48,936 bases of DNA. Origin: Anaeromicrobium sp. Its GTDB lineage: Bacteria > Bacillota > Clostridia > Peptostreptococcales > Thermotaleaceae. Where the stretch lies: assembly GCF_025210435.1 (NCBI RefSeq), contig NZ_JAOART010000103.1:1-48936 (forward strand), in the 5' to 3' direction. The translations under genes and the position numbers were made by a program. Positions 1 to 48,936 of the stretch are shown in pieces. How positions within the stretch are numbered: position 1 is the stretch's first letter; each line of letters begins with the position of its first letter. The notes beneath the pieces are model-generated. The model saw nothing but the letters and a program-made list of their open reading frames with translations. It had not been told where the DNA came from and searched no databases.

Positions 1-99
1 ATCCATTATTTCACTTATTCCTAGCTTCTTGCAAAACTCAGCTAAGAAATTCATTCTACCATGATTATGAGTTTTAAAGCGAAAGTCTATATTATGCAT
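1..99 (-). CDS. N-terminal fragment of a probable transposase, cut by the window edge
   Basis: Thirty-three codons are open on the minus strand from an ATG at 99 to the window edge. An AGAGG lies about 9 nt before this ATG; another ATG at 108 sits directly against the purine run and is less likely. The peptide contains NHGRMNFLAEFCKKLGIS. This resembles the start of transposases with a DUF4277-type N-terminal domain, where a histidine-glycine pair precedes a helix ending in a 'LGI-x-E-I-D' pattern. The assignment rests on a short peptide, so the family is tentative. A 12-nt stretch of this gene (TTTAAAGCGAAA) recurs near 398, suggesting another piece of related sequence. Confidence 0.4.
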   Translation of the reverse strand, partial: MHNIDFRFKTHNHGRMNFLAEFCKKLGISEIMD

Positions 100-194
100 A
101 AATTCCATCCTCTCTTTATTCTCTTACTTCTATAATAATGAAATTTATGATAGATTTTTATACTTTATATTGGGTAAAATTAGTTATGCGAAAT

Positions 195-420
195 ATGAGT
201 TATAAAAGAGTTTGGCAAAGCGTACCATTTACACTGAGAGGTGGGTATGGTAGCATATACGTGGCAATGCTCTTTATTACAAGCTTTGTCCCAGGAACAT
301 TATCCTATGCCCACAGAGGCTCGGTGTCAATGGCAAACTCGGGCATGTATATTTATACTTTAATATTACGACAGTGTGTATTCCATAAGGGGTCAGTTTA
401 AAGCGAAAATCTACAAATAG
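195..420. other. Structured, gene-free segment, probable mobile-element debris
   Basis: This stretch is richer in G and C than its surroundings and holds nested inverted repeats. AAAGAG (205-210) can pair with CTCTTT (270-275), ACCAT (224-228) with ATGGT (247-251), and ATGCCC (307-312) with GGGCAT (341-346). The sequence TTTAAAGCGAAA near 398 also occurs inside the partial transposase gene at the window start. I do not recognise a named RNA or insertion-sequence end. The only ORF here (138-401) has no ribosome binding site and looks accidental. From 420 to about 600 I see nothing further except a short GTCCA/TGGAC inverted repeat near 500-520. Confidence 0.3.
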
Positions 421-606
421 ATATAAGAAGGATTTACACTTAGAAAAACAGAACTTATTCCTGATAATAATTATATATAAGGGGAATCTATTTTGTCCAC
501 ACTAATAGCAAATGGACAGAATACATATGTAAAATCTAAGAAAAAATAAATTAGGGGTTAGATGAACTGTTCTTTATCATACAATTTCTTGTTTTTCATA
601 AGGTAC

Positions 607-636
607 GAAATTATTTTAATAATATAGGGCATACTA
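607..636 (+). promoter_or_regulatory. Possible sigma-G type promoter of the gerAB gene
   Basis: CATACTA at 630-636 matches the -10 element used by forespore sigma-G RNA polymerase, and GAAATT at 607-612 sits 17 nt upstream in the -35 position, where it is only a partial match. Forespore expression is normal for germination receptor genes. This is inferred from a short motif. Confidence 0.35.
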
Positions 637-666
637 TTTTTATGAAAAATTTGAGAGGAGCAAATA

Positions 667-1758
667 ATGAATACAGAAATTATTACTGACAGACAAAGGA
701 TTTTTTTGGTAATAACTTTTATAATAGGAGAAACAACAATGCTATCAAAGGGAATTGAGGCTGGAAAAAATTTATGGTTAGCTATTATTTTATCAATATT
801 TATGGCAATTCTAATATTCCTAATATATGCTAGGTTACACTATAATTTTCCAAATAAAGACTTGTTTGATATGATTGAAATTTCTTTTGGCAAAGTAATT
901 GGAAAAGGAATTATTATATTATTCACATGGTATATATTTCATTTAACAGCTTTAATTACAGAAAATATGATTTATTTCATTAACACAGCTAGCTTAGCTA
1001 AAACATCTATGATTACATTAATCATTCTATTTATAGCCTTATGTGTATGAATGATAAATGAAGGTATTGAAGTGATAGCTAATGTGACAACTATTTTTTT
1101 CCCTTTATTAATTATTTTTATATCTGGTCAGATAATATTATTAATACCAAAGATGAATATAAACCATATTCGTCCCATATTATACGTAAATGAGATAATA
1201 CCACTTTTAAAAGCTTCTTATGCTACATTAGTATTTCCCTTTATAGAGGTAATAATATTAACTGTAGTTTTATCTAATTTTAATACTAAAAAATCTCCTT
1301 ATAAAGTTTATCTCTTAAGTTTATTGTTTGGAGGCATTATTGTATTTACTGTTTCCATAATGAATCTTTTAGTTTTAGGAGAAGATGGAGTTACAACAGC
1401 ATACTTCCCCTCCTATGCTTCTGCTGGGAAAATAGATGTTGGTAAAATTTTACAAAGAGGTGAAATAATACCTGGGAGTGTAATGGTAATAGGTGGTCTA
1501 ATAAAAGCAAGTCTAGGCTTATTAGCATCTTGCAAAGGTTTTGCAAAATCATTCGGGTGTAAAGATTATCGATTTATTGTAACGCCTGTTTCATTACTAT
1601 TAATTAATTTAACTTATTTTGAATTTGAGGGTGTAATTGAGTATGGAGAGTGGGTTGCAACAATATATCATTATTATGCTTTTTTATTTGTGGTGATTTT
1701 GCCTATTATTATTCTCATTGCTACGGAAATTAAAAAGAAAAGGTTGACAAACAATTGA
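667..1758 (+). pseudogene. gerAB-type spore germination permease interrupted by an in-frame TGA
   Basis: Two open segments in one reading frame, 667-1047 and 1051-1758, are separated by a single TGA at 1048-1050. Read through, they give about 363 residues, the usual length of GerAB/GerKB proteins, which are ten-helix membrane subunits of germinant receptors from the APC superfamily. The join reads ...FIALCV-stop-MINEGIEVIANV..., where relatives have an aromatic or other hydrophobic residue before a conserved 'G-x-E-V-I-A' helix. TGA is one base from the TGG tryptophan codon, so a point nonsense mutation is the simplest explanation. A good ribosome binding site (GAGAGGAG) precedes 667. No gerAA or gerAC partner is present, so this is an orphan. 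Restart at the ATG of 1051 would give only a truncated permease. Confidence 0.8.
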
Positions 1759-2062
1759 GATGGAATATCTAAGGTATAATATCTACACTTTATAGTTTTA
1801 AAATACATGAGGTGGGCATGTCTGAGTGTGTGAAAAGCAATTGGGTAAAAGGGACAGTTAATCCTGGTCAATGAATAAGAGCTTAAATTTTATATGAAAT
1901 ACTCTTATAATAAAATGATGTGACCCTTGTCAAGTAGAGAAGAATAAAAAAGTATTGTTAAGCAACTTGAGTTTTGTATTTATAGCAACTCAGATTGTTT
2001 ATTTTTTATGGAATTATATGGTAATATATATATATAGGACAAAAGCATAGGAGAGAGTATAA
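1759..2062. other. Gene-free stretch between gerAB and a small membrane protein gene
   Basis: About 300 bases without a supported gene. I see no clear terminator hairpin or known RNA. The purine-rich AGGAGAGAG just before 2063 is the ribosome binding site of the next gene. Confidence 0.4.
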
Positions 2063-2245
2063 ATGGGAGAGAAAATATATTATTTAGTGGAGGTAGTTAT
2101 TTTTGCAACAATTGGATTTAATTTGATATTTAAACCAGATTCAGAGTTGGTGCAAAAAGTTATAAAAAATCAAAACATAGCTAGATTATTAGGTGTAGTA
2201 GCCATTGCCAATGCAGTGATTAATTTTAAGAAGTTAATCATGTAA
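2063..2245 (+). CDS. Small membrane protein of unknown function
   Basis: A 60-residue protein with two hydrophobic stretches, roughly residues 6-24 and 40-56, joined by a short charged link (KPDSELVQKVIKN). It has a good ribosome binding site (AGGAGAGAG) about 7 nt upstream of the ATG. The size and layout resemble small clostridial membrane proteins of the DUF6199 type, but no motif settles this. It lies 16 nt upstream of the leucine-rich-repeat gene and could share its transcript. Confidence 0.55.
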   Translation: MGEKIYYLVEVVIFATIGFNLIFKPDSELVQKVIKNQNIARLLGVVAIANAVINFKKLIM

Positions 2246-2261
2246 GTTATTAGGGGAATGA

Positions 2262-3732
2262 ATGTATAAGACTTGGATAAAGAGGGTGTCTATCAATATG
2301 GGAAGAAGGGTATGTATAGGTTTAATCCTGTTTTTACTATGTACAAATTACATATATGCTATAGAAAGTAGCAAAGGAAAGGAAGTTTTCGTACGTTTTA
2401 AATCTGTTGAGGATAAAGCTAGTATGGAGAACATATCATCTAGTGAATTAAATAAAATAATAATTTTTGAAGATAAAAATTTAGAAGGTGTAATTAGAGC
2501 CATAATAAAGAAAACAGAAGGAGAAATTCTTAAAAAAGACGTAATTCACATAGAAGGACTATATACGGGCTATTTCAAAATATCTAGTTTAAAGGGAATA
2601 GAAAACCTAGTTAATTTAAAGGAATTAGAGTTGATAGATGTTAATGTAACAGATATAAGTGAATTAAAATCACTAAAAAAATTAGAGTATTTAAATCTTT
2701 CCTATAATAAGATCGTTAATATGGAACCTATAAAATTATTAGAAAAACTAGAAAATCTAAACTTAGGTTCTAATGACATAATAAGTATAGAATATATTAG
2801 TGGACTAAATAATTTAAGAAAATTAGATTTATCTTGGAATGATATTGAAGATATAGGAGTTATAGCATCTTTTTCTACATTGGAAGAATTAAATATAGGG
2901 TATAACAAAATAAAAGATATAAGTGTAATAAGTGCTCTAACTAATTTGAAAAAATTAGATTTAGAATATCTTCAAATAATAGATATTAATTTCTTATCAA
3001 GCCTTATTAATCTTACGGATTTGAGTTTATCTTCTAATGAGGTAGTAGATATAGAGCCTCTAAGAAAACTTGTTAATCTAGAGAAATTAAATTTATATTA
3101 CAATAATTTGGTAAATATAGAGCCCCTATCATGTTGTACAAGATTAGAAGAATTAAATTTATGGGAGAATAATATTGAGCAGAAATGGAATATCCAATGT
3201 GGAGCGCTTAAGCTCATTAAAAGAACTTAGGGAATTACATTTATGGGATAATAACATAGAAAATATTGAGCCTATTGGGAATCTTACTGAGTTAAGAATG
3301 CTAGAGTTAATTCATAATAATGTAACAGATATAAGTCCATTATCATCACTTACAAATTTACGTGATTTAAGTTTAGATGAAAATAATATAACTAATATAG
3401 ATTCACTATCTCAACTAATTAATCTAAACAGCTTAAGTTTAATGAATAATAATATTAAAAATATAGAACCACTCTTATTTCTTAGAAAACTAGAATATTT
3501 AGGTTTAAGTATAAATGAAATAAAAAACATAGGAGTCATTGGAAATCTAGTTAATTTGAAGAGATTAGATTTAGGAGGAAACAAAATTACTGATGTAAGT
3601 CCCTTATTATCTCTTAATAACTTAGAATCATTGAGTATAGATGAGAGTACAGTAGAAAACATAAGTGATATAAAGAATCTTAAAAACTTAACTAAAATTA
3701 ATAGTGAAGATATCATATTAAAGGCTAAATAA
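2262..3732 (+). pseudogene. Leucine-rich-repeat surface protein, frameshifted
   Basis: The first segment (2262-3230) has a signal-peptide-like start with hydrophobic core IGLILFLLCTNYIYA. It continues with the adaptor-like N-terminal region typical of clostridial internalin-like proteins, then about ten 22-residue repeats of the 'L-x-x-L-x-L-x-x-N-x-I-x-x-I' type. Near 3165-3185 the frame breaks: the repeat LNLWENNI runs into unrelated residues and stops at 3230. The same repeat pattern resumes in another frame from 3175 (LSRNGISNVERLSSLKEL) and runs cleanly to 3732. A deletion between near-identical AATATTGAGC-like repeat units explains the join. Intact, it would be about 490 residues, secreted or surface-held, and probably involved in protein binding. 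No sortase motif or SLH domain is seen. Confidence 0.75.
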
Positions 3733-3848
3733 ATGATATATGTAAAGTAGTATAATATGGAATGGTGATTCTTAAAAGTATAATAGTATAGTAATTATAA
3801 TGTAATTTTAAAAATATGAAACAGGATTATGACAGGAGGCGTATATGG

Positions 3849-4217
3849 ATGAAGAAAAGCTATGTAATGGTCATAGGATTAATATGTATGATACTGATGG
3901 TAGGCTGTTTTCCAAAGGAATTTAAAGAAAAAGCAAATGAAGAATTTGGGGATCAACATTTTAAAACTGTCATTGCTCTTATAGAACTACATAAAGTTAG
4001 AAATGGTAATTATCCAGATAAGTTGGATGATGTAGAATATGTAGGTGAATGGGATAAAATTGCTTTCAATAGTGTTGAATATAAAAAACTTGAAGAGGGA
4101 TATGAACTAAATATTAAGAATGGATGGGTAGGTAAGCCAGAAAGTTTATCGTATCCAAAGGAATTTTGGGAAGGTCTTGGACTAAAAAAATCAAATTTAA
4201 AAGAAAAATCAAATTAG
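3849..4217 (+). CDS. Small lipoprotein with pseudopilin-like C-terminal segment
   Basis: The start is placed at the ATG of 3849 because AGGAGG lies at 3834-3839, nine bases upstream; the longer frame opening at 3816 would put that site inside the gene. The 122-residue product begins MKKSYVMVIGLICMILMVGC, a lipoprotein signal with a lipobox ending at Cys20, so it should be anchored outside the membrane. The rest (HFKTVIALIELHKVRNGNYP then KLDDV) looks like the tail of type II secretion pseudopilins, where a long helix is followed by 'G-x-Y-P-x-x-L'. No function can be assigned. It is followed by endonuclease V after 62 nt. Confidence 0.65.
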   Translation: MKKSYVMVIGLICMILMVGCFPKEFKEKANEEFGDQHFKTVIALIELHKVRNGNYPDKLDDVEYVGEWDKIAFNSVEYKKLEEGYELNIKNGWVGKPESLSYPKEFWEGLGLKKSNLKEKSN

Positions 4218-4279
4218 GTTGTGAACAGCTAGAAAATATATTATAAGGGTGAATTAATAGTCTAAAATAAGGAGACGTT

Positions 4280-4990
4280 ATGGAGATAACAAATGTACAT
4301 GATTTTAAGCATAACAATGAAGAGGAATTTATAAAAATACAAGAAAAATTAAAGGAAAGGATAGAGTTAACAAATAAAATTAATTTTAATAATATAAAAA
4401 CCTATGCAGGTGTAGATTTAGCCTATTGGGAAGAAAAAGGAGAACCCTTCGGAGTATGCAGTATAATTGTAATAGATGCTAATACAAAGGAAGTAATAGA
4501 AAAGGTTTATAGCTTTGGAAAGATAGAAGTTCCCTATGTGGCAGGATTTTTAGCTTTTAGAGAACTTCCTCTAATCATTGAAGCAGCTAAGAAATTAACT
4601 ATTGAGCCAGATGTATTTCTCTTTGATGGTAATGGATATCTCCATTATAATCATATGGGAGTAGCCACTCATGCGTCCTTTTTTCTTAATAAACCAACTA
4701 TAGGAATAGGAAAGAGCTATTTAAAAATAAAAAAAGTAGAATTTGAAATGCCTGAAAATGAAGAAGGAGCATTTACTCATATAGTAATAGATGAAGTTAT
4801 TTATGGTCGTGCTGTAAGAACATTAAAAAATGTTAAGCCCATATTTTTATCTTGTGGTAATTATATAGATTTAGAAACTAGCTATAAAATATTAATGAGT
4901 TTGGTAAATAAAGATAGTAAGCTACCAATTCCCGTAAGGCTTGCTGATTTGGAAACACACATATTAAGAAAAAGACTAAGAAGTGAATAA
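4280..4990 (+). CDS. nfi: Endonuclease V (deoxyinosine 3' endonuclease)
   Basis: A 236-residue protein of normal length for the family, which nicks DNA or RNA one bond 3' of inosine and so starts repair of deaminated adenine. The catalytic acidic residues are visible: Asp46 in AGVDLAYW, Glu95 in YVAGFLAFRELP and Asp116 in FDGNGYLHYNHMGVATHASF. The lysine motif GIGKSYL follows. The histidine- and glycine-containing loop after Asp116 is the inosine pocket region. AAGGAG lies about 8 nt upstream of the ATG. A clear terminator follows, so the gene is probably transcribed alone or with the lipoprotein. Confidence 0.93.
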   Translation: MEITNVHDFKHNNEEEFIKIQEKLKERIELTNKINFNNIKTYAGVDLAYWEEKGEPFGVCSIIVIDANTKEVIEKVYSFGKIEVPYVAGFLAFRELPLIIEAAKKLTIEPDVFLFDGNGYLHYNHMGVATHASFFLNKPTIGIGKSYLKIKKVEFEMPENEEGAFTHIVIDEVIYGRAVRTLKNVKPIFLSCGNYIDLETSYKILMSLVNKDSKLPIPVRLADLETHILRKRLRSE

Positions 4991-5010
4991 AAATTAATTA
5001 GAAGTTAGAC

Positions 5011-5046
5011 AAAAGAGATAGGGATAATAAATTGCTATCTCTTTTT
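5011..5046 (+). terminator. Rho-independent terminator after endonuclease V
   Basis: AAAAGAGATAG (5011-5021) pairs with CTATCTCTTTTT (5035-5046), giving an A-stem/T-tail hairpin 20 bases after the nfi stop codon. Confidence 0.8.
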
Positions 5047-5108
5047 CATGGAAATTGTATTAGGAGTTATTTTCTTAAGGGAAAAAACATATTTTTGAGG
5101 GGAGTTAT

Positions 5109-5621
5109 ATGGTTATTTTAATAACTCTATGTTATCTTCCTACTATGTATAGACTTGTTATTAGACCAATTCTAAGGGGAGATATGGAATTTATAAATTG
5201 GATTTTTGCTATAATACTAATCTTTATGATTTTCATATTTAAAAAGTCCTTTGGAGCATACAACTTGTTTAATATAAATGAAGATAAGCTTTATTGTATA
5301 AATGAAAACCACCTGTTGTGGGGGTGGTTCAAAAAAGCTTCCAGGGGTGAGCAGAAAATAAAAAATTCTTTTGTTAGGATAGTATTTAGGTTTGCCGACC
5401 TTTCAATGTGTCTTAAGACACATTGAGCAACATGCCCCTCTAGGGCTAAAGCAAAACACCAATTGGACGGGTGGTCATGATTACAAGGATTTATTAATTT
5501 CTAAAATATTTTTTATGGCAATATTTCTGCTATATATGCTTTTTCTTCTGGATTGAAAGATAACATCTATAAATATATAGTTATAATTAGTATGTTATAC
5601 TATGACAATCATAAAATGGTA
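5109..5621 (+). pseudogene. Membrane-protein gene apparently disrupted by a small structured element
   Basis: The frame from 5109 encodes about 65 plausible residues with two hydrophobic segments (LITLCYLPTMYRLVI and WIFAIILIFMIFIF) and then LFNINEDKLYCINEN. From about 5301 the sequence changes character to hairpin-forming non-coding DNA, so the residues up to the stop at 5426 are probably not native. After the element, a short open frame from 5505 to 5621 reads like protein (FYGNISAIYAFSSGLKDNIY) and may be the displaced C-terminus, though its frame differs. Host family unknown. The pseudogene call depends on the two halves belonging together, which I cannot prove. Confidence 0.4.
5301..5490 (+). 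mobile_element. Small non-autonomous element with several hairpins, IS200/IS605-like
   Basis: Three compact hairpins lie in 140 bases: AACCACC (5307-5313) with GGTGGTT (5323-5329); a perfect 22-bp palindrome at 5404-5425 centred on CTTAAG; and GCCC (5434-5437) with GGGC (5442-5445). GGGTGGT recurs near 5469. Subterminal imperfect hairpins without terminal inverted repeats are typical of IS200/IS605 elements and their transposase-less derivatives. No tnpA or tnpB is present. It sits at the point where the ORF from 5109 loses coding character. The exact ends are uncertain. Confidence 0.4.
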
Positions 5622-5640
5622 TAATTTGTTATTTAACATA

Positions 5641-5649
5641 TGCTATAAT
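5641..5649 (+). promoter_or_regulatory. Extended -10 promoter for the gene at 5762
   Basis: TGCTATAAT at 5641-5649 is an extended -10 element (TG-n-TATAAT). No good -35 is seen 17 bases upstream, which extended -10 promoters tolerate. The rest of the 5490-5761 gap holds the putative displaced gene end (5505-5621) and the ribosome binding site GGGGAGATG before 5762. Confidence 0.45.
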
Positions 5650-5761
5650 TGTACATGTGAAGTGGTAACAATTTAGAATGATAATTAAACTGTAAATGGG
5701 CGAATTTAAGTTTTACGTGGAATTTTCATTTCAAAATGAGAGGAAAAAGGGGAGATGAATT

Positions 5762-7486
5762 ATGGAGGATACAAAAATAGTTTACAATAGGGAATTAGTT
5801 TTTGGTATTATATTTAGTACTATATTTATTGGATGGATATGTTTAGGGATTATTCCAACAATCCTTATTTTAGGTGGAGTATATTATATATTTTTTCATA
5901 AAAATCCAATTAAATTTAATTGGATTAAAAAGTCTTTAGTTGTTTTTAATTTGCAAAAGGAGGGAATTAAACTATATTCTTATGAGAAGGAGATTCCTTG
6001 GAATGATATTCATACATATCATATTAAATTTGATTTTTTTAGATATTATCTTTGCATAAAATTAAGAAAAGATATAATGATTACAGAAGAACAAAAATTG
6101 TTTTATGAAAAATTAAAACAAGGAAATATCTTAAAGGAAACTGAAGAAGATAAAATAATAGAATATCCTTATAACTTTATAAAAGATTCAAATAATGATC
6201 TAAAATCAAATATTGAAATGTTTTTAAAAGAGTGTTCCCTATATTACCTGGAAGAATCACAGGATAAATTAGAAATTAATAAGGGTACATCTGAAGTATT
6301 GGCGTATGGGTTAGGTAGCATATTTTTTATTAATATATTTGCACAAAATGCTGCTGTTTTCCTGGTAACTTGTCTTATAGGCATACCTATTATGTTTTAT
6401 TTTTCTAAGAAAATAGAATATACCTCTTATTTAATTTTAACAAAAGTAGGATTTGAGTTTCCTAAGGCAAATTTTAAGCTATCTTGGAATGAGATTAAAT
6501 TAATGGAAGTGCGAAGGGGAACAAGGGATACTCCAGGTGGCTTAATCATTTGGTTTAATGATATTGAAAATTTTATGGAGGAAAATCCTGAATTTTTTTC
6601 AAAAATAGATTATATAATAGATTATGATGAAGAAAAATTGAAAAAAACAGGAAGACTCCAGTTGGAATGTTCACAAACAGCATTAGGAGAAGATGCTTTA
6701 AGAGAAGAATTTCAAAAATATATAGATAAATATGGTCAAGGAACTATTCAAGATGAAGATGCTCAGAAGCATAATAAACAAGAAGAAATATGTAAACCTA
6801 TTTCTCCTCAAAAGGATTTAAATAATGAAATAGAGAATTTACCTAATGAAGCACAAACTAAGGAGAGTCCAAAGTTAGAAAAAGAAGAAATAAAAGACAA
6901 TACAATAATAAATATGACAGAGGAAAAAAAGGAAGTCCTATCTGAAGATAAAACTATTGTAGAGCCTTTAGAAAACTTAGGATTAGAATGTAATTTAGAA
7001 CTTCAAAAACTTGTAAAAATTCAATTTGAATCACAGTGTACATTTAATGAAATGATTATTTTAAAGGAAGAAGGAGAGTATTGTTTAGCATTAAGAGTAG
7101 AAGGGTTAAGATTAGACGGTTATTGCATTTTCTTGAAAAATCAAATTAAATCTTTATCCTATTGTCCTGATTTTTATAATGACCTACTCCAAAAGGAATA
7201 TTATTTTAAATTAAATACAGTACCTTATATTGATCTTAAAAAATGGGAGACGATTTTTGACAATTATGAAGTAAAAAATCATTTTGTAGAAATAGAAACT
7301 CTAAACGAAAACTATAAGGGAAAACTAAAAGAAATATCAGAAGAAAAAATGGTATTAAATGCATTTAAAGTAAAAGATAAGGGCATCTTTGAATCTGTAT
7401 CCATGGATCTAAACTCAATTACTTTCATTTCTTTTGAAACTTCGGAATTAATGCTTTTAGAAAAATATAGTTCCTATTACATATGA
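5762..7486 (+). CDS. Large multi-pass membrane protein with PH-like segments, function unknown
   Basis: A 574-residue protein with a ribosome binding site (GGGGAG) before the ATG. It has two hydrophobic segments near residues 13-45 and two more near 180-215. The stretches between them have strand-rich, tryptophan-containing patterns (YEKEIPWNDIHTYHIKFDFF and NFKLSWNEIKLMEVRRGT) like the bacterial PH-like 'W-x-x-I' modules of STM3941-type proteins. A charged, low-complexity linker (about 325-405; many E, K, P, N) leads to a soluble C-terminal domain of about 160 residues with cysteines. I do not recognise that domain. No catalytic motif is visible. It is monocistronic: a promoter precedes it and a terminator follows. 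Confidence 0.6.
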   Translation: MEDTKIVYNRELVFGIIFSTIFIGWICLGIIPTILILGGVYYIFFHKNPIKFNWIKKSLVVFNLQKEGIKLYSYEKEIPWNDIHTYHIKFDFFRYYLCIKLRKDIMITEEQKLFYEKLKQGNILKETEEDKIIEYPYNFIKDSNNDLKSNIEMFLKECSLYYLEESQDKLEINKGTSEVLAYGLGSIFFINIFAQNAAVFLVTCLIGIPIMFYFSKKIEYTSYLILTKVGFEFPKANFKLSWNEIKLMEVRRGTRDTPGGLIIWFNDIENFMEENPEFFSKIDYIIDYDEEKLKKTGRLQLECSQTALGEDALREEFQKYIDKYGQGTIQDEDAQKHNKQEEICKPISPQKDLNNEIENLPNEAQTKESPKLEKEEIKDNTIINMTEEKKEVLSEDKTIVEPLENLGLECNLELQKLVKIQFESQCTFNEMIILKEEGEYCLALRVEGLRLDGYCIFLKNQIKSLSYCPDFYNDLLQKEYYFKLNTVPYIDLKKWETIFDNYEVKNHFVEIETLNENYKGKLKEISEEKMVLNAFKVKDKGIFESVSMDLNSITFISFETSELMLLEKYSSYYI

Positions 7487-7534
7487 AAAAGTATTTTTTG
7501 AATAATAGTATAGATAAATAGTGATTAAAAATTA

Positions 7535-7567
7535 CCCTTCGGCAATGGTGCCGAAGGGGTTTTGTTT
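7535..7567 (+). terminator. Rho-independent terminator before cooS
   Basis: CCCTTCGGC (7535-7543) pairs with GCCGAAGGG (7550-7558), followed by a T-rich run. It separates the preceding membrane-protein gene from the cooS transcription unit. Confidence 0.9.
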
Positions 7568-7678
7568 TATTATGAAAAATTGATGGATTATAGTTATTTA
7601 AAAATATTTTGGCTGTGATAACTTAAAAAAATATATATGATATAAGAATGAAATAAAAAGATAAAAAAATAACTAATA

Positions 7679-7707
7679 TTGTTTTGCGAAAAATATTTTG
7701 TTATAAT
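7679..7707 (+). promoter_or_regulatory. Promoter of cooS-cooC
   Basis: TTGTTT (7679-7684) and a perfect TATAAT (7702-7707) are 17 bp apart. Transcription would start near 7714, leaving about 50 bases of leader with AGGGAGG at 7750-7756 as ribosome binding site. The bases just after the start (CGACAATTTACGTC) contain a weak GAC/GTC dyad that might bind a regulator, but it does not match the CooA or FNR consensus well. Confidence 0.6.
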
Positions 7708-7764
7708 ATAAATAATATTTCGACAATTTACGTCAAATTATTTTAGTTATAGGGAGGTTATATA

Positions 7765-9651
7765 ATGAAAAACTTCGAATCTTTTGTAAACAGTGATATG
7801 GTTTCGCTACTAGAAAAGGGGAAAAGGGATGGAGTAGAAACTGTTTGGGATAGGGTGGAGGCTATGAAAGCTCCATGTGGGCTTGGATCAAAGGGTCTAT
7901 GTTGCCGAATTTGTGCCATGGGTCCATGTCGCATTAGTCCTGTACCAGGAAAAGGTTCTAGTAGAGGTATATGTGGAGCAACTGCAGATGTGATCGTATC
8001 AAGAAATCTGGCTAGAATGGTGGCTGCTGGAACTGCTGCCCATTCAGACCATGCTAGGGGAATAATACATTTACTTCATCAGGCATCTAGAGAGGGCGAC
8101 TATACTATTAAGAATCCTGATAAGCTAATAAGCCTTGCCAAGGAATGGCATATTGACACGGAAGGAAAGGACATTTATGAGATAGGTCATATGGTGGCAG
8201 AGGTTGCATTAGAAAATTTTGGTAAGGCCTTTGGTGAAATGAAATTACCAGCATCCATACCTGAAATAAGAAAAGAACTCTGGAGAAGAGAAAATATTAT
8301 GCCAAGGGCAATAGATAGGGAAGTTGTATCCATAATGCACTCTACCCATATTGGATGTATGGCAGATGCAGAAGAGATGTTACGTATGGCCTTAAGAACA
8401 TCCTTAGCAGATGGATGGGCTGGGTCATATATGGGAACGGCAATAAGTGATATATTATTTAATGTACCAAAGGCAACGAAAACGGAATCAAATTTAGCTG
8501 TATTAGAGGAAAACCAAGTAAATATCATATTACATGGCCATGAGCCTAGTCTTTCTGAGATGATTTTATTAGCAGTTTCTGATTCCCAATTAGTGACAAA
8601 GGCAAAGGAAGTGGGAGCAGATGGTATTAATTTAGTTGGAATGTGTTGTACAGGTAATGAATTATCAATGAGACATGGAACAAAAAATGGTGGTAACTTC
8701 TTGCAGCAAGAATTAGCAGTGATAACTGGAACTGTTGAAGCGGTCATTGTAGATGTGCAGTGTATCCTCCCCTCATTGGCGGAGTTAACTAAAAAGTATC
8801 ACACAGACTTTATTACTACTTCACCCACAGCTAGAATTACAGGGGCTACTCATATTGAATTTAATGAAGAACATGCATATGAATCGGCTAAAAAGATTGT
8901 ACTCAAGGCAATTGAAAATTTTCCAAATAGAAATAAGGAAGATATTTGCATTCCTGACACTAAGACTGAATTTATGGTGGGATATAGTGTAGAAGAGATA
9001 ATTAAACATATGGATAAGGTTGCTAATGAAAATGAAAAGGGAACCCTTATGCCTTTAGTAAATACAATTGCAGAAAAAAAAATTAGAGGTGTAGCTGCAC
9101 TTGTGGGATGCAATAATCCAAGAATTAAACAAGATTACAATCACATAAAAATTGCTGAAAAGTTAATTGAAAATAACATCCTAGTAGTTGCAACGGGATG
9201 CTCTGCAACGGCACTAGCAAAGGCAGGTTTAGTTAATATAGAATCTGCTAAATTAGCTGGAGATGGATTAAGATCTGTCTGTGAAGGTTTAAATATTCCA
9301 CCTGTACTCCACATGGGTTCCTGTGTAGATATTAGTAGGATCTTACAGCTCACAGGGGAGGTTGCAAAGTTATTAAATGTAGATATTTCAGATTTACCAG
9401 TAGTTGGAGTTGCTCCTGAGTGGATGTCTGAAAAGGCAGTAGCAATCGGTGTATATGTTGTATCTACAGGAATAGACACTTGGTTGGGAGTATTACCACA
9501 GATAACTGGCTCTGAAAAAGTGGTAAATATTTTAGTAAATGATATTGAAAACATAGTAGGTGCAAAGTTTTTTGTGGAGACTGATCCTATAAAGACGGCG
9601 GAGCAGATTATTGAAAGAATAGATATGAAAAGACAAAAATTAGGAATATAA
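7765..9651 (+). CDS. cooS: Anaerobic nickel carbon monoxide dehydrogenase, catalytic subunit
   Basis: CooS (628 residues) oxidises CO with water to CO2 and two electrons at a [Ni-4Fe-5S] C-cluster. The N-terminal cluster cysteines lie at 38, 46, 47, 50, 55 and 70 (PCGLG, LCCRICAMGPC, GICG), matching the D- and B-cluster spacing of Carboxydothermus CooS-II. The C-cluster ligands are all recognisable: His of HGHEP, and Cys of MCCTGNE, VQCILPS, VGCNNPR, ATGCSATA and MGSCVDIS. His93 (AAHSDH) and the lysine of SEKAVAIG supply the acid-base residues. The length is typical. cooC follows after 16 nt. No acetyl-CoA synthase, CooF ferredoxin or hydrogenase gene is near, so this is a stand-alone CODH with an unknown electron partner. 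Confidence 0.97.
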   Translation: MKNFESFVNSDMVSLLEKGKRDGVETVWDRVEAMKAPCGLGSKGLCCRICAMGPCRISPVPGKGSSRGICGATADVIVSRNLARMVAAGTAAHSDHARGIIHLLHQASREGDYTIKNPDKLISLAKEWHIDTEGKDIYEIGHMVAEVALENFGKAFGEMKLPASIPEIRKELWRRENIMPRAIDREVVSIMHSTHIGCMADAEEMLRMALRTSLADGWAGSYMGTAISDILFNVPKATKTESNLAVLEENQVNIILHGHEPSLSEMILLAVSDSQLVTKAKEVGADGINLVGMCCTGNELSMRHGTKNGGNFLQQELAVITGTVEAVIVDVQCILPSLAELTKKYHTDFITTSPTARITGATHIEFNEEHAYESAKKIVLKAIENFPNRNKEDICIPDTKTEFMVGYSVEEIIKHMDKVANENEKGTLMPLVNTIAEKKIRGVAALVGCNNPRIKQDYNHIKIAEKLIENNILVVATGCSATALAKAGLVNIESAKLAGDGLRSVCEGLNIPPVLHMGSCVDISRILQLTGEVAKLLNVDISDLPVVGVAPEWMSEKAVAIGVYVVSTGIDTWLGVLPQITGSEKVVNILVNDIENIVGAKFFVETDPIKTAEQIIERIDMKRQKLGI

Positions 9652-9667
9652 AGGGGGTATTAAAACT

Positions 9668-10447
9668 ATGAAGATAGCTATTACTGGTAAAGGCGGAGTT
9701 GGAAAAACAACATTTACAGCTATGCTATGTAGAATGTTTTCAGATGAAGGGAACAAGGTTTTTGCAGTGGATGCAGATCCAGATGATAATCTTGCCCTTG
9801 CATTAGGTTTTCCTCAAGAAATTATAGATAATATAATTCCTATTACTAAGATGAAGGAACTAATAGAAGAAAGGACAGCCTGTTCCCTAGGAGGATTTGG
9901 GAAAATGTTTAAGTTAAATCCAAAGGTAGATGACATTGGAGACGAGTATTCCCATAAATTTAATAACATTAATTTATTAAATTTAGGAACGGTTGACAAG
10001 GGTGGAAAGGGATGTTATTGTCCTGAAAATGTATTGTTAAAAAAGTTAATTTCCCACTTAATTTTAGAAAACAAAGAGATAATGATCATGGATATGGAAG
10101 CTGGAATTGAACATATGGGCAGAGGCGTTGCAAAGGGTGTGGATGCATTTATTGTAGTGGTTGAACCTGGCATTAGAAGTATTCAGACCTATGAAAAAGT
10201 AAAAAAAATGGCGTCACATATAGGGGTTGAAAATATATTTGCAATTGGAAATAAAGTAAGAAATGAAAAAGATATGGAATATATACAGAATAATATAAAC
10301 AAAGAAGACATATTGGGTTTTATTTACTATAACGAGGAAATTATTGATTCTGATAGAAGGAATTCCTCTCCCTATGACCTGTGTGAAAAAACCATTACAG
10401 AGGTAAAGTTTATTAAGGAAAAATTATTAGACATGGTTTTGAAGTAA
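9668..10447 (+). CDS. cooC: CODH nickel-insertion ATPase CooC
   Basis: A 259-residue MinD/ParA-class P-loop ATPase that helps load nickel into the CODH C-cluster. The deviant Walker A motif GKGGVGKTT lies at residues 7-15, DADPDDNLA follows as the switch region, and the CxC motif in KGCYCPENVLL is the metal-binding pair at the dimer interface of CooC proteins. The length is typical. It is preceded by AAGGGGGT and sits 16 nt after cooS, so the two are co-transcribed and CooC should act on this CooS. Confidence 0.95.
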   Translation: MKIAITGKGGVGKTTFTAMLCRMFSDEGNKVFAVDADPDDNLALALGFPQEIIDNIIPITKMKELIEERTACSLGGFGKMFKLNPKVDDIGDEYSHKFNNINLLNLGTVDKGGKGCYCPENVLLKKLISHLILENKEIMIMDMEAGIEHMGRGVAKGVDAFIVVVEPGIRSIQTYEKVKKMASHIGVENIFAIGNKVRNEKDMEYIQNNINKEDILGFIYYNEEIIDSDRRNSSPYDLCEKTITEVKFIKEKLLDMVLK

Positions 10448-10500
10448 GGTGAAAATATTTAGGTATACTGAAAAATATGTATTATGACTAAAAGAGAAAT

Positions 10501-10577
10501 ATGACAGGGGGACCAAGTACATCAGGCCTTGTAATAATGAACGTGTACCTCCATGTCATAGTTCTATGAACAGGCCT
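10501..10577 (+). ncRNA. Candidate structured RNA with pseudoknot, no known family recognised
   Basis: ATGACA (10501-10506) pairs with TGTCAT (10554-10559). GGGG (10507-10511 region) pairs with CCTC/CTCC (10548-10552), and GTACA (10517-10521) with TGTAC (10544-10548). Together they make a long bulged hairpin. The loop holds AGGCCT (10524-10529), and an identical self-complementary AGGCCT lies downstream at 10572-10577, so loop and tail can form a 6-bp pseudoknot. A small CATA/TATG hairpin lies between. The element is between cooC and a gene whose own promoter starts after it, so it could be the 3' end of the cooSC transcript or an independent RNA. I could not match it to a riboswitch or ribozyme consensus. 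Confidence 0.4.
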
Positions 10578-10624
10578 TCTCCTATAAAATAGAGATATGG
10601 ATTTTTAAAAATATATATTTATCG

Positions 10625-10630
10625 TATAAT
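10625..10630 (+). promoter_or_regulatory. -10 element of the repeat-protein gene
   Basis: TATAAT lies at 10625-10630. It is only 7 nt before the ATG at 10637, which therefore cannot be the real start; this supports the TTG at 10682, which has its own ribosome binding site. Confidence 0.5.
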
Positions 10631-10681
10631 ATAAATATGTGTTTACAGATAAAAATTCAATCACCAAGAGGAGAGGTTTCT

Positions 10682-11911
10682 TTGAGAAAGAAAATTGAAA
10701 GACTAGTAAGGGAGTATATTCATAGTTTTAATATGCTTCCAACTGAAAGAGAATTCAAAGATAAATATATGGATGAATATAAATGGATAAATGAAAATTA
10801 TAAAATAAAATATAATGACTTTTTAATAGAATTAGGATATGATCCATATAAAATAAGTGATGTAAAAAACTATGGTAGTCTATCAGAAGAAGAAATATAT
10901 GGTCTGATTAAAAATAAAATTAAAGACTTTATAGATAGATATGAATACGTACCAAATGAACAAATTTATAAAACCTTACCCCTTCCTTCGTTAAAATACC
11001 TGAAGGCTAGATTTAACATAACCTATCCAAGGTTACTAAAGAATACTGATTGTGACCATATAAATGGATTTAAGATATACAAGCATATTCCAAAAGAGGT
11101 TTTATTAAGGCAGGTTAAACTTAAAATTGATGAATATTTAAAGAACAATAATAAACTTCCTAATAAGAAAGCCTTTGGTAGATTTAAAGTTGGTTCAGTT
11201 CAGTTTTATGAAAAGAGATTTCAAAAAACATATTATGATTTATTAGAAAGTTTAGGATATTCATTAAAATTAAAGCATAAACCTCTTATCTATAAAAATT
11301 ATAGCTATGATGAAATATTTGAACTCACAAGGAATGAAATTAAAAAGTTTGTTGGTGAACATGGGGTTGTTCCCACTCAATTTCAATATGGTAAACTAAA
11401 CGCCCCATCGGAAATCTATTTTAAAAAGAGACACAATCTCACCTACAATGCCTTATTATTAAAACTTGGTTTTGAACCCATTAACCCGGGAGAAAAATAT
11501 AAGTATTTTACGGATGAAGAATGTTTCATTAGATTTAAAGGGGAAATTGAAAGATTTGCAAGGGAAAAGAATAGACTTCCTAATGGAGAAGAATTTCAAT
11601 CTTTGGATGTTCCTTCTTATGGATATATAAAAAAGCGTTTCAAATTTACCTATAAAGAGTTAATCAAGTATTTAGGTTATAGTGAGATTGATTTTATTGA
11701 GGGATATTTAGGTCTAAAGGAAGAGGAAGTTTTTGAAAAAATTAAGGAACAGATAAAGCTATATGTAGAAAAAAATATGAGGTTACCCACACAAAAACAA
11801 TACAATAGCCTTAATGGTCCATCATCTTATCTAATAAAAAAACTATTTGGTTTAACATATAATCAATTAGTAAATAAACTTGGATTCAATGTAAATAGAA
11901 AAAATAATTAA
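10682..11911 (+). CDS. Six-repeat protein with homing-endonuclease-associated-type repeats
   Basis: The start is set at TTG 10682, which has AGGAGAGG about six bases upstream; the frame continues back to 10637 but without a ribosome binding site. The 409-residue product is almost entirely six repeats of about 65-70 residues. Each is a helix (such as EIYGLIKNKIKDFIDRY), then 'x-x-P-x-x-x-x-Y/F', then 'P-S-x-x-Y-x-x-K-R-F-x-x-T-Y-x-x-L-L-x-x-L-G'. This resembles the HNH-repeat ('homing endonuclease associated repeat'), a small DNA-binding module usually attached to nucleases. No HNH, GIY-YIG or LAGLIDADG motif is present. DNA binding is inferred from the repeat only. It is charged, lysine-rich and presumably cytosolic. 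Confidence 0.6.
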   Translation: MRKKIERLVREYIHSFNMLPTEREFKDKYMDEYKWINENYKIKYNDFLIELGYDPYKISDVKNYGSLSEEEIYGLIKNKIKDFIDRYEYVPNEQIYKTLPLPSLKYLKARFNITYPRLLKNTDCDHINGFKIYKHIPKEVLLRQVKLKIDEYLKNNNKLPNKKAFGRFKVGSVQFYEKRFQKTYYDLLESLGYSLKLKHKPLIYKNYSYDEIFELTRNEIKKFVGEHGVVPTQFQYGKLNAPSEIYFKKRHNLTYNALLLKLGFEPINPGEKYKYFTDEECFIRFKGEIERFAREKNRLPNGEEFQSLDVPSYGYIKKRFKFTYKELIKYLGYSEIDFIEGYLGLKEEEVFEKIKEQIKLYVEKNMRLPTQKQYNSLNGPSSYLIKKLFGLTYNQLVNKLGFNVNRKNN

Positions 11912-11939
11912 TTTCACCATATGAGGAGGATTGATTAGT

Positions 11940-12572
11940 ATGAATGGGACTCCAATATTTATATTCGCATTTCTATTAGGCCTTAAGCATGCTATAGAAC
12001 CAGACCACATTATCTCTGTATCAAATATTGTAGGTGCAACAAAGAATATTAAAAGAGCAGCAATGGTTGGTATCATATGGGGCATAGGTCATACGGCCAC
12101 ATTATTAATAGTAGGAATGATTACTATAATGTTAAAGGAAGAAATACCTAATAATTTGGCTACTTTATTAGAAATTGGTGTTGGCATTATGATAATTTTC
12201 CTTGGTATGAAAACCATACTATCTTATAAGAAAAAACTTCACTCACATAGTCATAATAATGATGGCATATACGGTTGTGGTATCATTGACTATATAAAGT
12301 CATTATCAATAGGATTTATTCATGGATTAGCAGGAAGTGCAGCAATGATTTTTCTAACTGTATCTACAGCCAATAGTTACTTAGAAGGTGGATTATTTAT
12401 TGGGGCTTTTGGTTTAGGTACCATTGTTAGTATGCTTTTATGTACACTTATTATAGGAATTCCATTTGCAATAAATAATAATGTGAATATAAATAAATTT
12501 ATGAATCTATCCATTGGAATATTTAGCTTAGGATTTGGTTTTTACTATGTATACTCTCTAATTAACATATAA
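11940..12572 (+). CDS. NicO/UreH-type nickel or cobalt permease
   Basis: The start is the ATG at 11940: GAGGAGGA at 11923-11930 is ten bases upstream, too close to the in-frame TTG at 11931. The 210-residue membrane protein has about six helices. It carries the family metal motif as LGLKHAIEPDHI in helix I (H-x4-DH), a second histidine-bearing helix (GIIWGIGHTATLL), a histidine-rich loop (KLHSHSHNNDG) and GFIHGLAGSAA. Together these indicate uptake or efflux of Ni2+ or Co2+. It lies 28 nt after the repeat-protein gene and 1.5 kb after cooC, so a role in supplying nickel to CODH is reasonable but unproven. Confidence 0.8.
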   Translation: MNGTPIFIFAFLLGLKHAIEPDHIISVSNIVGATKNIKRAAMVGIIWGIGHTATLLIVGMITIMLKEEIPNNLATLLEIGVGIMIIFLGMKTILSYKKKLHSHSHNNDGIYGCGIIDYIKSLSIGFIHGLAGSAAMIFLTVSTANSYLEGGLFIGAFGLGTIVSMLLCTLIIGIPFAINNNVNINKFMNLSIGIFSLGFGFYYVYSLINI

Positions 12573-12590
12573 ATATGCTGTGTGAAATAT

Positions 12591-12620
12591 CTAAAGAGTA
12601 CTTTATAAAGTACTCTTTAG
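12591..12620. terminator. Perfect 30-bp inverted repeat after the nickel permease
   Basis: CTAAAGAGTACTTTA and its exact complement abut at 12591-12620. It lacks a T-run on the plus side, so it may be a weak terminator, an RNA-stabilising hairpin or a binding site. Confidence 0.55.
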
Positions 12621-12733
12621 ATATGTATATAATAAGTAAAAAACATTACAATTTATCTTTTCTAATCTATCTAATATAGAATATGCTTAAAGTCAATGAA
12701 TTAGAGTTGACTTTATTTATTCTGAAAAAAAGA

Positions 12734-12763
12734 TTTACCACCTACCTACTAGTATGATATACT
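12734..12763 (+). promoter_or_regulatory. Promoter with palindromic operator for the OYE-TetR operon
   Basis: TTTACC (12734-12739) and TATACT (12758-12763) are 18 bp apart. The spacer contains the near-palindrome CTACTAGTAT around TACTAGTA (12747-12754). A TetR-family gene lies downstream in the same operon, so this is the likely autoregulatory operator: bound repressor would cover the spacer. Confidence 0.55.
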
Positions 12764-12793
12764 CTTCTTATGAAATTAAGGAGAGTGAGAAAT

Positions 12794-13876
12794 ATGAGTA
12801 AGAAAGTATTTGAAAAAATAAACCTAGGCGGTATAGAAATTAATAATAGAATAGTAAGATCAGCTACGGCAGAACTTATGGGAGATTCAAATGGTTATGT
12901 GACAGATAGACTTTTGAATATGTATAGTGAACTATGTGATGGTAATATAGGCTTATTAATTACAGGATTAACAGAAGTAGTAGAAGGAACTGCTACTCAT
13001 ACTCTAATGAAAATACACGATGATTCATATATAGAAGGATTAAAAAAATTAACGGACTTGGTACATAGTAAAGGAAATAAAATAGTTGTACAATTAGTCC
13101 ATCATGGATCACAGATAAGCGGTAGACCCACATATGAACCATATAGTCCATCAGGAATTGATGATGAGGGATCAAGGGTTAAATCAAGGGAAATAACTAA
13201 AGAAGAAATAAGAAAATTGGTTGAGGACTTTGGAGATGGAGCCTTGAGAGCAAAGAAGGCTGGTTTTGATGGCGTTCAAATCCATGGAGCCCATGGATAT
13301 TTCTTTAGTAGATTTTTAACTCCATATTATAATAGAAGAGCTGATGAGTATGGCGGAAGTATTGAAAACAGAGCAAGAATAATACTAGAGGCATATGAAA
13401 ATATTAGGAAGAAGTGTGGAGAAGACTTCCCTATATTTATAAAAATAAATGCCTGTGATTTCCTTGAAGAAGGTGGACTTACTTTTGAAGACAGTAAAAA
13501 AGCAATGAAGATCTTTTCACAAGTAGGCTTTAATGCCATTGAAGTAAGTGGAGGAATTAAGATAGGGAAACATACTCCTATAAGAATTGCCATAAGAACA
13601 AAAGAGGATGAGGCATATCATAGGGAATATGCAAATAATATAGCTAAGGAAATAAGTACACCAATTATTGTGGTAGGTGGATTTAGAACCTTAGATGTAG
13701 TAAAGGAAGTAATTGAAGATACAAATATAGAAGCAGTTTCCATGTGTAGACCTTTCATAGTAGAGCCAAAGCTAGTAACAAGATGGTTAGAAGGGGATAG
13801 AGAAAAGTCAAAATGTGTATCATGTAATAAGTGTTTTAATCCACGTGGAACTAGTTGTATATTCAATAAAAAATAA
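12794..13876 (+). CDS. Old yellow enzyme family FMN oxidoreductase
   Basis: The start is the ATG at 12794, eight bases after AAGGAGAG; the upstream in-frame ATG at 12770 has no such site. The product (360 residues) is the TIM-barrel domain of NADH:flavin oxidoreductases that reduce activated C=C bonds. Visible motifs are RSATAE near the N-terminus (FMN pocket), the substrate-binding HGAHGYFFSRFLTPYYN with RADEYGGSIENR, VGGFRT, and CRPFIVEPKLV near the phosphate site. It ends with four cysteines (KCVSCNKCFNPRGTSC), the [4Fe-4S] motif that in larger relatives precedes a second flavin domain. That second domain is absent here. The natural substrate is unknown. A TetR gene follows after 19 nt. 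Confidence 0.88.
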   Translation: MSKKVFEKINLGGIEINNRIVRSATAELMGDSNGYVTDRLLNMYSELCDGNIGLLITGLTEVVEGTATHTLMKIHDDSYIEGLKKLTDLVHSKGNKIVVQLVHHGSQISGRPTYEPYSPSGIDDEGSRVKSREITKEEIRKLVEDFGDGALRAKKAGFDGVQIHGAHGYFFSRFLTPYYNRRADEYGGSIENRARIILEAYENIRKKCGEDFPIFIKINACDFLEEGGLTFEDSKKAMKIFSQVGFNAIEVSGGIKIGKHTPIRIAIRTKEDEAYHREYANNIAKEISTPIIVVGGFRTLDVVKEVIEDTNIEAVSMCRPFIVEPKLVTRWLEGDREKSKCVSCNKCFNPRGTSCIFNKK

Positions 13877-13895
13877 TATAAAGGGACTTGTTAAT

Positions 13896-14453
13896 ATGGA
13901 AAATAGAAAAGAACAGATTGTGAATATTGCTATTGATTTTATTGAAAAATATGGATTTGATAGTTTTAGCTATAAAGATTTATCCCAAGCTGTAGGAATT
14001 ACAAAGGCAACTTTGCATCATCACTTTCCTAGAAAAGAAGATTTGGGAGTAGCTGTTTGTGAAAAGTTAAAGGTAGAAGCTAAGGCTATAAAGAGTAAGA
14101 TTGATAAGATAGGCACTGCCCAGGAGAAGATTAAGTATATATTTGAGAATCTTCTTAGCTGTGCTAAGGCAGGAGATATTTGTCCCATATCATCTTTACA
14201 AGCGGAATATAATGTGATTCCAGACTCTATGAAGGCCATGGTGGCTGACTTAAGTGAAGGAGAGATTGATTATTTAAGTGAAATCCTTGAACAAGGACTA
14301 GAAGAAGGTACTTTCCAATTCAAGGGGAATCCTAGGAGCATGGCACTTATGATACTAACTTCATATAAGGGAGCTATACAATATTCTAGGGTCATAGATG
14401 ACAATACTATTGATACTGTCATGGAACAAATATACAATCAAATTATGAAGTAG
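13896..14453 (+). CDS. TetR family transcriptional regulator
   Basis: The start is placed at ATG 13896 (MENRKEQIVNIAID), after AAGGGA; the frame extending back into the preceding gene is not used. It has 185 residues. The N-terminal helix-turn-helix is clear: FIEKYGFDSFSYKDLSQAVGI, then TKATLHHHFPRKEDL. The C-terminal half is a helical ligand-binding domain with several cysteines (CAKAGDICPISS), possibly sensing a thiol-reactive or electrophilic compound, which would suit the adjacent OYE. It is co-transcribed with the OYE gene and followed by a terminator, and it probably represses the operon through the palindrome at 12747-12754. Confidence 0.88.
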   Translation: MENRKEQIVNIAIDFIEKYGFDSFSYKDLSQAVGITKATLHHHFPRKEDLGVAVCEKLKVEAKAIKSKIDKIGTAQEKIKYIFENLLSCAKAGDICPISSLQAEYNVIPDSMKAMVADLSEGEIDYLSEILEQGLEEGTFQFKGNPRSMALMILTSYKGAIQYSRVIDDNTIDTVMEQIYNQIMK

Positions 14454-14462
14454 CTAATTATG

Positions 14463-14513
14463 AGGACTTTTTTCTAGGAAAGATTAAATCTAGAAGAAAG
14501 TCCTTTTTATTTT
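14463..14513 (+). terminator. Rho-independent terminator after tetR
   Basis: AGGACTTTTTTCTAG (from 14463) pairs with CTAGAAGAAAGTCC (14490-14503), followed by a T-rich tail. Confidence 0.85.
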
Positions 14514-14625
14514 AAAATCTTATAGAAACTTATAAATCATAGATAAAATCTATTAGACATGGAGGATAATCTTTTTTGTGATAAAATTGTAATAGTATAC
14601 AATTATTATTTAGGGAGATAAATAT

Positions 14626-15321
14626 ATGAAGAAAGTTAAAGTATCCTCTGAATGGATCAAACTAATTATTATGAGTTTACTCATACTAATTTGCATTATT
14701 ACAATGAAGGCTTTTGGCATTTATGATTATATTAGCATTCATAATATAGAAAACTTAAAGGGGTGGATTAAGAGTTTTAATTCCCTTGGGCCTATAGTAT
14801 ATATTTTAATATTTATTGGGGCATGTTTATTCTTCTTTCCTGCACCACCCTTTGTGATTTTAGCAGGAGTAATCTTTGGCCCTTTAATGGGTACCCTATG
14901 GACGGCAGTAGGAGCCCTTATTGCTGATGGAACGGCCTTTTTAGTTGCACGATACGGTGCAAGAGGCATAATTTCAAAGATAGGAAATAAAAATGAAAAA
15001 TTTAGGAAGATTGATGAAGGAGTAAAAGAGCAGGGATTAAGAATATTAATTATCACAAGACTCATACCTGTATTTCCATATATGATTCAAAGTTATGCCT
15101 ATGGTTTAACAAATATGAAATTTTCATCATACATATTAGTTTCTTGGATTTGTACCATACCTGGCATAATGGCCTTCACATTTATGGGAGGAGCCATTGG
15201 ATCTGGTGGTAGTCTTAGTAAAATTTTTATGTATTTAGCCGTAGGAGCCATTTTATTTGTGGGCATATCCTTAATACCTAGATATGTGGTAAAGAAAAAG
15301 GGTATAGATATTATGAATTAA
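14626..15321 (+). CDS. TVP38/TMEM64 (DedA-like) membrane protein
   Basis: A 231-residue protein with about six membrane segments. The family signature is present: a re-entrant loop FFPAPPFVILAGVIFGPLMG, the arginine-bearing helix FLVARYGARGI, and a second half with ITRLIPVFPYMIQSYAYGLT. TVP38/DedA proteins are linked to flipping of lipid carriers and phospholipids across the membrane; the substrate here is unknown. It has its own ribosome binding site (TAGGGAG) and is bounded by terminators on both sides, so it is monocistronic. Confidence 0.88.
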   Translation: MKKVKVSSEWIKLIIMSLLILICIITMKAFGIYDYISIHNIENLKGWIKSFNSLGPIVYILIFIGACLFFFPAPPFVILAGVIFGPLMGTLWTAVGALIADGTAFLVARYGARGIISKIGNKNEKFRKIDEGVKEQGLRILIITRLIPVFPYMIQSYAYGLTNMKFSSYILVSWICTIPGIMAFTFMGGAIGSGGSLSKIFMYLAVGAILFVGISLIPRYVVKKKGIDIMN

Positions 15322-15328
15322 AGTAAAA

Positions 15329-15370
15329 GATAGAACCTCAAACTTTATGGGTTTGAGGTTCTATCTATTA
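15329..15370. terminator. Bidirectional terminator between convergent genes
   Basis: GATAGAACCTCAAAC (15329-15343) pairs with GTTTGAGGTTCTATC (15351-15365), flanked by A-rich and T-rich sequence. It can serve both the TVP38 gene and the convergent CobW gene. Confidence 0.88.
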
Positions 15371-15412
15371 TAAACTTCATTATGTTCCTAGTCTAAAATT
15401 CTTTTGAATTTA

Positions 15413-16348
15413 TTAATTACTTAGTTTCATGTCAATAGGCATAATTTCTTTCCATGATTCCATTACAGGCTTTATAACAGCAGGTCCTATTTTAGATATT
15501 AAAACTAGTTGAGATCCTTCTGGTTTTTCATCACATGGTTTGAAATCTATTTTTCTATTAACCACATCTACCTGATGCCAGCCGTCTGTAAGCTCTACAA
15601 AACCTTTCATCCTAAAGGTATTAACAGAAACCTCTTCTAAAAATTTAGATAAATCATCTTTACTAACAATACCATCATAAGTAAGCATAAGGGTCTTAGG
15701 CTTATTTTCTGTTGTATTAGTAGTATCTTCACTCTCAGCCCATTGATTTTTTAGTAAATCTTTATTTAAGAAATCATAGTTGAAATTTCCAAAGGATGCC
15801 TCTTGGATTTCTGCCTTTGGGTTAATTTCTTTTATTTTTTCTCTTATTTTGTCAACCATTTCCCTAGGAATAAGATCTATCTTGTTTATAAGGGCCATAT
15901 GGCAGTGCTTGATTTGTCTTTCAACGGTTTCCAGGTCTTTAATTTGATCAAAGAAGTGAAGGGCGTCCACAATACTAATTATGCCGCTATAATCATAAAC
16001 ATCGCCCTTGTTGTGCTTAACTCCAAAGAGAATATCATCCACATTTGATGGATCTGCTAAACCAGAACTTTCAACAAATAGATAATCTAGGTCCCTATCA
16101 GCCATTTGAGCCATTGTCTGCACAAAATTTAATTTAAGGCAAGAGCAAAATATTGAGCCCCTATTTATTTCCACAAGTTCCATTCCATCTTTTTTTATTA
16201 TTTCACCATCTATACTGATTTTGCCAAACTCATTCATTATTACGCCAACTTTTTTATTATGAAGATCATTCAATACACTTGTTAGGAATGTGGTTTTACC
16301 AGCACCTAAAAAACCAGATAACATATACAGCTTAATTTTTTTACTCAT
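15413..16348 (-). CDS. CobW/G3E family GTPase metallochaperone
   Basis: A 311-residue G3E GTPase of the COG0523/CobW type, which delivers metals to target enzymes using GTP. The Walker A motif GFLGAGKTT lies at residues 12-20, and the switch region ends in the metal-binding motif written here FCSCLK, a variant of the usual C-x-C-C. ESSGLADP, NKID and a C-terminal CobW domain ending near residue 300 follow. GGAGG precedes the ATG at 16348. It lies downstream of an ArsR-permease-thioredoxin group but is separated from it by a palindromic repeat. The metal cannot be read from sequence; nickel, zinc or cobalt are possible, and nickel fits the neighbourhood. Confidence 0.85.
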   Translation of the reverse strand: MSKKIKLYMLSGFLGAGKTTFLTSVLNDLHNKKVGVIMNEFGKISIDGEIIKKDGMELVEINRGSIFCSCLKLNFVQTMAQMADRDLDYLFVESSGLADPSNVDDILFGVKHNKGDVYDYSGIISIVDALHFFDQIKDLETVERQIKHCHMALINKIDLIPREMVDKIREKIKEINPKAEIQEASFGNFNYDFLNKDLLKNQWAESEDTTNTTENKPKTLMLTYDGIVSKDDLSKFLEEVSVNTFRMKGFVELTDGWHQVDVVNRKIDFKPCDEKPEGSQLVLISKIGPAVIKPVMESWKEIMPIDMKLSN

Positions 16349-16388
16349 AAGTGGGCCTCCTTTGTGAAAAATTATTTTTTATTTTATG

Positions 16389-16546
16389 AGGCATATTCAA
16401 AAAATAAATTAGTCATTTCACTAGTTATTTGAATTATTTTCTTCGTTATGGAATCGCTTACATATGTTCAATATACTCTCTCATCATGCCTTGAAAATAA
16501 TCCAAATCCCTAAGAGAGCTGACTAGTTTATTTATTTCATATGCCT
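16389..16546. repeat. 158-bp palindromic MITE-like repeat, copy 1
   Basis: The element begins AGGCATAT and ends ATATGCCT, with imperfect terminal inverted repeats of about 26 bp (AATAAATTAGTCA against TGACTAGTTTATTT). The whole length folds on itself: TTTGAATTATTTTC in the left arm matches GGATTATTTTC read back from the right arm, and the centre is CATATG. An inverted copy of the same length lies at 27862-28019. The right end contains the TGA stop codon of the thioredoxin-like gene (16537-16539 on the minus strand). No transposase is encoded. Confidence 0.85.
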
Positions 16547-16770
16547 AAATATTTTTTAATGTCATTTACTGAAAGAACTCTTCCAGAAGATTTTACTACT
16601 TCATCAATTACTAGAGCTGGAGTTGTCATAACTCCATAGACAACTATTTCTCTAAAATCATCTACCTTTATAATTTGGGCATTAATGTCACATTCCTCAG
16701 TAGCTTTCTTAACATTTTCAAACATTTCATCACATTTAGAACAACCTTCACCTAGTATTTTTATAATCAT
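16537..16770 (-). CDS. Thioredoxin-like small redox protein
   Basis: A 77-residue thioredoxin-fold protein of the 'redox-active disulfide protein 2' type. The active site is GEGCSKC (Cys10 and Cys13), and the cis-proline loop is VMTTPALVIDEVV. AGGAGG precedes its ATG. It lies 19 nt after the DUF318 permease gene and is commonly found in that company, where it may reduce a thiol on the permease or its metal(loid) substrate. The C-terminus (KKYLGI) runs into the palindromic repeat, which supplies the last codons and the stop. Confidence 0.85.
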   Translation of the reverse strand: MIIKILGEGCSKCDEMFENVKKATEECDINAQIIKVDDFREIVVYGVMTTPALVIDEVVKSSGRVLSVNDIKKYLGI

Positions 16771-16789
16771 ATTAACAACCTCCTAAAAT

Positions 16790-17746
16790 TTAAAGTATTA
16801 TATTAAATAAATACCCAACAATAATTATGGATGTACCAGTAATAGCAACAAATGTAGCTATTAACCTTGGTTTAATAACCTTCCTTAGGAGAATCATCTC
16901 CGGTGCGGAAAGGGCCGTAACAGCCATCATAAAGGAAAGGGCAGTTCCTATTCCGACACCTTTTTTTATGAGGGCTTCAGCTATAGGAATAGTACCCAGA
17001 GCATTAGAGTAAAGTGGTATACCCGAAATTACAGCTACAAAAACTGCAAAGGGATTATCTGGGCCTGCATATTTAGAGAGTATATGTTCTGGAGCCCATC
17101 CATGTATCAGTGCACCTATACCTATACCTATGATGAGGAATAACCATATTCTTTTGAAAATATCTGATACATTTTGTATTGAAAAATTAATTCTGTCTTC
17201 TCTTGTAAGTTCTTCAGGCGGTTTTTCTTTCATTTTTAATTGATACACATACTCTTCCACATAACTCTCCATATGAAGACTATTTATTATAATACCACCT
17301 ATAACTCCTACCACTACTCCTGTGACCACGTAAATAAGAGAAATCTTTAGACCAAAGGCTGCAAGAAGAATAGTAAAGGCAGCTTCATTGACAATTGGGG
17401 ATGTTATAAGGAATGAGAAAGTAACACCTAGTGGGATACCTGCTTCTACAAAACCTATAAATAAGGGTACAGAAGAGCAAGAGCAAAAGGGAGTTACTAT
17501 ACCTAATAGGGATGCCATGAAGTTTCCACCTATACCCTTAAAATTTCCTAAAATCTTTTTTGTCCTCTCTGGAGGAAAATAGCTTCTTACATATGAAATG
17601 AGAAATATCATTATGCCTAGAAGTATAAGGATTTTTATTGTGTCATAGAAGAAAAAGTGTACACTAGATCCCACATTAGATTCCATAGATAAACCAAAAA
17701 CCTTTTCAACTAGTAATTCTACTAGATTATATAGCCAATGGAACAT
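16790..17746 (-). CDS. DUF318-family permease (ArsP-like)
   Basis: A 318-residue membrane permease of the PF03773 family with about eight helices in two halves. The conserved loop TPFCSCSSVPLF near residues 85-96 carries the paired cysteines thought to bind trivalent arsenicals in ArsP. TSPIVNEAAF follows, and the second half has IPLYSNALGTIPIAEALI with GTALSFMMAVTALSAPEM. ArsP exports organoarsenicals; other members move other metals or have no known substrate. It is preceded by ArsR and followed by the thioredoxin-like gene, suggesting a metal(loid)-inducible resistance operon. AGGAGG lies ten bases before the ATG. Confidence 0.87.
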   Translation of the reverse strand: MFHWLYNLVELLVEKVFGLSMESNVGSSVHFFFYDTIKILILLGIMIFLISYVRSYFPPERTKKILGNFKGIGGNFMASLLGIVTPFCSCSSVPLFIGFVEAGIPLGVTFSFLITSPIVNEAAFTILLAAFGLKISLIYVVTGVVVGVIGGIIINSLHMESYVEEYVYQLKMKEKPPEELTREDRINFSIQNVSDIFKRIWLFLIIGIGIGALIHGWAPEHILSKYAGPDNPFAVFVAVISGIPLYSNALGTIPIAEALIKKGVGIGTALSFMMAVTALSAPEMILLRKVIKPRLIATFVAITGTSIIIVGYLFNIIL

Positions 17747-17793
17747 ACAAAAACCTCCTTTATTAGGTTGGTTGAAATAAGAAAAATAAAAAA

Positions 17794-18195
17794 CTATTTA
17801 CCACAAGGACAAGGAATGTTTAGCGCTTTTATTACCTCTTCCTTTTGTTCTCTTATATGACTCCTTGTGAAACTGCTTTTTTCATATCTTTTTAATTTAT
17901 CTAAATCTGTAATACATTGATTATCATCGCTGAATTGATCAATAAGATAATCATACAATTTTTTGTGTTCAGTCATAAAGTTATGATGAATTTTATAGTA
18001 AGTCCATTGAGAATCCTTGAAAGAATCGATGACCTTTGTAGTTTTTAGCCTATTGAGATGCCTTGATGCATTAGACTGGGTGATTTGTAGGATAGTCTCA
18101 ATCTCACATACACATAGGTCATGATTCATAAGAAGATTTAAAATTCTAATTCTAGTTTCATCACTTAACATTTTGAAAGGTTCAATAAAATTCAT
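17794..18195 (-). CDS. ArsR family metal(loid)-sensing repressor
   Basis: The start is the ATG at 18195 (MNFIEPFKMLSDETR), preceded by AGGAGG; the frame extends to 18243, but that lies inside the promoter. The 133-residue protein has a winged helix with DLCVCEIETILQITQSNASR, whose CVC pair at the start of the DNA-binding helix is the As(III)/Sb(III) site of classical ArsR. Another metal-like motif ends the protein (IPCPCGK). It should repress its own operon (ArsR, permease, thioredoxin) until arsenite or a similar soft metal binds. Confidence 0.88.
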   Translation of the reverse strand: MNFIEPFKMLSDETRIRILNLLMNHDLCVCEIETILQITQSNASRHLNRLKTTKVIDSFKDSQWTYYKIHHNFMTEHKKLYDYLIDQFSDDNQCITDLDKLKRYEKSSFTRSHIREQKEEVIKALNIPCPCGK

Positions 18196-18234
18196 AATAT
18201 TACCTCCTATATTGCTATATTCGCTTATAATCAT

Positions 18235-18263
18235 ATAATACATGTTTATTTTAGAATTTTCAA
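18235..18263 (-). promoter_or_regulatory. Promoter of the arsR operon
   Basis: On the minus strand TTGAAA (18263-18258) and TATTAT (18240-18235) are separated by exactly 17 bp. The AT-rich partial dyad just downstream (18210-18235) is where an ArsR operator would be expected, but its symmetry is weak. Confidence 0.6.
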
Positions 18264-18453
18264 TAGATAATTAAAAAAATAAGATCTGGAATTGATTATG
18301 GAATATATATGGCAAAATAATCTAATATATTGTATAATTATGGTACTTTTAACATAAGAACTAAAGCCTATGGAGAGCTAGTAGAAAAAATCCTCAAGTA
18401 GGTGTAGATATGTTTTTAATTGACAAATTTATAGGAGGTTTAGGAGGTGTATA

Positions 18454-20664
18454 ATGAAACTCAATAAATTAAAATATTTTATTCTATTAGGTATAGGAAT
18501 TCTTTTATTGACCGGTTCTATCATATATTTTAGATATGAAAGTTATAAGGAAGATATCCTATTAAAAACGGAGAATACTTTAATAGAAAGTTCTCAGAAT
18601 TATTCTTTATTCATGAAAAATATAATAGACCCATTAAAGGCCCTTGTTGAAAACACAGGAAATTTAGTAGTTGAGTCCCATCCTAATAGTCCTGATAAAG
18701 TTAAATTGATTTTTAAGGATATTATAAATGAAGTACCTCTCATATCTTCCATGTACTTTGTAAGGGAAGAGGATGGTAAAATGATAGAAAGTGGAAAAGG
18801 TTCTAATAGTACTGTGGATTTAAGGCAGAGGCCCTGGTATATAGACTCTAGCCTTTCAGAAAGAACTACCATAATACCCGTATATAAGGATTTGTGTAGT
18901 GAAAAGCCTGTTATAACTTTATCCTATCCCGTAAGAAAAGATGGTGATTTAAAAGGAGTAATTGCAGCAGATATATTATTAGAAGATTTTTATAAAACCT
19001 TCAGTACTATAACATGTAGAGAAAATGTAGTTCATTATATAGTCGATATAAAAGGGGCTATTGTACTTCATCCAAATAAGAGATTATTAGGATTTTCCAT
19101 GCTTAATCCTCAAAAGAACTATGTGGACCAAATTTCTAATGAAGAAAAAAATAGGGTAAAAGATCATATGAAAGTTTGGAATGAAAATAAGGAAAATATA
19201 TTAAAATTCCATCTAGATGAAATATCCTATGATGCTACTAGAGAAAGAAAAGTATATGGATATTTTCTTAAAATTCCTGAAACAGATTGGACAATCATAA
19301 GTGGTATAGATTATAAAAAAGTAAAAAGTCATAACCGTATATACTTAATAGAAGCATTAGGCTTTACAGGAATTATTTTAATGGGTCTATTAATACTCAT
19401 ATACTTTGTATTTACTAAAATATATGATATAGACGATTTAACAGGCATATATAAGAAAAATAAGCTTCTAGAAGTTTTGAAAAAACAATCCAAGGAAGGA
19501 AAAAAAATAATTCTCTTTATGGATATATATAATTTTTCAGCTATAAATGGAAATTATGGTAGTGAAGTAGGTAATATAATCATCAAGGAATTAACAAATA
19601 TATTAAGAGATCATTTAGATGAACATGGCTTATTAATCCATTCTAAAGCAGATGATTTTATATTTTTATTTCACACAGAAGATTGGCAGGAGGCTCTTAA
19701 AAAGGCAGAAGTACTTAATGAGAAATTAAAGGGATTAAATATAGAAATAAATGAGATAAATATAAACATTAATGTTTTTTTAGGTTTAATAAAATTAAAT
19801 CCACTAGAAATGAAGGATTTAGATACATCCATATTATTAATAGAAGATACTTTAAAACAATTAATGAAAACTAATGAAAAGAGTTTTTGGATGTTCCCTG
19901 ACTCCCATGAGCTGATTAATATGAAAAAGGATAAGGATAAGAAAAAAGAAGAATTATTAAAGGCCATGGAAGAGGATAGAATCCTTCCGTTTTTTCAACC
20001 CATATATAATATAAAGGAAAATAAAATTGAAAAGTATGAAGTCCTTATGCGTATTAAGGATGGAGATGATTATCTATCACCCTTTCCATATATAAAGGTG
20101 GCAGAAGAAAACAATGTAATAGAAAAGTTAGACTTAATAGTAATAGAAAAGGCCTTAAAATATAAATGCAAAGTAGATTCTAAAGATAAAATTAAACTTT
20201 CTATAAATGTTTCAGGAAGGGACTTAAATGATTCAAACTTTTTGCCTAAAGTAGTTCTTTTAGCAGATGAATATGAAATAAAATACCAAAATCTAATATT
20301 TGAAATTACAGAGACACAAAACATAAAAAATATGGACCGATTGGTACATACAATACATGCATTTAAGAAATTGGGCTTTAAATTTTCCATAGATGATTTT
20401 GGAACAGGATTTTCTTCTATGCAATATTTAAAGCGTATTCCAGCAGATTATTTGAAAATAGATGGGTCTTTTATAAGGGATTTAAATGAAAATGAAAAAA
20501 ATCTATATCTTGTAAAATCCATTGTGAGTATGGCGAAGGCATTTGAAATGACTGCCATTGCAGAATTTGTGGAAAATGAAAAAATATTGAAGGTACTAAA
20601 AGAAATAGGAATAGATTATGGACAGGGCTATCATATAGGAAAGCCAAAGGGATTTTTTGTTTAG
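18454..20664 (+). CDS. Cache-GGDEF-EAL protein, predicted c-di-GMP phosphodiesterase
   Basis: A 736-residue membrane protein. A signal anchor at residues 8-27 is followed by an extracellular Cache-type sensor (about 30-290, with LRQRPWYIDS and GVIAADILLEDFY), a second membrane helix near 300-320, a GGDEF domain (330-480) and an EAL domain (495-735). The GGDEF signature is degenerate, reading HSKADDFIF, so cyclase activity is unlikely. The EAL domain keeps its catalytic residues: the Glu of YEVLMR, Asn of SINVSG, Glu of FEITET, the Asp pair in IDDFGTGFSS, Lys of LKIDGSFI, the Glu of AEFVE, and Gln in YGQGYHIGKP. It should degrade c-di-GMP in response to an outside ligand. It sits just upstream of a c-di-GMP riboswitch. 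Confidence 0.92.
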   Translation: MKLNKLKYFILLGIGILLLTGSIIYFRYESYKEDILLKTENTLIESSQNYSLFMKNIIDPLKALVENTGNLVVESHPNSPDKVKLIFKDIINEVPLISSMYFVREEDGKMIESGKGSNSTVDLRQRPWYIDSSLSERTTIIPVYKDLCSEKPVITLSYPVRKDGDLKGVIAADILLEDFYKTFSTITCRENVVHYIVDIKGAIVLHPNKRLLGFSMLNPQKNYVDQISNEEKNRVKDHMKVWNENKENILKFHLDEISYDATRERKVYGYFLKIPETDWTIISGIDYKKVKSHNRIYLIEALGFTGIILMGLLILIYFVFTKIYDIDDLTGIYKKNKLLEVLKKQSKEGKKIILFMDIYNFSAINGNYGSEVGNIIIKELTNILRDHLDEHGLLIHSKADDFIFLFHTEDWQEALKKAEVLNEKLKGLNIEINEINININVFLGLIKLNPLEMKDLDTSILLIEDTLKQLMKTNEKSFWMFPDSHELINMKKDKDKKKEELLKAMEEDRILPFFQPIYNIKENKIEKYEVLMRIKDGDDYLSPFPYIKVAEENNVIEKLDLIVIEKALKYKCKVDSKDKIKLSINVSGRDLNDSNFLPKVVLLADEYEIKYQNLIFEITETQNIKNMDRLVHTIHAFKKLGFKFSIDDFGTGFSSMQYLKRIPADYLKIDGSFIRDLNENEKNLYLVKSIVSMAKAFEMTAIAEFVENEKILKVLKEIGIDYGQGYHIGKPKGFFV

Positions 20665-20769
20665 GTAAATAAAAAATGGTTACATTACTTACCTATGAAT
20701 ATGGGCATTTATGCCGATTGAAGATTCTATAATCAATTGATATAATAAAATGAATATATAAGAAATTGT

Positions 20770-20912
20770 TTGATAAGGGCAAAGCTGATGAAAATTAGTG
20801 CCCCAAAGCTATAGGGACTAAGGTTTCCACGAAAAACTATGTTTGCCAGCTACCAAACATGGGAAAAGTCCCTGCTTTCGTATTTACCAATGAGGATGAA
20901 AGGGGGCTTTCT
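20770..20912 (+). promoter_or_regulatory. c-di-GMP-I riboswitch upstream of the TadG-like gene
   Basis: The aptamer spans about 20772-20855. It begins with GGGCAAAG, then a CTGAT-GAAA-ATTAG hairpin whose GAAA tetraloop is the standard tetraloop of this class. CAAAGCTATAGGGACTAAGG is nearly identical to the class core, and it closes with GCCAGCTACC. The position where CGCAAAG is usual reads CCCAAAG. The downstream platform has CTTTC (20876-20880) that can pair with GAAAG next to the GGGGG ribosome binding site of the gene at 20915. This suggests control of translation rather than termination. Confidence 0.85.
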
Positions 20913-20914
20913 GA

Positions 20915-21991
20915 ATGCTCACAATGAAGAACTTTTTTAAAAGTCAAGATGGTGGAGCGATGGTTTTATTTACACTTTTTTTGATGGTGCTTCTTTGTAT
21001 GGCCGGATTAGTTTTAGATAGTGGACTTTTGTATGTGACAAAATCCCATCTCCAAAAAACAGCCAATGCAGCTGTTTTATCAGGTGCACAGGAACTAAAT
21101 AGTAATAATAATGAGGTTGAGACAATTGTAAACTATATTCTATTAGAACACAGGGAACTTGGAAGTTTAGACAAACTTGAGTTTCTAGAAGATAGAAAAG
21201 TAACAATTTATTTAACTAAGGAAGTGATACCGCCTTTTCGTAGATTATTTGGCATTGAAAAGGTACCTGTATCAGTTAAGGCATCGGCGGTTTTAATGGG
21301 TTCTACAAATAGTTCAATATTTGATTATTTGATTTTTTCTGAAGATCCAAATAAAACATTTTATGTTTCAGGGTCTAAAAATAAATTTAATGGAAAGGTT
21401 CATATTAACGGGTCATCAGAAATTTCTGGTAGTGATAATAAATTTAATGATATATATGAATATGTTAAGAAAATTAAGGTTAGTGGTGGAAATAATAAAT
21501 TTCCAATGGGTAAGGAAAAATCAGTTTATATGGATATTTTAGATTTGAGTAAAGATGAATATAAGGCAAAAGCAACAATCATATACAATGGAAAGAAGAC
21601 ATTTTCAAAGAGCAATACAAAAGTAGATGGCATAATATACGTGGATGGGGACGCAATATTTTCTGGAGGTCATATAAGTGGAGAAGGTACAGTCTTTGCT
21701 ACAGGGGATATAATATTAAGTGGTTCTAATTTAAAGTACAAATCTGAAAATGATTTAGTGGCCTTTTATAGTTTAAAAGATATTGAAATTCCTGGCAGTG
21801 ATGGAGAGTTTCATGGACTCTTTTATGCACCTAATGGAAATATTAAATTAAATGGAAGTAAAAATATCATTAAGGGGTCTTTAATTGGAAAGGAATTTGA
21901 ATCTATTTCCGGGTCTGAGCTAAATCTAGTTTATGATGGGAGATATAAAGAAACCCTTTCTGAAGATTTTAAAATAAAATTAGTGAAATAA
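20915..21991 (+). CDS. TadG-like surface protein with polymer-forming (bactofilin-like) repeats
   Basis: A 358-residue protein. Residues 5-60 form a TadE/TadG-type N-terminus: GGAMVLFTLFLMVLLCMAGLVLDSGLLYVTK has a single membrane helix, followed by the 'K-T-A-N-A-A-V-L-S-G-A' helix seen in Flp pilus-assembly TadG proteins. Residues 150-335 hold glycine/serine-rich beta repeats such as VSGSKNKFNGKVHINGSSE, GSDNKFND and ISGSELN, like the beta-helix of bactofilins and DUF7305-type tails. It is probably an extracellular pilus-associated or adhesive component. It lies downstream of its own c-di-GMP riboswitch and converges on the Tad operon. Translation from the ATG at 20915 uses the GGGGG site in the riboswitch platform. 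Confidence 0.75.
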   Translation: MLTMKNFFKSQDGGAMVLFTLFLMVLLCMAGLVLDSGLLYVTKSHLQKTANAAVLSGAQELNSNNNEVETIVNYILLEHRELGSLDKLEFLEDRKVTIYLTKEVIPPFRRLFGIEKVPVSVKASAVLMGSTNSSIFDYLIFSEDPNKTFYVSGSKNKFNGKVHINGSSEISGSDNKFNDIYEYVKKIKVSGGNNKFPMGKEKSVYMDILDLSKDEYKAKATIIYNGKKTFSKSNTKVDGIIYVDGDAIFSGGHISGEGTVFATGDIILSGSNLKYKSENDLVAFYSLKDIEIPGSDGEFHGLFYAPNGNIKLNGSKNIIKGSLIGKEFESISGSELNLVYDGRYKETLSEDFKIKLVK

Positions 21992-22042
21992 ATTGTCCAG
22001 AAATAAAGGTCTAGACTTCCTTTTATTTCTGGACAATTCCTT
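21991..22042. terminator. Bidirectional terminator between the TadG-like gene and tadC
   Basis: AATTGTCCAGAAATAAA (21991-22007) pairs with TTTATTTCTGGACAATT (22022-22038). It ends both convergent riboswitch-controlled transcripts. Confidence 0.88.
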
Positions 22043-22070
22043 TAGTAAATAACGTATAAAATCATAAGAA

Positions 22071-22958
22071 TTATTTGTTAAAGGTATTAATAAATTGAAT
22101 GACAGCTGGACCTAAGAGAACTATAAATAGACTTGGAAAAATGAAGAAAACTAGAGGGAAAAGCATTTTAATGGGAGCCTTCATGGCTTGTTCCTCTGCC
22201 CTTTGTTTTCTTTTTTCTCGAATTTCCTGGCATTGTATACGAAGAATTTGAACCATACTAATTCCCAGTTTTTCAGCTTGTAATATGTTGCTGATTAAAA
22301 TATTCATTTCATCTAAAGGGAGTCTTTCTGTTATTTTTTTCAAAGCTTCCCTTCTGGGTTTCCCTAGGCGAATCTCTTCTAAGCATTGGTGAAATTCACT
22401 AGCTATGACTCCGTTATTTCTAGAAATCAATTTATTTAGAGCTAAATCAAATCCAAGACCTGCTTCTAAACTCACCGTAAGAAGGTCTACCATATCAGGA
22501 AGTTCCTTTAGGGCACATTTACTTCTTTCTTTAGCTTTCTTTGTTAGATATAAATTAGGAAGAGTTATTGCAAATACTAAACTTAAAGAGATTACTAAAA
22601 ATAACCTTGAAATAGAAAATCTTCCAAGGATTCCATATGTTCCAAAGAATAGGGGAATCAATATTAGGAATATTGTTTGAATTAATCGAAAATCAACAGG
22701 TGTCATATGAAAAGGACTTCCTGCTTGAAGGAGCTTTATTTCTAATTTATTGTGCTTTTCTTGTGATAAATTTTTTCTAAAGTATTTTTTATGCTTTCTA
22801 AGAATTGGATGAAATACTCTTTTTATAAAAGAAGATTTATTTTTCTTATCCTTTGAGAAAGATATTTTTTGTTTTTTCAATCCTTTTTCTCCAGAAATAA
22901 TAGAAAAAAATAGAAGGATTAATAAAGTAATGGTAGAGAAAAAAGTAATATATATCAT
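22071..22958 (-). CDS. tadC: Tad pilus inner-membrane platform protein TadC
   Basis: A 295-residue member of the GspF/TadC family. An N-terminal membrane helix, then a cytosolic GspF domain (KELPDMVDLLTVSLEAGLGF and EFHQCLEEIRLGKPRREAL with GISMVQIL) and C-terminal helices (MLFPLVFFIFPSLFIVLLGP) match TadC. It is last of the minus-strand Tad operon, three bases after tadB, and pairs with TadB to form the membrane platform for Flp pilus extension. Confidence 0.9.
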   Translation of the reverse strand: MIYITFFSTITLLILLFFSIISGEKGLKKQKISFSKDKKNKSSFIKRVFHPILRKHKKYFRKNLSQEKHNKLEIKLLQAGSPFHMTPVDFRLIQTIFLILIPLFFGTYGILGRFSISRLFLVISLSLVFAITLPNLYLTKKAKERSKCALKELPDMVDLLTVSLEAGLGFDLALNKLISRNNGVIASEFHQCLEEIRLGKPRREALKKITERLPLDEMNILISNILQAEKLGISMVQILRIQCQEIREKRKQRAEEQAMKAPIKMLFPLVFFIFPSLFIVLLGPAVIQFINTFNK

Positions 22959-22961
22959 GAG

Positions 22962-23924
22962 CTACACCTCGATTATTGTAATCTTTCGTATTAAAATAAA
23001 ACCAATAAGGGCAGAAAATATTCCCATTCCAACCATAATAAGACCAATACGTTCTTTAAATAAAATAGATATATAGTCTGGATTAATAAAATAAATGGCA
23101 AAGCTTAAAATAATAGGGAGAAGGCCTATAATAAGTCCAGATAGTCTACCTTGAGCTGTAAGAGTTATAACTTGCCGCTGAATGGTATTTCGATCACGAA
23201 TAGTTTGTATAATAATATCTAGAACTGTAGCCAAGTTTCCTCCCACTTGCCTTTGAATTAAAATTGCCTGGACCATAAGCTCAAGATCTCCACTAGGCAT
23301 TCTCTCTTGAAGATTATACAATGCCTCTTCAATATTTCCACCATATTGCATCTCCTTTAGTACAAGGCTAATCTCTTCTTTTATAGGAGAATCTGATTCT
23401 TCCACAACAGATTTTAATGATTGAGGAAAACTAAAACCAGCCCTTAAGGAGCCAACAATAATAGTAATCATATCAGGGAGGCCCTCATTAAATTTTGAAA
23501 GACGTTTATGAAACCTTCTTTTTAATATTAATTTGGGAAACACGTATCCCCAAAATCCTCCTACTATAAAAAATAAAATATTTTCTGAAAAAATATATAA
23601 TAAACTTCCAAAGAATATGGCACCCATCCATCTAAAGAAAATAAATTCTTCTGGCTCTAAGGAAAGGCCAGCTCTGTTTAATAGGGTTTCTAATTTCTCA
23701 TTAGATTTTATGGAGGGAAGTTGATTTTTAAATTTTTCATTTATCAATTGGATTTGAACCATTAGATTAAAATTTTTCTTTTCTAATATTTCTTCCTTAT
23801 CACTTAATAAGTAATCTTTAACTCTTGTTTCAAATCGTCTTTGAGAAAAAAATAATCTATTGAATATTAGTGTAAAAATAATTATTGTGGTAATTAAAAA
23901 CGAAGAAAGAATTATCCATTTCAT
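22962..23924 (-). CDS. tadB: Tad pilus inner-membrane platform protein TadB
   Basis: The start is the ATG at 23924, overlapping the tadA stop as ATGA; AGGAGG lies ten bases upstream inside tadA, too close to the in-frame TTG at 23933. The 320-residue protein has N-terminal helices, a GspF domain (FNEGLPDMITIIVGSLRAGF and LVLKEMQYGGNIEEALYNL with RQVGGNLATVLDII) and two C-terminal helices. The stop/start overlap indicates translational coupling to the ATPase it works with. Confidence 0.9.
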   Translation of the reverse strand: MKWIILSSFLITTIIIFTLIFNRLFFSQRRFETRVKDYLLSDKEEILEKKNFNLMVQIQLINEKFKNQLPSIKSNEKLETLLNRAGLSLEPEEFIFFRWMGAIFFGSLLYIFSENILFFIVGGFWGYVFPKLILKRRFHKRLSKFNEGLPDMITIIVGSLRAGFSFPQSLKSVVEESDSPIKEEISLVLKEMQYGGNIEEALYNLQERMPSGDLELMVQAILIQRQVGGNLATVLDIIIQTIRDRNTIQRQVITLTAQGRLSGLIIGLLPIILSFAIYFINPDYISILFKERIGLIMVGMGIFSALIGFILIRKITIIEV

Positions 23925-25333
23925 AGATTCCAATCCTCCTCTTCTAAGAAGACGCTTGTTGGTATGGTAATACCGCTAGTAGTAAGGGTTTCATAGAATT
24001 TAGGACGAATTCCTGTTGGAACCAATTTACCCATGATTTTTCCATCTTGGTCCACCCCTCGTTGTTTGAAGACAAAGATATCTTGAAGTACGATTACATC
24101 TCCCTCAAGACCTTGAACTTCTGTTATATTAGTAATCTTTCTGGACCCATCTTTTAGTCTTGACTGTTGAACTATTAAATCAATGGCACTTCCAATTTGT
24201 TCTCTTATGGCTTTTACGGGAAGTTCCATACCTGCCATTAAAACCATTGTTTCTAGTCTAGAGATCATATCCCTAGGGCTATTAGAGTGGCCTGTAGCTA
24301 AGGAACCATCATGGCCCGTATTCATTGCTTGAAGCATATCTAATGCTTCTCCACCACGTACTTCTCCTACCACAATCCTCTCAGGTCTCATACGAAGAGA
24401 ATTTCGAACTAAATCTCGGATAGTAATAGAACCTTTTCCCTCAATATTTGGAGGTCTAGATTCTAAGGATACTACATGGTCCTGCCAAAGCTGAAGTTCT
24501 GCAGCATCTTCTATGGTAATTATTCTCTCATCATTGGGAATGAATGAAGAGAGTACGTTTAGGGTTGTTGTTTTTCCAGATCCTGTTCCTCCACTGATAA
24601 ATATATTAAGCTTTGCCTTTACACAGGCTTCTAAAAATATGGCCATTTCCCTTGTAAGGGTACCAAAACTAATTAGATGCTCTATGGTAAACGGGTCCTT
24701 TGAAAATTTACGGATAGTTATGGTAGGACCATTTAATGCCAAGGGTGGAATAATGGCATTTACACGGGAACCATCAGGAAGTCTTGCATCAACCATAGGA
24801 CTGCTTTCATCAATTCTACGACCTAGGGGAGCAACGATTTTTTCTATAATGTGCATTACATGGTCATTGTCTTGAAATTTTATATCCGTTAGCTCTAACT
24901 TTCCCTTTCTCTCAGCATATACCATAGAAGGGCCATTGACCATAATCTCTGTAACCTCTGGATCTAATAATAATGGATTAATTGGACCATAACCTATAAG
25001 ATTATTAACTAACTCAGCTACAATTTTTTTTCTATCTACTAGTCCTAAAAGGGAGTCATCTTCTTTAATGATTTCAACAGCCATTTCATCAATTCTTTCA
25101 ATTATCCTTTCAATTGAATCCTTTTTCATTTCCCTAAGAACTTTTTTATGGAGTTGTTTTTTTAATTCTTCATTTTTATCCTTAGACTTAATAGAATCTT
25201 TTTTCTCTTCTTTAGGAGAATTGTTCTCATTTGAAATATATTCCCCATTATTTTCTGTTTTTTTCTCACATTGAACTGAAGGGGGAGAAGTGGCATTTTG
25301 TTTTTTATTTTTTAATTTTGCTAAAAGACTCAT
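23921..25333 (-). CDS. tadA: Tad pilus assembly ATPase TadA/CpaF
   Basis: A 470-residue secretion ATPase that powers Flp pilin assembly. A charged, low-complexity N-terminal tail of about 70 residues precedes the N-terminal domain (LVNNLIGYGPINPLL with VTEIMVNGP). The motor domain has the Walker A FISGGTGSGKTTTLN, an aspartate box ITIEDAAELQL, the Walker B region RPERIVVGEVRGGEALD, and the histidine box NTGHDGSLATGHSNSP. All catalytic motifs are intact. It lies between cpaE and tadB in the operon. Confidence 0.95.
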   Translation of the reverse strand: MSLLAKLKNKKQNATSPPSVQCEKKTENNGEYISNENNSPKEEKKDSIKSKDKNEELKKQLHKKVLREMKKDSIERIIERIDEMAVEIIKEDDSLLGLVDRKKIVAELVNNLIGYGPINPLLLDPEVTEIMVNGPSMVYAERKGKLELTDIKFQDNDHVMHIIEKIVAPLGRRIDESSPMVDARLPDGSRVNAIIPPLALNGPTITIRKFSKDPFTIEHLISFGTLTREMAIFLEACVKAKLNIFISGGTGSGKTTTLNVLSSFIPNDERIITIEDAAELQLWQDHVVSLESRPPNIEGKGSITIRDLVRNSLRMRPERIVVGEVRGGEALDMLQAMNTGHDGSLATGHSNSPRDMISRLETMVLMAGMELPVKAIREQIGSAIDLIVQQSRLKDGSRKITNITEVQGLEGDVIVLQDIFVFKQRGVDQDGKIMGKLVPTGIRPKFYETLTTSGITIPTSVFLEEEDWNL

Positions 25334-25346
25334 ATATATCTCTCCT

Positions 25347-26099
25347 TTAGGAATCTATTGAAAGAATATCAGCAATATGAAAAATAGATTTTGTAATATC
25401 TTTTCTTCGATAGTCCATTACAAAGGGCATTCCTATATTAATGGACCTTGATACAATTTTAAAATTATTAGGAATATAGAGTAAAGATTCTTTCTCTAAG
25501 ATTTTAGGAACATCCTTTGCTTTTAAAAGACTCTTCATAGTGGAACGATTAACTACAATTTTTACTTTTTCACTTAAATTCAAAGCATCAAATATGGATA
25601 AGATTGATTTTGTGTTTTTCAAGGATGTCATTTCTAAATCTGTTATAAGGAGAATCTCATCTGCTTTTTCAATGAAATGTAGATTATTTTCAGGAAGTCC
25701 TGAAGTTGTATCTATAAGTAAATAATCACAACTATTTAGTAAAAGGGTACAGATTTCATTAAGAGAATCTAGGGTAATTAAATCAGCATATTCTGGGCTA
25801 GGAGGGGAGGGTAATATCTTCACACCACTTTCATGACTAGTAAGGTAAGAGGTAAGAAGATTTTCATTTAATCCATTCATTTGTTCTACGGCATCTTTTA
25901 TTGTGAATTTAGGCATGAGATCCATGACTAAGTGAGTATTTCCAAATTGGAAACAGCTATCTAAAATGATTGTTTTGAATTTTTTTTTAGATAAAGCAAC
26001 GGAAAGATTCGCTGTTATTACAGTTTTTCCTACTCCTCCCTTAGCGCTACAAATTAGGATCATTTTTCCTTTTTTTGTGGTATTATTTTGATTTTTCAT
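25347..26099 (-). CDS. CpaE/TadZ-like MinD-family ATPase
   Basis: A 250-residue P-loop ATPase with the deviant Walker A CSAKGGVGKTVITANL and LIDTTSGLPENN as Walker B. It corresponds to the ATPase half of CpaE/TadZ, which places the Tad machine in the cell; the N-terminal receiver-like domain of Caulobacter CpaE is absent, as is usual in Firmicutes. AAGGGGG precedes its ATG. It lies 12 nt after the cpaB gene and 13 nt before tadA. Confidence 0.88.
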   Translation of the reverse strand: MKNQNNTTKKGKMILICSAKGGVGKTVITANLSVALSKKKFKTIILDSCFQFGNTHLVMDLMPKFTIKDAVEQMNGLNENLLTSYLTSHESGVKILPSPPSPEYADLITLDSLNEICTLLLNSCDYLLIDTTSGLPENNLHFIEKADEILLITDLEMTSLKNTKSILSIFDALNLSEKVKIVVNRSTMKSLLKAKDVPKILEKESLLYIPNNFKIVSRSINIGMPFVMDYRRKDITKSIFHIADILSIDS

Positions 26100-26111
26100 G
26101 ATGAACCCCCT

Positions 26112-26777
26112 TTACTGAAGTTTACTATGAAGAACAAGATGGATATTTCCTCTCTCTTGTGTATTTACTAATTTTACAGCATCACTTTGTGTTAATTCTA
26201 AGGTGACGGAACTATACTCCATATAAGGTTCGTCATTTGTTGATTGGATCATTTTTCTACCAATGGCTAACACACGTGCTCCTTCAAGTATTAGTTCTGT
26301 TCGGACAATCTTTTCATTGTTGCCTGCTTCTATTTCTTCACTAAAGACTACATCTACCATGTCTTCTGGTTCAATTAGATTTGTAACAGATTGAACCATA
26401 TTTACGCCTACTGATACGGCTCTATATCCTTTTTTTATTTTTCTAGACACAAATCGGGTTTCTTCAGCTTGGTTTTGAATATGATGCTTTAAAATAGGTT
26501 CTCCCTTTACCATATTTACTGTGGCTATTTGATTTTCCATTTCTGAAATTTTTTTTATTGTTTGTGGATGAATACTTTTCTCATGGACTTCTTTTAAGGT
26601 TACCATTGATTTTGAAATCTTTTTATTTTTAGGAATATCCTGATTTGCCACAAGAATAGTTGCCATTTTACTATTAGATAACTTTTGTCCTTTGAGCGTT
26701 TCTATGTAGTTATAGAATAAATAAGTTGTAATAAGTGCCATTACAACTGCAAGTGGTAGTATTAATTTGGATCTCAT
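26112..26777 (-). CDS. CpaB/RcpC-like Flp pilus assembly protein
   Basis: A 221-residue protein with one N-terminal membrane helix (LILPLAVVMALITTYLFYNY), a SAF domain (ATILVANQDIPKNKKISKSM with VNMVKGEPILKHHI) and the RcpC/CpaB domain (GYRAVSVGVNMVQSVTNLI then EPEDMVDVVF). In Gram-negatives CpaB works at the secretin. Here there is no secretin, as expected for a single-membrane cell, so it probably guides the pilus across the cell wall. Confidence 0.9.
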   Translation of the reverse strand: MRSKLILPLAVVMALITTYLFYNYIETLKGQKLSNSKMATILVANQDIPKNKKISKSMVTLKEVHEKSIHPQTIKKISEMENQIATVNMVKGEPILKHHIQNQAEETRFVSRKIKKGYRAVSVGVNMVQSVTNLIEPEDMVDVVFSEEIEAGNNEKIVRTELILEGARVLAIGRKMIQSTNDEPYMEYSSVTLELTQSDAVKLVNTQERGNIHLVLHSKLQ

Positions 26778-26872
26778 GTTTTCACCTACTTTACTATATA
26801 TAATTTGAACATTATAGTTTTCAATTGTGTTAAAAAATTAAATATCTAATTTTGTATATGATGTATATAAGA

Positions 26873-27256
26873 TTATTCTACACGAATTGTAGAATTTATA
26901 ATTACTTGGTAGGGAGATGGAAAGAGGGTGGCAAGGAAAGGAGTAACATATGCAACAGGATACTGTAGGGTCACTGTAACATAATCTCCTGATTGCCTTT
27001 GGGATTCATTAGGGGATATCTGTATCTGAAGAAGATCCACATCTCCTATACGTAAATTATCTTGAGCAAAAGTTGTAATTCCTAGATCAGATTCTCCAAG
27101 ACCTCCCATTCGCACTGACTCTTGAGCTATTAGATTAAGATGCATATAGGTATACATTACCCTACCAAAGTCAAAGGTGGCACATATTAAAATTAATAAA
27201 AGAGGTAAAACCAATGCAAATTCAACAAGAGACTGACCCTTTTCACTTTTTACCAT
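26873..27256 (-). CDS. TadE-like pseudopilin
   Basis: A 127-residue protein starting KSEKGQSLVEFALVLPLLLI, the TadE signature: a G-x-S-x-V-E-F cleavage context with glutamate at +5 followed by one hydrophobic helix. The rest is a small extracellular domain (SVRMGGLGE, YVTVTLQYPVAYV). It should be processed by the adjacent prepilin peptidase, whose gene overlaps it by seven bases. The 95-nt gap to cpaB shows no promoter I can support. Confidence 0.88.
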   Translation of the reverse strand: MVKSEKGQSLVEFALVLPLLLILICATFDFGRVMYTYMHLNLIAQESVRMGGLGESDLGITTFAQDNLRIGDVDLLQIQISPNESQRQSGDYVTVTLQYPVAYVTPFLATLFPSPYQVIINSTIRVE

Positions 27257-27771
27257 AGGACAAAACCCCTTTCTAAAAGTAGGTTTATAAGGGCACCTGC
27301 TGCAATGGCTGTTCCGTATGGATAGGTATTAGAAAGGTCATTAGTACTTATTAATGAATGGGGTTTTATACCATATTTTAAACTACATATATGGTAGTAG
27401 AAAGATTTAAGGGTAGTATGGAGCCTTTTTTGAAAAATAAGTAGTATGATGGCTATAAGGCCCCCTATAAGTGCCATATAAATGCTTGTATGAAATACAA
27501 AAGAAGGACCCTTTAAAGCACCGACTAATGCAAGTAGTTTTACATCTCCAGCCCCCATACCTCCTAAAAGGTAAGGAATTAAAAGGATTGAAAAGCCAAG
27601 TAAAAAACCAATAAAGGAAGAATATAAACTTTTAGGCCCAGCCAATAGGCCATGGGATAAAAATCCAATTATAAGACCTGGAAAGATTATTTTGTTATAT
27701 ATTCTTCGCTCCCTTATATCTGTGATAACACAGATGATTAAAATTATGATCATTAAAAAATCAAACCACAT
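27250..27771 (-). CDS. Prepilin peptidase (TadV/CpaA, A24 family)
   Basis: A 173-residue aspartic membrane protease that cuts Flp prepilin and pseudopilins. The two catalytic aspartates are in VITDIRERRIYN (residues 15-26) and GGMGAGDVKLLALVG (about 70-84), the G-x-G-D motif. It lacks the N-methylating domain of PilD, as TadV and CpaA do. About six helices. Its 3' end overlaps the tadE start, so the two are coupled. Confidence 0.92.
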   Translation of the reverse strand: MWFDFLMIIILIICVITDIRERRIYNKIIFPGLIIGFLSHGLLAGPKSLYSSFIGFLLGFSILLIPYLLGGMGAGDVKLLALVGALKGPSFVFHTSIYMALIGGLIAIILLIFQKRLHTTLKSFYYHICSLKYGIKPHSLISTNDLSNTYPYGTAIAAGALINLLLERGFVLW

Positions 27772-27861
27772 ACTATAACCCTTCTTTCATTATATTGAAA
27801 AAATGGCCCGACAATTTAATGTGGGGCCTTTTTATATGATAATAGATTTGTAAAAATATTA

Positions 27862-28019
27862 AGGCATATGAAAGAAATAAACTAGTCAGTTCTCTGAGGA
27901 ATTTGGATTATTTTCAAGGCATGGCGAGCGAGCATATTGAACATATGTAAGCAATTCCATAACGAAGAAAATAATTCAAATAACCAGTGAAATGACTAAT
28001 TTATTTTTTGAATATTCCT
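27862..28019. repeat. 158-bp palindromic MITE-like repeat, copy 2 (inverted)
   Basis: This is the reverse complement of the repeat at 16389-16546, with the same length and roughly nine bases in ten identical by eye. It starts AGGCATAT and ends ATATTCCT. It fills the gap between the flp gene and the prepilin peptidase gene. Its end supplies the TAG stop of flp (28018-28020 on the minus strand). Its hairpin could shield the abundant flp mRNA or attenuate read-through into the assembly genes. Confidence 0.85.
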
Positions 28020-28197
28020 AAGAACCGGCAGGAGGATCAATTGAATCTAGAGTATCTGTAAACATTGCCGTAATTCTAGGACCAAATAAAGCAATAATTG
28101 CAATAACTGCCACAGCAATGGCTCCTAATATAAGTCCGTATTCAGTCATACCTTGTCCCTTTTCCTCAGTGATTAAAGCTTTTAATTTTTTTAACAT
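28018..28197 (-). CDS. flp: Flp type IVb major pilin
   Basis: The start is the ATG at 28197 after AAGGAGTGA; GTG at 28206 is too close to that site. The 59-residue prepilin has a short positive leader (MLKKLKALITEEKG), a cleavage site before QGMTEYGLILG with the +5 glutamate, and one hydrophobic helix (AIAVAVIAIIALFG), then a short tail ending PPAGS. This is the standard Flp architecture. The palindromic repeat begins at its stop codon, so the native C-terminus could have been altered by that insertion. Confidence 0.92.
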   Translation of the reverse strand: MLKKLKALITEEKGQGMTEYGLILGAIAVAVIAIIALFGPRITAMFTDTLDSIDPPAGS

Positions 28198-28214
28198 GTA
28201 TATCACTCCTTCTT

Positions 28215-28568
28215 TTAGGTTTCATCGTTCTTTAACTCAATTGTATTTCCAAATGTAGTTTGGGTATTTTGGATTTTTCCAGCTGGAAGTTCAATGATCT
28301 CAATCGTATGAGGATGGACTTTTCCAATTTTTCCAGGCTGGACATTTTCTTCTATGCCTACAACTTTTCCAGAAGAATCAAGATGTAACACATCAATGCT
28401 GTAGCCCATGAAAAAGGTGTGAATACCTTGGCAGGGTCGAATATAAAGCCCAGAATCAGAAGGTAATTCTTTTGAAAACATGAGTCCTTTTAATCTTTTA
28501 AAGAAAGTATCCGCCATATGAACCTTCTTTGCTAAAATTTTACCATTATCTAGATTAATGAGCTTCAA
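28215..28568 (-). CDS. DUF192 protein, first gene of the Tad operon
   Basis: A 117-residue DUF192 protein. The family core is visible: ADTFFKRLKGLMFSKEL (cutting the 'R-x-x-G-L-M' motif), then GIHTFFMGYSIDVLHLD, and ELPAGKI near the end. DUF192 proteins are small beta-rich proteins of unknown function, usually secreted. Here no signal peptide is evident. It begins 15-20 bases after the riboswitch terminator and lies eight bases before flp, so it is under c-di-GMP control with the pilus. It recurs beside Tad loci in other Firmicutes, as far as I recall. Confidence 0.8.
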   Translation of the reverse strand: MKLINLDNGKILAKKVHMADTFFKRLKGLMFSKELPSDSGLYIRPCQGIHTFFMGYSIDVLHLDSSGKVVGIEENVQPGKIGKVHPHTIEIIELPAGKIQNTQTTFGNTIELKNDET

Positions 28569-28581
28569 TGAAAATTCACCT

Positions 28582-28745
28582 CCTATAAAAAAATTAACCC
28601 TGCCTCTACCGTAAGGAAAGACAGGATCATGATGACTGACTAAGAAGTGCCTATCTACCTTCGGTAACTGGCTGGCATAGTGTATGATACACCTTAGCCC
28701 CTATAGCTTTGCGTCACTGGATTTCACCAGTTTTGCCATTATCGA
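28582..28745 (-). promoter_or_regulatory. c-di-GMP-I riboswitch with terminator, leading the Tad operon
   Basis: Read on the minus strand, the aptamer runs from about 28740 to 28660. It has ATGGCAAA, the hairpin ACTGG-TGAAA-TCCAGT with its GAAA tetraloop, GACGCAAAGCTATAGGG, then CTAAGG, a P2-type arm, and GCCAGCCAGTTACCG. This is a close match to the c-di-GMP-I consensus. A terminator follows: CCTGTCTTTCC with GGTAGAGGCAGG, then a run of T on the minus strand at 28588-28582. c-di-GMP should therefore set transcription of all nine pilus-operon genes. Whether it turns them on or off is not decided by inspection. Confidence 0.92.
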
Positions 28746-28773
28746 GTTTTTGTTGCACTTGATTCTTACTAGA

Positions 28774-28802
28774 ATTATATAATTAGAGAAGATTCTGAAC
28801 AA
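28774..28802 (-). promoter_or_regulatory. Promoter of the Tad operon
   Basis: On the minus strand TTGTTC (28802-28797) and TATAAT (28779-28774) are exactly 17 bp apart. The predicted start, near 28767, is just upstream of the riboswitch aptamer. The remaining bases to the next gene at 29003 hold no feature I can support. Confidence 0.7.
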
Positions 28803-29002
28803 TAGGTCTTGAGGTTTAATTTCGACAAAATAAACATAACATCGACAAAAAATAACAAATATAGAATATTATTACATATATGTGAAAGAGTAGTACTAGG
28901 AACTATTCTCTCTTAGACTTTTAGTACATTATTTTATGAAATAAAAACACAAGAAATATTGCAGATATATACATAAATATGACATAATTAGATAGAGGAG
29001 AA

Positions 29003-31342
29003 ATGAATTTTATTTATTTTTCAAGATTAAATAATGAGTGGGGTGAAGACATACTGATGAAAGCAAAACTTTCATATATTTTATCTATACTTATCTTATT
29101 CATATGTATATTTGTAGCTACAAATGTACATGGAAAAGAATTACAATCAAATTACAATGTGAAAGAAATACGAGTTATTGCAGATGAAGATTTCCCACCA
29201 TATATTTTTAGGGACGAAAAGGGACATTTAAAGGGTATAATTGTGGACCAGTGGCATCTGTGGAGTGAGAAAACAGGAATTAAGGTAAAAATACACGGAA
29301 TGAATTGGAAAAATGCACAGAAATTTATGGAAGAAGGAAAATATGATGTTATAGATACCATGTTTAAAAATGAAGAAAGAAAAAGGAGTTATTATTTTTC
29401 AGACCCATATGCAAAAATTGAGGTACCAATATTTTTTAATAAGAATATATCAGGAATAACAGATATTAAGTCTTTGAAGGATTTAAATGTTGGTATAAAA
29501 AAGGCAGACTGTAATGTAGATTTATTAAGGGAAGAAGGGATTAAGGATTACTTAGAATTTGATACTTATGAATCCATGATAAAAGCTGCAAGAAATAATG
29601 AAATTAATGCCTTTATAATGGGAAAGCCTGCAGCCATGTATTATATGTATAATTATCATATGGAAAAGGATTTTAGATATACTAATCCCCAGTATATAGG
29701 AAAGTTTTACAGAGCTGTGAAAAAAGAGGATACCCACATTCTAAATGCTATTAATGATGGTTTTTCTCAGATAAGCAAATTAGAGTATGAGCAAATACAC
29801 AATAAATGGTTTGGAATTGAATATGAAGGTCACAAATTTATCCTTCATATAAAGATTTTTACTAGTCTAGTTTTAGTCATAGGATGTATTTTAATTATTT
29901 GGAATATTACACTAAAGAAGGCTGTTAAAGAAAAGACCCTAGAGCTTACAAATACAGTAGCCAAGCTTAAAAGAAGTGAAAATAGGATTAATGCAATTTT
30001 TAAGGCCTTGCCTGATTTATTTTTTATTATAGATAAAAATGGTATTTTTATGGATTATGAAGTAAACAATCTTAACAAATTAAAATATAGTCCAAAGGAA
30101 TTTTTAGGTAAATCCATTTCACAAATGTTTAGTGAAGAACTTGCACAAAAGCTTGCGGGGCCTTTACAAGATACTATTAAAACAGGAGATACTCAAATTG
30201 TAGAGTATCTATTGCCAAAGGAAGATGACCCATTATACTTTGAAGCCAGGATTATAAAATATGATGAGGATGTGGCACTGACCATTATTAGGGAAATAAC
30301 AGAGAAAAAACTTTCTGACATGAAAATATATAATATGAGTATAAGAGATGGAATGACAGGACTTTATAATAGAAGCTACTTTGAAAGACAAATGGAAATA
30401 AGAAATGAGAACAAGGATTTAAATCAATGTGTAATAATATGTGACTTAGATGGTCTAAAGTTTATAAACGATACCTTCGGACATGCCACTGGAGATGAAT
30501 ATTTAAAAATAGCTACAGATATAATAAAAGCATGTTTTAAAAATGGTAATAATGTAATAGCTAGGATTGGTGGAGATGAGTTTGGAATTTTAATGGAAGA
30601 TACATCAGAAAAGGAAGTCCTTAATATTAAATCTAAATTAAAGGACATGTTAAAGGAAGTTAATAAGAACAGGGGAATGCCTGTAAGTATTTCATTTGGA
30701 TATTCTATTTCACAGGAAAACAAGAATGATTTAAAGGAAATGTTTAAGGAAGCTGATGCTTTTATGTATAAGGAAAAACTTCATCATAAGCAAAGTTTAA
30801 AGAGCGATCTTTTTAATGTTATTATGAAAATGTTAGAAACAAGAGATTTTATCAGGGAAGGCCATTGTGATAGACTTGAAATACTATCAGCAAAACTTGC
30901 TAAGGCAGTAGGCATGACAGACAATAAAATCCAAGATATTTCACTTTTTTCAAAATTTCATGACATAGGTAAAATTGGTGTTTCAGATAGGGTACTTTTT
31001 AAGACAAAAGAACTTACGGAAGAAGAATTTGAAGAAATGAAGAGACATACGGAAATAGGTTATAGGATTGCCCAATCTTGTCCAGATATTGCCCATATAG
31101 CTGATTGGATATTGAAACACCATGAGTGGTGGAATGGAGAAGGATATCCCTTAGGATTAAAGGGTGATGAAATACCTATTGAATGTAGAATTCTTTCAAT
31201 TGTAGATGCCTATGATGCAATGACCAGTGATAGACCCTATAGAAAGGCTTTAAGTAAAAAAGAAGCAATGGAGGAATTAAAACTTTGTAGCAAAGTTCAA
31301 TTTGATCCTTATTTAGTAGAGGTATTTTTAGGTATACTATGA
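29003..31342 (+). CDS. Periplasmic-binding-domain sensor with PAS, GGDEF and HD-GYP domains
   Basis: Up to 779 residues. The start may be 29003 (GAGGAG but tight spacing) or the ATG at 29057, which begins a clean signal peptide (MKAKLSYILSILILFICIFV); the latter is preferred by domain logic. Domains in order: a bacterial extracellular solute-binding domain (SBP_bac_3; EIRVIADEDFPPYIFRDEKG), a membrane helix near 285-305, PAS, GGDEF and HD-GYP. The GGDEF motif is intact (ARIGGDEFGIL), with DGMTGLYNRSYF before it. The HD-GYP motifs HDIGKIGV, HHEWWNGEGYP and VDAYDAMTSDRPY are intact. It can thus make and degrade c-di-GMP in response to a small solute, probably an amino acid. It lies opposite the riboswitch-led Tad operon. 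Confidence 0.9.
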   Translation: MNFIYFSRLNNEWGEDILMKAKLSYILSILILFICIFVATNVHGKELQSNYNVKEIRVIADEDFPPYIFRDEKGHLKGIIVDQWHLWSEKTGIKVKIHGMNWKNAQKFMEEGKYDVIDTMFKNEERKRSYYFSDPYAKIEVPIFFNKNISGITDIKSLKDLNVGIKKADCNVDLLREEGIKDYLEFDTYESMIKAARNNEINAFIMGKPAAMYYMYNYHMEKDFRYTNPQYIGKFYRAVKKEDTHILNAINDGFSQISKLEYEQIHNKWFGIEYEGHKFILHIKIFTSLVLVIGCILIIWNITLKKAVKEKTLELTNTVAKLKRSENRINAIFKALPDLFFIIDKNGIFMDYEVNNLNKLKYSPKEFLGKSISQMFSEELAQKLAGPLQDTIKTGDTQIVEYLLPKEDDPLYFEARIIKYDEDVALTIIREITEKKLSDMKIYNMSIRDGMTGLYNRSYFERQMEIRNENKDLNQCVIICDLDGLKFINDTFGHATGDEYLKIATDIIKACFKNGNNVIARIGGDEFGILMEDTSEKEVLNIKSKLKDMLKEVNKNRGMPVSISFGYSISQENKNDLKEMFKEADAFMYKEKLHHKQSLKSDLFNVIMKMLETRDFIREGHCDRLEILSAKLAKAVGMTDNKIQDISLFSKFHDIGKIGVSDRVLFKTKELTEEEFEEMKRHTEIGYRIAQSCPDIAHIADWILKHHEWWNGEGYPLGLKGDEIPIECRILSIVDAYDAMTSDRPYRKALSKKEAMEELKLCSKVQFDPYLVEVFLGIL

Positions 31343-31436
31343 TATTTTCCATTTGAATAGGAAGCTTTTAGGAAGGATGTATTCGGTCTTGTTTATTATA
31401 GATATGGTATATATCCCAATAAGAAAAGATTATATT

Positions 31437-31466
31437 AAAAGAACCCATTAATGGGTTCTTTTATAG
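31437..31466 (+). terminator. Rho-independent terminator before the nickel operon
   Basis: AAAAGAACCCATT and AATGGGTTCTTTT form a near-perfect hairpin at 31437-31462 with a T-rich tail, ending the preceding c-di-GMP gene. Confidence 0.85.
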
Positions 31467-31583
31467 CGTTATTACTGCATATGGTCATATTTATCTACTA
31501 ATTTTTGTGGTGTTCTGGCATGGACACCTAATTTTTAAAAAAGGTTAAAGAAGTACTAGAATAGAATCTATAAAAATAGTTAT

Positions 31584-31625
31584 CATAAGGACTTATTTGA
31601 AATTAAATAGGCCTAAGTCTTTATG
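31584..31625 (+). promoter_or_regulatory. Inverted repeat in the leader of the nickel-transport operon
   Basis: CATAAGGACTTA (31584-31595) and TAAGTCTTTATG (31614-31625) form a 12-bp arm with one G-T pair and an 18-base loop, ending 28 bases before the cbiM start. No T-run follows, so it is not a plain terminator. It may be an operator for a nickel-responsive regulator or an RNA leader structure. The rest of 31466-31584 shows nothing further. Confidence 0.4.
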
Positions 31626-31652
31626 TCTATTGAAATAAAGGAGGAAAATCAT

Positions 31653-32636
31653 ATGCACATACCAGATAATTATCTAAGTCCGTCCACTTGTGCCGCCTTT
31701 GGAGTAACCATGTTACCCATATGGAAGTGGGCAAGTACAAAAGTAAAAAGGGAAATAACTAGACAAAAGATGCCCCTTCTTGGAATATGTACAGCCTTTG
31801 TATTTTTAATTATGATGTTTAATATACCCCTTCCAGGAGGTACTACAGGCCATGCAGTTGGAGCTACCTTGGCAGCAGTTTTACTAGGACCCTATTCTGC
31901 TGTTATATCAGTAACCATTGCCCTTGCAATTCAAGCTCTTTTCTTTGGTGATGGGGGTATTCTAGCTTTGGGAGTAAATTGCTTTAACATGGCATTTGTA
32001 ATGCCCTTTGTAGCATCTTATATATTCAGATTCATTAAGTATAATTTTCTTAGTGAAAAGGGTGAATATGTGGGTGCATTCTTAGCTGGATATATATCTT
32101 TAAATGTGGCAGCTCTTTTGACAGCTTTAGAGTTTGGAATTCAGCCCATTTTATTTACTAATAATGGAGGAATGCCCCTATATGCTCCCTATGGCCTGAA
32201 TGTGGCAATTCCTGCCATGATGATTCCCCATTTATTAGTGGCTGGAATATTAGAAGGCCTTGTAACCGCAGGGGTTTATGCTTATGTTAAAAAACTTTCT
32301 CCAGAGATAATATATGAAGGTACTAGTAATAAAATAAAACCCCTTTATGGATTAATAGTATCATTAGTTATACTTAGTCCCCTTGGTTTACTAGCCACAG
32401 GAACTGCCTGGGGAGAATGGGCTCCTGAAGAATTAAGAGAGTTCATAGGTTTTATACCAAATGGAATGGTAGATGGCTTGAATTTCAGTGCGCCAATACC
32501 AGATTATTACATGTCAGGTATTTCAGAAATTGTAGCATATATATTCTCTGGCCTATTAGGTGTAGGAGTAATCTTTATATTGATTAAAATACTAAGTAAA
32601 GTTCAATTTAAAAACAATCCAGAAAAGGTGAACTAA
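31653..32636 (+). CDS. cbiM: Energy-coupling-factor nickel transporter, CbiM/NikMN substrate subunit
   Basis: The start is the ATG at 31653, with AAGGAGGA at 31638-31645. This gives MHIPDNYLSPSTC, and Met1-His2 are metal ligands in CbiM/NikM, so the earlier in-frame ATG at 31623 cannot be the true start. The 327-residue protein has seven or more helices with VGATLAAVLLGPYSA and GGILALGVNCFNMA. The C-terminal extension (FIPNGMVDGLNFSAPIPDYY then a helix) is a fused CbiN/NikN-like domain, the NikMN arrangement of nickel transporters. Following genes encode the T and A components. Linkage to LarCEB indicates Ni2+ rather than Co2+. Confidence 0.9.
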   Translation: MHIPDNYLSPSTCAAFGVTMLPIWKWASTKVKREITRQKMPLLGICTAFVFLIMMFNIPLPGGTTGHAVGATLAAVLLGPYSAVISVTIALAIQALFFGDGGILALGVNCFNMAFVMPFVASYIFRFIKYNFLSEKGEYVGAFLAGYISLNVAALLTALEFGIQPILFTNNGGMPLYAPYGLNVAIPAMMIPHLLVAGILEGLVTAGVYAYVKKLSPEIIYEGTSNKIKPLYGLIVSLVILSPLGLLATGTAWGEWAPEELREFIGFIPNGMVDGLNFSAPIPDYYMSGISEIVAYIFSGLLGVGVIFILIKILSKVQFKNNPEKVN

Positions 32637-33430
32637 TGAATGGAAAATGGTTACTAGAAAAGGATGATTATGTGCCTAAGAAAGAAAGGGATACATATAT
32701 AGATAAAAGTATAATCTCTTTCTTAAAGATTATTTCAAGGATTAGAAGTGTTAAAAATAAAGATAAAGTTTTATACAGGATAGATCCTGTATTGAAAGTG
32801 ATATTTACCGTATTGAATATATTGTTCATATCCCTATCAAGGAATTTTATCTATTTGTTTATACTTGACATATATGTATTTATGAGTATTTTATTTATGG
32901 ACTGGGAAGATAGAAAAAAAATACTGTCAATGAGCTTTATATTTCCAATTATGACCCTAATAATGTTGATTCCATCCATGATAAAGGGGAATATACATAA
33001 TAGCCTATTACTTTTACAAAGAATCCTATTAAGTGTATTATTTGCAAATATATTATCCTATAGTACTAAGTGGACACATATTAGTAGAACCTTAAAGTTA
33101 TTATTTGTTCCTGACATATTCATATGGATTATGGACATAAGCTTAAAATATAGTATTTTACTAGGGGAATATGCCACAGGCCTATTATATGGGTTAAAGC
33201 TTAGATCCATTGGAAAGAATGAGGATAAACAGGAAGCAATATGGAGAATTATGGGGAATTTATTTTTAAAATCCTATAGGATGAGTGAAGAGTTATCATG
33301 TGCCATGGAGTGTAGAGGATTTGTTGGAGAGTATAAAGTGTCTATTGAATTCAAATTAAGAAGGATAGATTATATATATGGAATTATTAATATAATTGTA
33401 ATTGTTTTATTTGTAATACTAAATTATTAA
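32636..33430 (+). CDS. cbiQ: ECF transporter T component CbiQ/NikQ
   Basis: A 264-residue membrane protein with about five helices. The signature 'A-M-x-x-R-G' appears as CAMECRGFVG near residue 222, the coupling helix that touches the ATPase. The start overlaps the cbiM stop (TAATG), so translation is coupled. The N-terminal 40 residues are longer and more charged than in many relatives. It connects the substrate subunit to the ATPase encoded 12 nt downstream. Confidence 0.87.
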   Translation: MNGKWLLEKDDYVPKKERDTYIDKSIISFLKIISRIRSVKNKDKVLYRIDPVLKVIFTVLNILFISLSRNFIYLFILDIYVFMSILFMDWEDRKKILSMSFIFPIMTLIMLIPSMIKGNIHNSLLLLQRILLSVLFANILSYSTKWTHISRTLKLLFVPDIFIWIMDISLKYSILLGEYATGLLYGLKLRSIGKNEDKQEAIWRIMGNLFLKSYRMSEELSCAMECRGFVGEYKVSIEFKLRRIDYIYGIINIIVIVLFVILNY

Positions 33431-33442
33431 GGAGTAGCCCAA

Positions 33443-34168
33443 ATGATTAAAATAGATAATGTAACATTTAAATATAGGGAGAAGATAGCCCTTAATAATA
33501 TTAAAGTTAATATAAAAGAGGGAGAGTCAGTGGCAATTATAGGTCCAAATGGAAGTGGAAAATCCACATTTTTGAAGTTACTAAATGGTATTGTGATTCC
33601 ACATGAGGGAACTTATATGTTTGATGGAACTAATATTACTGAAAAAAGATTACAGGAGAATGGTTTTTCTAAACTATTTCACAAAAGAATAGGATTTGTA
33701 TTTCAAAATGCAGATACTCAACTCTTTTGTTCTAGTGTCTTTGAGGAAATAGCCTTTGGACCAATGCAAATGGGACTTCCTAAAGATGAAATAAATGAAA
33801 GGGTAAATGATTGTCTATCCATGCTAAGTATAGAAAAGTCAAGGGATGAACATCCCTATAACTTAAGTGGAGGAGAAAAAAAGCGTGTTGCCATAGCTAG
33901 TGTTCTCTCCATGAATCCAGAGGTTATTACCCTAGATGAGCCTATGAATGGTATAGACCCAAAGGGAAAGAGATTTTTAAGGGAACTTTTTATTAAACTA
34001 AATAAGGCTGGTAAAACTATTATCTGTGCAACCCATGATTTTGAATATGTGGAAGGTCTTTTTAAAAGGGCTTTAGTATTTTCAGAAAATCATACTATCA
34101 TTAGGGATGATGAATATAATAAGGTTGTAAAGGATGAGGAATTTTTAATAGATAACAATATTAAGTAG
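33443..34168 (+). CDS. cbiO: ECF transporter ATPase CbiO/NikO
   Basis: A 241-residue ABC ATPase. Walker A GPNGSGKST (residues 34-42), Q-loop VFQNADTQLF with the ECF-typical 'Q-N-x-D-x-Q' motif, ABC signature YNLSGGEKKRVAIASVLS, Walker B EVITLDEPMNG and the switch histidine ATHDFEYV are intact. It powers nickel uptake with CbiM and CbiQ. LarC starts 12 nt later in the same operon. Confidence 0.92.
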   Translation: MIKIDNVTFKYREKIALNNIKVNIKEGESVAIIGPNGSGKSTFLKLLNGIVIPHEGTYMFDGTNITEKRLQENGFSKLFHKRIGFVFQNADTQLFCSSVFEEIAFGPMQMGLPKDEINERVNDCLSMLSIEKSRDEHPYNLSGGEKKRVAIASVLSMNPEVITLDEPMNGIDPKGKRFLRELFIKLNKAGKTIICATHDFEYVEGLFKRALVFSENHTIIRDDEYNKVVKDEEFLIDNNIK

Positions 34169-34180
34169 GGAGAGATAACC

Positions 34181-35431
34181 ATGAATGTATTATATTATGA
34201 TTGTTTTTGTGGAATAAGTGGAGATATGAATCTAGGAGCGTTGATAGACCTAGGGGTAGATAGGGAATATCTTTTAAAAGAGATATCAAAGCTTAAGTTA
34301 GAATCTGAATATGAAATAGAAATTAAAGAATCAATTAAAAAGGGAATTACAGGAACTAAGGTGGATGTAATAATCCATGACCATAAACATGACCATCATC
34401 ATGACCACCATGGACATGATCATTCACACGGTAATAATCATAGTCACAATCATGAGCATAGTCATGAACACCACCATAGGGGATTAAAAGAAATTGAAAA
34501 TATAATAAATTCAAGTGATTTAAGTGAAAATGTAAAAAAATTAAGTTTAGATATGTTTATTAAAGTGGCTAAAGCAGAGGCTAAGGTCCATGGAAAAAGC
34601 CTATATGAAGTACATTTTCATGAAGTTGGAGCCATTGATTCTATCATAGATATGGTAGGGGCAGCCATATGCTTAGATTATTTAAAGGTAGACAAAATTA
34701 TGGCATCTAAAGTCCAACTAGGAGGGGGCTTTGTAAAATGTGCCCATGGAATTATACCAGTACCAGCTCCAGCCACTGTTGAAATATTAAAGGATATACC
34801 CGTTAAAACTGGAATTGTGGAATTTGAAACAACTACACCTACAGGAGCAGCCATATTAGCAGCTAATGTGGAGGAATTTACAGATAAAATAGAGTTTTCT
34901 ATAGAAAAAATTGGATATGGTATAGGTAATAGGGAATTAGAAATACCTAACGTACTTAGGGTATATTTAGGAAAGGAAATAAAAAAAGAAGAAGTAAAGA
35001 AGCAGTACATTCTTGAAACTAATATAGACGATATGAATCCAGAACTCTATGGCCACGTGGAGGAAGTGCTTTTTGAAGCAGGGGCTTTAGATGTATTTAA
35101 AACACCTATCCTTATGAAGAAGGGAAGAAATGCTACAAAATTAAGCATATTAGTAAGTGAGAAAAAACAAAAGGCTGTGTTAGAAGTAATATTTAAGGAG
35201 ACTACTTCCATAGGTCTTAGAAAATATGAAGTGGATAAAATTATGTTAGGTAGAGATTTTAAAAAGATAAGGACAAAGTATGGAGAGGTTACTATTAAAA
35301 ATGCCTATTATGAAGGTGAATTAATTAAATATAAGGCAGAATATGAAGACTGCAAGAAAATCGCCAAAGAAAATAATATACCAATTTCAGAAGTTTACAA
35401 AGAAGTAGATAAAATAGTGGAGAAGATATAG
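34181..35431 (+). CDS. larC: Nickel insertion protein LarC (nickel-pincer cofactor synthesis)
   Basis: LarC (416 residues) is the CTP-dependent cyclometallase that inserts Ni into the dithiocarboxylic pyridinium mononucleotide to finish the nickel-pincer cofactor of lactate racemase and LarA relatives. The conserved start YYDCFCGISGDMNLGALIDL is present. A histidine-rich metal store runs through residues 67-107. DxxGAAICLDYL and LETNIDDMNPELYGHV mark the C-terminal half. In Lactiplantibacillus, LarC is made by a programmed frameshift from two frames; here one continuous frame encodes it all. It follows cbiO closely and abuts larE, so uptake and insertion of nickel are co-expressed. Confidence 0.93.
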   Translation: MNVLYYDCFCGISGDMNLGALIDLGVDREYLLKEISKLKLESEYEIEIKESIKKGITGTKVDVIIHDHKHDHHHDHHGHDHSHGNNHSHNHEHSHEHHHRGLKEIENIINSSDLSENVKKLSLDMFIKVAKAEAKVHGKSLYEVHFHEVGAIDSIIDMVGAAICLDYLKVDKIMASKVQLGGGFVKCAHGIIPVPAPATVEILKDIPVKTGIVEFETTTPTGAAILAANVEEFTDKIEFSIEKIGYGIGNRELEIPNVLRVYLGKEIKKEEVKKQYILETNIDDMNPELYGHVEEVLFEAGALDVFKTPILMKKGRNATKLSILVSEKKQKAVLEVIFKETTSIGLRKYEVDKIMLGRDFKKIRTKYGEVTIKNAYYEGELIKYKAEYEDCKKIAKENNIPISEVYKEVDKIVEKI

Positions 35432-36235
35432 ATGATAAATAATGAAAAATATGAAAGACTAATAAAATACTTAAAGAAATTAGACAAGGTAGTACTAGCT
35501 TTTTCAGGGGGGGTAGACAGTACCTTTCTACTAAGAGCTGCAAAGGAAGCCCTTGGAAATGATCTAAAGGCAGTAACAATCCTTTCACCATATATTCCTA
35601 GATGGGAAGTAAAAGAAGCTAAGGAGTTAGTAAAGGAATTAGATGTAGAATATGAAATAATAGAGGTTCCCATAATTGATGAAATCAAAAATAATCCAGA
35701 GAATAGATGCTATTTATGCAAAAGAGCCATATTCAGTATGATAAAGAAAAAGGCCAAAATTGAAGGATATAGCTATGTTATAGATGGAACTAACTTTGAT
35801 GATACATCTGACTATAGACCTGGTATGATAGCCTTAAGTGAATTAGAGATTAAAAGTCCCTTACTTGAATGTGAATTGACTAAGGAAGAAATAAGGTCTT
35901 TATCTAGGGAACTTGATCTTAATACCTGGCATAAACCAGCTTATGCTTGCCTTTTAACTAGAATTCCCTATGGTCATGAATTGAAGGAACATAATTTTAG
36001 AAAGATAGAAGAGGCTGAAAAATATATGATGAGCATAGGTTTTAGGGCTGTTAGAGTGAGATGTCATAATGATTTGGCAAGGATAGAAGTTAATAGGGAA
36101 GATAGGAAAAGACTATTTGATGAAGAACTTCTAGATGATATTTCAGCTAAATTAAAGGAAATTGGATTTAAATATATAGCCATGGATATGGAAGGATACA
36201 GAGTAGGAAGCTTTAATGAAACTATGAAAAAATAG
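35432..36235 (+). CDS. larE: Sulfur-insertion enzyme LarE
   Basis: LarE (267 residues) is an ATP-pyrophosphatase that adds sulfur to the pincer precursor. The PP-loop SGGVDSTFLL is near residues 24-33. Three cysteines, NRCYLCKR and the later PAYACLLTRIPYG, match the three-cysteine LarE group that holds a [4Fe-4S] cluster as sulfur carrier, rather than the single sacrificial cysteine type of Lactiplantibacillus. The ATG directly follows the larC stop with only GGAGAAGAT inside larC as a ribosome binding site, so translation is coupled. Confidence 0.92.
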   Translation: MINNEKYERLIKYLKKLDKVVLAFSGGVDSTFLLRAAKEALGNDLKAVTILSPYIPRWEVKEAKELVKELDVEYEIIEVPIIDEIKNNPENRCYLCKRAIFSMIKKKAKIEGYSYVIDGTNFDDTSDYRPGMIALSELEIKSPLLECELTKEEIRSLSRELDLNTWHKPAYACLLTRIPYGHELKEHNFRKIEEAEKYMMSIGFRAVRVRCHNDLARIEVNREDRKRLFDEELLDDISAKLKEIGFKYIAMDMEGYRVGSFNETMKK

Positions 36236-36241
36236 GAGGAC

Positions 36242-36991
36242 ATGATGGATTCTAAGGATGTAAGAAAACTACTAGAAGATGTGAAAAATGAAAAAATACA
36301 AATAGAAGAAGCCATGAAAAAAATAGAGGATCTACCTTTTAAGGATTTAGAGTTTGCTAAGATTGATAACCATAGACAAATAAGAGTAGGATATCCTGAA
36401 GTAATATATTGTGAAGGAAAGACTGTAGAACAGGTTAGAGACATTATTAAATTTATGAACACAAAGGATAACAACATACTAGCCACTAGGGCCAGTGAGG
36501 AAATGTATAATGTAGTGAAGGAAATATGCAAAGATGCAGAATATAATAAACTTGGAAGAACTATAAGCATAAGGAAAAGAGAAGAACAGTTAACGGATGA
36601 CTATATAGCCATAGTCTCAGCAGGAACTTCAGACTTACCTGTAGTGGAGGAAGCGGCAGAAACTGCAAAAATCCTTGGAAATAGGGTAGAAAAAATTATT
36701 GATGTGGGAGTTGCTGGTATCCATAGATTGTTAGCCCGATTAGATAAAATAAGAGGAGCCAAGGTAATTATTGTGGTAGCAGGAATGGAAGGAGCCCTTG
36801 CCAGTGTAGTAGGAGGCCTAGTAGATAAGCCAATTATAGCCGTTCCTACAAGTGTAGGATATGGAGCCAATTTTGGAGGTCTATCATCTCTACTATCAAT
36901 GTTAAACAGTTGTGCAAGTGGAGTAAGTGTAGTGAATATAGATAACGGATTTGGTGCAGCCTATAACGCTAGTATTATTAATAAATTATAA
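36242..36991 (+). CDS. larB: Pincer-cofactor precursor carboxylase/hydrolase LarB
   Basis: LarB (249 residues) carboxylates the pyridinium ring of nicotinic acid adenine dinucleotide and releases AMP, the first step of nickel-pincer cofactor synthesis. Its C-terminal half is related to PurE (AIVSAGTSDLPVVEEAAETA, VVAGMEGALASVVGGL then VGYGANFGGLSSLLSMLNSC). The N-terminal half has REVGYPEVIYCEGKT-like sequence (IRVGYPEVIYCEGKT). AGGAGG is six bases before the ATG. It is last in the operon. A LarA gene is not in the window. Confidence 0.93.
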   Translation: MMDSKDVRKLLEDVKNEKIQIEEAMKKIEDLPFKDLEFAKIDNHRQIRVGYPEVIYCEGKTVEQVRDIIKFMNTKDNNILATRASEEMYNVVKEICKDAEYNKLGRTISIRKREEQLTDDYIAIVSAGTSDLPVVEEAAETAKILGNRVEKIIDVGVAGIHRLLARLDKIRGAKVIIVVAGMEGALASVVGGLVDKPIIAVPTSVGYGANFGGLSSLLSMLNSCASGVSVVNIDNGFGAAYNASIINKL

Positions 36992-36993
36992 TA

Positions 36994-37045
36994 AAACCTC
37001 CATGGGTAGATTTTTGATATTCTACCTGTGGAGGTTTATTTTATT
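36994..37045 (+). terminator. Terminator of the nickel-pincer operon
   Basis: AAACCTCCATGGGTAGA (36994-37010) pairs with TCTACCTGTGGAGGTTT (37021-37037), then a T-rich run. Confidence 0.88.
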
Positions 37046-37144
37046 ATGATATAATTATTTTTAAAGGACAAGTTAAACTTATTTAAAGGAAAAGCGTAGA
37101 AGGCGTACACTTGTTTAAAACAAGGTGTCATGGAGGAATATTCT

Positions 37145-38152
37145 ATGGAGAAAAGAAATAGAATAAGAGAAATGATAATCTGGAGTATAGTTATAATAGG
37201 TATATTGTGGATGATGCCATTTATACTATTTGTTATTATGCCTAATGGTATTAGTGATAAGGTTCATATGGATACATCAACAGGAGAACAGTTTTACTTT
37301 GAAGGAAGCTGGGAGACAACATTTCCTAAGTTGTATAATTGTAGATATGCACTATATGAAATTAAGGATGGCAAAAAAATATTAATAAGAGAAGGACAAG
37401 ATAACAGAAAATCAGAATTTTATTTTAAGAAGGATGAATTTGACTCTGATAAAGACTTATTTTCATTAAAGTATGATTACAAAGATAATACTTATATAGT
37501 ACATAAAATAGAGGATTATATTCTACATAAAAAAATAGATGATGAAAAATATACCATGGTTGAGCTAAATAATGTTTTATCTAATTCTAGAGAATATGGT
37601 TTCTTATATGATTTTATTAAAGAAAATATAAAAAAGACAAATGATTATGACAAAAGAGGATTTGAATTTTTAATGAAAGTCTATAAAGAAAATCCTATAT
37701 ATATAAATAAATTTGGATATGAAGAGATTATTCATATTATAGAGAATAAGTATAGTGGCACAGAATACCTAAAAAACTATTTATATTATCACGGAAACTC
37801 AAACTATGAGATATGGTATGTAATAGATGTATATTTTATGTATTTAAAGGACAATGAAAAATATGGAATAGTATCTATTAAAAATGTAATGAATAATCCT
37901 GAAAAATATGTTTTTCTAAGTCCAATATATATAGACAAATTAAAAAGTTCAAATAATATATATGACATAAATAAAATCTCAGAATGTTTAATTGAAATGA
38001 AGTGTGAAAAAAGTTACGGAATAATTTTAGAAAAGTATGATTATTTAATAAATCATATGCTAAATAAAAAGTGTGATGATGCTGAAAAGCAGGATAGGGT
38101 GGAGCGTATAAAAAATAAAAAGCTAGAGTTGTTAAAACTGATGAAAGAATAA
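37145..38152 (+). CDS. Membrane-anchored protein of unknown function
   Basis: The start is the ATG at 37145, eight bases after GGAGG at 37132-37136; the ATG at 37130 overlaps that site. The 335-residue product has one N-terminal membrane helix (IIWSIVIIGILWMMPFILFV) and an extracellular or cytosolic tail. The tail begins with a strand-rich segment (STGEQFYFEGSW, YALYEIKDGKKILI) and continues as helices rich in Y, K, N and E with no recognised domain. No catalytic motif, cysteine pair or repeat suggests a role. It is monocistronic and followed by a terminator. Confidence 0.6.
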   Translation: MEKRNRIREMIIWSIVIIGILWMMPFILFVIMPNGISDKVHMDTSTGEQFYFEGSWETTFPKLYNCRYALYEIKDGKKILIREGQDNRKSEFYFKKDEFDSDKDLFSLKYDYKDNTYIVHKIEDYILHKKIDDEKYTMVELNNVLSNSREYGFLYDFIKENIKKTNDYDKRGFEFLMKVYKENPIYINKFGYEEIIHIIENKYSGTEYLKNYLYYHGNSNYEIWYVIDVYFMYLKDNEKYGIVSIKNVMNNPEKYVFLSPIYIDKLKSSNNIYDINKISECLIEMKCEKSYGIILEKYDYLINHMLNKKCDDAEKQDRVERIKNKKLELLKLMKE

Positions 38153-38197
38153 AAAGATAAAGGATTTAGAATTTCCAAATCCTTTATCTTTTTATTC
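38151..38197 (+). terminator. Rho-independent terminator
   Basis: AAAAAGATAAAGGATTT (38151-38167) pairs with AAATCCTTTATCTTTTT (38177-38193), followed by T-rich sequence. It overlaps the end of the preceding gene. Confidence 0.9.
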
Positions 38198-38285
38198 TTT
38201 TGGCAATTATTGGATAGTATTCGCTTTGTAAAAGGGTCTTAAGTGGTATAATGAAAACAAATATAAAATTTTTAGTGGTGATAAT

Positions 38286-39503
38286 ATGAAGATTGGAAAA
38301 TTTGCAGAGATAAATAATATTAGTAAAGACACAATAAGACATTATATGTATTTGGGCTTAATTGTGCCAGAAAAGTTAGGAGGGCAATATGATTTTGATG
38401 AAAGGTGTAAAAATAGTTTAAATAGAATTCTCAACCTAAAGAATATGGGATTTACCCTAAATGAGATTAAGATAATATTCACCTTTAGAGTATTAGGCAA
38501 TCTTATTCCTTATGAGGAAGAAGAGTATTATAAGACTATTTTTATGAATAAATATGAGAATCTTATAAAGGATATTGAAAATCTAACTAATATAAAAAAT
38601 AGATTAAAGAAAAAGATAGATGAAATATCAAAAGAAAAGAGTAAGAAGAAGTTCACATTGGGTATTCATATAAGTACATTGAATCTATTAAGATGCTTAA
38701 AATGTAATGGAGAATTAGGCATAGTAGATGGAACAATAAAGGATAACCAAATAATATATGGGAAGCTAAGATGCAATTGCAATGAAGAGTATATTATTGA
38801 AGATGGCATACTCAGAGTAGATGATTATTATAGAGAGTCAGAATTGAATTTATTTAGTGGGGATATTAGTGAGTACATAAATGTTACTGATTCAGATTAC
38901 TTAGATAATGTATATAAGGGTATAAAATGGATAGATAAGAAAGTAGATTTTAATAATGTAAAGGATAAAGTCATTTTAGAATTAGGTTCGGGATTTGGAT
39001 TTTATCTTAGGAATATATACAATAAGCTTTCAGATAACAGTGTTTATATAGCTGTAGATTATGACTTGGCTCGCCATAGGTTTCTTAAGGGTATCATTGA
39101 AAGAGCAGAGTGTAGGAAGAATATTATTTTTCTATGTACAGATTTTTTACAAATACCTATAAAAAGTAAATCTGTAGATATGGTAGTGGATTTTTCAGGA
39201 ACTAGTAATTATAACTTTGAGAATGAGGAATTTTTACTAGAACAAATGGGCAAATATGTAAAGGATAGTGGGTATTTAATTGGAACGTACATTTTATTTA
39301 AGAACTTTAGCACGAATAGCCTTATAGAGGAGAAATATAGAAAGAACTTTGTAATGGAAAATGTGAAGACCAAAATATATAATTTAGGATATAAGTGTAT
39401 AGATGATAAAGTATCTGATTATGTAGAAGAGGGTGGCAAGTACGAGGGGTTCTTTGTAAAAGGTGAAAAAGTATATAATTATATATTTTATGGAAAAAGG
39501 TAG
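38286..39503 (+). CDS. MerR-type regulator fused to a zinc-ribbon and SAM methyltransferase
   Basis: A 405-residue fusion. Residues 1-70 are a MerR winged helix (KIGKFAEINNISKDTIRHYM, then YLGLIVPEK and YDFDERC). Residues 80-125 form the dimerising coiled coil. Residues 135-180 hold a Trm112-like zinc ribbon (LLRCLKCNGELG...LRCNCNEEY). Residues 200-390 are a class I SAM methyltransferase (VILELGSGFGFYLRNI, VYIAVDYDLARHRF, IFLCTDFLQIP). The methyltransferase sits where MerR proteins normally bind their inducer, so methylation of a drug or metabolite, or SAM level, may be the signal. An MFS exporter gene follows, with a MerR-style promoter in between. The ATG at 38286 is preceded by GTGGTGAT and by a TATAAT at 38247-38252. 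Confidence 0.85.
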   Translation: MKIGKFAEINNISKDTIRHYMYLGLIVPEKLGGQYDFDERCKNSLNRILNLKNMGFTLNEIKIIFTFRVLGNLIPYEEEEYYKTIFMNKYENLIKDIENLTNIKNRLKKKIDEISKEKSKKKFTLGIHISTLNLLRCLKCNGELGIVDGTIKDNQIIYGKLRCNCNEEYIIEDGILRVDDYYRESELNLFSGDISEYINVTDSDYLDNVYKGIKWIDKKVDFNNVKDKVILELGSGFGFYLRNIYNKLSDNSVYIAVDYDLARHRFLKGIIERAECRKNIIFLCTDFLQIPIKSKSVDMVVDFSGTSNYNFENEEFLLEQMGKYVKDSGYLIGTYILFKNFSTNSLIEEKYRKNFVMENVKTKIYNLGYKCIDDKVSDYVEEGGKYEGFFVKGEKVYNYIFYGKR

Positions 39504-39522
39504 GGTTAACCCTACCTTTTCC
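39495..39522 (+). terminator. Terminator between the MerR-methyltransferase and MFS genes
   Basis: AAAAGGTAGGGTTAACCCTA and the rest of its complement form a perfect 26-bp palindrome (39495-39520) followed by T-rich sequence. It overlaps the stop codon. Confidence 0.88.
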
Positions 39523-39555
39523 TTTGTGAAAAATGAAAAAAGTATGTATAAGCCT

Positions 39556-39587
39556 ATTGCCATGGAGCTTAGGCAATGGTTTAGAAT
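39556..39587 (+). promoter_or_regulatory. MerR-type promoter of the MFS gene with 19-bp spacer
   Basis: TTGCCA (39557-39562) and TAGAAT (39582-39587) are 19 bp apart, the long spacing that MerR-family activators correct by twisting the DNA. The inverted repeat ATTGCC (39556-39561) and GGCAAT (39572-39577) lies across the spacer, where MerR proteins bind. The start would be near 39594, and AGGAGGG precedes the ATG at 39612. The regulator is most likely the fusion protein encoded just upstream. Confidence 0.65.
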
Positions 39588-39611
39588 AGCTTTAGAGACA
39601 GGAGGGATCTT

Positions 39612-40874
39612 ATGAAATCAAAGGAATATCTTAATTTTATACTTTTTCCATTGGGAAAATTCATATCAATATTTGGAACTTCCATATATACTTTTGCTAT
39701 AGGTTTATATGTATTAAAACTAACAGGATCAGGGGTGAATTTTGCCAATACCTTGGTGTTAGGAATAATGCCTATAATTTTATTTAACCCTATTGGAGGG
39801 GTCATGGCAGATAGATTTAATAAGAAGAATTTAGTTATCTCTATGGATATATTAAATGGAATTTTGTTCTTATTACTATATTTTATCAGTAGAGTATATG
39901 GATTAAATATTATCATGATATATATAAGTACTTTTCTCAATAGAACATTTACGACTATCTTTGCAACGAGCTTGGAGGTGGCCATACCTAATATGGTATC
40001 AGATGATAAACTAGTTAATATAAACTCTACTAGTAAAATAATTGACTCATTATCATTAATTATTGGTCCTGTAATAGGAGGAATTGTATTCACTTTTATG
40101 GATATACACATGTTTATATTATTTAATGGAATTTCTTTTATTATCTCAGCCTTATGTGAAATGTTTATAGATTTTAGATATAACTATGTAGATCCGATTG
40201 AAGAAAAGAAAGGCGTTAACCTAAAAAAGGATATGAAAGAAGCTTTTATATACATTAAATCAGAAAAGAATATTATAAATATATTTAGATTATTGATAGT
40301 CATTAACTTTTTTATCAGTTTATCAATAACTGTACCATTGCCATTTATAGTGAATAATGTATTAAAATTACATTCTAAAAGTTTCGGAATTATTGAAGGT
40401 TCCTTTTCTCTAGGTATTATAATTGGAGCAATATTTGTTAACAATACAATAGAAAAAATAGAATATTGGAGACTTTTGAGGCTTATGAGTATTTTCATGT
40501 CTGTAAGTATGATTTTAGTTGGAATTCCAGTAATAAGGCAGATTCAATTAAGTGAAATTTTTTATTTAATATATTATATAGGTGTAATGATATCATTTGG
40601 AATTATTGTTTCATTTATTGATATACCTTTTATTTATATAATTCAAAAGGATATACCAAGTGAATTAAGAGGAAGGGTTCTTAGTATAGTTATAAGTGTA
40701 GGAAAGGCCATTGCTCCCATAGGGTTAATATTGTCTGGGGGATTATTAGATAAAATACCAGTATATATATTACCCATAGGAGGGGGCGTATTAATAATAA
40801 TATTTAACTTAGTAGTCCTAAATAGTTTTGAGGGAAAATATGATAAAGAGTTAGATGGGCAGCACACTAAGTAA
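39612..40874 (+). CDS. MFS efflux transporter
   Basis: A 420-residue protein with twelve predicted membrane helices, MFS type close to the drug-efflux MFS_3/enterobactin-exporter-like group common in Clostridia. The loop 2-3 signature is GGVMADRFNKKNLVIS, and the second half carries SGLRGRVLSI-like sequence (SELRGRVLSIVISVGKAI). It lies downstream of the MerR-methyltransferase fusion and a MerR-style promoter, so it is probably induced by its substrate or a methylated form of it. The substrate is not predictable. Confidence 0.88.
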   Translation: MKSKEYLNFILFPLGKFISIFGTSIYTFAIGLYVLKLTGSGVNFANTLVLGIMPIILFNPIGGVMADRFNKKNLVISMDILNGILFLLLYFISRVYGLNIIMIYISTFLNRTFTTIFATSLEVAIPNMVSDDKLVNINSTSKIIDSLSLIIGPVIGGIVFTFMDIHMFILFNGISFIISALCEMFIDFRYNYVDPIEEKKGVNLKKDMKEAFIYIKSEKNIINIFRLLIVINFFISLSITVPLPFIVNNVLKLHSKSFGIIEGSFSLGIIIGAIFVNNTIEKIEYWRLLRLMSIFMSVSMILVGIPVIRQIQLSEIFYLIYYIGVMISFGIIVSFIDIPFIYIIQKDIPSELRGRVLSIVISVGKAIAPIGLILSGGLLDKIPVYILPIGGGVLIIIFNLVVLNSFEGKYDKELDGQHTK

Positions 40875-40891
40875 GTGGCTATTTTTTCTTA

Positions 40892-40979
40892 TTGACAGAG
40901 TATATTTATGTTGATAAAATAATATCATAATACGATATCAAAATACGATATCGCATCATGATATACTTTGATGAAGGAG
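40892..40979 (+). promoter_or_regulatory. Promoter, operator repeats and ribosome binding site stranded by the IS110 element
   Basis: TTGACA (40892-40897) and TAAAAT (40915-40920) are 17 bp apart. Just downstream are two direct copies of ATACGATATC (40930-40939 and 40943-40952), a third partial copy near 40958-40966, and the dyad ATATC..GATAT at 40923-40939. GAAGGAG (40973-40979) is a good ribosome binding site with no start codon after it; the IS110 sequence begins instead. Direction and position fit the original promoter of the padR-ABC operon now 1.6 kb away. Confidence 0.65.
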
Positions 40980-41078
40980 AATAAGTCTGAAACATAACCT
41001 GTAAGTTGGCTATAATACAGAAGGGCATGACAAACAAGCCATCGATTGATGACTTTTTGAAAAATATGGATCATTTAA

Positions 41079-42320
41079 TTAGGCATTAGCTTTAACGAAG
41101 AAACCCTGCCTTCTGGCTATTAAAACTGCCTGTTCAATCGTGATCTCACGGTTTACTGGAAGAACATCAGTTTTTTTATATAACTCAGCATTGTAAGGTT
41201 CTTTTTTCTTGAGTATGTGATAAATAGCAGTTAAAAGCATTCTTGCGATGGCAATAATAGCTCGTTTGTGTCCACGTCGCTTTTTGAGGTTTAAGTAGCG
41301 GTTACGAATTTCAGGATGCTTAGCGCTTTTTATTACAGAGGTGGCACATTGTATTAAAAGAGGTTTTATGTAACAACCAGCTCTTGAAATTCTTACTGAT
41401 TTTTTCTTTCCAGCACTCTCATTATTTTGTGGAGTTAGCCCTGCCCAAGAACACAAATGCTTAGCTGTCGGGAACACGTCCATATTAACACCTATTTCTG
41501 AAATAATAGCAATTGCAGAAAAGATGTTTTTAAAAGACGGAACAGTTAAGATAAGGTTAATTTCTTCGGTGTAGGGCTCGGAAAGAGAAAGAATCACGTC
41601 TTCAAGATTTGATTGACACAAATTTAGACCATCATAGTGTTGTTTGATAATTTTTAATTTTTCAGCTTGTTCAGGTGTGATAAAACCATCAATGGCAAGT
41701 TGTAAATCTTCAAGTTTTTTATACATAGAGCCATGTATAAGTGGTTTTATATCAAAGGTGGTATCAATAGGGTTTTCAAGGAGTTTATCAATAATATTCA
41801 TAGAACTTTTTCCAAAAGTGTCTGAAACAACACTAGCAAGTTGAATATTTGAAACCGTAAGACAATTTTGAAATCTGTTTTTCTCACTCGACTTGAAATT
41901 TGTGAGTTTAAAGCGATAACGCATTAAGTCACGAAGCTGTCTAATTGTGAGAGGTGGCATAAAGCTTCCAGCAACAAGATCGTGTTTAAATAGATCGGCA
42001 ATCCATTTAGCATCCTTTTTATCAGTCTTTTTACCACGGATTGCTTTCACATATTTAGGATGTGCCAGAGTAATGTTGCAGGATTCTTCTAGAACATTAA
42101 AAACAGGTATCCAGTATTTACCTGTAGATTCCATGCAAATATCTTTGCACGAATTATCCAAAAGCCATTGTAACAGCTCTCTTAAACCTTTGGTGAAGGT
42201 AGAAAAGTGATGGCGTTTGTAAGTAGTAATACCTTTATTATTGGTAGAAGCAATGCAGGCAACAACAAAGGTTTTGTGGACGTCAATGCCACAACAGATA
42301 GGGTAAACAATTTTCATCAT
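41079..42320 (-). CDS. IS110-family DEDD recombinase (transposase)
   Basis: A full-length 413-residue IS110 recombinase. The RuvC-like DEDD domain has the first Asp in [15 protein letters not shown], the Glu in [11 protein letters not shown], and the Asp pair in [14 protein letters not shown]. The C-terminal Tnp20 domain has [19 protein letters not shown] and [14 protein letters not shown], which includes the catalytic serine. Nothing is truncated, so the element may be active. It opposes the direction of neighbouring genes. Confidence 0.95.
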
Positions 42321-42345
42321 AGAAATTTATCCTCTCTAAAAAGAT

Positions 42346-42590
42346 TATAGGGATAAACAGCATTGACTGATTGTTCAGCAATAAACGAGTAACGTTTATA
42401 CAAAGATAAGTCTACGTGCTCGAAGTCACACTTATTTGTGCTTGAAAGAACAATCTACACATATATTTATACGGTTACTCTAAAAAGAGTATCCCACTCA
42501 CCTCCACGTGATTTGTAGTTAACTGTTATCCCTATAAAATAAGTATTTGCTCGAAGGCAATGGTTTCATACCGTTTTGTGCCTTGAGCAG
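42346..42590 (-). ncRNA. Candidate bridge RNA region of the IS110 element
   Basis: IS110-group elements encode a bridge RNA in the non-coding stretch upstream of the recombinase. Here, reading the minus strand, there is a 5' stem-loop (TGCTC-AAGGCA pairing with TGCCTTCGAGCA at 42590-42550). A long inverted repeat follows: TATAGGGATAACAG (42536-42523) pairs with CTGTTTATCCCTATA (42360-42346). Inside it GAGTAAC/GTTACTC and GATTGTTC/GAACAATC also pair. This fits a stem-loop followed by target- and donor-binding loops. Exact RNA ends and loop sequences are not known from inspection. Confidence 0.55.
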
Positions 42591-42612
42591 AGCGAAAGGA
42601 ATGATTATATTT

Positions 42613-42945
42613 ATGAAAAATAAGATATTAAGAAAACTATTTTTAGGATTTATGCAAATACACATATTGCACCATGCTAAGAAAGAACCCATATATGGTA
42701 CTTGGATGATGAAGGAGTTAAAAGAGCATGGATATAAAATCAGTCCTGGTACAATATATCCCATGTTAAACAGAATGGAAAAGGAAGATTTATTAACAAA
42801 GGAAGAAAAGAATATGGATGGTAGAATAGTAAAGTTTTATACAATTACAACTCTAGGAGAAGAGGTTTTAAAAGAGGCTAGGGAAAAGGCAATGGAACTG
42901 ACCCATGAGGTGAAGGTGAAGGGTGATAATCTTGATTCAATTTAA
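42613..42945 (+). CDS. PadR family transcriptional regulator
   Basis: The regulator begins at the ATG of 42613 (MKNKILRKLFLGFM) or at 42601; neither has a well-spaced ribosome binding site (AAAGGA at 42595-42600), because the IS110 element has replaced the upstream sequence. About 110 residues with the PadR winged helix: HILHHAKKEPIYGTWMMKEL, then GYKISPGTIYPMLNRMEKED, and DGRIVKFYTITTLGEEVL. PadR proteins repress transport or stress genes. It overlaps the ABC ATPase gene by more than 20 bases, so it should regulate the FetAB-like pair through the stranded operator at 40923-40966. Confidence 0.85.
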   Translation: MKNKILRKLFLGFMQIHILHHAKKEPIYGTWMMKELKEHGYKISPGTIYPMLNRMEKEDLLTKEEKNMDGRIVKFYTITTLGEEVLKEAREKAMELTHEVKVKGDNLDSI

Positions 42946-43546
42946 AAATATACACTTAAGCTTTAATGGTAAAACCCTATTTAAGGATTTTAATATGAAT
43001 ATAAAAAAAGGAGAAAAAATACTATTAAATGCCCCATCTGGTAAAGGAAAATCCACCCTATTTAAATTACTATTAGGTTTTGTTAAGCCCCATAAGGGAG
43101 AAATAATATTAGATGGGAAAAATTTAGAAAAAAATAATATAACGTATTTTAGAAAAAATATAGCTTATGTAAGTCAAGATGTGGACTTAAGAAATGATAA
43201 AGTATGGGATTTAATCCTTGAAATATTTTCATATAAAAACAACAGACATATAGAGATTACTAAAGATAAGGTCTTAGATATTTTTAAATACTTTAATTTT
43301 TCAGAGGATATTATGGAAAAGAAAGTAAGTGAACTTTCAGGAGGCGAAAGACAAAGGTTAGGGTTAATTATATGTATATTAATGGATAGGCACGTATGGC
43401 TTTTAGATGAAGTAACTTCTGGATTAGATAAGGAAATGAAAGAAAAGGTAGTGGACTACGTACTAAAAAAGGATAAAACTGTTTTAATAATTTCCCATGA
43501 TAAGATTTGGAGCAAAAGTGATTTAATTAGAACAAAGGAGTGGTAG
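42923..43546 (+). CDS. FetA-like ABC transporter ATPase
   Basis: A 207-residue ABC ATPase. Walker A APSGKGKST (note Lys where Gly is usual), Q-loop AYVSQDVDLRN, signature VSELSGGERQRLGLIICIL, Walker B HVWLLDEVTSGLD and ISHDK are present. It starts with GTG at 42923, overlapping the padR stop, or at the TTG of 42932. It pairs with the UPF0014 permease encoded four bases downstream; in E. coli the equivalent FetAB pair exports iron and aids oxidative-stress resistance. Confidence 0.87.
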   Translation: MIILIQFKNIHLSFNGKTLFKDFNMNIKKGEKILLNAPSGKGKSTLFKLLLGFVKPHKGEIILDGKNLEKNNITYFRKNIAYVSQDVDLRNDKVWDLILEIFSYKNNRHIEITKDKVLDIFKYFNFSEDIMEKKVSELSGGERQRLGLIICILMDRHVWLLDEVTSGLDKEMKEKVVDYVLKKDKTVLIISHDKIWSKSDLIRTKEW

Positions 43547-43550
43547 TAGT

Positions 43551-44324
43551 ATGGGCACAAATGAAATTTCCTATTTATCAATGTTAAGTCTAGTTTTATT
43601 AATGATTCCCGTTATTATGATAAACCGTAAATTAAATATATCAATAAATAAAAAGATATTTTATTCCATAGGACGAATGGTAATACAACTTAGTCTAGTA
43701 GGAATCTTTCTTCAATATATCTTTAATATTAATAATCCACTTATAAACTTTGCTTATTTAGCTTTTATGATAGGCGTGGCCAGTTTTGCAACAATTAAAA
43801 GTTGTGGATTTAAGGGCAAAAAATTTATCATTCCATTGTTTTTTGCATTTATAATTCCAAATGTAATTGTACTATTATTTTTTAATATTTTTGTTATAAG
43901 GTTAGATAATATATTCAACGCTCAATATATGATTACTATTGCAGGAATGCTATTAGGAAATAGCTTAAGTGGTAATATAATATGTATAAACAATTTTTAT
44001 AAGGCCATAAAAGAAAATCAAAATGAATACTTTTATGCCTTAAGCCTTAGTGGTAGCAAGATAGAGGCTTTAACTCCTTATTTTAAAAATGCCGTGTCAG
44101 CTTCAGTAAATCCTACCATTGCATCAATAGAGACTATTGGACTTGTCTCTTTACCTGGAATGATGACAGGACAGATTTTAGGAGGGGCAATCCCACTAAC
44201 TGCAATAAAATATCAGATAGCCATAATGGTAGCCATCTTAATAGGTAGATATTTTAGTGGAATTTTATCAATAATATTTATGTCATTTAAGGCTTTTGAT
44301 GATTATGATATTTTACTATACTAG
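43551..44324 (+). CDS. FetB/UPF0014 family permease, iron export type
   Basis: A 257-residue membrane protein with about seven helices, of the UPF0014 (YbbM/FetB) family. Characteristic sequences are RMVIQLSLVGIFLQYIF, MLLGNSLSGNIICINNFY, and PGMMTGQILGGAIPLTAIKYQ, the conserved 'P-G-M-M-T-G-x-I-L-G-G' motif. With the FetA-like ATPase it forms an exporter; iron is the known substrate in E. coli, not tested here. Confidence 0.87.
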   Translation: MGTNEISYLSMLSLVLLMIPVIMINRKLNISINKKIFYSIGRMVIQLSLVGIFLQYIFNINNPLINFAYLAFMIGVASFATIKSCGFKGKKFIIPLFFAFIIPNVIVLLFFNIFVIRLDNIFNAQYMITIAGMLLGNSLSGNIICINNFYKAIKENQNEYFYALSLSGSKIEALTPYFKNAVSASVNPTIASIETIGLVSLPGMMTGQILGGAIPLTAIKYQIAIMVAILIGRYFSGILSIIFMSFKAFDDYDILLY

Positions 44325-44339
44325 AAAGTAGGAAAAAAT

Positions 44340-45239
44340 ATGATTAAGAGAATTGGATATGCATGTATAAACACGAATTTAAAGCCTAGAACCTTTAAAG
44401 ATTGTAGATTAAACTCTGTTTATAAGTATGGGATAGAATATTTAAGAGATAAAATTATAGATAATTTAATTCTAATAAAAGATATATTAAGGTGGAATAT
44501 GGGAAATAACATATTTATGTATAGAGTAACTAGCAGGTTACTTCCACTAGTTACTCATCCAGACATGTTAAGAGATTTTAACTGGCGTTGGCAGAAGGAT
44601 GAAGAAATATTAAGACATATGGAAGAGATAAAGATTATAGTAGGCAAATATAATATTAGGTTGTCAATGCATCCAGACCAATTTACTGTCATAAATAGTT
44701 TAAATGAAAATGTGGTTAGAAATAGTGTAATCAACCTACAATACCATTATGAAATATTAGAAAAGCTAGGTGGAAATGATATGATTATCCATACAGGGGG
44801 AGTTTATGGTAATAAGGAATGGGCCATAAAAAGATTTATTGAAAACTATAATAAATTAAGTGAAAAAATAAAAGGGCCTATTAGATTAGAAAACGATGAC
44901 AAATCTTACAATATAGATGATGTAATCTATATAAGTAGTAAAACATCTATACCTATTGTACTTGATATACATCATCATAACTGCAATAATACTAGGGAAT
45001 TAACTAAAGAAGATATTATAAGAATTAAACATACGTGGAAGAACACAGGCTTAAATCCTAAGATTCATATAAGTAGTGGGAAAAATGGAATAAAGGATAG
45101 AAAACATGATGATTATATAAAAAAAGAAGATTTGTTAAATTTATTAGAATTAATAGGAGAAGTTAACATTGATTTAATGGTAGAAGCTAAGAAAAAGGAT
45201 GAAGCAGCTTTAAAAGTAATAGACTATATGAGTATTTAA
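44340..45239 (+). CDS. uvsE: UV DNA damage endonuclease UvsE
   Basis: UvsE (299 residues), a TIM-barrel endonuclease that nicks DNA 5' of UV photoproducts, abasic sites and other lesions. The family features are IGYACINTNLKPRTFK at the N-terminus, SMHPDQFTVIN, DMIIHTGGVYGNKEWAI, LENDDKSYNIDDV, and VLDIHHHNC with the metal-binding histidines and acids. KIHISSGK follows. The length is typical. It lies 15 nt after the FetB-like gene and 41 nt before the DUF523/DUF1722 gene, so it may be co-transcribed. Confidence 0.93.
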   Translation: MIKRIGYACINTNLKPRTFKDCRLNSVYKYGIEYLRDKIIDNLILIKDILRWNMGNNIFMYRVTSRLLPLVTHPDMLRDFNWRWQKDEEILRHMEEIKIIVGKYNIRLSMHPDQFTVINSLNENVVRNSVINLQYHYEILEKLGGNDMIIHTGGVYGNKEWAIKRFIENYNKLSEKIKGPIRLENDDKSYNIDDVIYISSKTSIPIVLDIHHHNCNNTRELTKEDIIRIKHTWKNTGLNPKIHISSGKNGIKDRKHDDYIKKEDLLNLLELIGEVNIDLMVEAKKKDEAALKVIDYMSI

Positions 45240-45280
45240 TCTTGTCTAGGAAATTGTAAATTATAAGGGGGATATGGGAG

Positions 45281-46252
45281 ATGAGAGATTATGAAAAACC
45301 TACAATAATATTAAGCAAGTGCATAAATGAAGAGCCTTGTAGATATGACGGAACTAAAATAAGTAATTCATTTGTTAAAATATTAAGTTCTTACGTGAAC
45401 TTTATAAAGGTATGTCCAGAGGTAGGCATAGGATTACCCATACCACGGGATACATTGAGACTAGTTTTAAAGGATGAAGTAGAAAGGCTAGTTTTCTCAA
45501 AGTCTGGAGAAGATATGACAGACGTGATGGAAGAGTTTACTAATTCGTTTATGGGAGAGCTGGGTACTAAAAAAATACATGGAGCAATTTTAAAGAGTCG
45601 TTCACCATCTTGTGGTATGAATGATGTGAAACTTTATAATGATTATGGGAAGGGTCGAACCATAGGGAATAAATCCAGTGGTCTTTTTGCTAAGGGGATA
45701 TTTGGTAGTTTTCCATATATACCTATAGAAAATGAGGGAAGACTGACTAATTATAATATAAGGGAAGAATTTTTGACTAGGATATTTACTAAAGCATCCT
45801 TTGACAATATTAAGAACAAAAAAAGTATGAAAGAATTAGTAAGATTTCATAGTGAGAATAAATATTTATTAATGTGTCATAGTCAAAGGAACTTAAAGGA
45901 ACTAGGACAAATTACGGCAAATCATGAAAAGTTACAAATAGATGAAGTGTTAGTCAAATATGAATATTCACTAGAAAAGGCCTTAAGTATTAGTTCTAAG
46001 CCTATGCGAAATGTGAATATGTTACTCCATTTATTTGGGTATTTTTCAAAATATATTACCAAGGATGAAAAGGTATTTTTCCTTGATACATTAGAAAGTT
46101 ATAGTGACAAGAGAGTTCCATTTTCTGTTCCATTAGCCCTTATATATTCATGGGTTATGAGATTTGAAAATAAATATTTACTAAATCAAACTATATTTAA
46201 TCCATATCCAAAGGAGTTAGTAGACCTTAGGGATTCGGGAAAAAGTACCTAG
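45281..46252 (+). CDS. DUF523-DUF1722 (TudS/YbgA-like) protein
   Basis: A 323-residue two-domain protein. Residues 1-150 are DUF523, whose members include TudS, an iron-sulfur 2-thiouracil desulfidase. The three cluster cysteines are visible in SKCINEEPCRYDG, FIKVCPEVGIGLPIPR and SRSPSCGMNDVKLY. Residues 170-320 are DUF1722/YbgA, with LVRFHSENKYLLMCHSQRN and NHEKL. In E. coli ybgA is next to the photolyase gene. Here the neighbour is uvsE, another UV-repair gene, so the family association with DNA damage is kept. The role is inferred from neighbours and the TudS relationship. Confidence 0.87.
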   Translation: MRDYEKPTIILSKCINEEPCRYDGTKISNSFVKILSSYVNFIKVCPEVGIGLPIPRDTLRLVLKDEVERLVFSKSGEDMTDVMEEFTNSFMGELGTKKIHGAILKSRSPSCGMNDVKLYNDYGKGRTIGNKSSGLFAKGIFGSFPYIPIENEGRLTNYNIREEFLTRIFTKASFDNIKNKKSMKELVRFHSENKYLLMCHSQRNLKELGQITANHEKLQIDEVLVKYEYSLEKALSISSKPMRNVNMLLHLFGYFSKYITKDEKVFFLDTLESYSDKRVPFSVPLALIYSWVMRFENKYLLNQTIFNPYPKELVDLRDSGKST

Positions 46253-46268
46253 AAACTAGATATTATAG

Positions 46269-46310
46269 AAGCTACCTTTATTTTATAATTAAGAGGTGGC
46301 TTTAGTATTT
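46269..46310 (+). terminator. Probable terminator after the DUF523 gene
   Basis: AAGCTACCT (46269-46277) pairs with AGGTGGCTT (46294-46302) with one G-T pair, followed by a moderately T-rich run. Nothing else is seen up to 46430, where AGGAAAGGA precedes the next gene. Confidence 0.55.
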
Positions 46311-46439
46311 TGGATAAACTAACATTAGCATTTATAAATAATTTCCATATAGACTTAAAATAAATAAGCTAATTTATTTTGTTTTATGATAATATAGAAT
46401 TGTACGATTATTTAGTATGCCTTAGGAAAGGATGTAGTT

Positions 46440-47702
46440 ATGGATAAAAAACGATTAGGAAATACTATGGCCATATGTTTAGTGACGGTTTTTATGGGAC
46501 AAGGGTATATAAGTCCATTTTCCCAATGGTTTAGATTTTCCCTTGCCGTATTAGTTTTATCACTTTTATTAATATACTTTAAAGATTTATCTGTAATGAC
46601 CGTATCTACTAGTATAGGTATATTAATGTTCATATTTAGAGCATCACTTAATTTTATTGCTTATCCTGAAACTACATTTCTCACAAATTTATTGAGCTAC
46701 ATACCTGTGGCAGTATTTTACATAATATTTGGTTTTCTTTTTAGTGCCCTTCACATAAGGGATAAATTAGATGATTCTCCTGCCTTTATAGTATCCTTAT
46801 GGTTTTGTGATAGTTCTAGTAATATAGCAGAGGCCATATTGTCCTATTATTTTATTCATATTGATTTTGAAAAGGCTGTTATAGCCATTATATATGTGGG
46901 ATTAATAAGATCATGGATGACATGGGTTATTTATAAGATCATATTGTATTCTAGGGATATATTTGAAATAGAACAAAAGGAAAAGAAGTTTAGGGAGTTA
47001 TTACTATTTACGGCAAAACTCAATACGGAATTATTTTTCCTAAAAAAGTCCATGATAGATATTGAAGATATGATGGAACAAAGTTATGACTTATATGAAA
47101 GACTTGAAGAACCACAATTAAGGAATATGGCTTTAGATATTTCTAAAAACATACATGAAATAAAAAAGGACTATATTAGAGTAGTAGCAGGTATGGAAAA
47201 TACATTACTTAGTGAGAAAACAAATCTACATATGTCTGTGGAAGATGTGTTTAAAATAATTAAGGATGCTACAAATAAGCTAATAGAGTTTAAGGAAGTA
47301 GATATTTCTGTGAAATTTCAAACTCAAAGTAATTTCCAAATGAATGACTATTATCCTTTAATTTCTGTTTTAAATAATCTCATAACCAACTCCATAGATG
47401 CCATAGAGTCAACAGGGGAAATAGTGGTTGAGGAGTATGAAAAGGATGGAAACCATATATTTAGAGTTATAGATGATGGACCTGGAATCGAAGAAGAGGA
47501 TATGGAGTTAATATTTGAGCCTGGTTTTACTAATAAGTATGATAAAACAACGGGAAAAATGTCTACTGGAATAGGATTATCCCATGTTAAAAACATAGTG
47601 GAAAATCATTTTGGTGGTACAATAGAAATTAACAATAGGGAGAGTTCAAAAACAATATTTGAGATGAAAATTCCAGTTACAAATATTGAGGGGAGTGCAT
47701 AA
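46440..47702 (+). CDS. Sensor histidine kinase, GlnK/YcbA-like
   Basis: A 420-residue membrane kinase. The N-terminal 170 residues carry about six hydrophobic helices (MAICLVTVFMGQGYISPF, LAVLVLSLLLIYF and others). The likely phosphorylated His is in DISKNIHEIKKDYIRVV near residue 240. The ATPase domain is intact: N-box VLNNLITNSIDAIES, G1 IDDGPGIEEED, F-box EPGFTNKY and G2 STGIGLSHVKNIV. It resembles B. subtilis GlnK, which senses glutamine and activates glutaminase genes through GlnL. The stop overlaps the response-regulator reading frame. Confidence 0.85.
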   Translation: MDKKRLGNTMAICLVTVFMGQGYISPFSQWFRFSLAVLVLSLLLIYFKDLSVMTVSTSIGILMFIFRASLNFIAYPETTFLTNLLSYIPVAVFYIIFGFLFSALHIRDKLDDSPAFIVSLWFCDSSSNIAEAILSYYFIHIDFEKAVIAIIYVGLIRSWMTWVIYKIILYSRDIFEIEQKEKKFRELLLFTAKLNTELFFLKKSMIDIEDMMEQSYDLYERLEEPQLRNMALDISKNIHEIKKDYIRVVAGMENTLLSEKTNLHMSVEDVFKIIKDATNKLIEFKEVDISVKFQTQSNFQMNDYYPLISVLNNLITNSIDAIESTGEIVVEEYEKDGNHIFRVIDDGPGIEEEDMELIFEPGFTNKYDKTTGKMSTGIGLSHVKNIVENHFGGTIEINNRESSKTIFEMKIPVTNIEGSA

Positions 47703-47706
47703 TAAA

Positions 47707-48606
47707 TTGAATACGAGTTTTTACATAGTTGAAGATGATAAAGTTGTGCAAAATATATTAAAGAGGATAATTGAAAAAAATCATTTGGGAGACATAATTG
47801 GCTATAGTAATGATGGGGGACAAGCCATAGAAGATATAAAAATACTTAAACCGGATATTGTTTTAGTTGACTTATTATTACCTACTGTAGATGGTATAAA
47901 GATAGTATCTAAGGTAAAGGGAACCCATGAGGACGTTACTTTTATCATGATATCCCAAGTAAGTTCTGAAGAGATGATATCTAAGGCATACAAAAATGGA
48001 ATTGAATTTTTCATAAGTAAACCCATAAATGTCATAGAGGTTATAAGTGTAATAGAAAAGATAAAAGAAAAGGTTAATATGAGCAAGGTTATTCAATCCT
48101 TTGAAGATGCCCTAAAAGGAATAAGAGGAATAGACTATGTACCCGTAGAAAAAAAGAACAAGGAACATAGTGTTGAGGATAAAATAGAGAAAGTGTTAGC
48201 CCAATTAGGTATTTTAGGTGAAGCAGGAGTAAGGGATATTATTGAAATTATCCTATGGATAATGAACCATATTGAAGAGGGAAAAAACAATTTACCTAAA
48301 TACAAATTATCTCAGATATATAAGTATTTATGTGATAAATATAGTGAAGAAGAGGGCATAGCTACAAATACTTCTGCCATAGAACAACGGGTTAGAAGAG
48401 CTTCCATAAAGGCCCTTAAAAACATAGCTAATATGGGTATTGAGAATGGAGAAAATGAAATCTTTGTTAAATACTCTAGTACTTTATTTAACTTTAAAGA
48501 AGTGAGAAATCAGATGAACTTTGGAAGGGGAGAATCAGGTCAAAGTGGAAAGGTTAACATTAAGAAGTTCATAGAAGGAATAATAATAGATATAAAGGAT
48601 GAGTAA
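47707..48606 (+). CDS. Response regulator with YcbB/GlnL-type DNA-binding domain
   Basis: The start is probably TTG 47707 (then NTSFYIVEDDKVV), after GAGGGGAG; GTG 47695 and TTG 47686 are possible. About 300 residues. The receiver domain has the acidic pair in VEDD, the phosphoacceptor Asp in DIVLVDLLLPTVDG, and the Lys in FISKPINVIEV. The C-terminal half (LAQLGILGEAGVRDIIEII... YKYLCDKYSEEEGIATNTS, then EQRVRRASIKALKNIANMG) is the YcbB helix-turn-helix domain of GlnL regulators. It forms a pair with the preceding kinase. The B. subtilis target genes (glutaminase, glutamine transporter) are not in the window. Confidence 0.87.
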   Translation: MNTSFYIVEDDKVVQNILKRIIEKNHLGDIIGYSNDGGQAIEDIKILKPDIVLVDLLLPTVDGIKIVSKVKGTHEDVTFIMISQVSSEEMISKAYKNGIEFFISKPINVIEVISVIEKIKEKVNMSKVIQSFEDALKGIRGIDYVPVEKKNKEHSVEDKIEKVLAQLGILGEAGVRDIIEIILWIMNHIEEGKNNLPKYKLSQIYKYLCDKYSEEEGIATNTSAIEQRVRRASIKALKNIANMGIENGENEIFVKYSSTLFNFKEVRNQMNFGRGESGQSGKVNIKKFIEGIIIDIKDE

Positions 48607-48615
48607 AAATAAATG

Positions 48616-48656
48616 TGAACCACTAAGGGATAAAAAAGCTTGGTGGTTTTTTGTTT
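48616..48656 (+). terminator. Terminator after the response regulator
   Basis: AACCAC near 48618 pairs with GTGGTT near 48641, followed by TTTTTTG. It closes the two-component operon. Confidence 0.75.
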
Positions 48657-48834
48657 ATGCATATTTATCTAGAAAATCAATAGTTCAATTAAAAGGTAAA
48701 AATTGGTATAATCATAAGGGGATTTTCAATTTAAATGGGAGGTTAGCAACTGTTAAATAAAATCTATAAGAATCTATAAAAATGCATTGAATAATATCAT
48801 GTTATTTGTTATCATTATATAGAGGTGATAATTA
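48657..48834. other. Left end region of an IS607-type element
   Basis: This gap precedes the IS607-like recombinase gene. It holds a possible -10 (TATAAT at 48708 region), two copies of ATCTATAA in the 48761-48779 area, and AGAGGTGATAA as ribosome binding site. IS607 ends carry no terminal inverted repeats, so the exact junction cannot be placed. Confidence 0.35.
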
Positions 48835-48936
48835 ATGAAGTATTATTCAATAGGTCAGTTTGCTAAAGAAATAGGCAAAACTCCTCAAACATTAAGAGAT
48901 TGGCATAAAAAAGGCTCATTCATTCCACAACATGTA
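48835..48936 (+). CDS. IS607-family serine recombinase TnpA, N-terminus only
   Basis: Thirty-four residues run to the window edge from the ATG at 48835. SIGQFAKEIGKTPQTLRDWH is the MerR-like helix-turn-helix at the start of IS607 TnpA, which joins it to a serine resolvase domain. MerR regulators proper would continue with an R-Y-Y motif, whereas the RDWHKKG here is typical of IS607. The catalytic domain and any tnpB partner lie outside the window. Confidence 0.75.
   Translation, partial: MKYYSIGQFAKEIGKTPQTLRDWHKKGSFIPQHV

Follow-up and report, generated by a model that had tools for sequence, protein, structure and literature searches.

Two class-I c-di-GMP riboswitches, both predicted to be OFF switches, at a Tad pilus operon and a TadG-like gene of Anaeromicrobium sp.

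The components of Tad/Flp pili are TadA, TadB, TadC, TadZ, a prepilin peptidase, the Flp pilin, the TadE/G pseudopilins and CpaB. The pilus of Clostridioides difficile to which pilA1 belongs is not known to be of this type, and the pilM riboswitch, which senses cGAMP, is of Geobacter origin. Among the described systems Cd1, which controls flagellar genes in C. difficile, has a class-I aptamer, a terminator that is compatible with this aptamer and an antiterminator that uses an aptamer strand, and it is an OFF switch according to passages of two publications (PMC9262584; PMC6200980). Its terminator is given there as T+H and its antiterminator as T+A+H, the latter being transiently stable and refolding to the terminator with time (PMC9262584). 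In the passages concerned the class-I switches of C. difficile are uniformly OFF; one class-I locus rose with c-di-GMP, its promoter being the cause (PMC6200980). Riboswitch control of a type IV pilus in C. difficile, which an earlier note on the present DNA had mentioned as known, is described in the same source for Cdi-2-4 at pilA1, which however belongs to the other aptamer class (class II) and is ON (PMC6200980). The pilM riboswitch, a relative of GEMM-I with a homologous aptamer and the name of a pilus gene, differs in its ligand, cGAMP, and in its ON logic, as stated in passages of the publication (PMC9262584).

The locus described here resembles Cd1 in its leader architecture, but it concerns a Tad pilus operon instead of flagella. 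Its genes are those of the Tad/Flp (type IVc) loci of other bacteria (TadZ, TadA, TadB, TadC, TadE, CpaB, peptidase and Flp, not every gene being matched in each locus). In the literature searched, a c-di-GMP riboswitch before tad genes is mentioned in none of the titles or abstract beginnings, and an earlier mention, for example in a table, is possible. The components are of known kinds; the locus merits testing for their combination, for the predicted OFF sign at a pilus and for the relative that lacks one of the aptamers.

The window, i.e. the whole stretch of 48,936 nucleotides that was analysed (from the genome denoted G000), carries nine genes on the minus strand (28568 to 22071) in the order DUF192, Flp, prepilin peptidase, TadE, CpaB, TadZ, TadA, TadB and TadC (Table 1). 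The earlier note had called this Tad/Flp operon complete. Pfam backs the nine genes, but an internal TadG is absent between TadE and CpaB, and the TadG-like gene lies outside the operon. Its 3' end is only 79 bases from the end of TadC and the transcripts are convergent. In the sister species G001 a gene for a GAF-PAS histidine kinase (L121:5495-7357, minus strand) is situated between TadG and TadC. The arrangement as it had been noted, with two aptamers facing inwards around the Tad operon and the TadG-like gene and with an EAL and a GGDEF-HD-GYP protein on the outside, was recovered with Rfam and Pfam.

Table 1. Features of the riboswitch-associated Tad locus, in coordinates of the window
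Feature	Position	Strand	Basis
dCache-GGDEF(degenerate)-EAL protein, likely c-di-GMP phosphodiesterase	18454..20664	+	Pfam, structure-based motif alignment
Sigma-A-like promoter TTGAAG-17-TATAAT, extended -10, 5' of TadG aptamer	20718..20746	+	10/12 consensus bases
c-di-GMP-I riboswitch aptamer, TadG-like gene	20768..20857	+	RF01051 63.9 bits
AGUCCC, predicted partner of aptamer GGGACU (20814-20819) or of Shine-Dalgarno	20867..20872	+	Folding
Shine-Dalgarno GGGGG, TadG-like gene	20902..20906	+	Sequence reading, folding
TadG-like minor pilin candidate, DUF7305 C-terminal part	20915..21991	+	PF13400, PF23981
TadC	22071..22958	-	PF00482
TadB	22962..23933	-	PF00482
TadA/CpaF motor ATPase	23921..25333	-	PF00437 223.6 bits
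TadZ/CpaE-like P-loop ATPase	25347..26099	-	PF01656 (CbiA), PF13614 (AAA_31)
CpaB/RcpC	26112..26777	-	PF16976 + SAF
TadE	26873..27256	-	PF07811
TadV prepilin peptidase	27250..27771	-	PF01478 (Peptidase_A24)
Flp pilin	28018..28206	-	PF04964 28.2 bits, below cut-off 32.2; homologues syntenic in 6/6 family loci
DUF192 protein, first gene of operon	28215..28568	-	PF02643 66.8 bits
Shine-Dalgarno AGGAGG, first gene of operon	28579..28584	-	Sequence reading; region conserved in leader alignment
Intrinsic terminator hairpin before U tract; 5' arm + loop (28625-28607) = antiterminator 3' strand	28594..28629	-	-18.7 kcal/mol; sequence conserved across family
Aptamer 3' strand UUACCGAAGG then GAUAGG, doubling as antiterminator 5' strand	28650..28667	-	Predicted duplex with terminator loop
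c-di-GMP-I riboswitch aptamer, tad operon	28660..28747	-	RF01051 82.2 bits
SBP_bac_3-PAS-GGDEF-HD-GYP protein, both motifs intact	29003..31342	+	Pfam, structure-based motif alignment

Both leaders scored well over the gathering cut-off of 35 bits when the Rfam c-di-GMP-I model was applied as the earlier note had proposed. The matches cover positions 1-87 of the 87 model positions (E 9.1e-15 for the operon aptamer and 2.7e-10 for the TadG aptamer), and they are the sole Rfam matches at gathering score in the window; the genome of 3.96 Mb contains five RF01051 matches, these two included. The near-invariant core motifs, among them GACGC, are intact in the operon aptamer. TadB was present in 7 of the 17 family genomes, and in all seven an RF01051 match of the same orientation precedes it by about 4.6 to 5.5 kb; in an eighth genome, G014, an aptamer and a TadG match share one 5 kb contig. 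An aptamer at the tad operon was found, at Rfam gathering score, in all eight family genomes in which tad genes were found. As judged from these matches, the two aptamers are genuine members of the c-di-GMP-I family, with c-di-GMP as their presumptive ligand. By analogy with Geobacter sulfurreducens, for which passages of one study report that 12 of 17 GEMM-I riboswitches bind cGAMP (PMC8835794), the ligand here could be another cyclic dinucleotide.

In all eight family leaders, which are related and whose agreement is not independent, the 5' arm and loop of the operon terminator can pair with the aptamer 3' strand UUACCGAAGG and a distal arm; in most of them this arm and loop read CCUGUC..UUUCCUUxCGGUA. 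The core of the predicted antiterminator pairing is UUACCGAAGG:CCUUACGGUA, whereas the distal arm is made, on reading the sequences, by differing pairs, namely GAUAGG:CCUGUC in six leaders, AGGG:CCCU in G014 and GGGU:ACCC in G005. Per leader, the strength of the antiterminator duplex was matched by 0 to 6 of 500 shuffles. In a rough control with the other family aptamers, 2 of the 21 with a detected terminator had a duplex equalled by at most 15 of 300 shuffles; six more of these 27 aptamers were without a detected terminator, and the finder missed or misplaced four of the eight tad terminators (L122, L123, L124 and L125). A simple pattern scan for terminators yielded 10, not clearly above chance (shuffle mean 7.2, sd 2.9), and the tad terminator was absent from its list. 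GAUAGG:CCUGUC alone had been taken as the antiterminator and is superseded, being now one part of the longer pairing; an extended P1 (AAGUGC:GCACUU) was dropped, as it is conserved in closer relatives only.

Folding of transcripts that end just short of the terminator 3' arm gave an antiterminator probability of 0.99-1.00 in the eight leaders when the RNA was free. With P1 forced at the same length, the antiterminator fell to 0.00 in five leaders, 0.10-0.23 in two and 0.62 in one (G014). Once the terminator 3' arm was present and P1 was forced, the terminator had a probability of 1.00 in 8/8 leaders. At equilibrium without ligand, the full-length leader still preferred the terminator in seven of the eight; therefore, antitermination must be kinetic. 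The architecture of Cd1, known here from its published description as a terminator compatible with the aptamer and an antiterminator that takes the aptamer 3' strand, was found in every one of the eight leaders. On these models the operon leader is predicted to be an OFF switch at high c-di-GMP with a logic like that of Cd1. The ligand-bound aptamer would retain UUACCGAAGG, the terminator would form and the nine tad genes would remain untranscribed. Without ligand, UUACCGAAGG would pair with the terminator 5' arm and loop, and the resulting antiterminator would allow read-through of the operon. On sequence reading, L122, L123, L124 and L125 share an inverted repeat, ACCTATTGTTAGGT, 5' of the tad leader, where it overlaps the presumed -35 region of the tad promoter; G000 and G001 no longer have its right half.

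Adhesion is usually favoured by high c-di-GMP, and the operon switch might conversely be ON, c-di-GMP raising the Tad pilus as the class-II switch does at pilA1. In passages of the published work the pilA1 transcript of C. difficile goes up with c-di-GMP (PMC6200980), and the homologous pilM aptamer forms part of an ON switch (PMC9262584). However, the aptamer and terminator of pilM are, as described there, mutually exclusive, whereas here both can form together, and in 8/8 leaders the structure incompatible with the aptamer is the antiterminator. We regard ON control of the operon as quite unlikely and retain the OFF prediction.

The TadG-like protein consists of a TadE/G-like 'Tad' domain and DUF7305. 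Its predicted structure was poor (mean pLDDT 44.8, two sequences), residues of about 211-330 having block means of 53-91. The promoter region of its gene is conserved in G001 and recognisable in G008, although sigma-A-like sites as a class were not above shuffles (61 versus a mean of 69.7). P1 of the leader is UGUUUG/CAAACA, and the downstream AGUCCC has two alternative partners, GGGACU in the aptamer and the GGGGG Shine-Dalgarno. With P1 forced, pairing of AGUCCC with the Shine-Dalgarno reached up to 0.93 in the window and 0.73 in G001. The unconstrained anti-aptamer pairing was 0.67 in the window versus only 0.12 in G001. In G001 the Shine-Dalgarno was unpaired at 0.23-0.86 per base in the free RNA and, with P1 forced, at 0.03-0.08 for four of the five bases and 0.76 for the first. 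The corresponding values in the window were 0.04-0.19 and 0.00-0.03. Because the Shine-Dalgarno of the window is mostly paired in both states, this switch may be weak. The models predict an OFF switch by masking of the ribosome site, with a weak effect in the window: the formed aptamer would free AGUCCC, which would sequester the Shine-Dalgarno and block translation. Two different platforms, as the earlier note had seen them, are supported by folding, a terminator on the operon and sequestration of the ribosome site on TadG. A differing response of the two transcripts, as the earlier note had suggested it, is not reflected in the predicted sign, which is OFF for both; thresholds may differ.

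The TadG leader of the window might also be a decaying remnant that is blind to the ligand, leaving the operon leader alone functional. In its aptamer the near-invariant GACGC is replaced by GCCCC, where the TadG aptamer of G001 is regular (77.2 bits), the predicted shift in exposure of the ribosome site is small, and the relative G008 has the same gene without any aptamer. Against this, the aptamer of the window still scores far above the cut-off, and its leader has the P1 region, GGGACU, AGUCCC and the promoter region in common with that of G001. Such decay seems unlikely to us, if worth keeping in mind, and a working OFF switch at TadG is the preferred interpretation.

The computed aptamers, gene content, conservation and mutually exclusive predicted structures make it probable that the Tad pilus regulon is under two class-I riboswitches, both OFF, and that in vivo the Tad pilus would be made at low c-di-GMP. 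If the OFF sign holds, a Gram-positive Tad pilus would be switched off by c-di-GMP, the sign being that of flagella and opposite to that of the C. difficile type IV pilus; the genome has two flagellin matches. Low c-di-GMP would fit a role of Tad pili as an organelle of early surface contact, as passages on Caulobacter describe it (PMC13234629), and not as a biofilm anchor. PprB of P. aeruginosa had been considered as a parallel for the making of Tad pili when c-di-GMP is low, but the literature passages do not show this.

Among the family genomes, only those from the genus of the window (G000 and G001) yielded a TadG aptamer. A TadG of the DUF7305 type was matched in these two and in G008 only, among 17 family genomes; outside the family there were at least five weaker matches with 28-35% identity. 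An internal TadG lies between TadE and CpaB in five of the six other 20 kb family loci (G005, G007, G008, G009 and G013), the exception being G001. The gap without TadG measures 95 bases in G000 and 105 bases in G001. The ordinary TadG inside the tad operon of G008 (43% identity over the N-terminal part) is present in addition to the DUF7305-type gene, and the idea that the TadG gene is a relocated operon gene was dropped, as G008 has both copies. Although promoter and start regions are recognisable 5' of the DUF7305-type gene of G008, an aptamer is absent there, the two RF01051 matches of this genome being on other contigs; nor was an EAL match found within the 18.4 kb around it. A FastTree tree calculated from 41 aptamers places both TadG aptamers together with the eight of the tad operons (support 0.872); a separate clade made up of these eight alone has a support of just 0.376.

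The three genomes are compatible both with the insertion of an operon-aptamer copy in the genus and with a loss in G008. Our tentative proposal, which we hold possible but doubtful, is that the TadG aptamer is a transposed operon riboswitch, inserted downstream of the promoter of a second TadG gene and ahead of its 5' UTR when the genus lost its internal TadG, and that the terminator platform was rebuilt as masking of the ribosome site with the OFF sign kept. If so, the shaft and motor and the candidate tip subunit of one pilus would share one signal. The TadG leaders of G000 and G001 versus that of G008 constitute a natural pair with and without riboswitch for the same gene, which makes gain or loss of the riboswitch directly testable.

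For tad loci beyond the family, the search relied on a covariance model made from 32 of the family's aptamers. Most of the sampled Tad loci differ from the present one in lacking an aptamer: among 80 named CpaF loci, which are the best 80 of a longer list, six carry one upstream in the orientation of tad and 74 carry none. The six are Fredinandcohnia, Neobacillus muris and four MAGs labelled Bacillota, Firmicutes, Clostridia or Clostridiales; two of them have two aptamers. Among the 35 tad loci from 34 genomes of the same order, four had an upstream aptamer on the tad strand and 31 had none, the two sets sharing at least one contig that is negative in both. A weak aptamer match in L126 (23.2 bits, E 0.024) was discarded. 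Tad leaders from outside the family do not share one type of platform. By these sequence searches, riboswitch control of Tad is recurrent but not general. A DUF192 gene, the first gene of the operon in the family of the window, lies at most 1.5 kb 3' of TadC, in the same orientation, in 47 of the 108 loci with a TadC match, and it looks like a frequent member of Tad operons. Passages of one publication place a DUF192 gene in a Tad operon of Bulleidia (PMC12786226).

Domain and motif content confirmed the membrane phosphodiesterase candidate and the solute-sensing GGDEF-HD-GYP enzyme that had been noted at the two ends of the locus, as dCache-GGDEF-EAL and SBP_bac_3-PAS-GGDEF-HD-GYP proteins; their activities are presumptive. 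In the first, the motifs E(V)L, N, EITE, DDFG, K, EFVE and Q, which we take to contain the catalytic residues, align with solved EAL domains, and the protein is likely a c-di-GMP phosphodiesterase. Its GGDEF site reads KADDF and departs from the signature; for this reason the cyclase half is probably dead. In the second, the GGDEF signature is present, and the HD and HHE...GYP motifs were aligned with 4mcw.

The two enzymes might set a local c-di-GMP pool that is sensed by the two riboswitches. The EAL gene is the neighbour of TadG in G000 as well as in G001, the GGDEF-HD-GYP orthologue of G001 is on the same contig at about 10.5 kb from the tad leader, and in G013 a different GGDEF/HD-GYP match just past TadC lends mild support. 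However, the orthologue in G001 carries an in-frame stop, and the EAL orthologue of G013 is on a contig other than that of the tad locus. In G007 the GGDEF-HD-GYP orthologue is some 580 kb from tad, and no EAL match was found in the 20 kb tad region of the other five family genomes. Each flanking enzyme has a comparably strong match in 3 of the 17 family genomes, that of the window included. No Rfam match lies 5' of either enzyme gene, and the genome has 19 GGDEF and 8 EAL matches, while c-di-GMP diffuses. A match to a c-di-GMP enzyme (GGDEF, EAL or HD-GYP in the retrieved stretch) occurred in 4 of 17 aptamer-bearing tad loci versus 11 of 105 others, in a count over 122 loci with unequal stretch lengths, the window being counted whole and G014 left out.

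A local pool of this kind is very unlikely in our estimation, and the closed c-di-GMP circuit of the earlier note is not upheld, with neither enzyme gene under an aptamer, many other c-di-GMP enzymes in the genome and a linkage at the level of the genus. Its proposal to look for the gene order elsewhere gave a divided answer: the operon aptamer recurs at tad, but the two enzymes accompany tad in the genus alone. The proximity of the enzymes to tad looks like a neighbourhood peculiar to the genus rather than a circuit that has been conserved. If the EAL protein next to TadG is active, it would lower c-di-GMP and favour the pilus as one of many turnover enzymes, outside any closed loop.

Other c-di-GMP-I aptamers were met in the two genomes of the genus. 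One in G000 (C68:5881-5966, minus strand; L002/L198) has no same-strand ORF of at least 90 aa close behind it; a weak terminator-like stem lies 3' (-5.3 kcal/mol), and beyond it comes an SbcC-like gene in the opposite orientation, 3' end first. It may be an orphan, a remnant or an antisense-acting element. In G001 an aptamer (C25:23364-23451, minus strand) is found directly 5' of the gene for an HD-domain protein (L197:5216-6232, minus strand; PF01966, 46.3 bits) and is possibly a feedback switch if this protein is a phosphodiesterase. A further aptamer in G000 (L004:1501-1579, plus strand) stands 5' of the gene for a transglutaminase-like protein (1561-2385, PF01841) that adjoins a sortase gene (PF04203).
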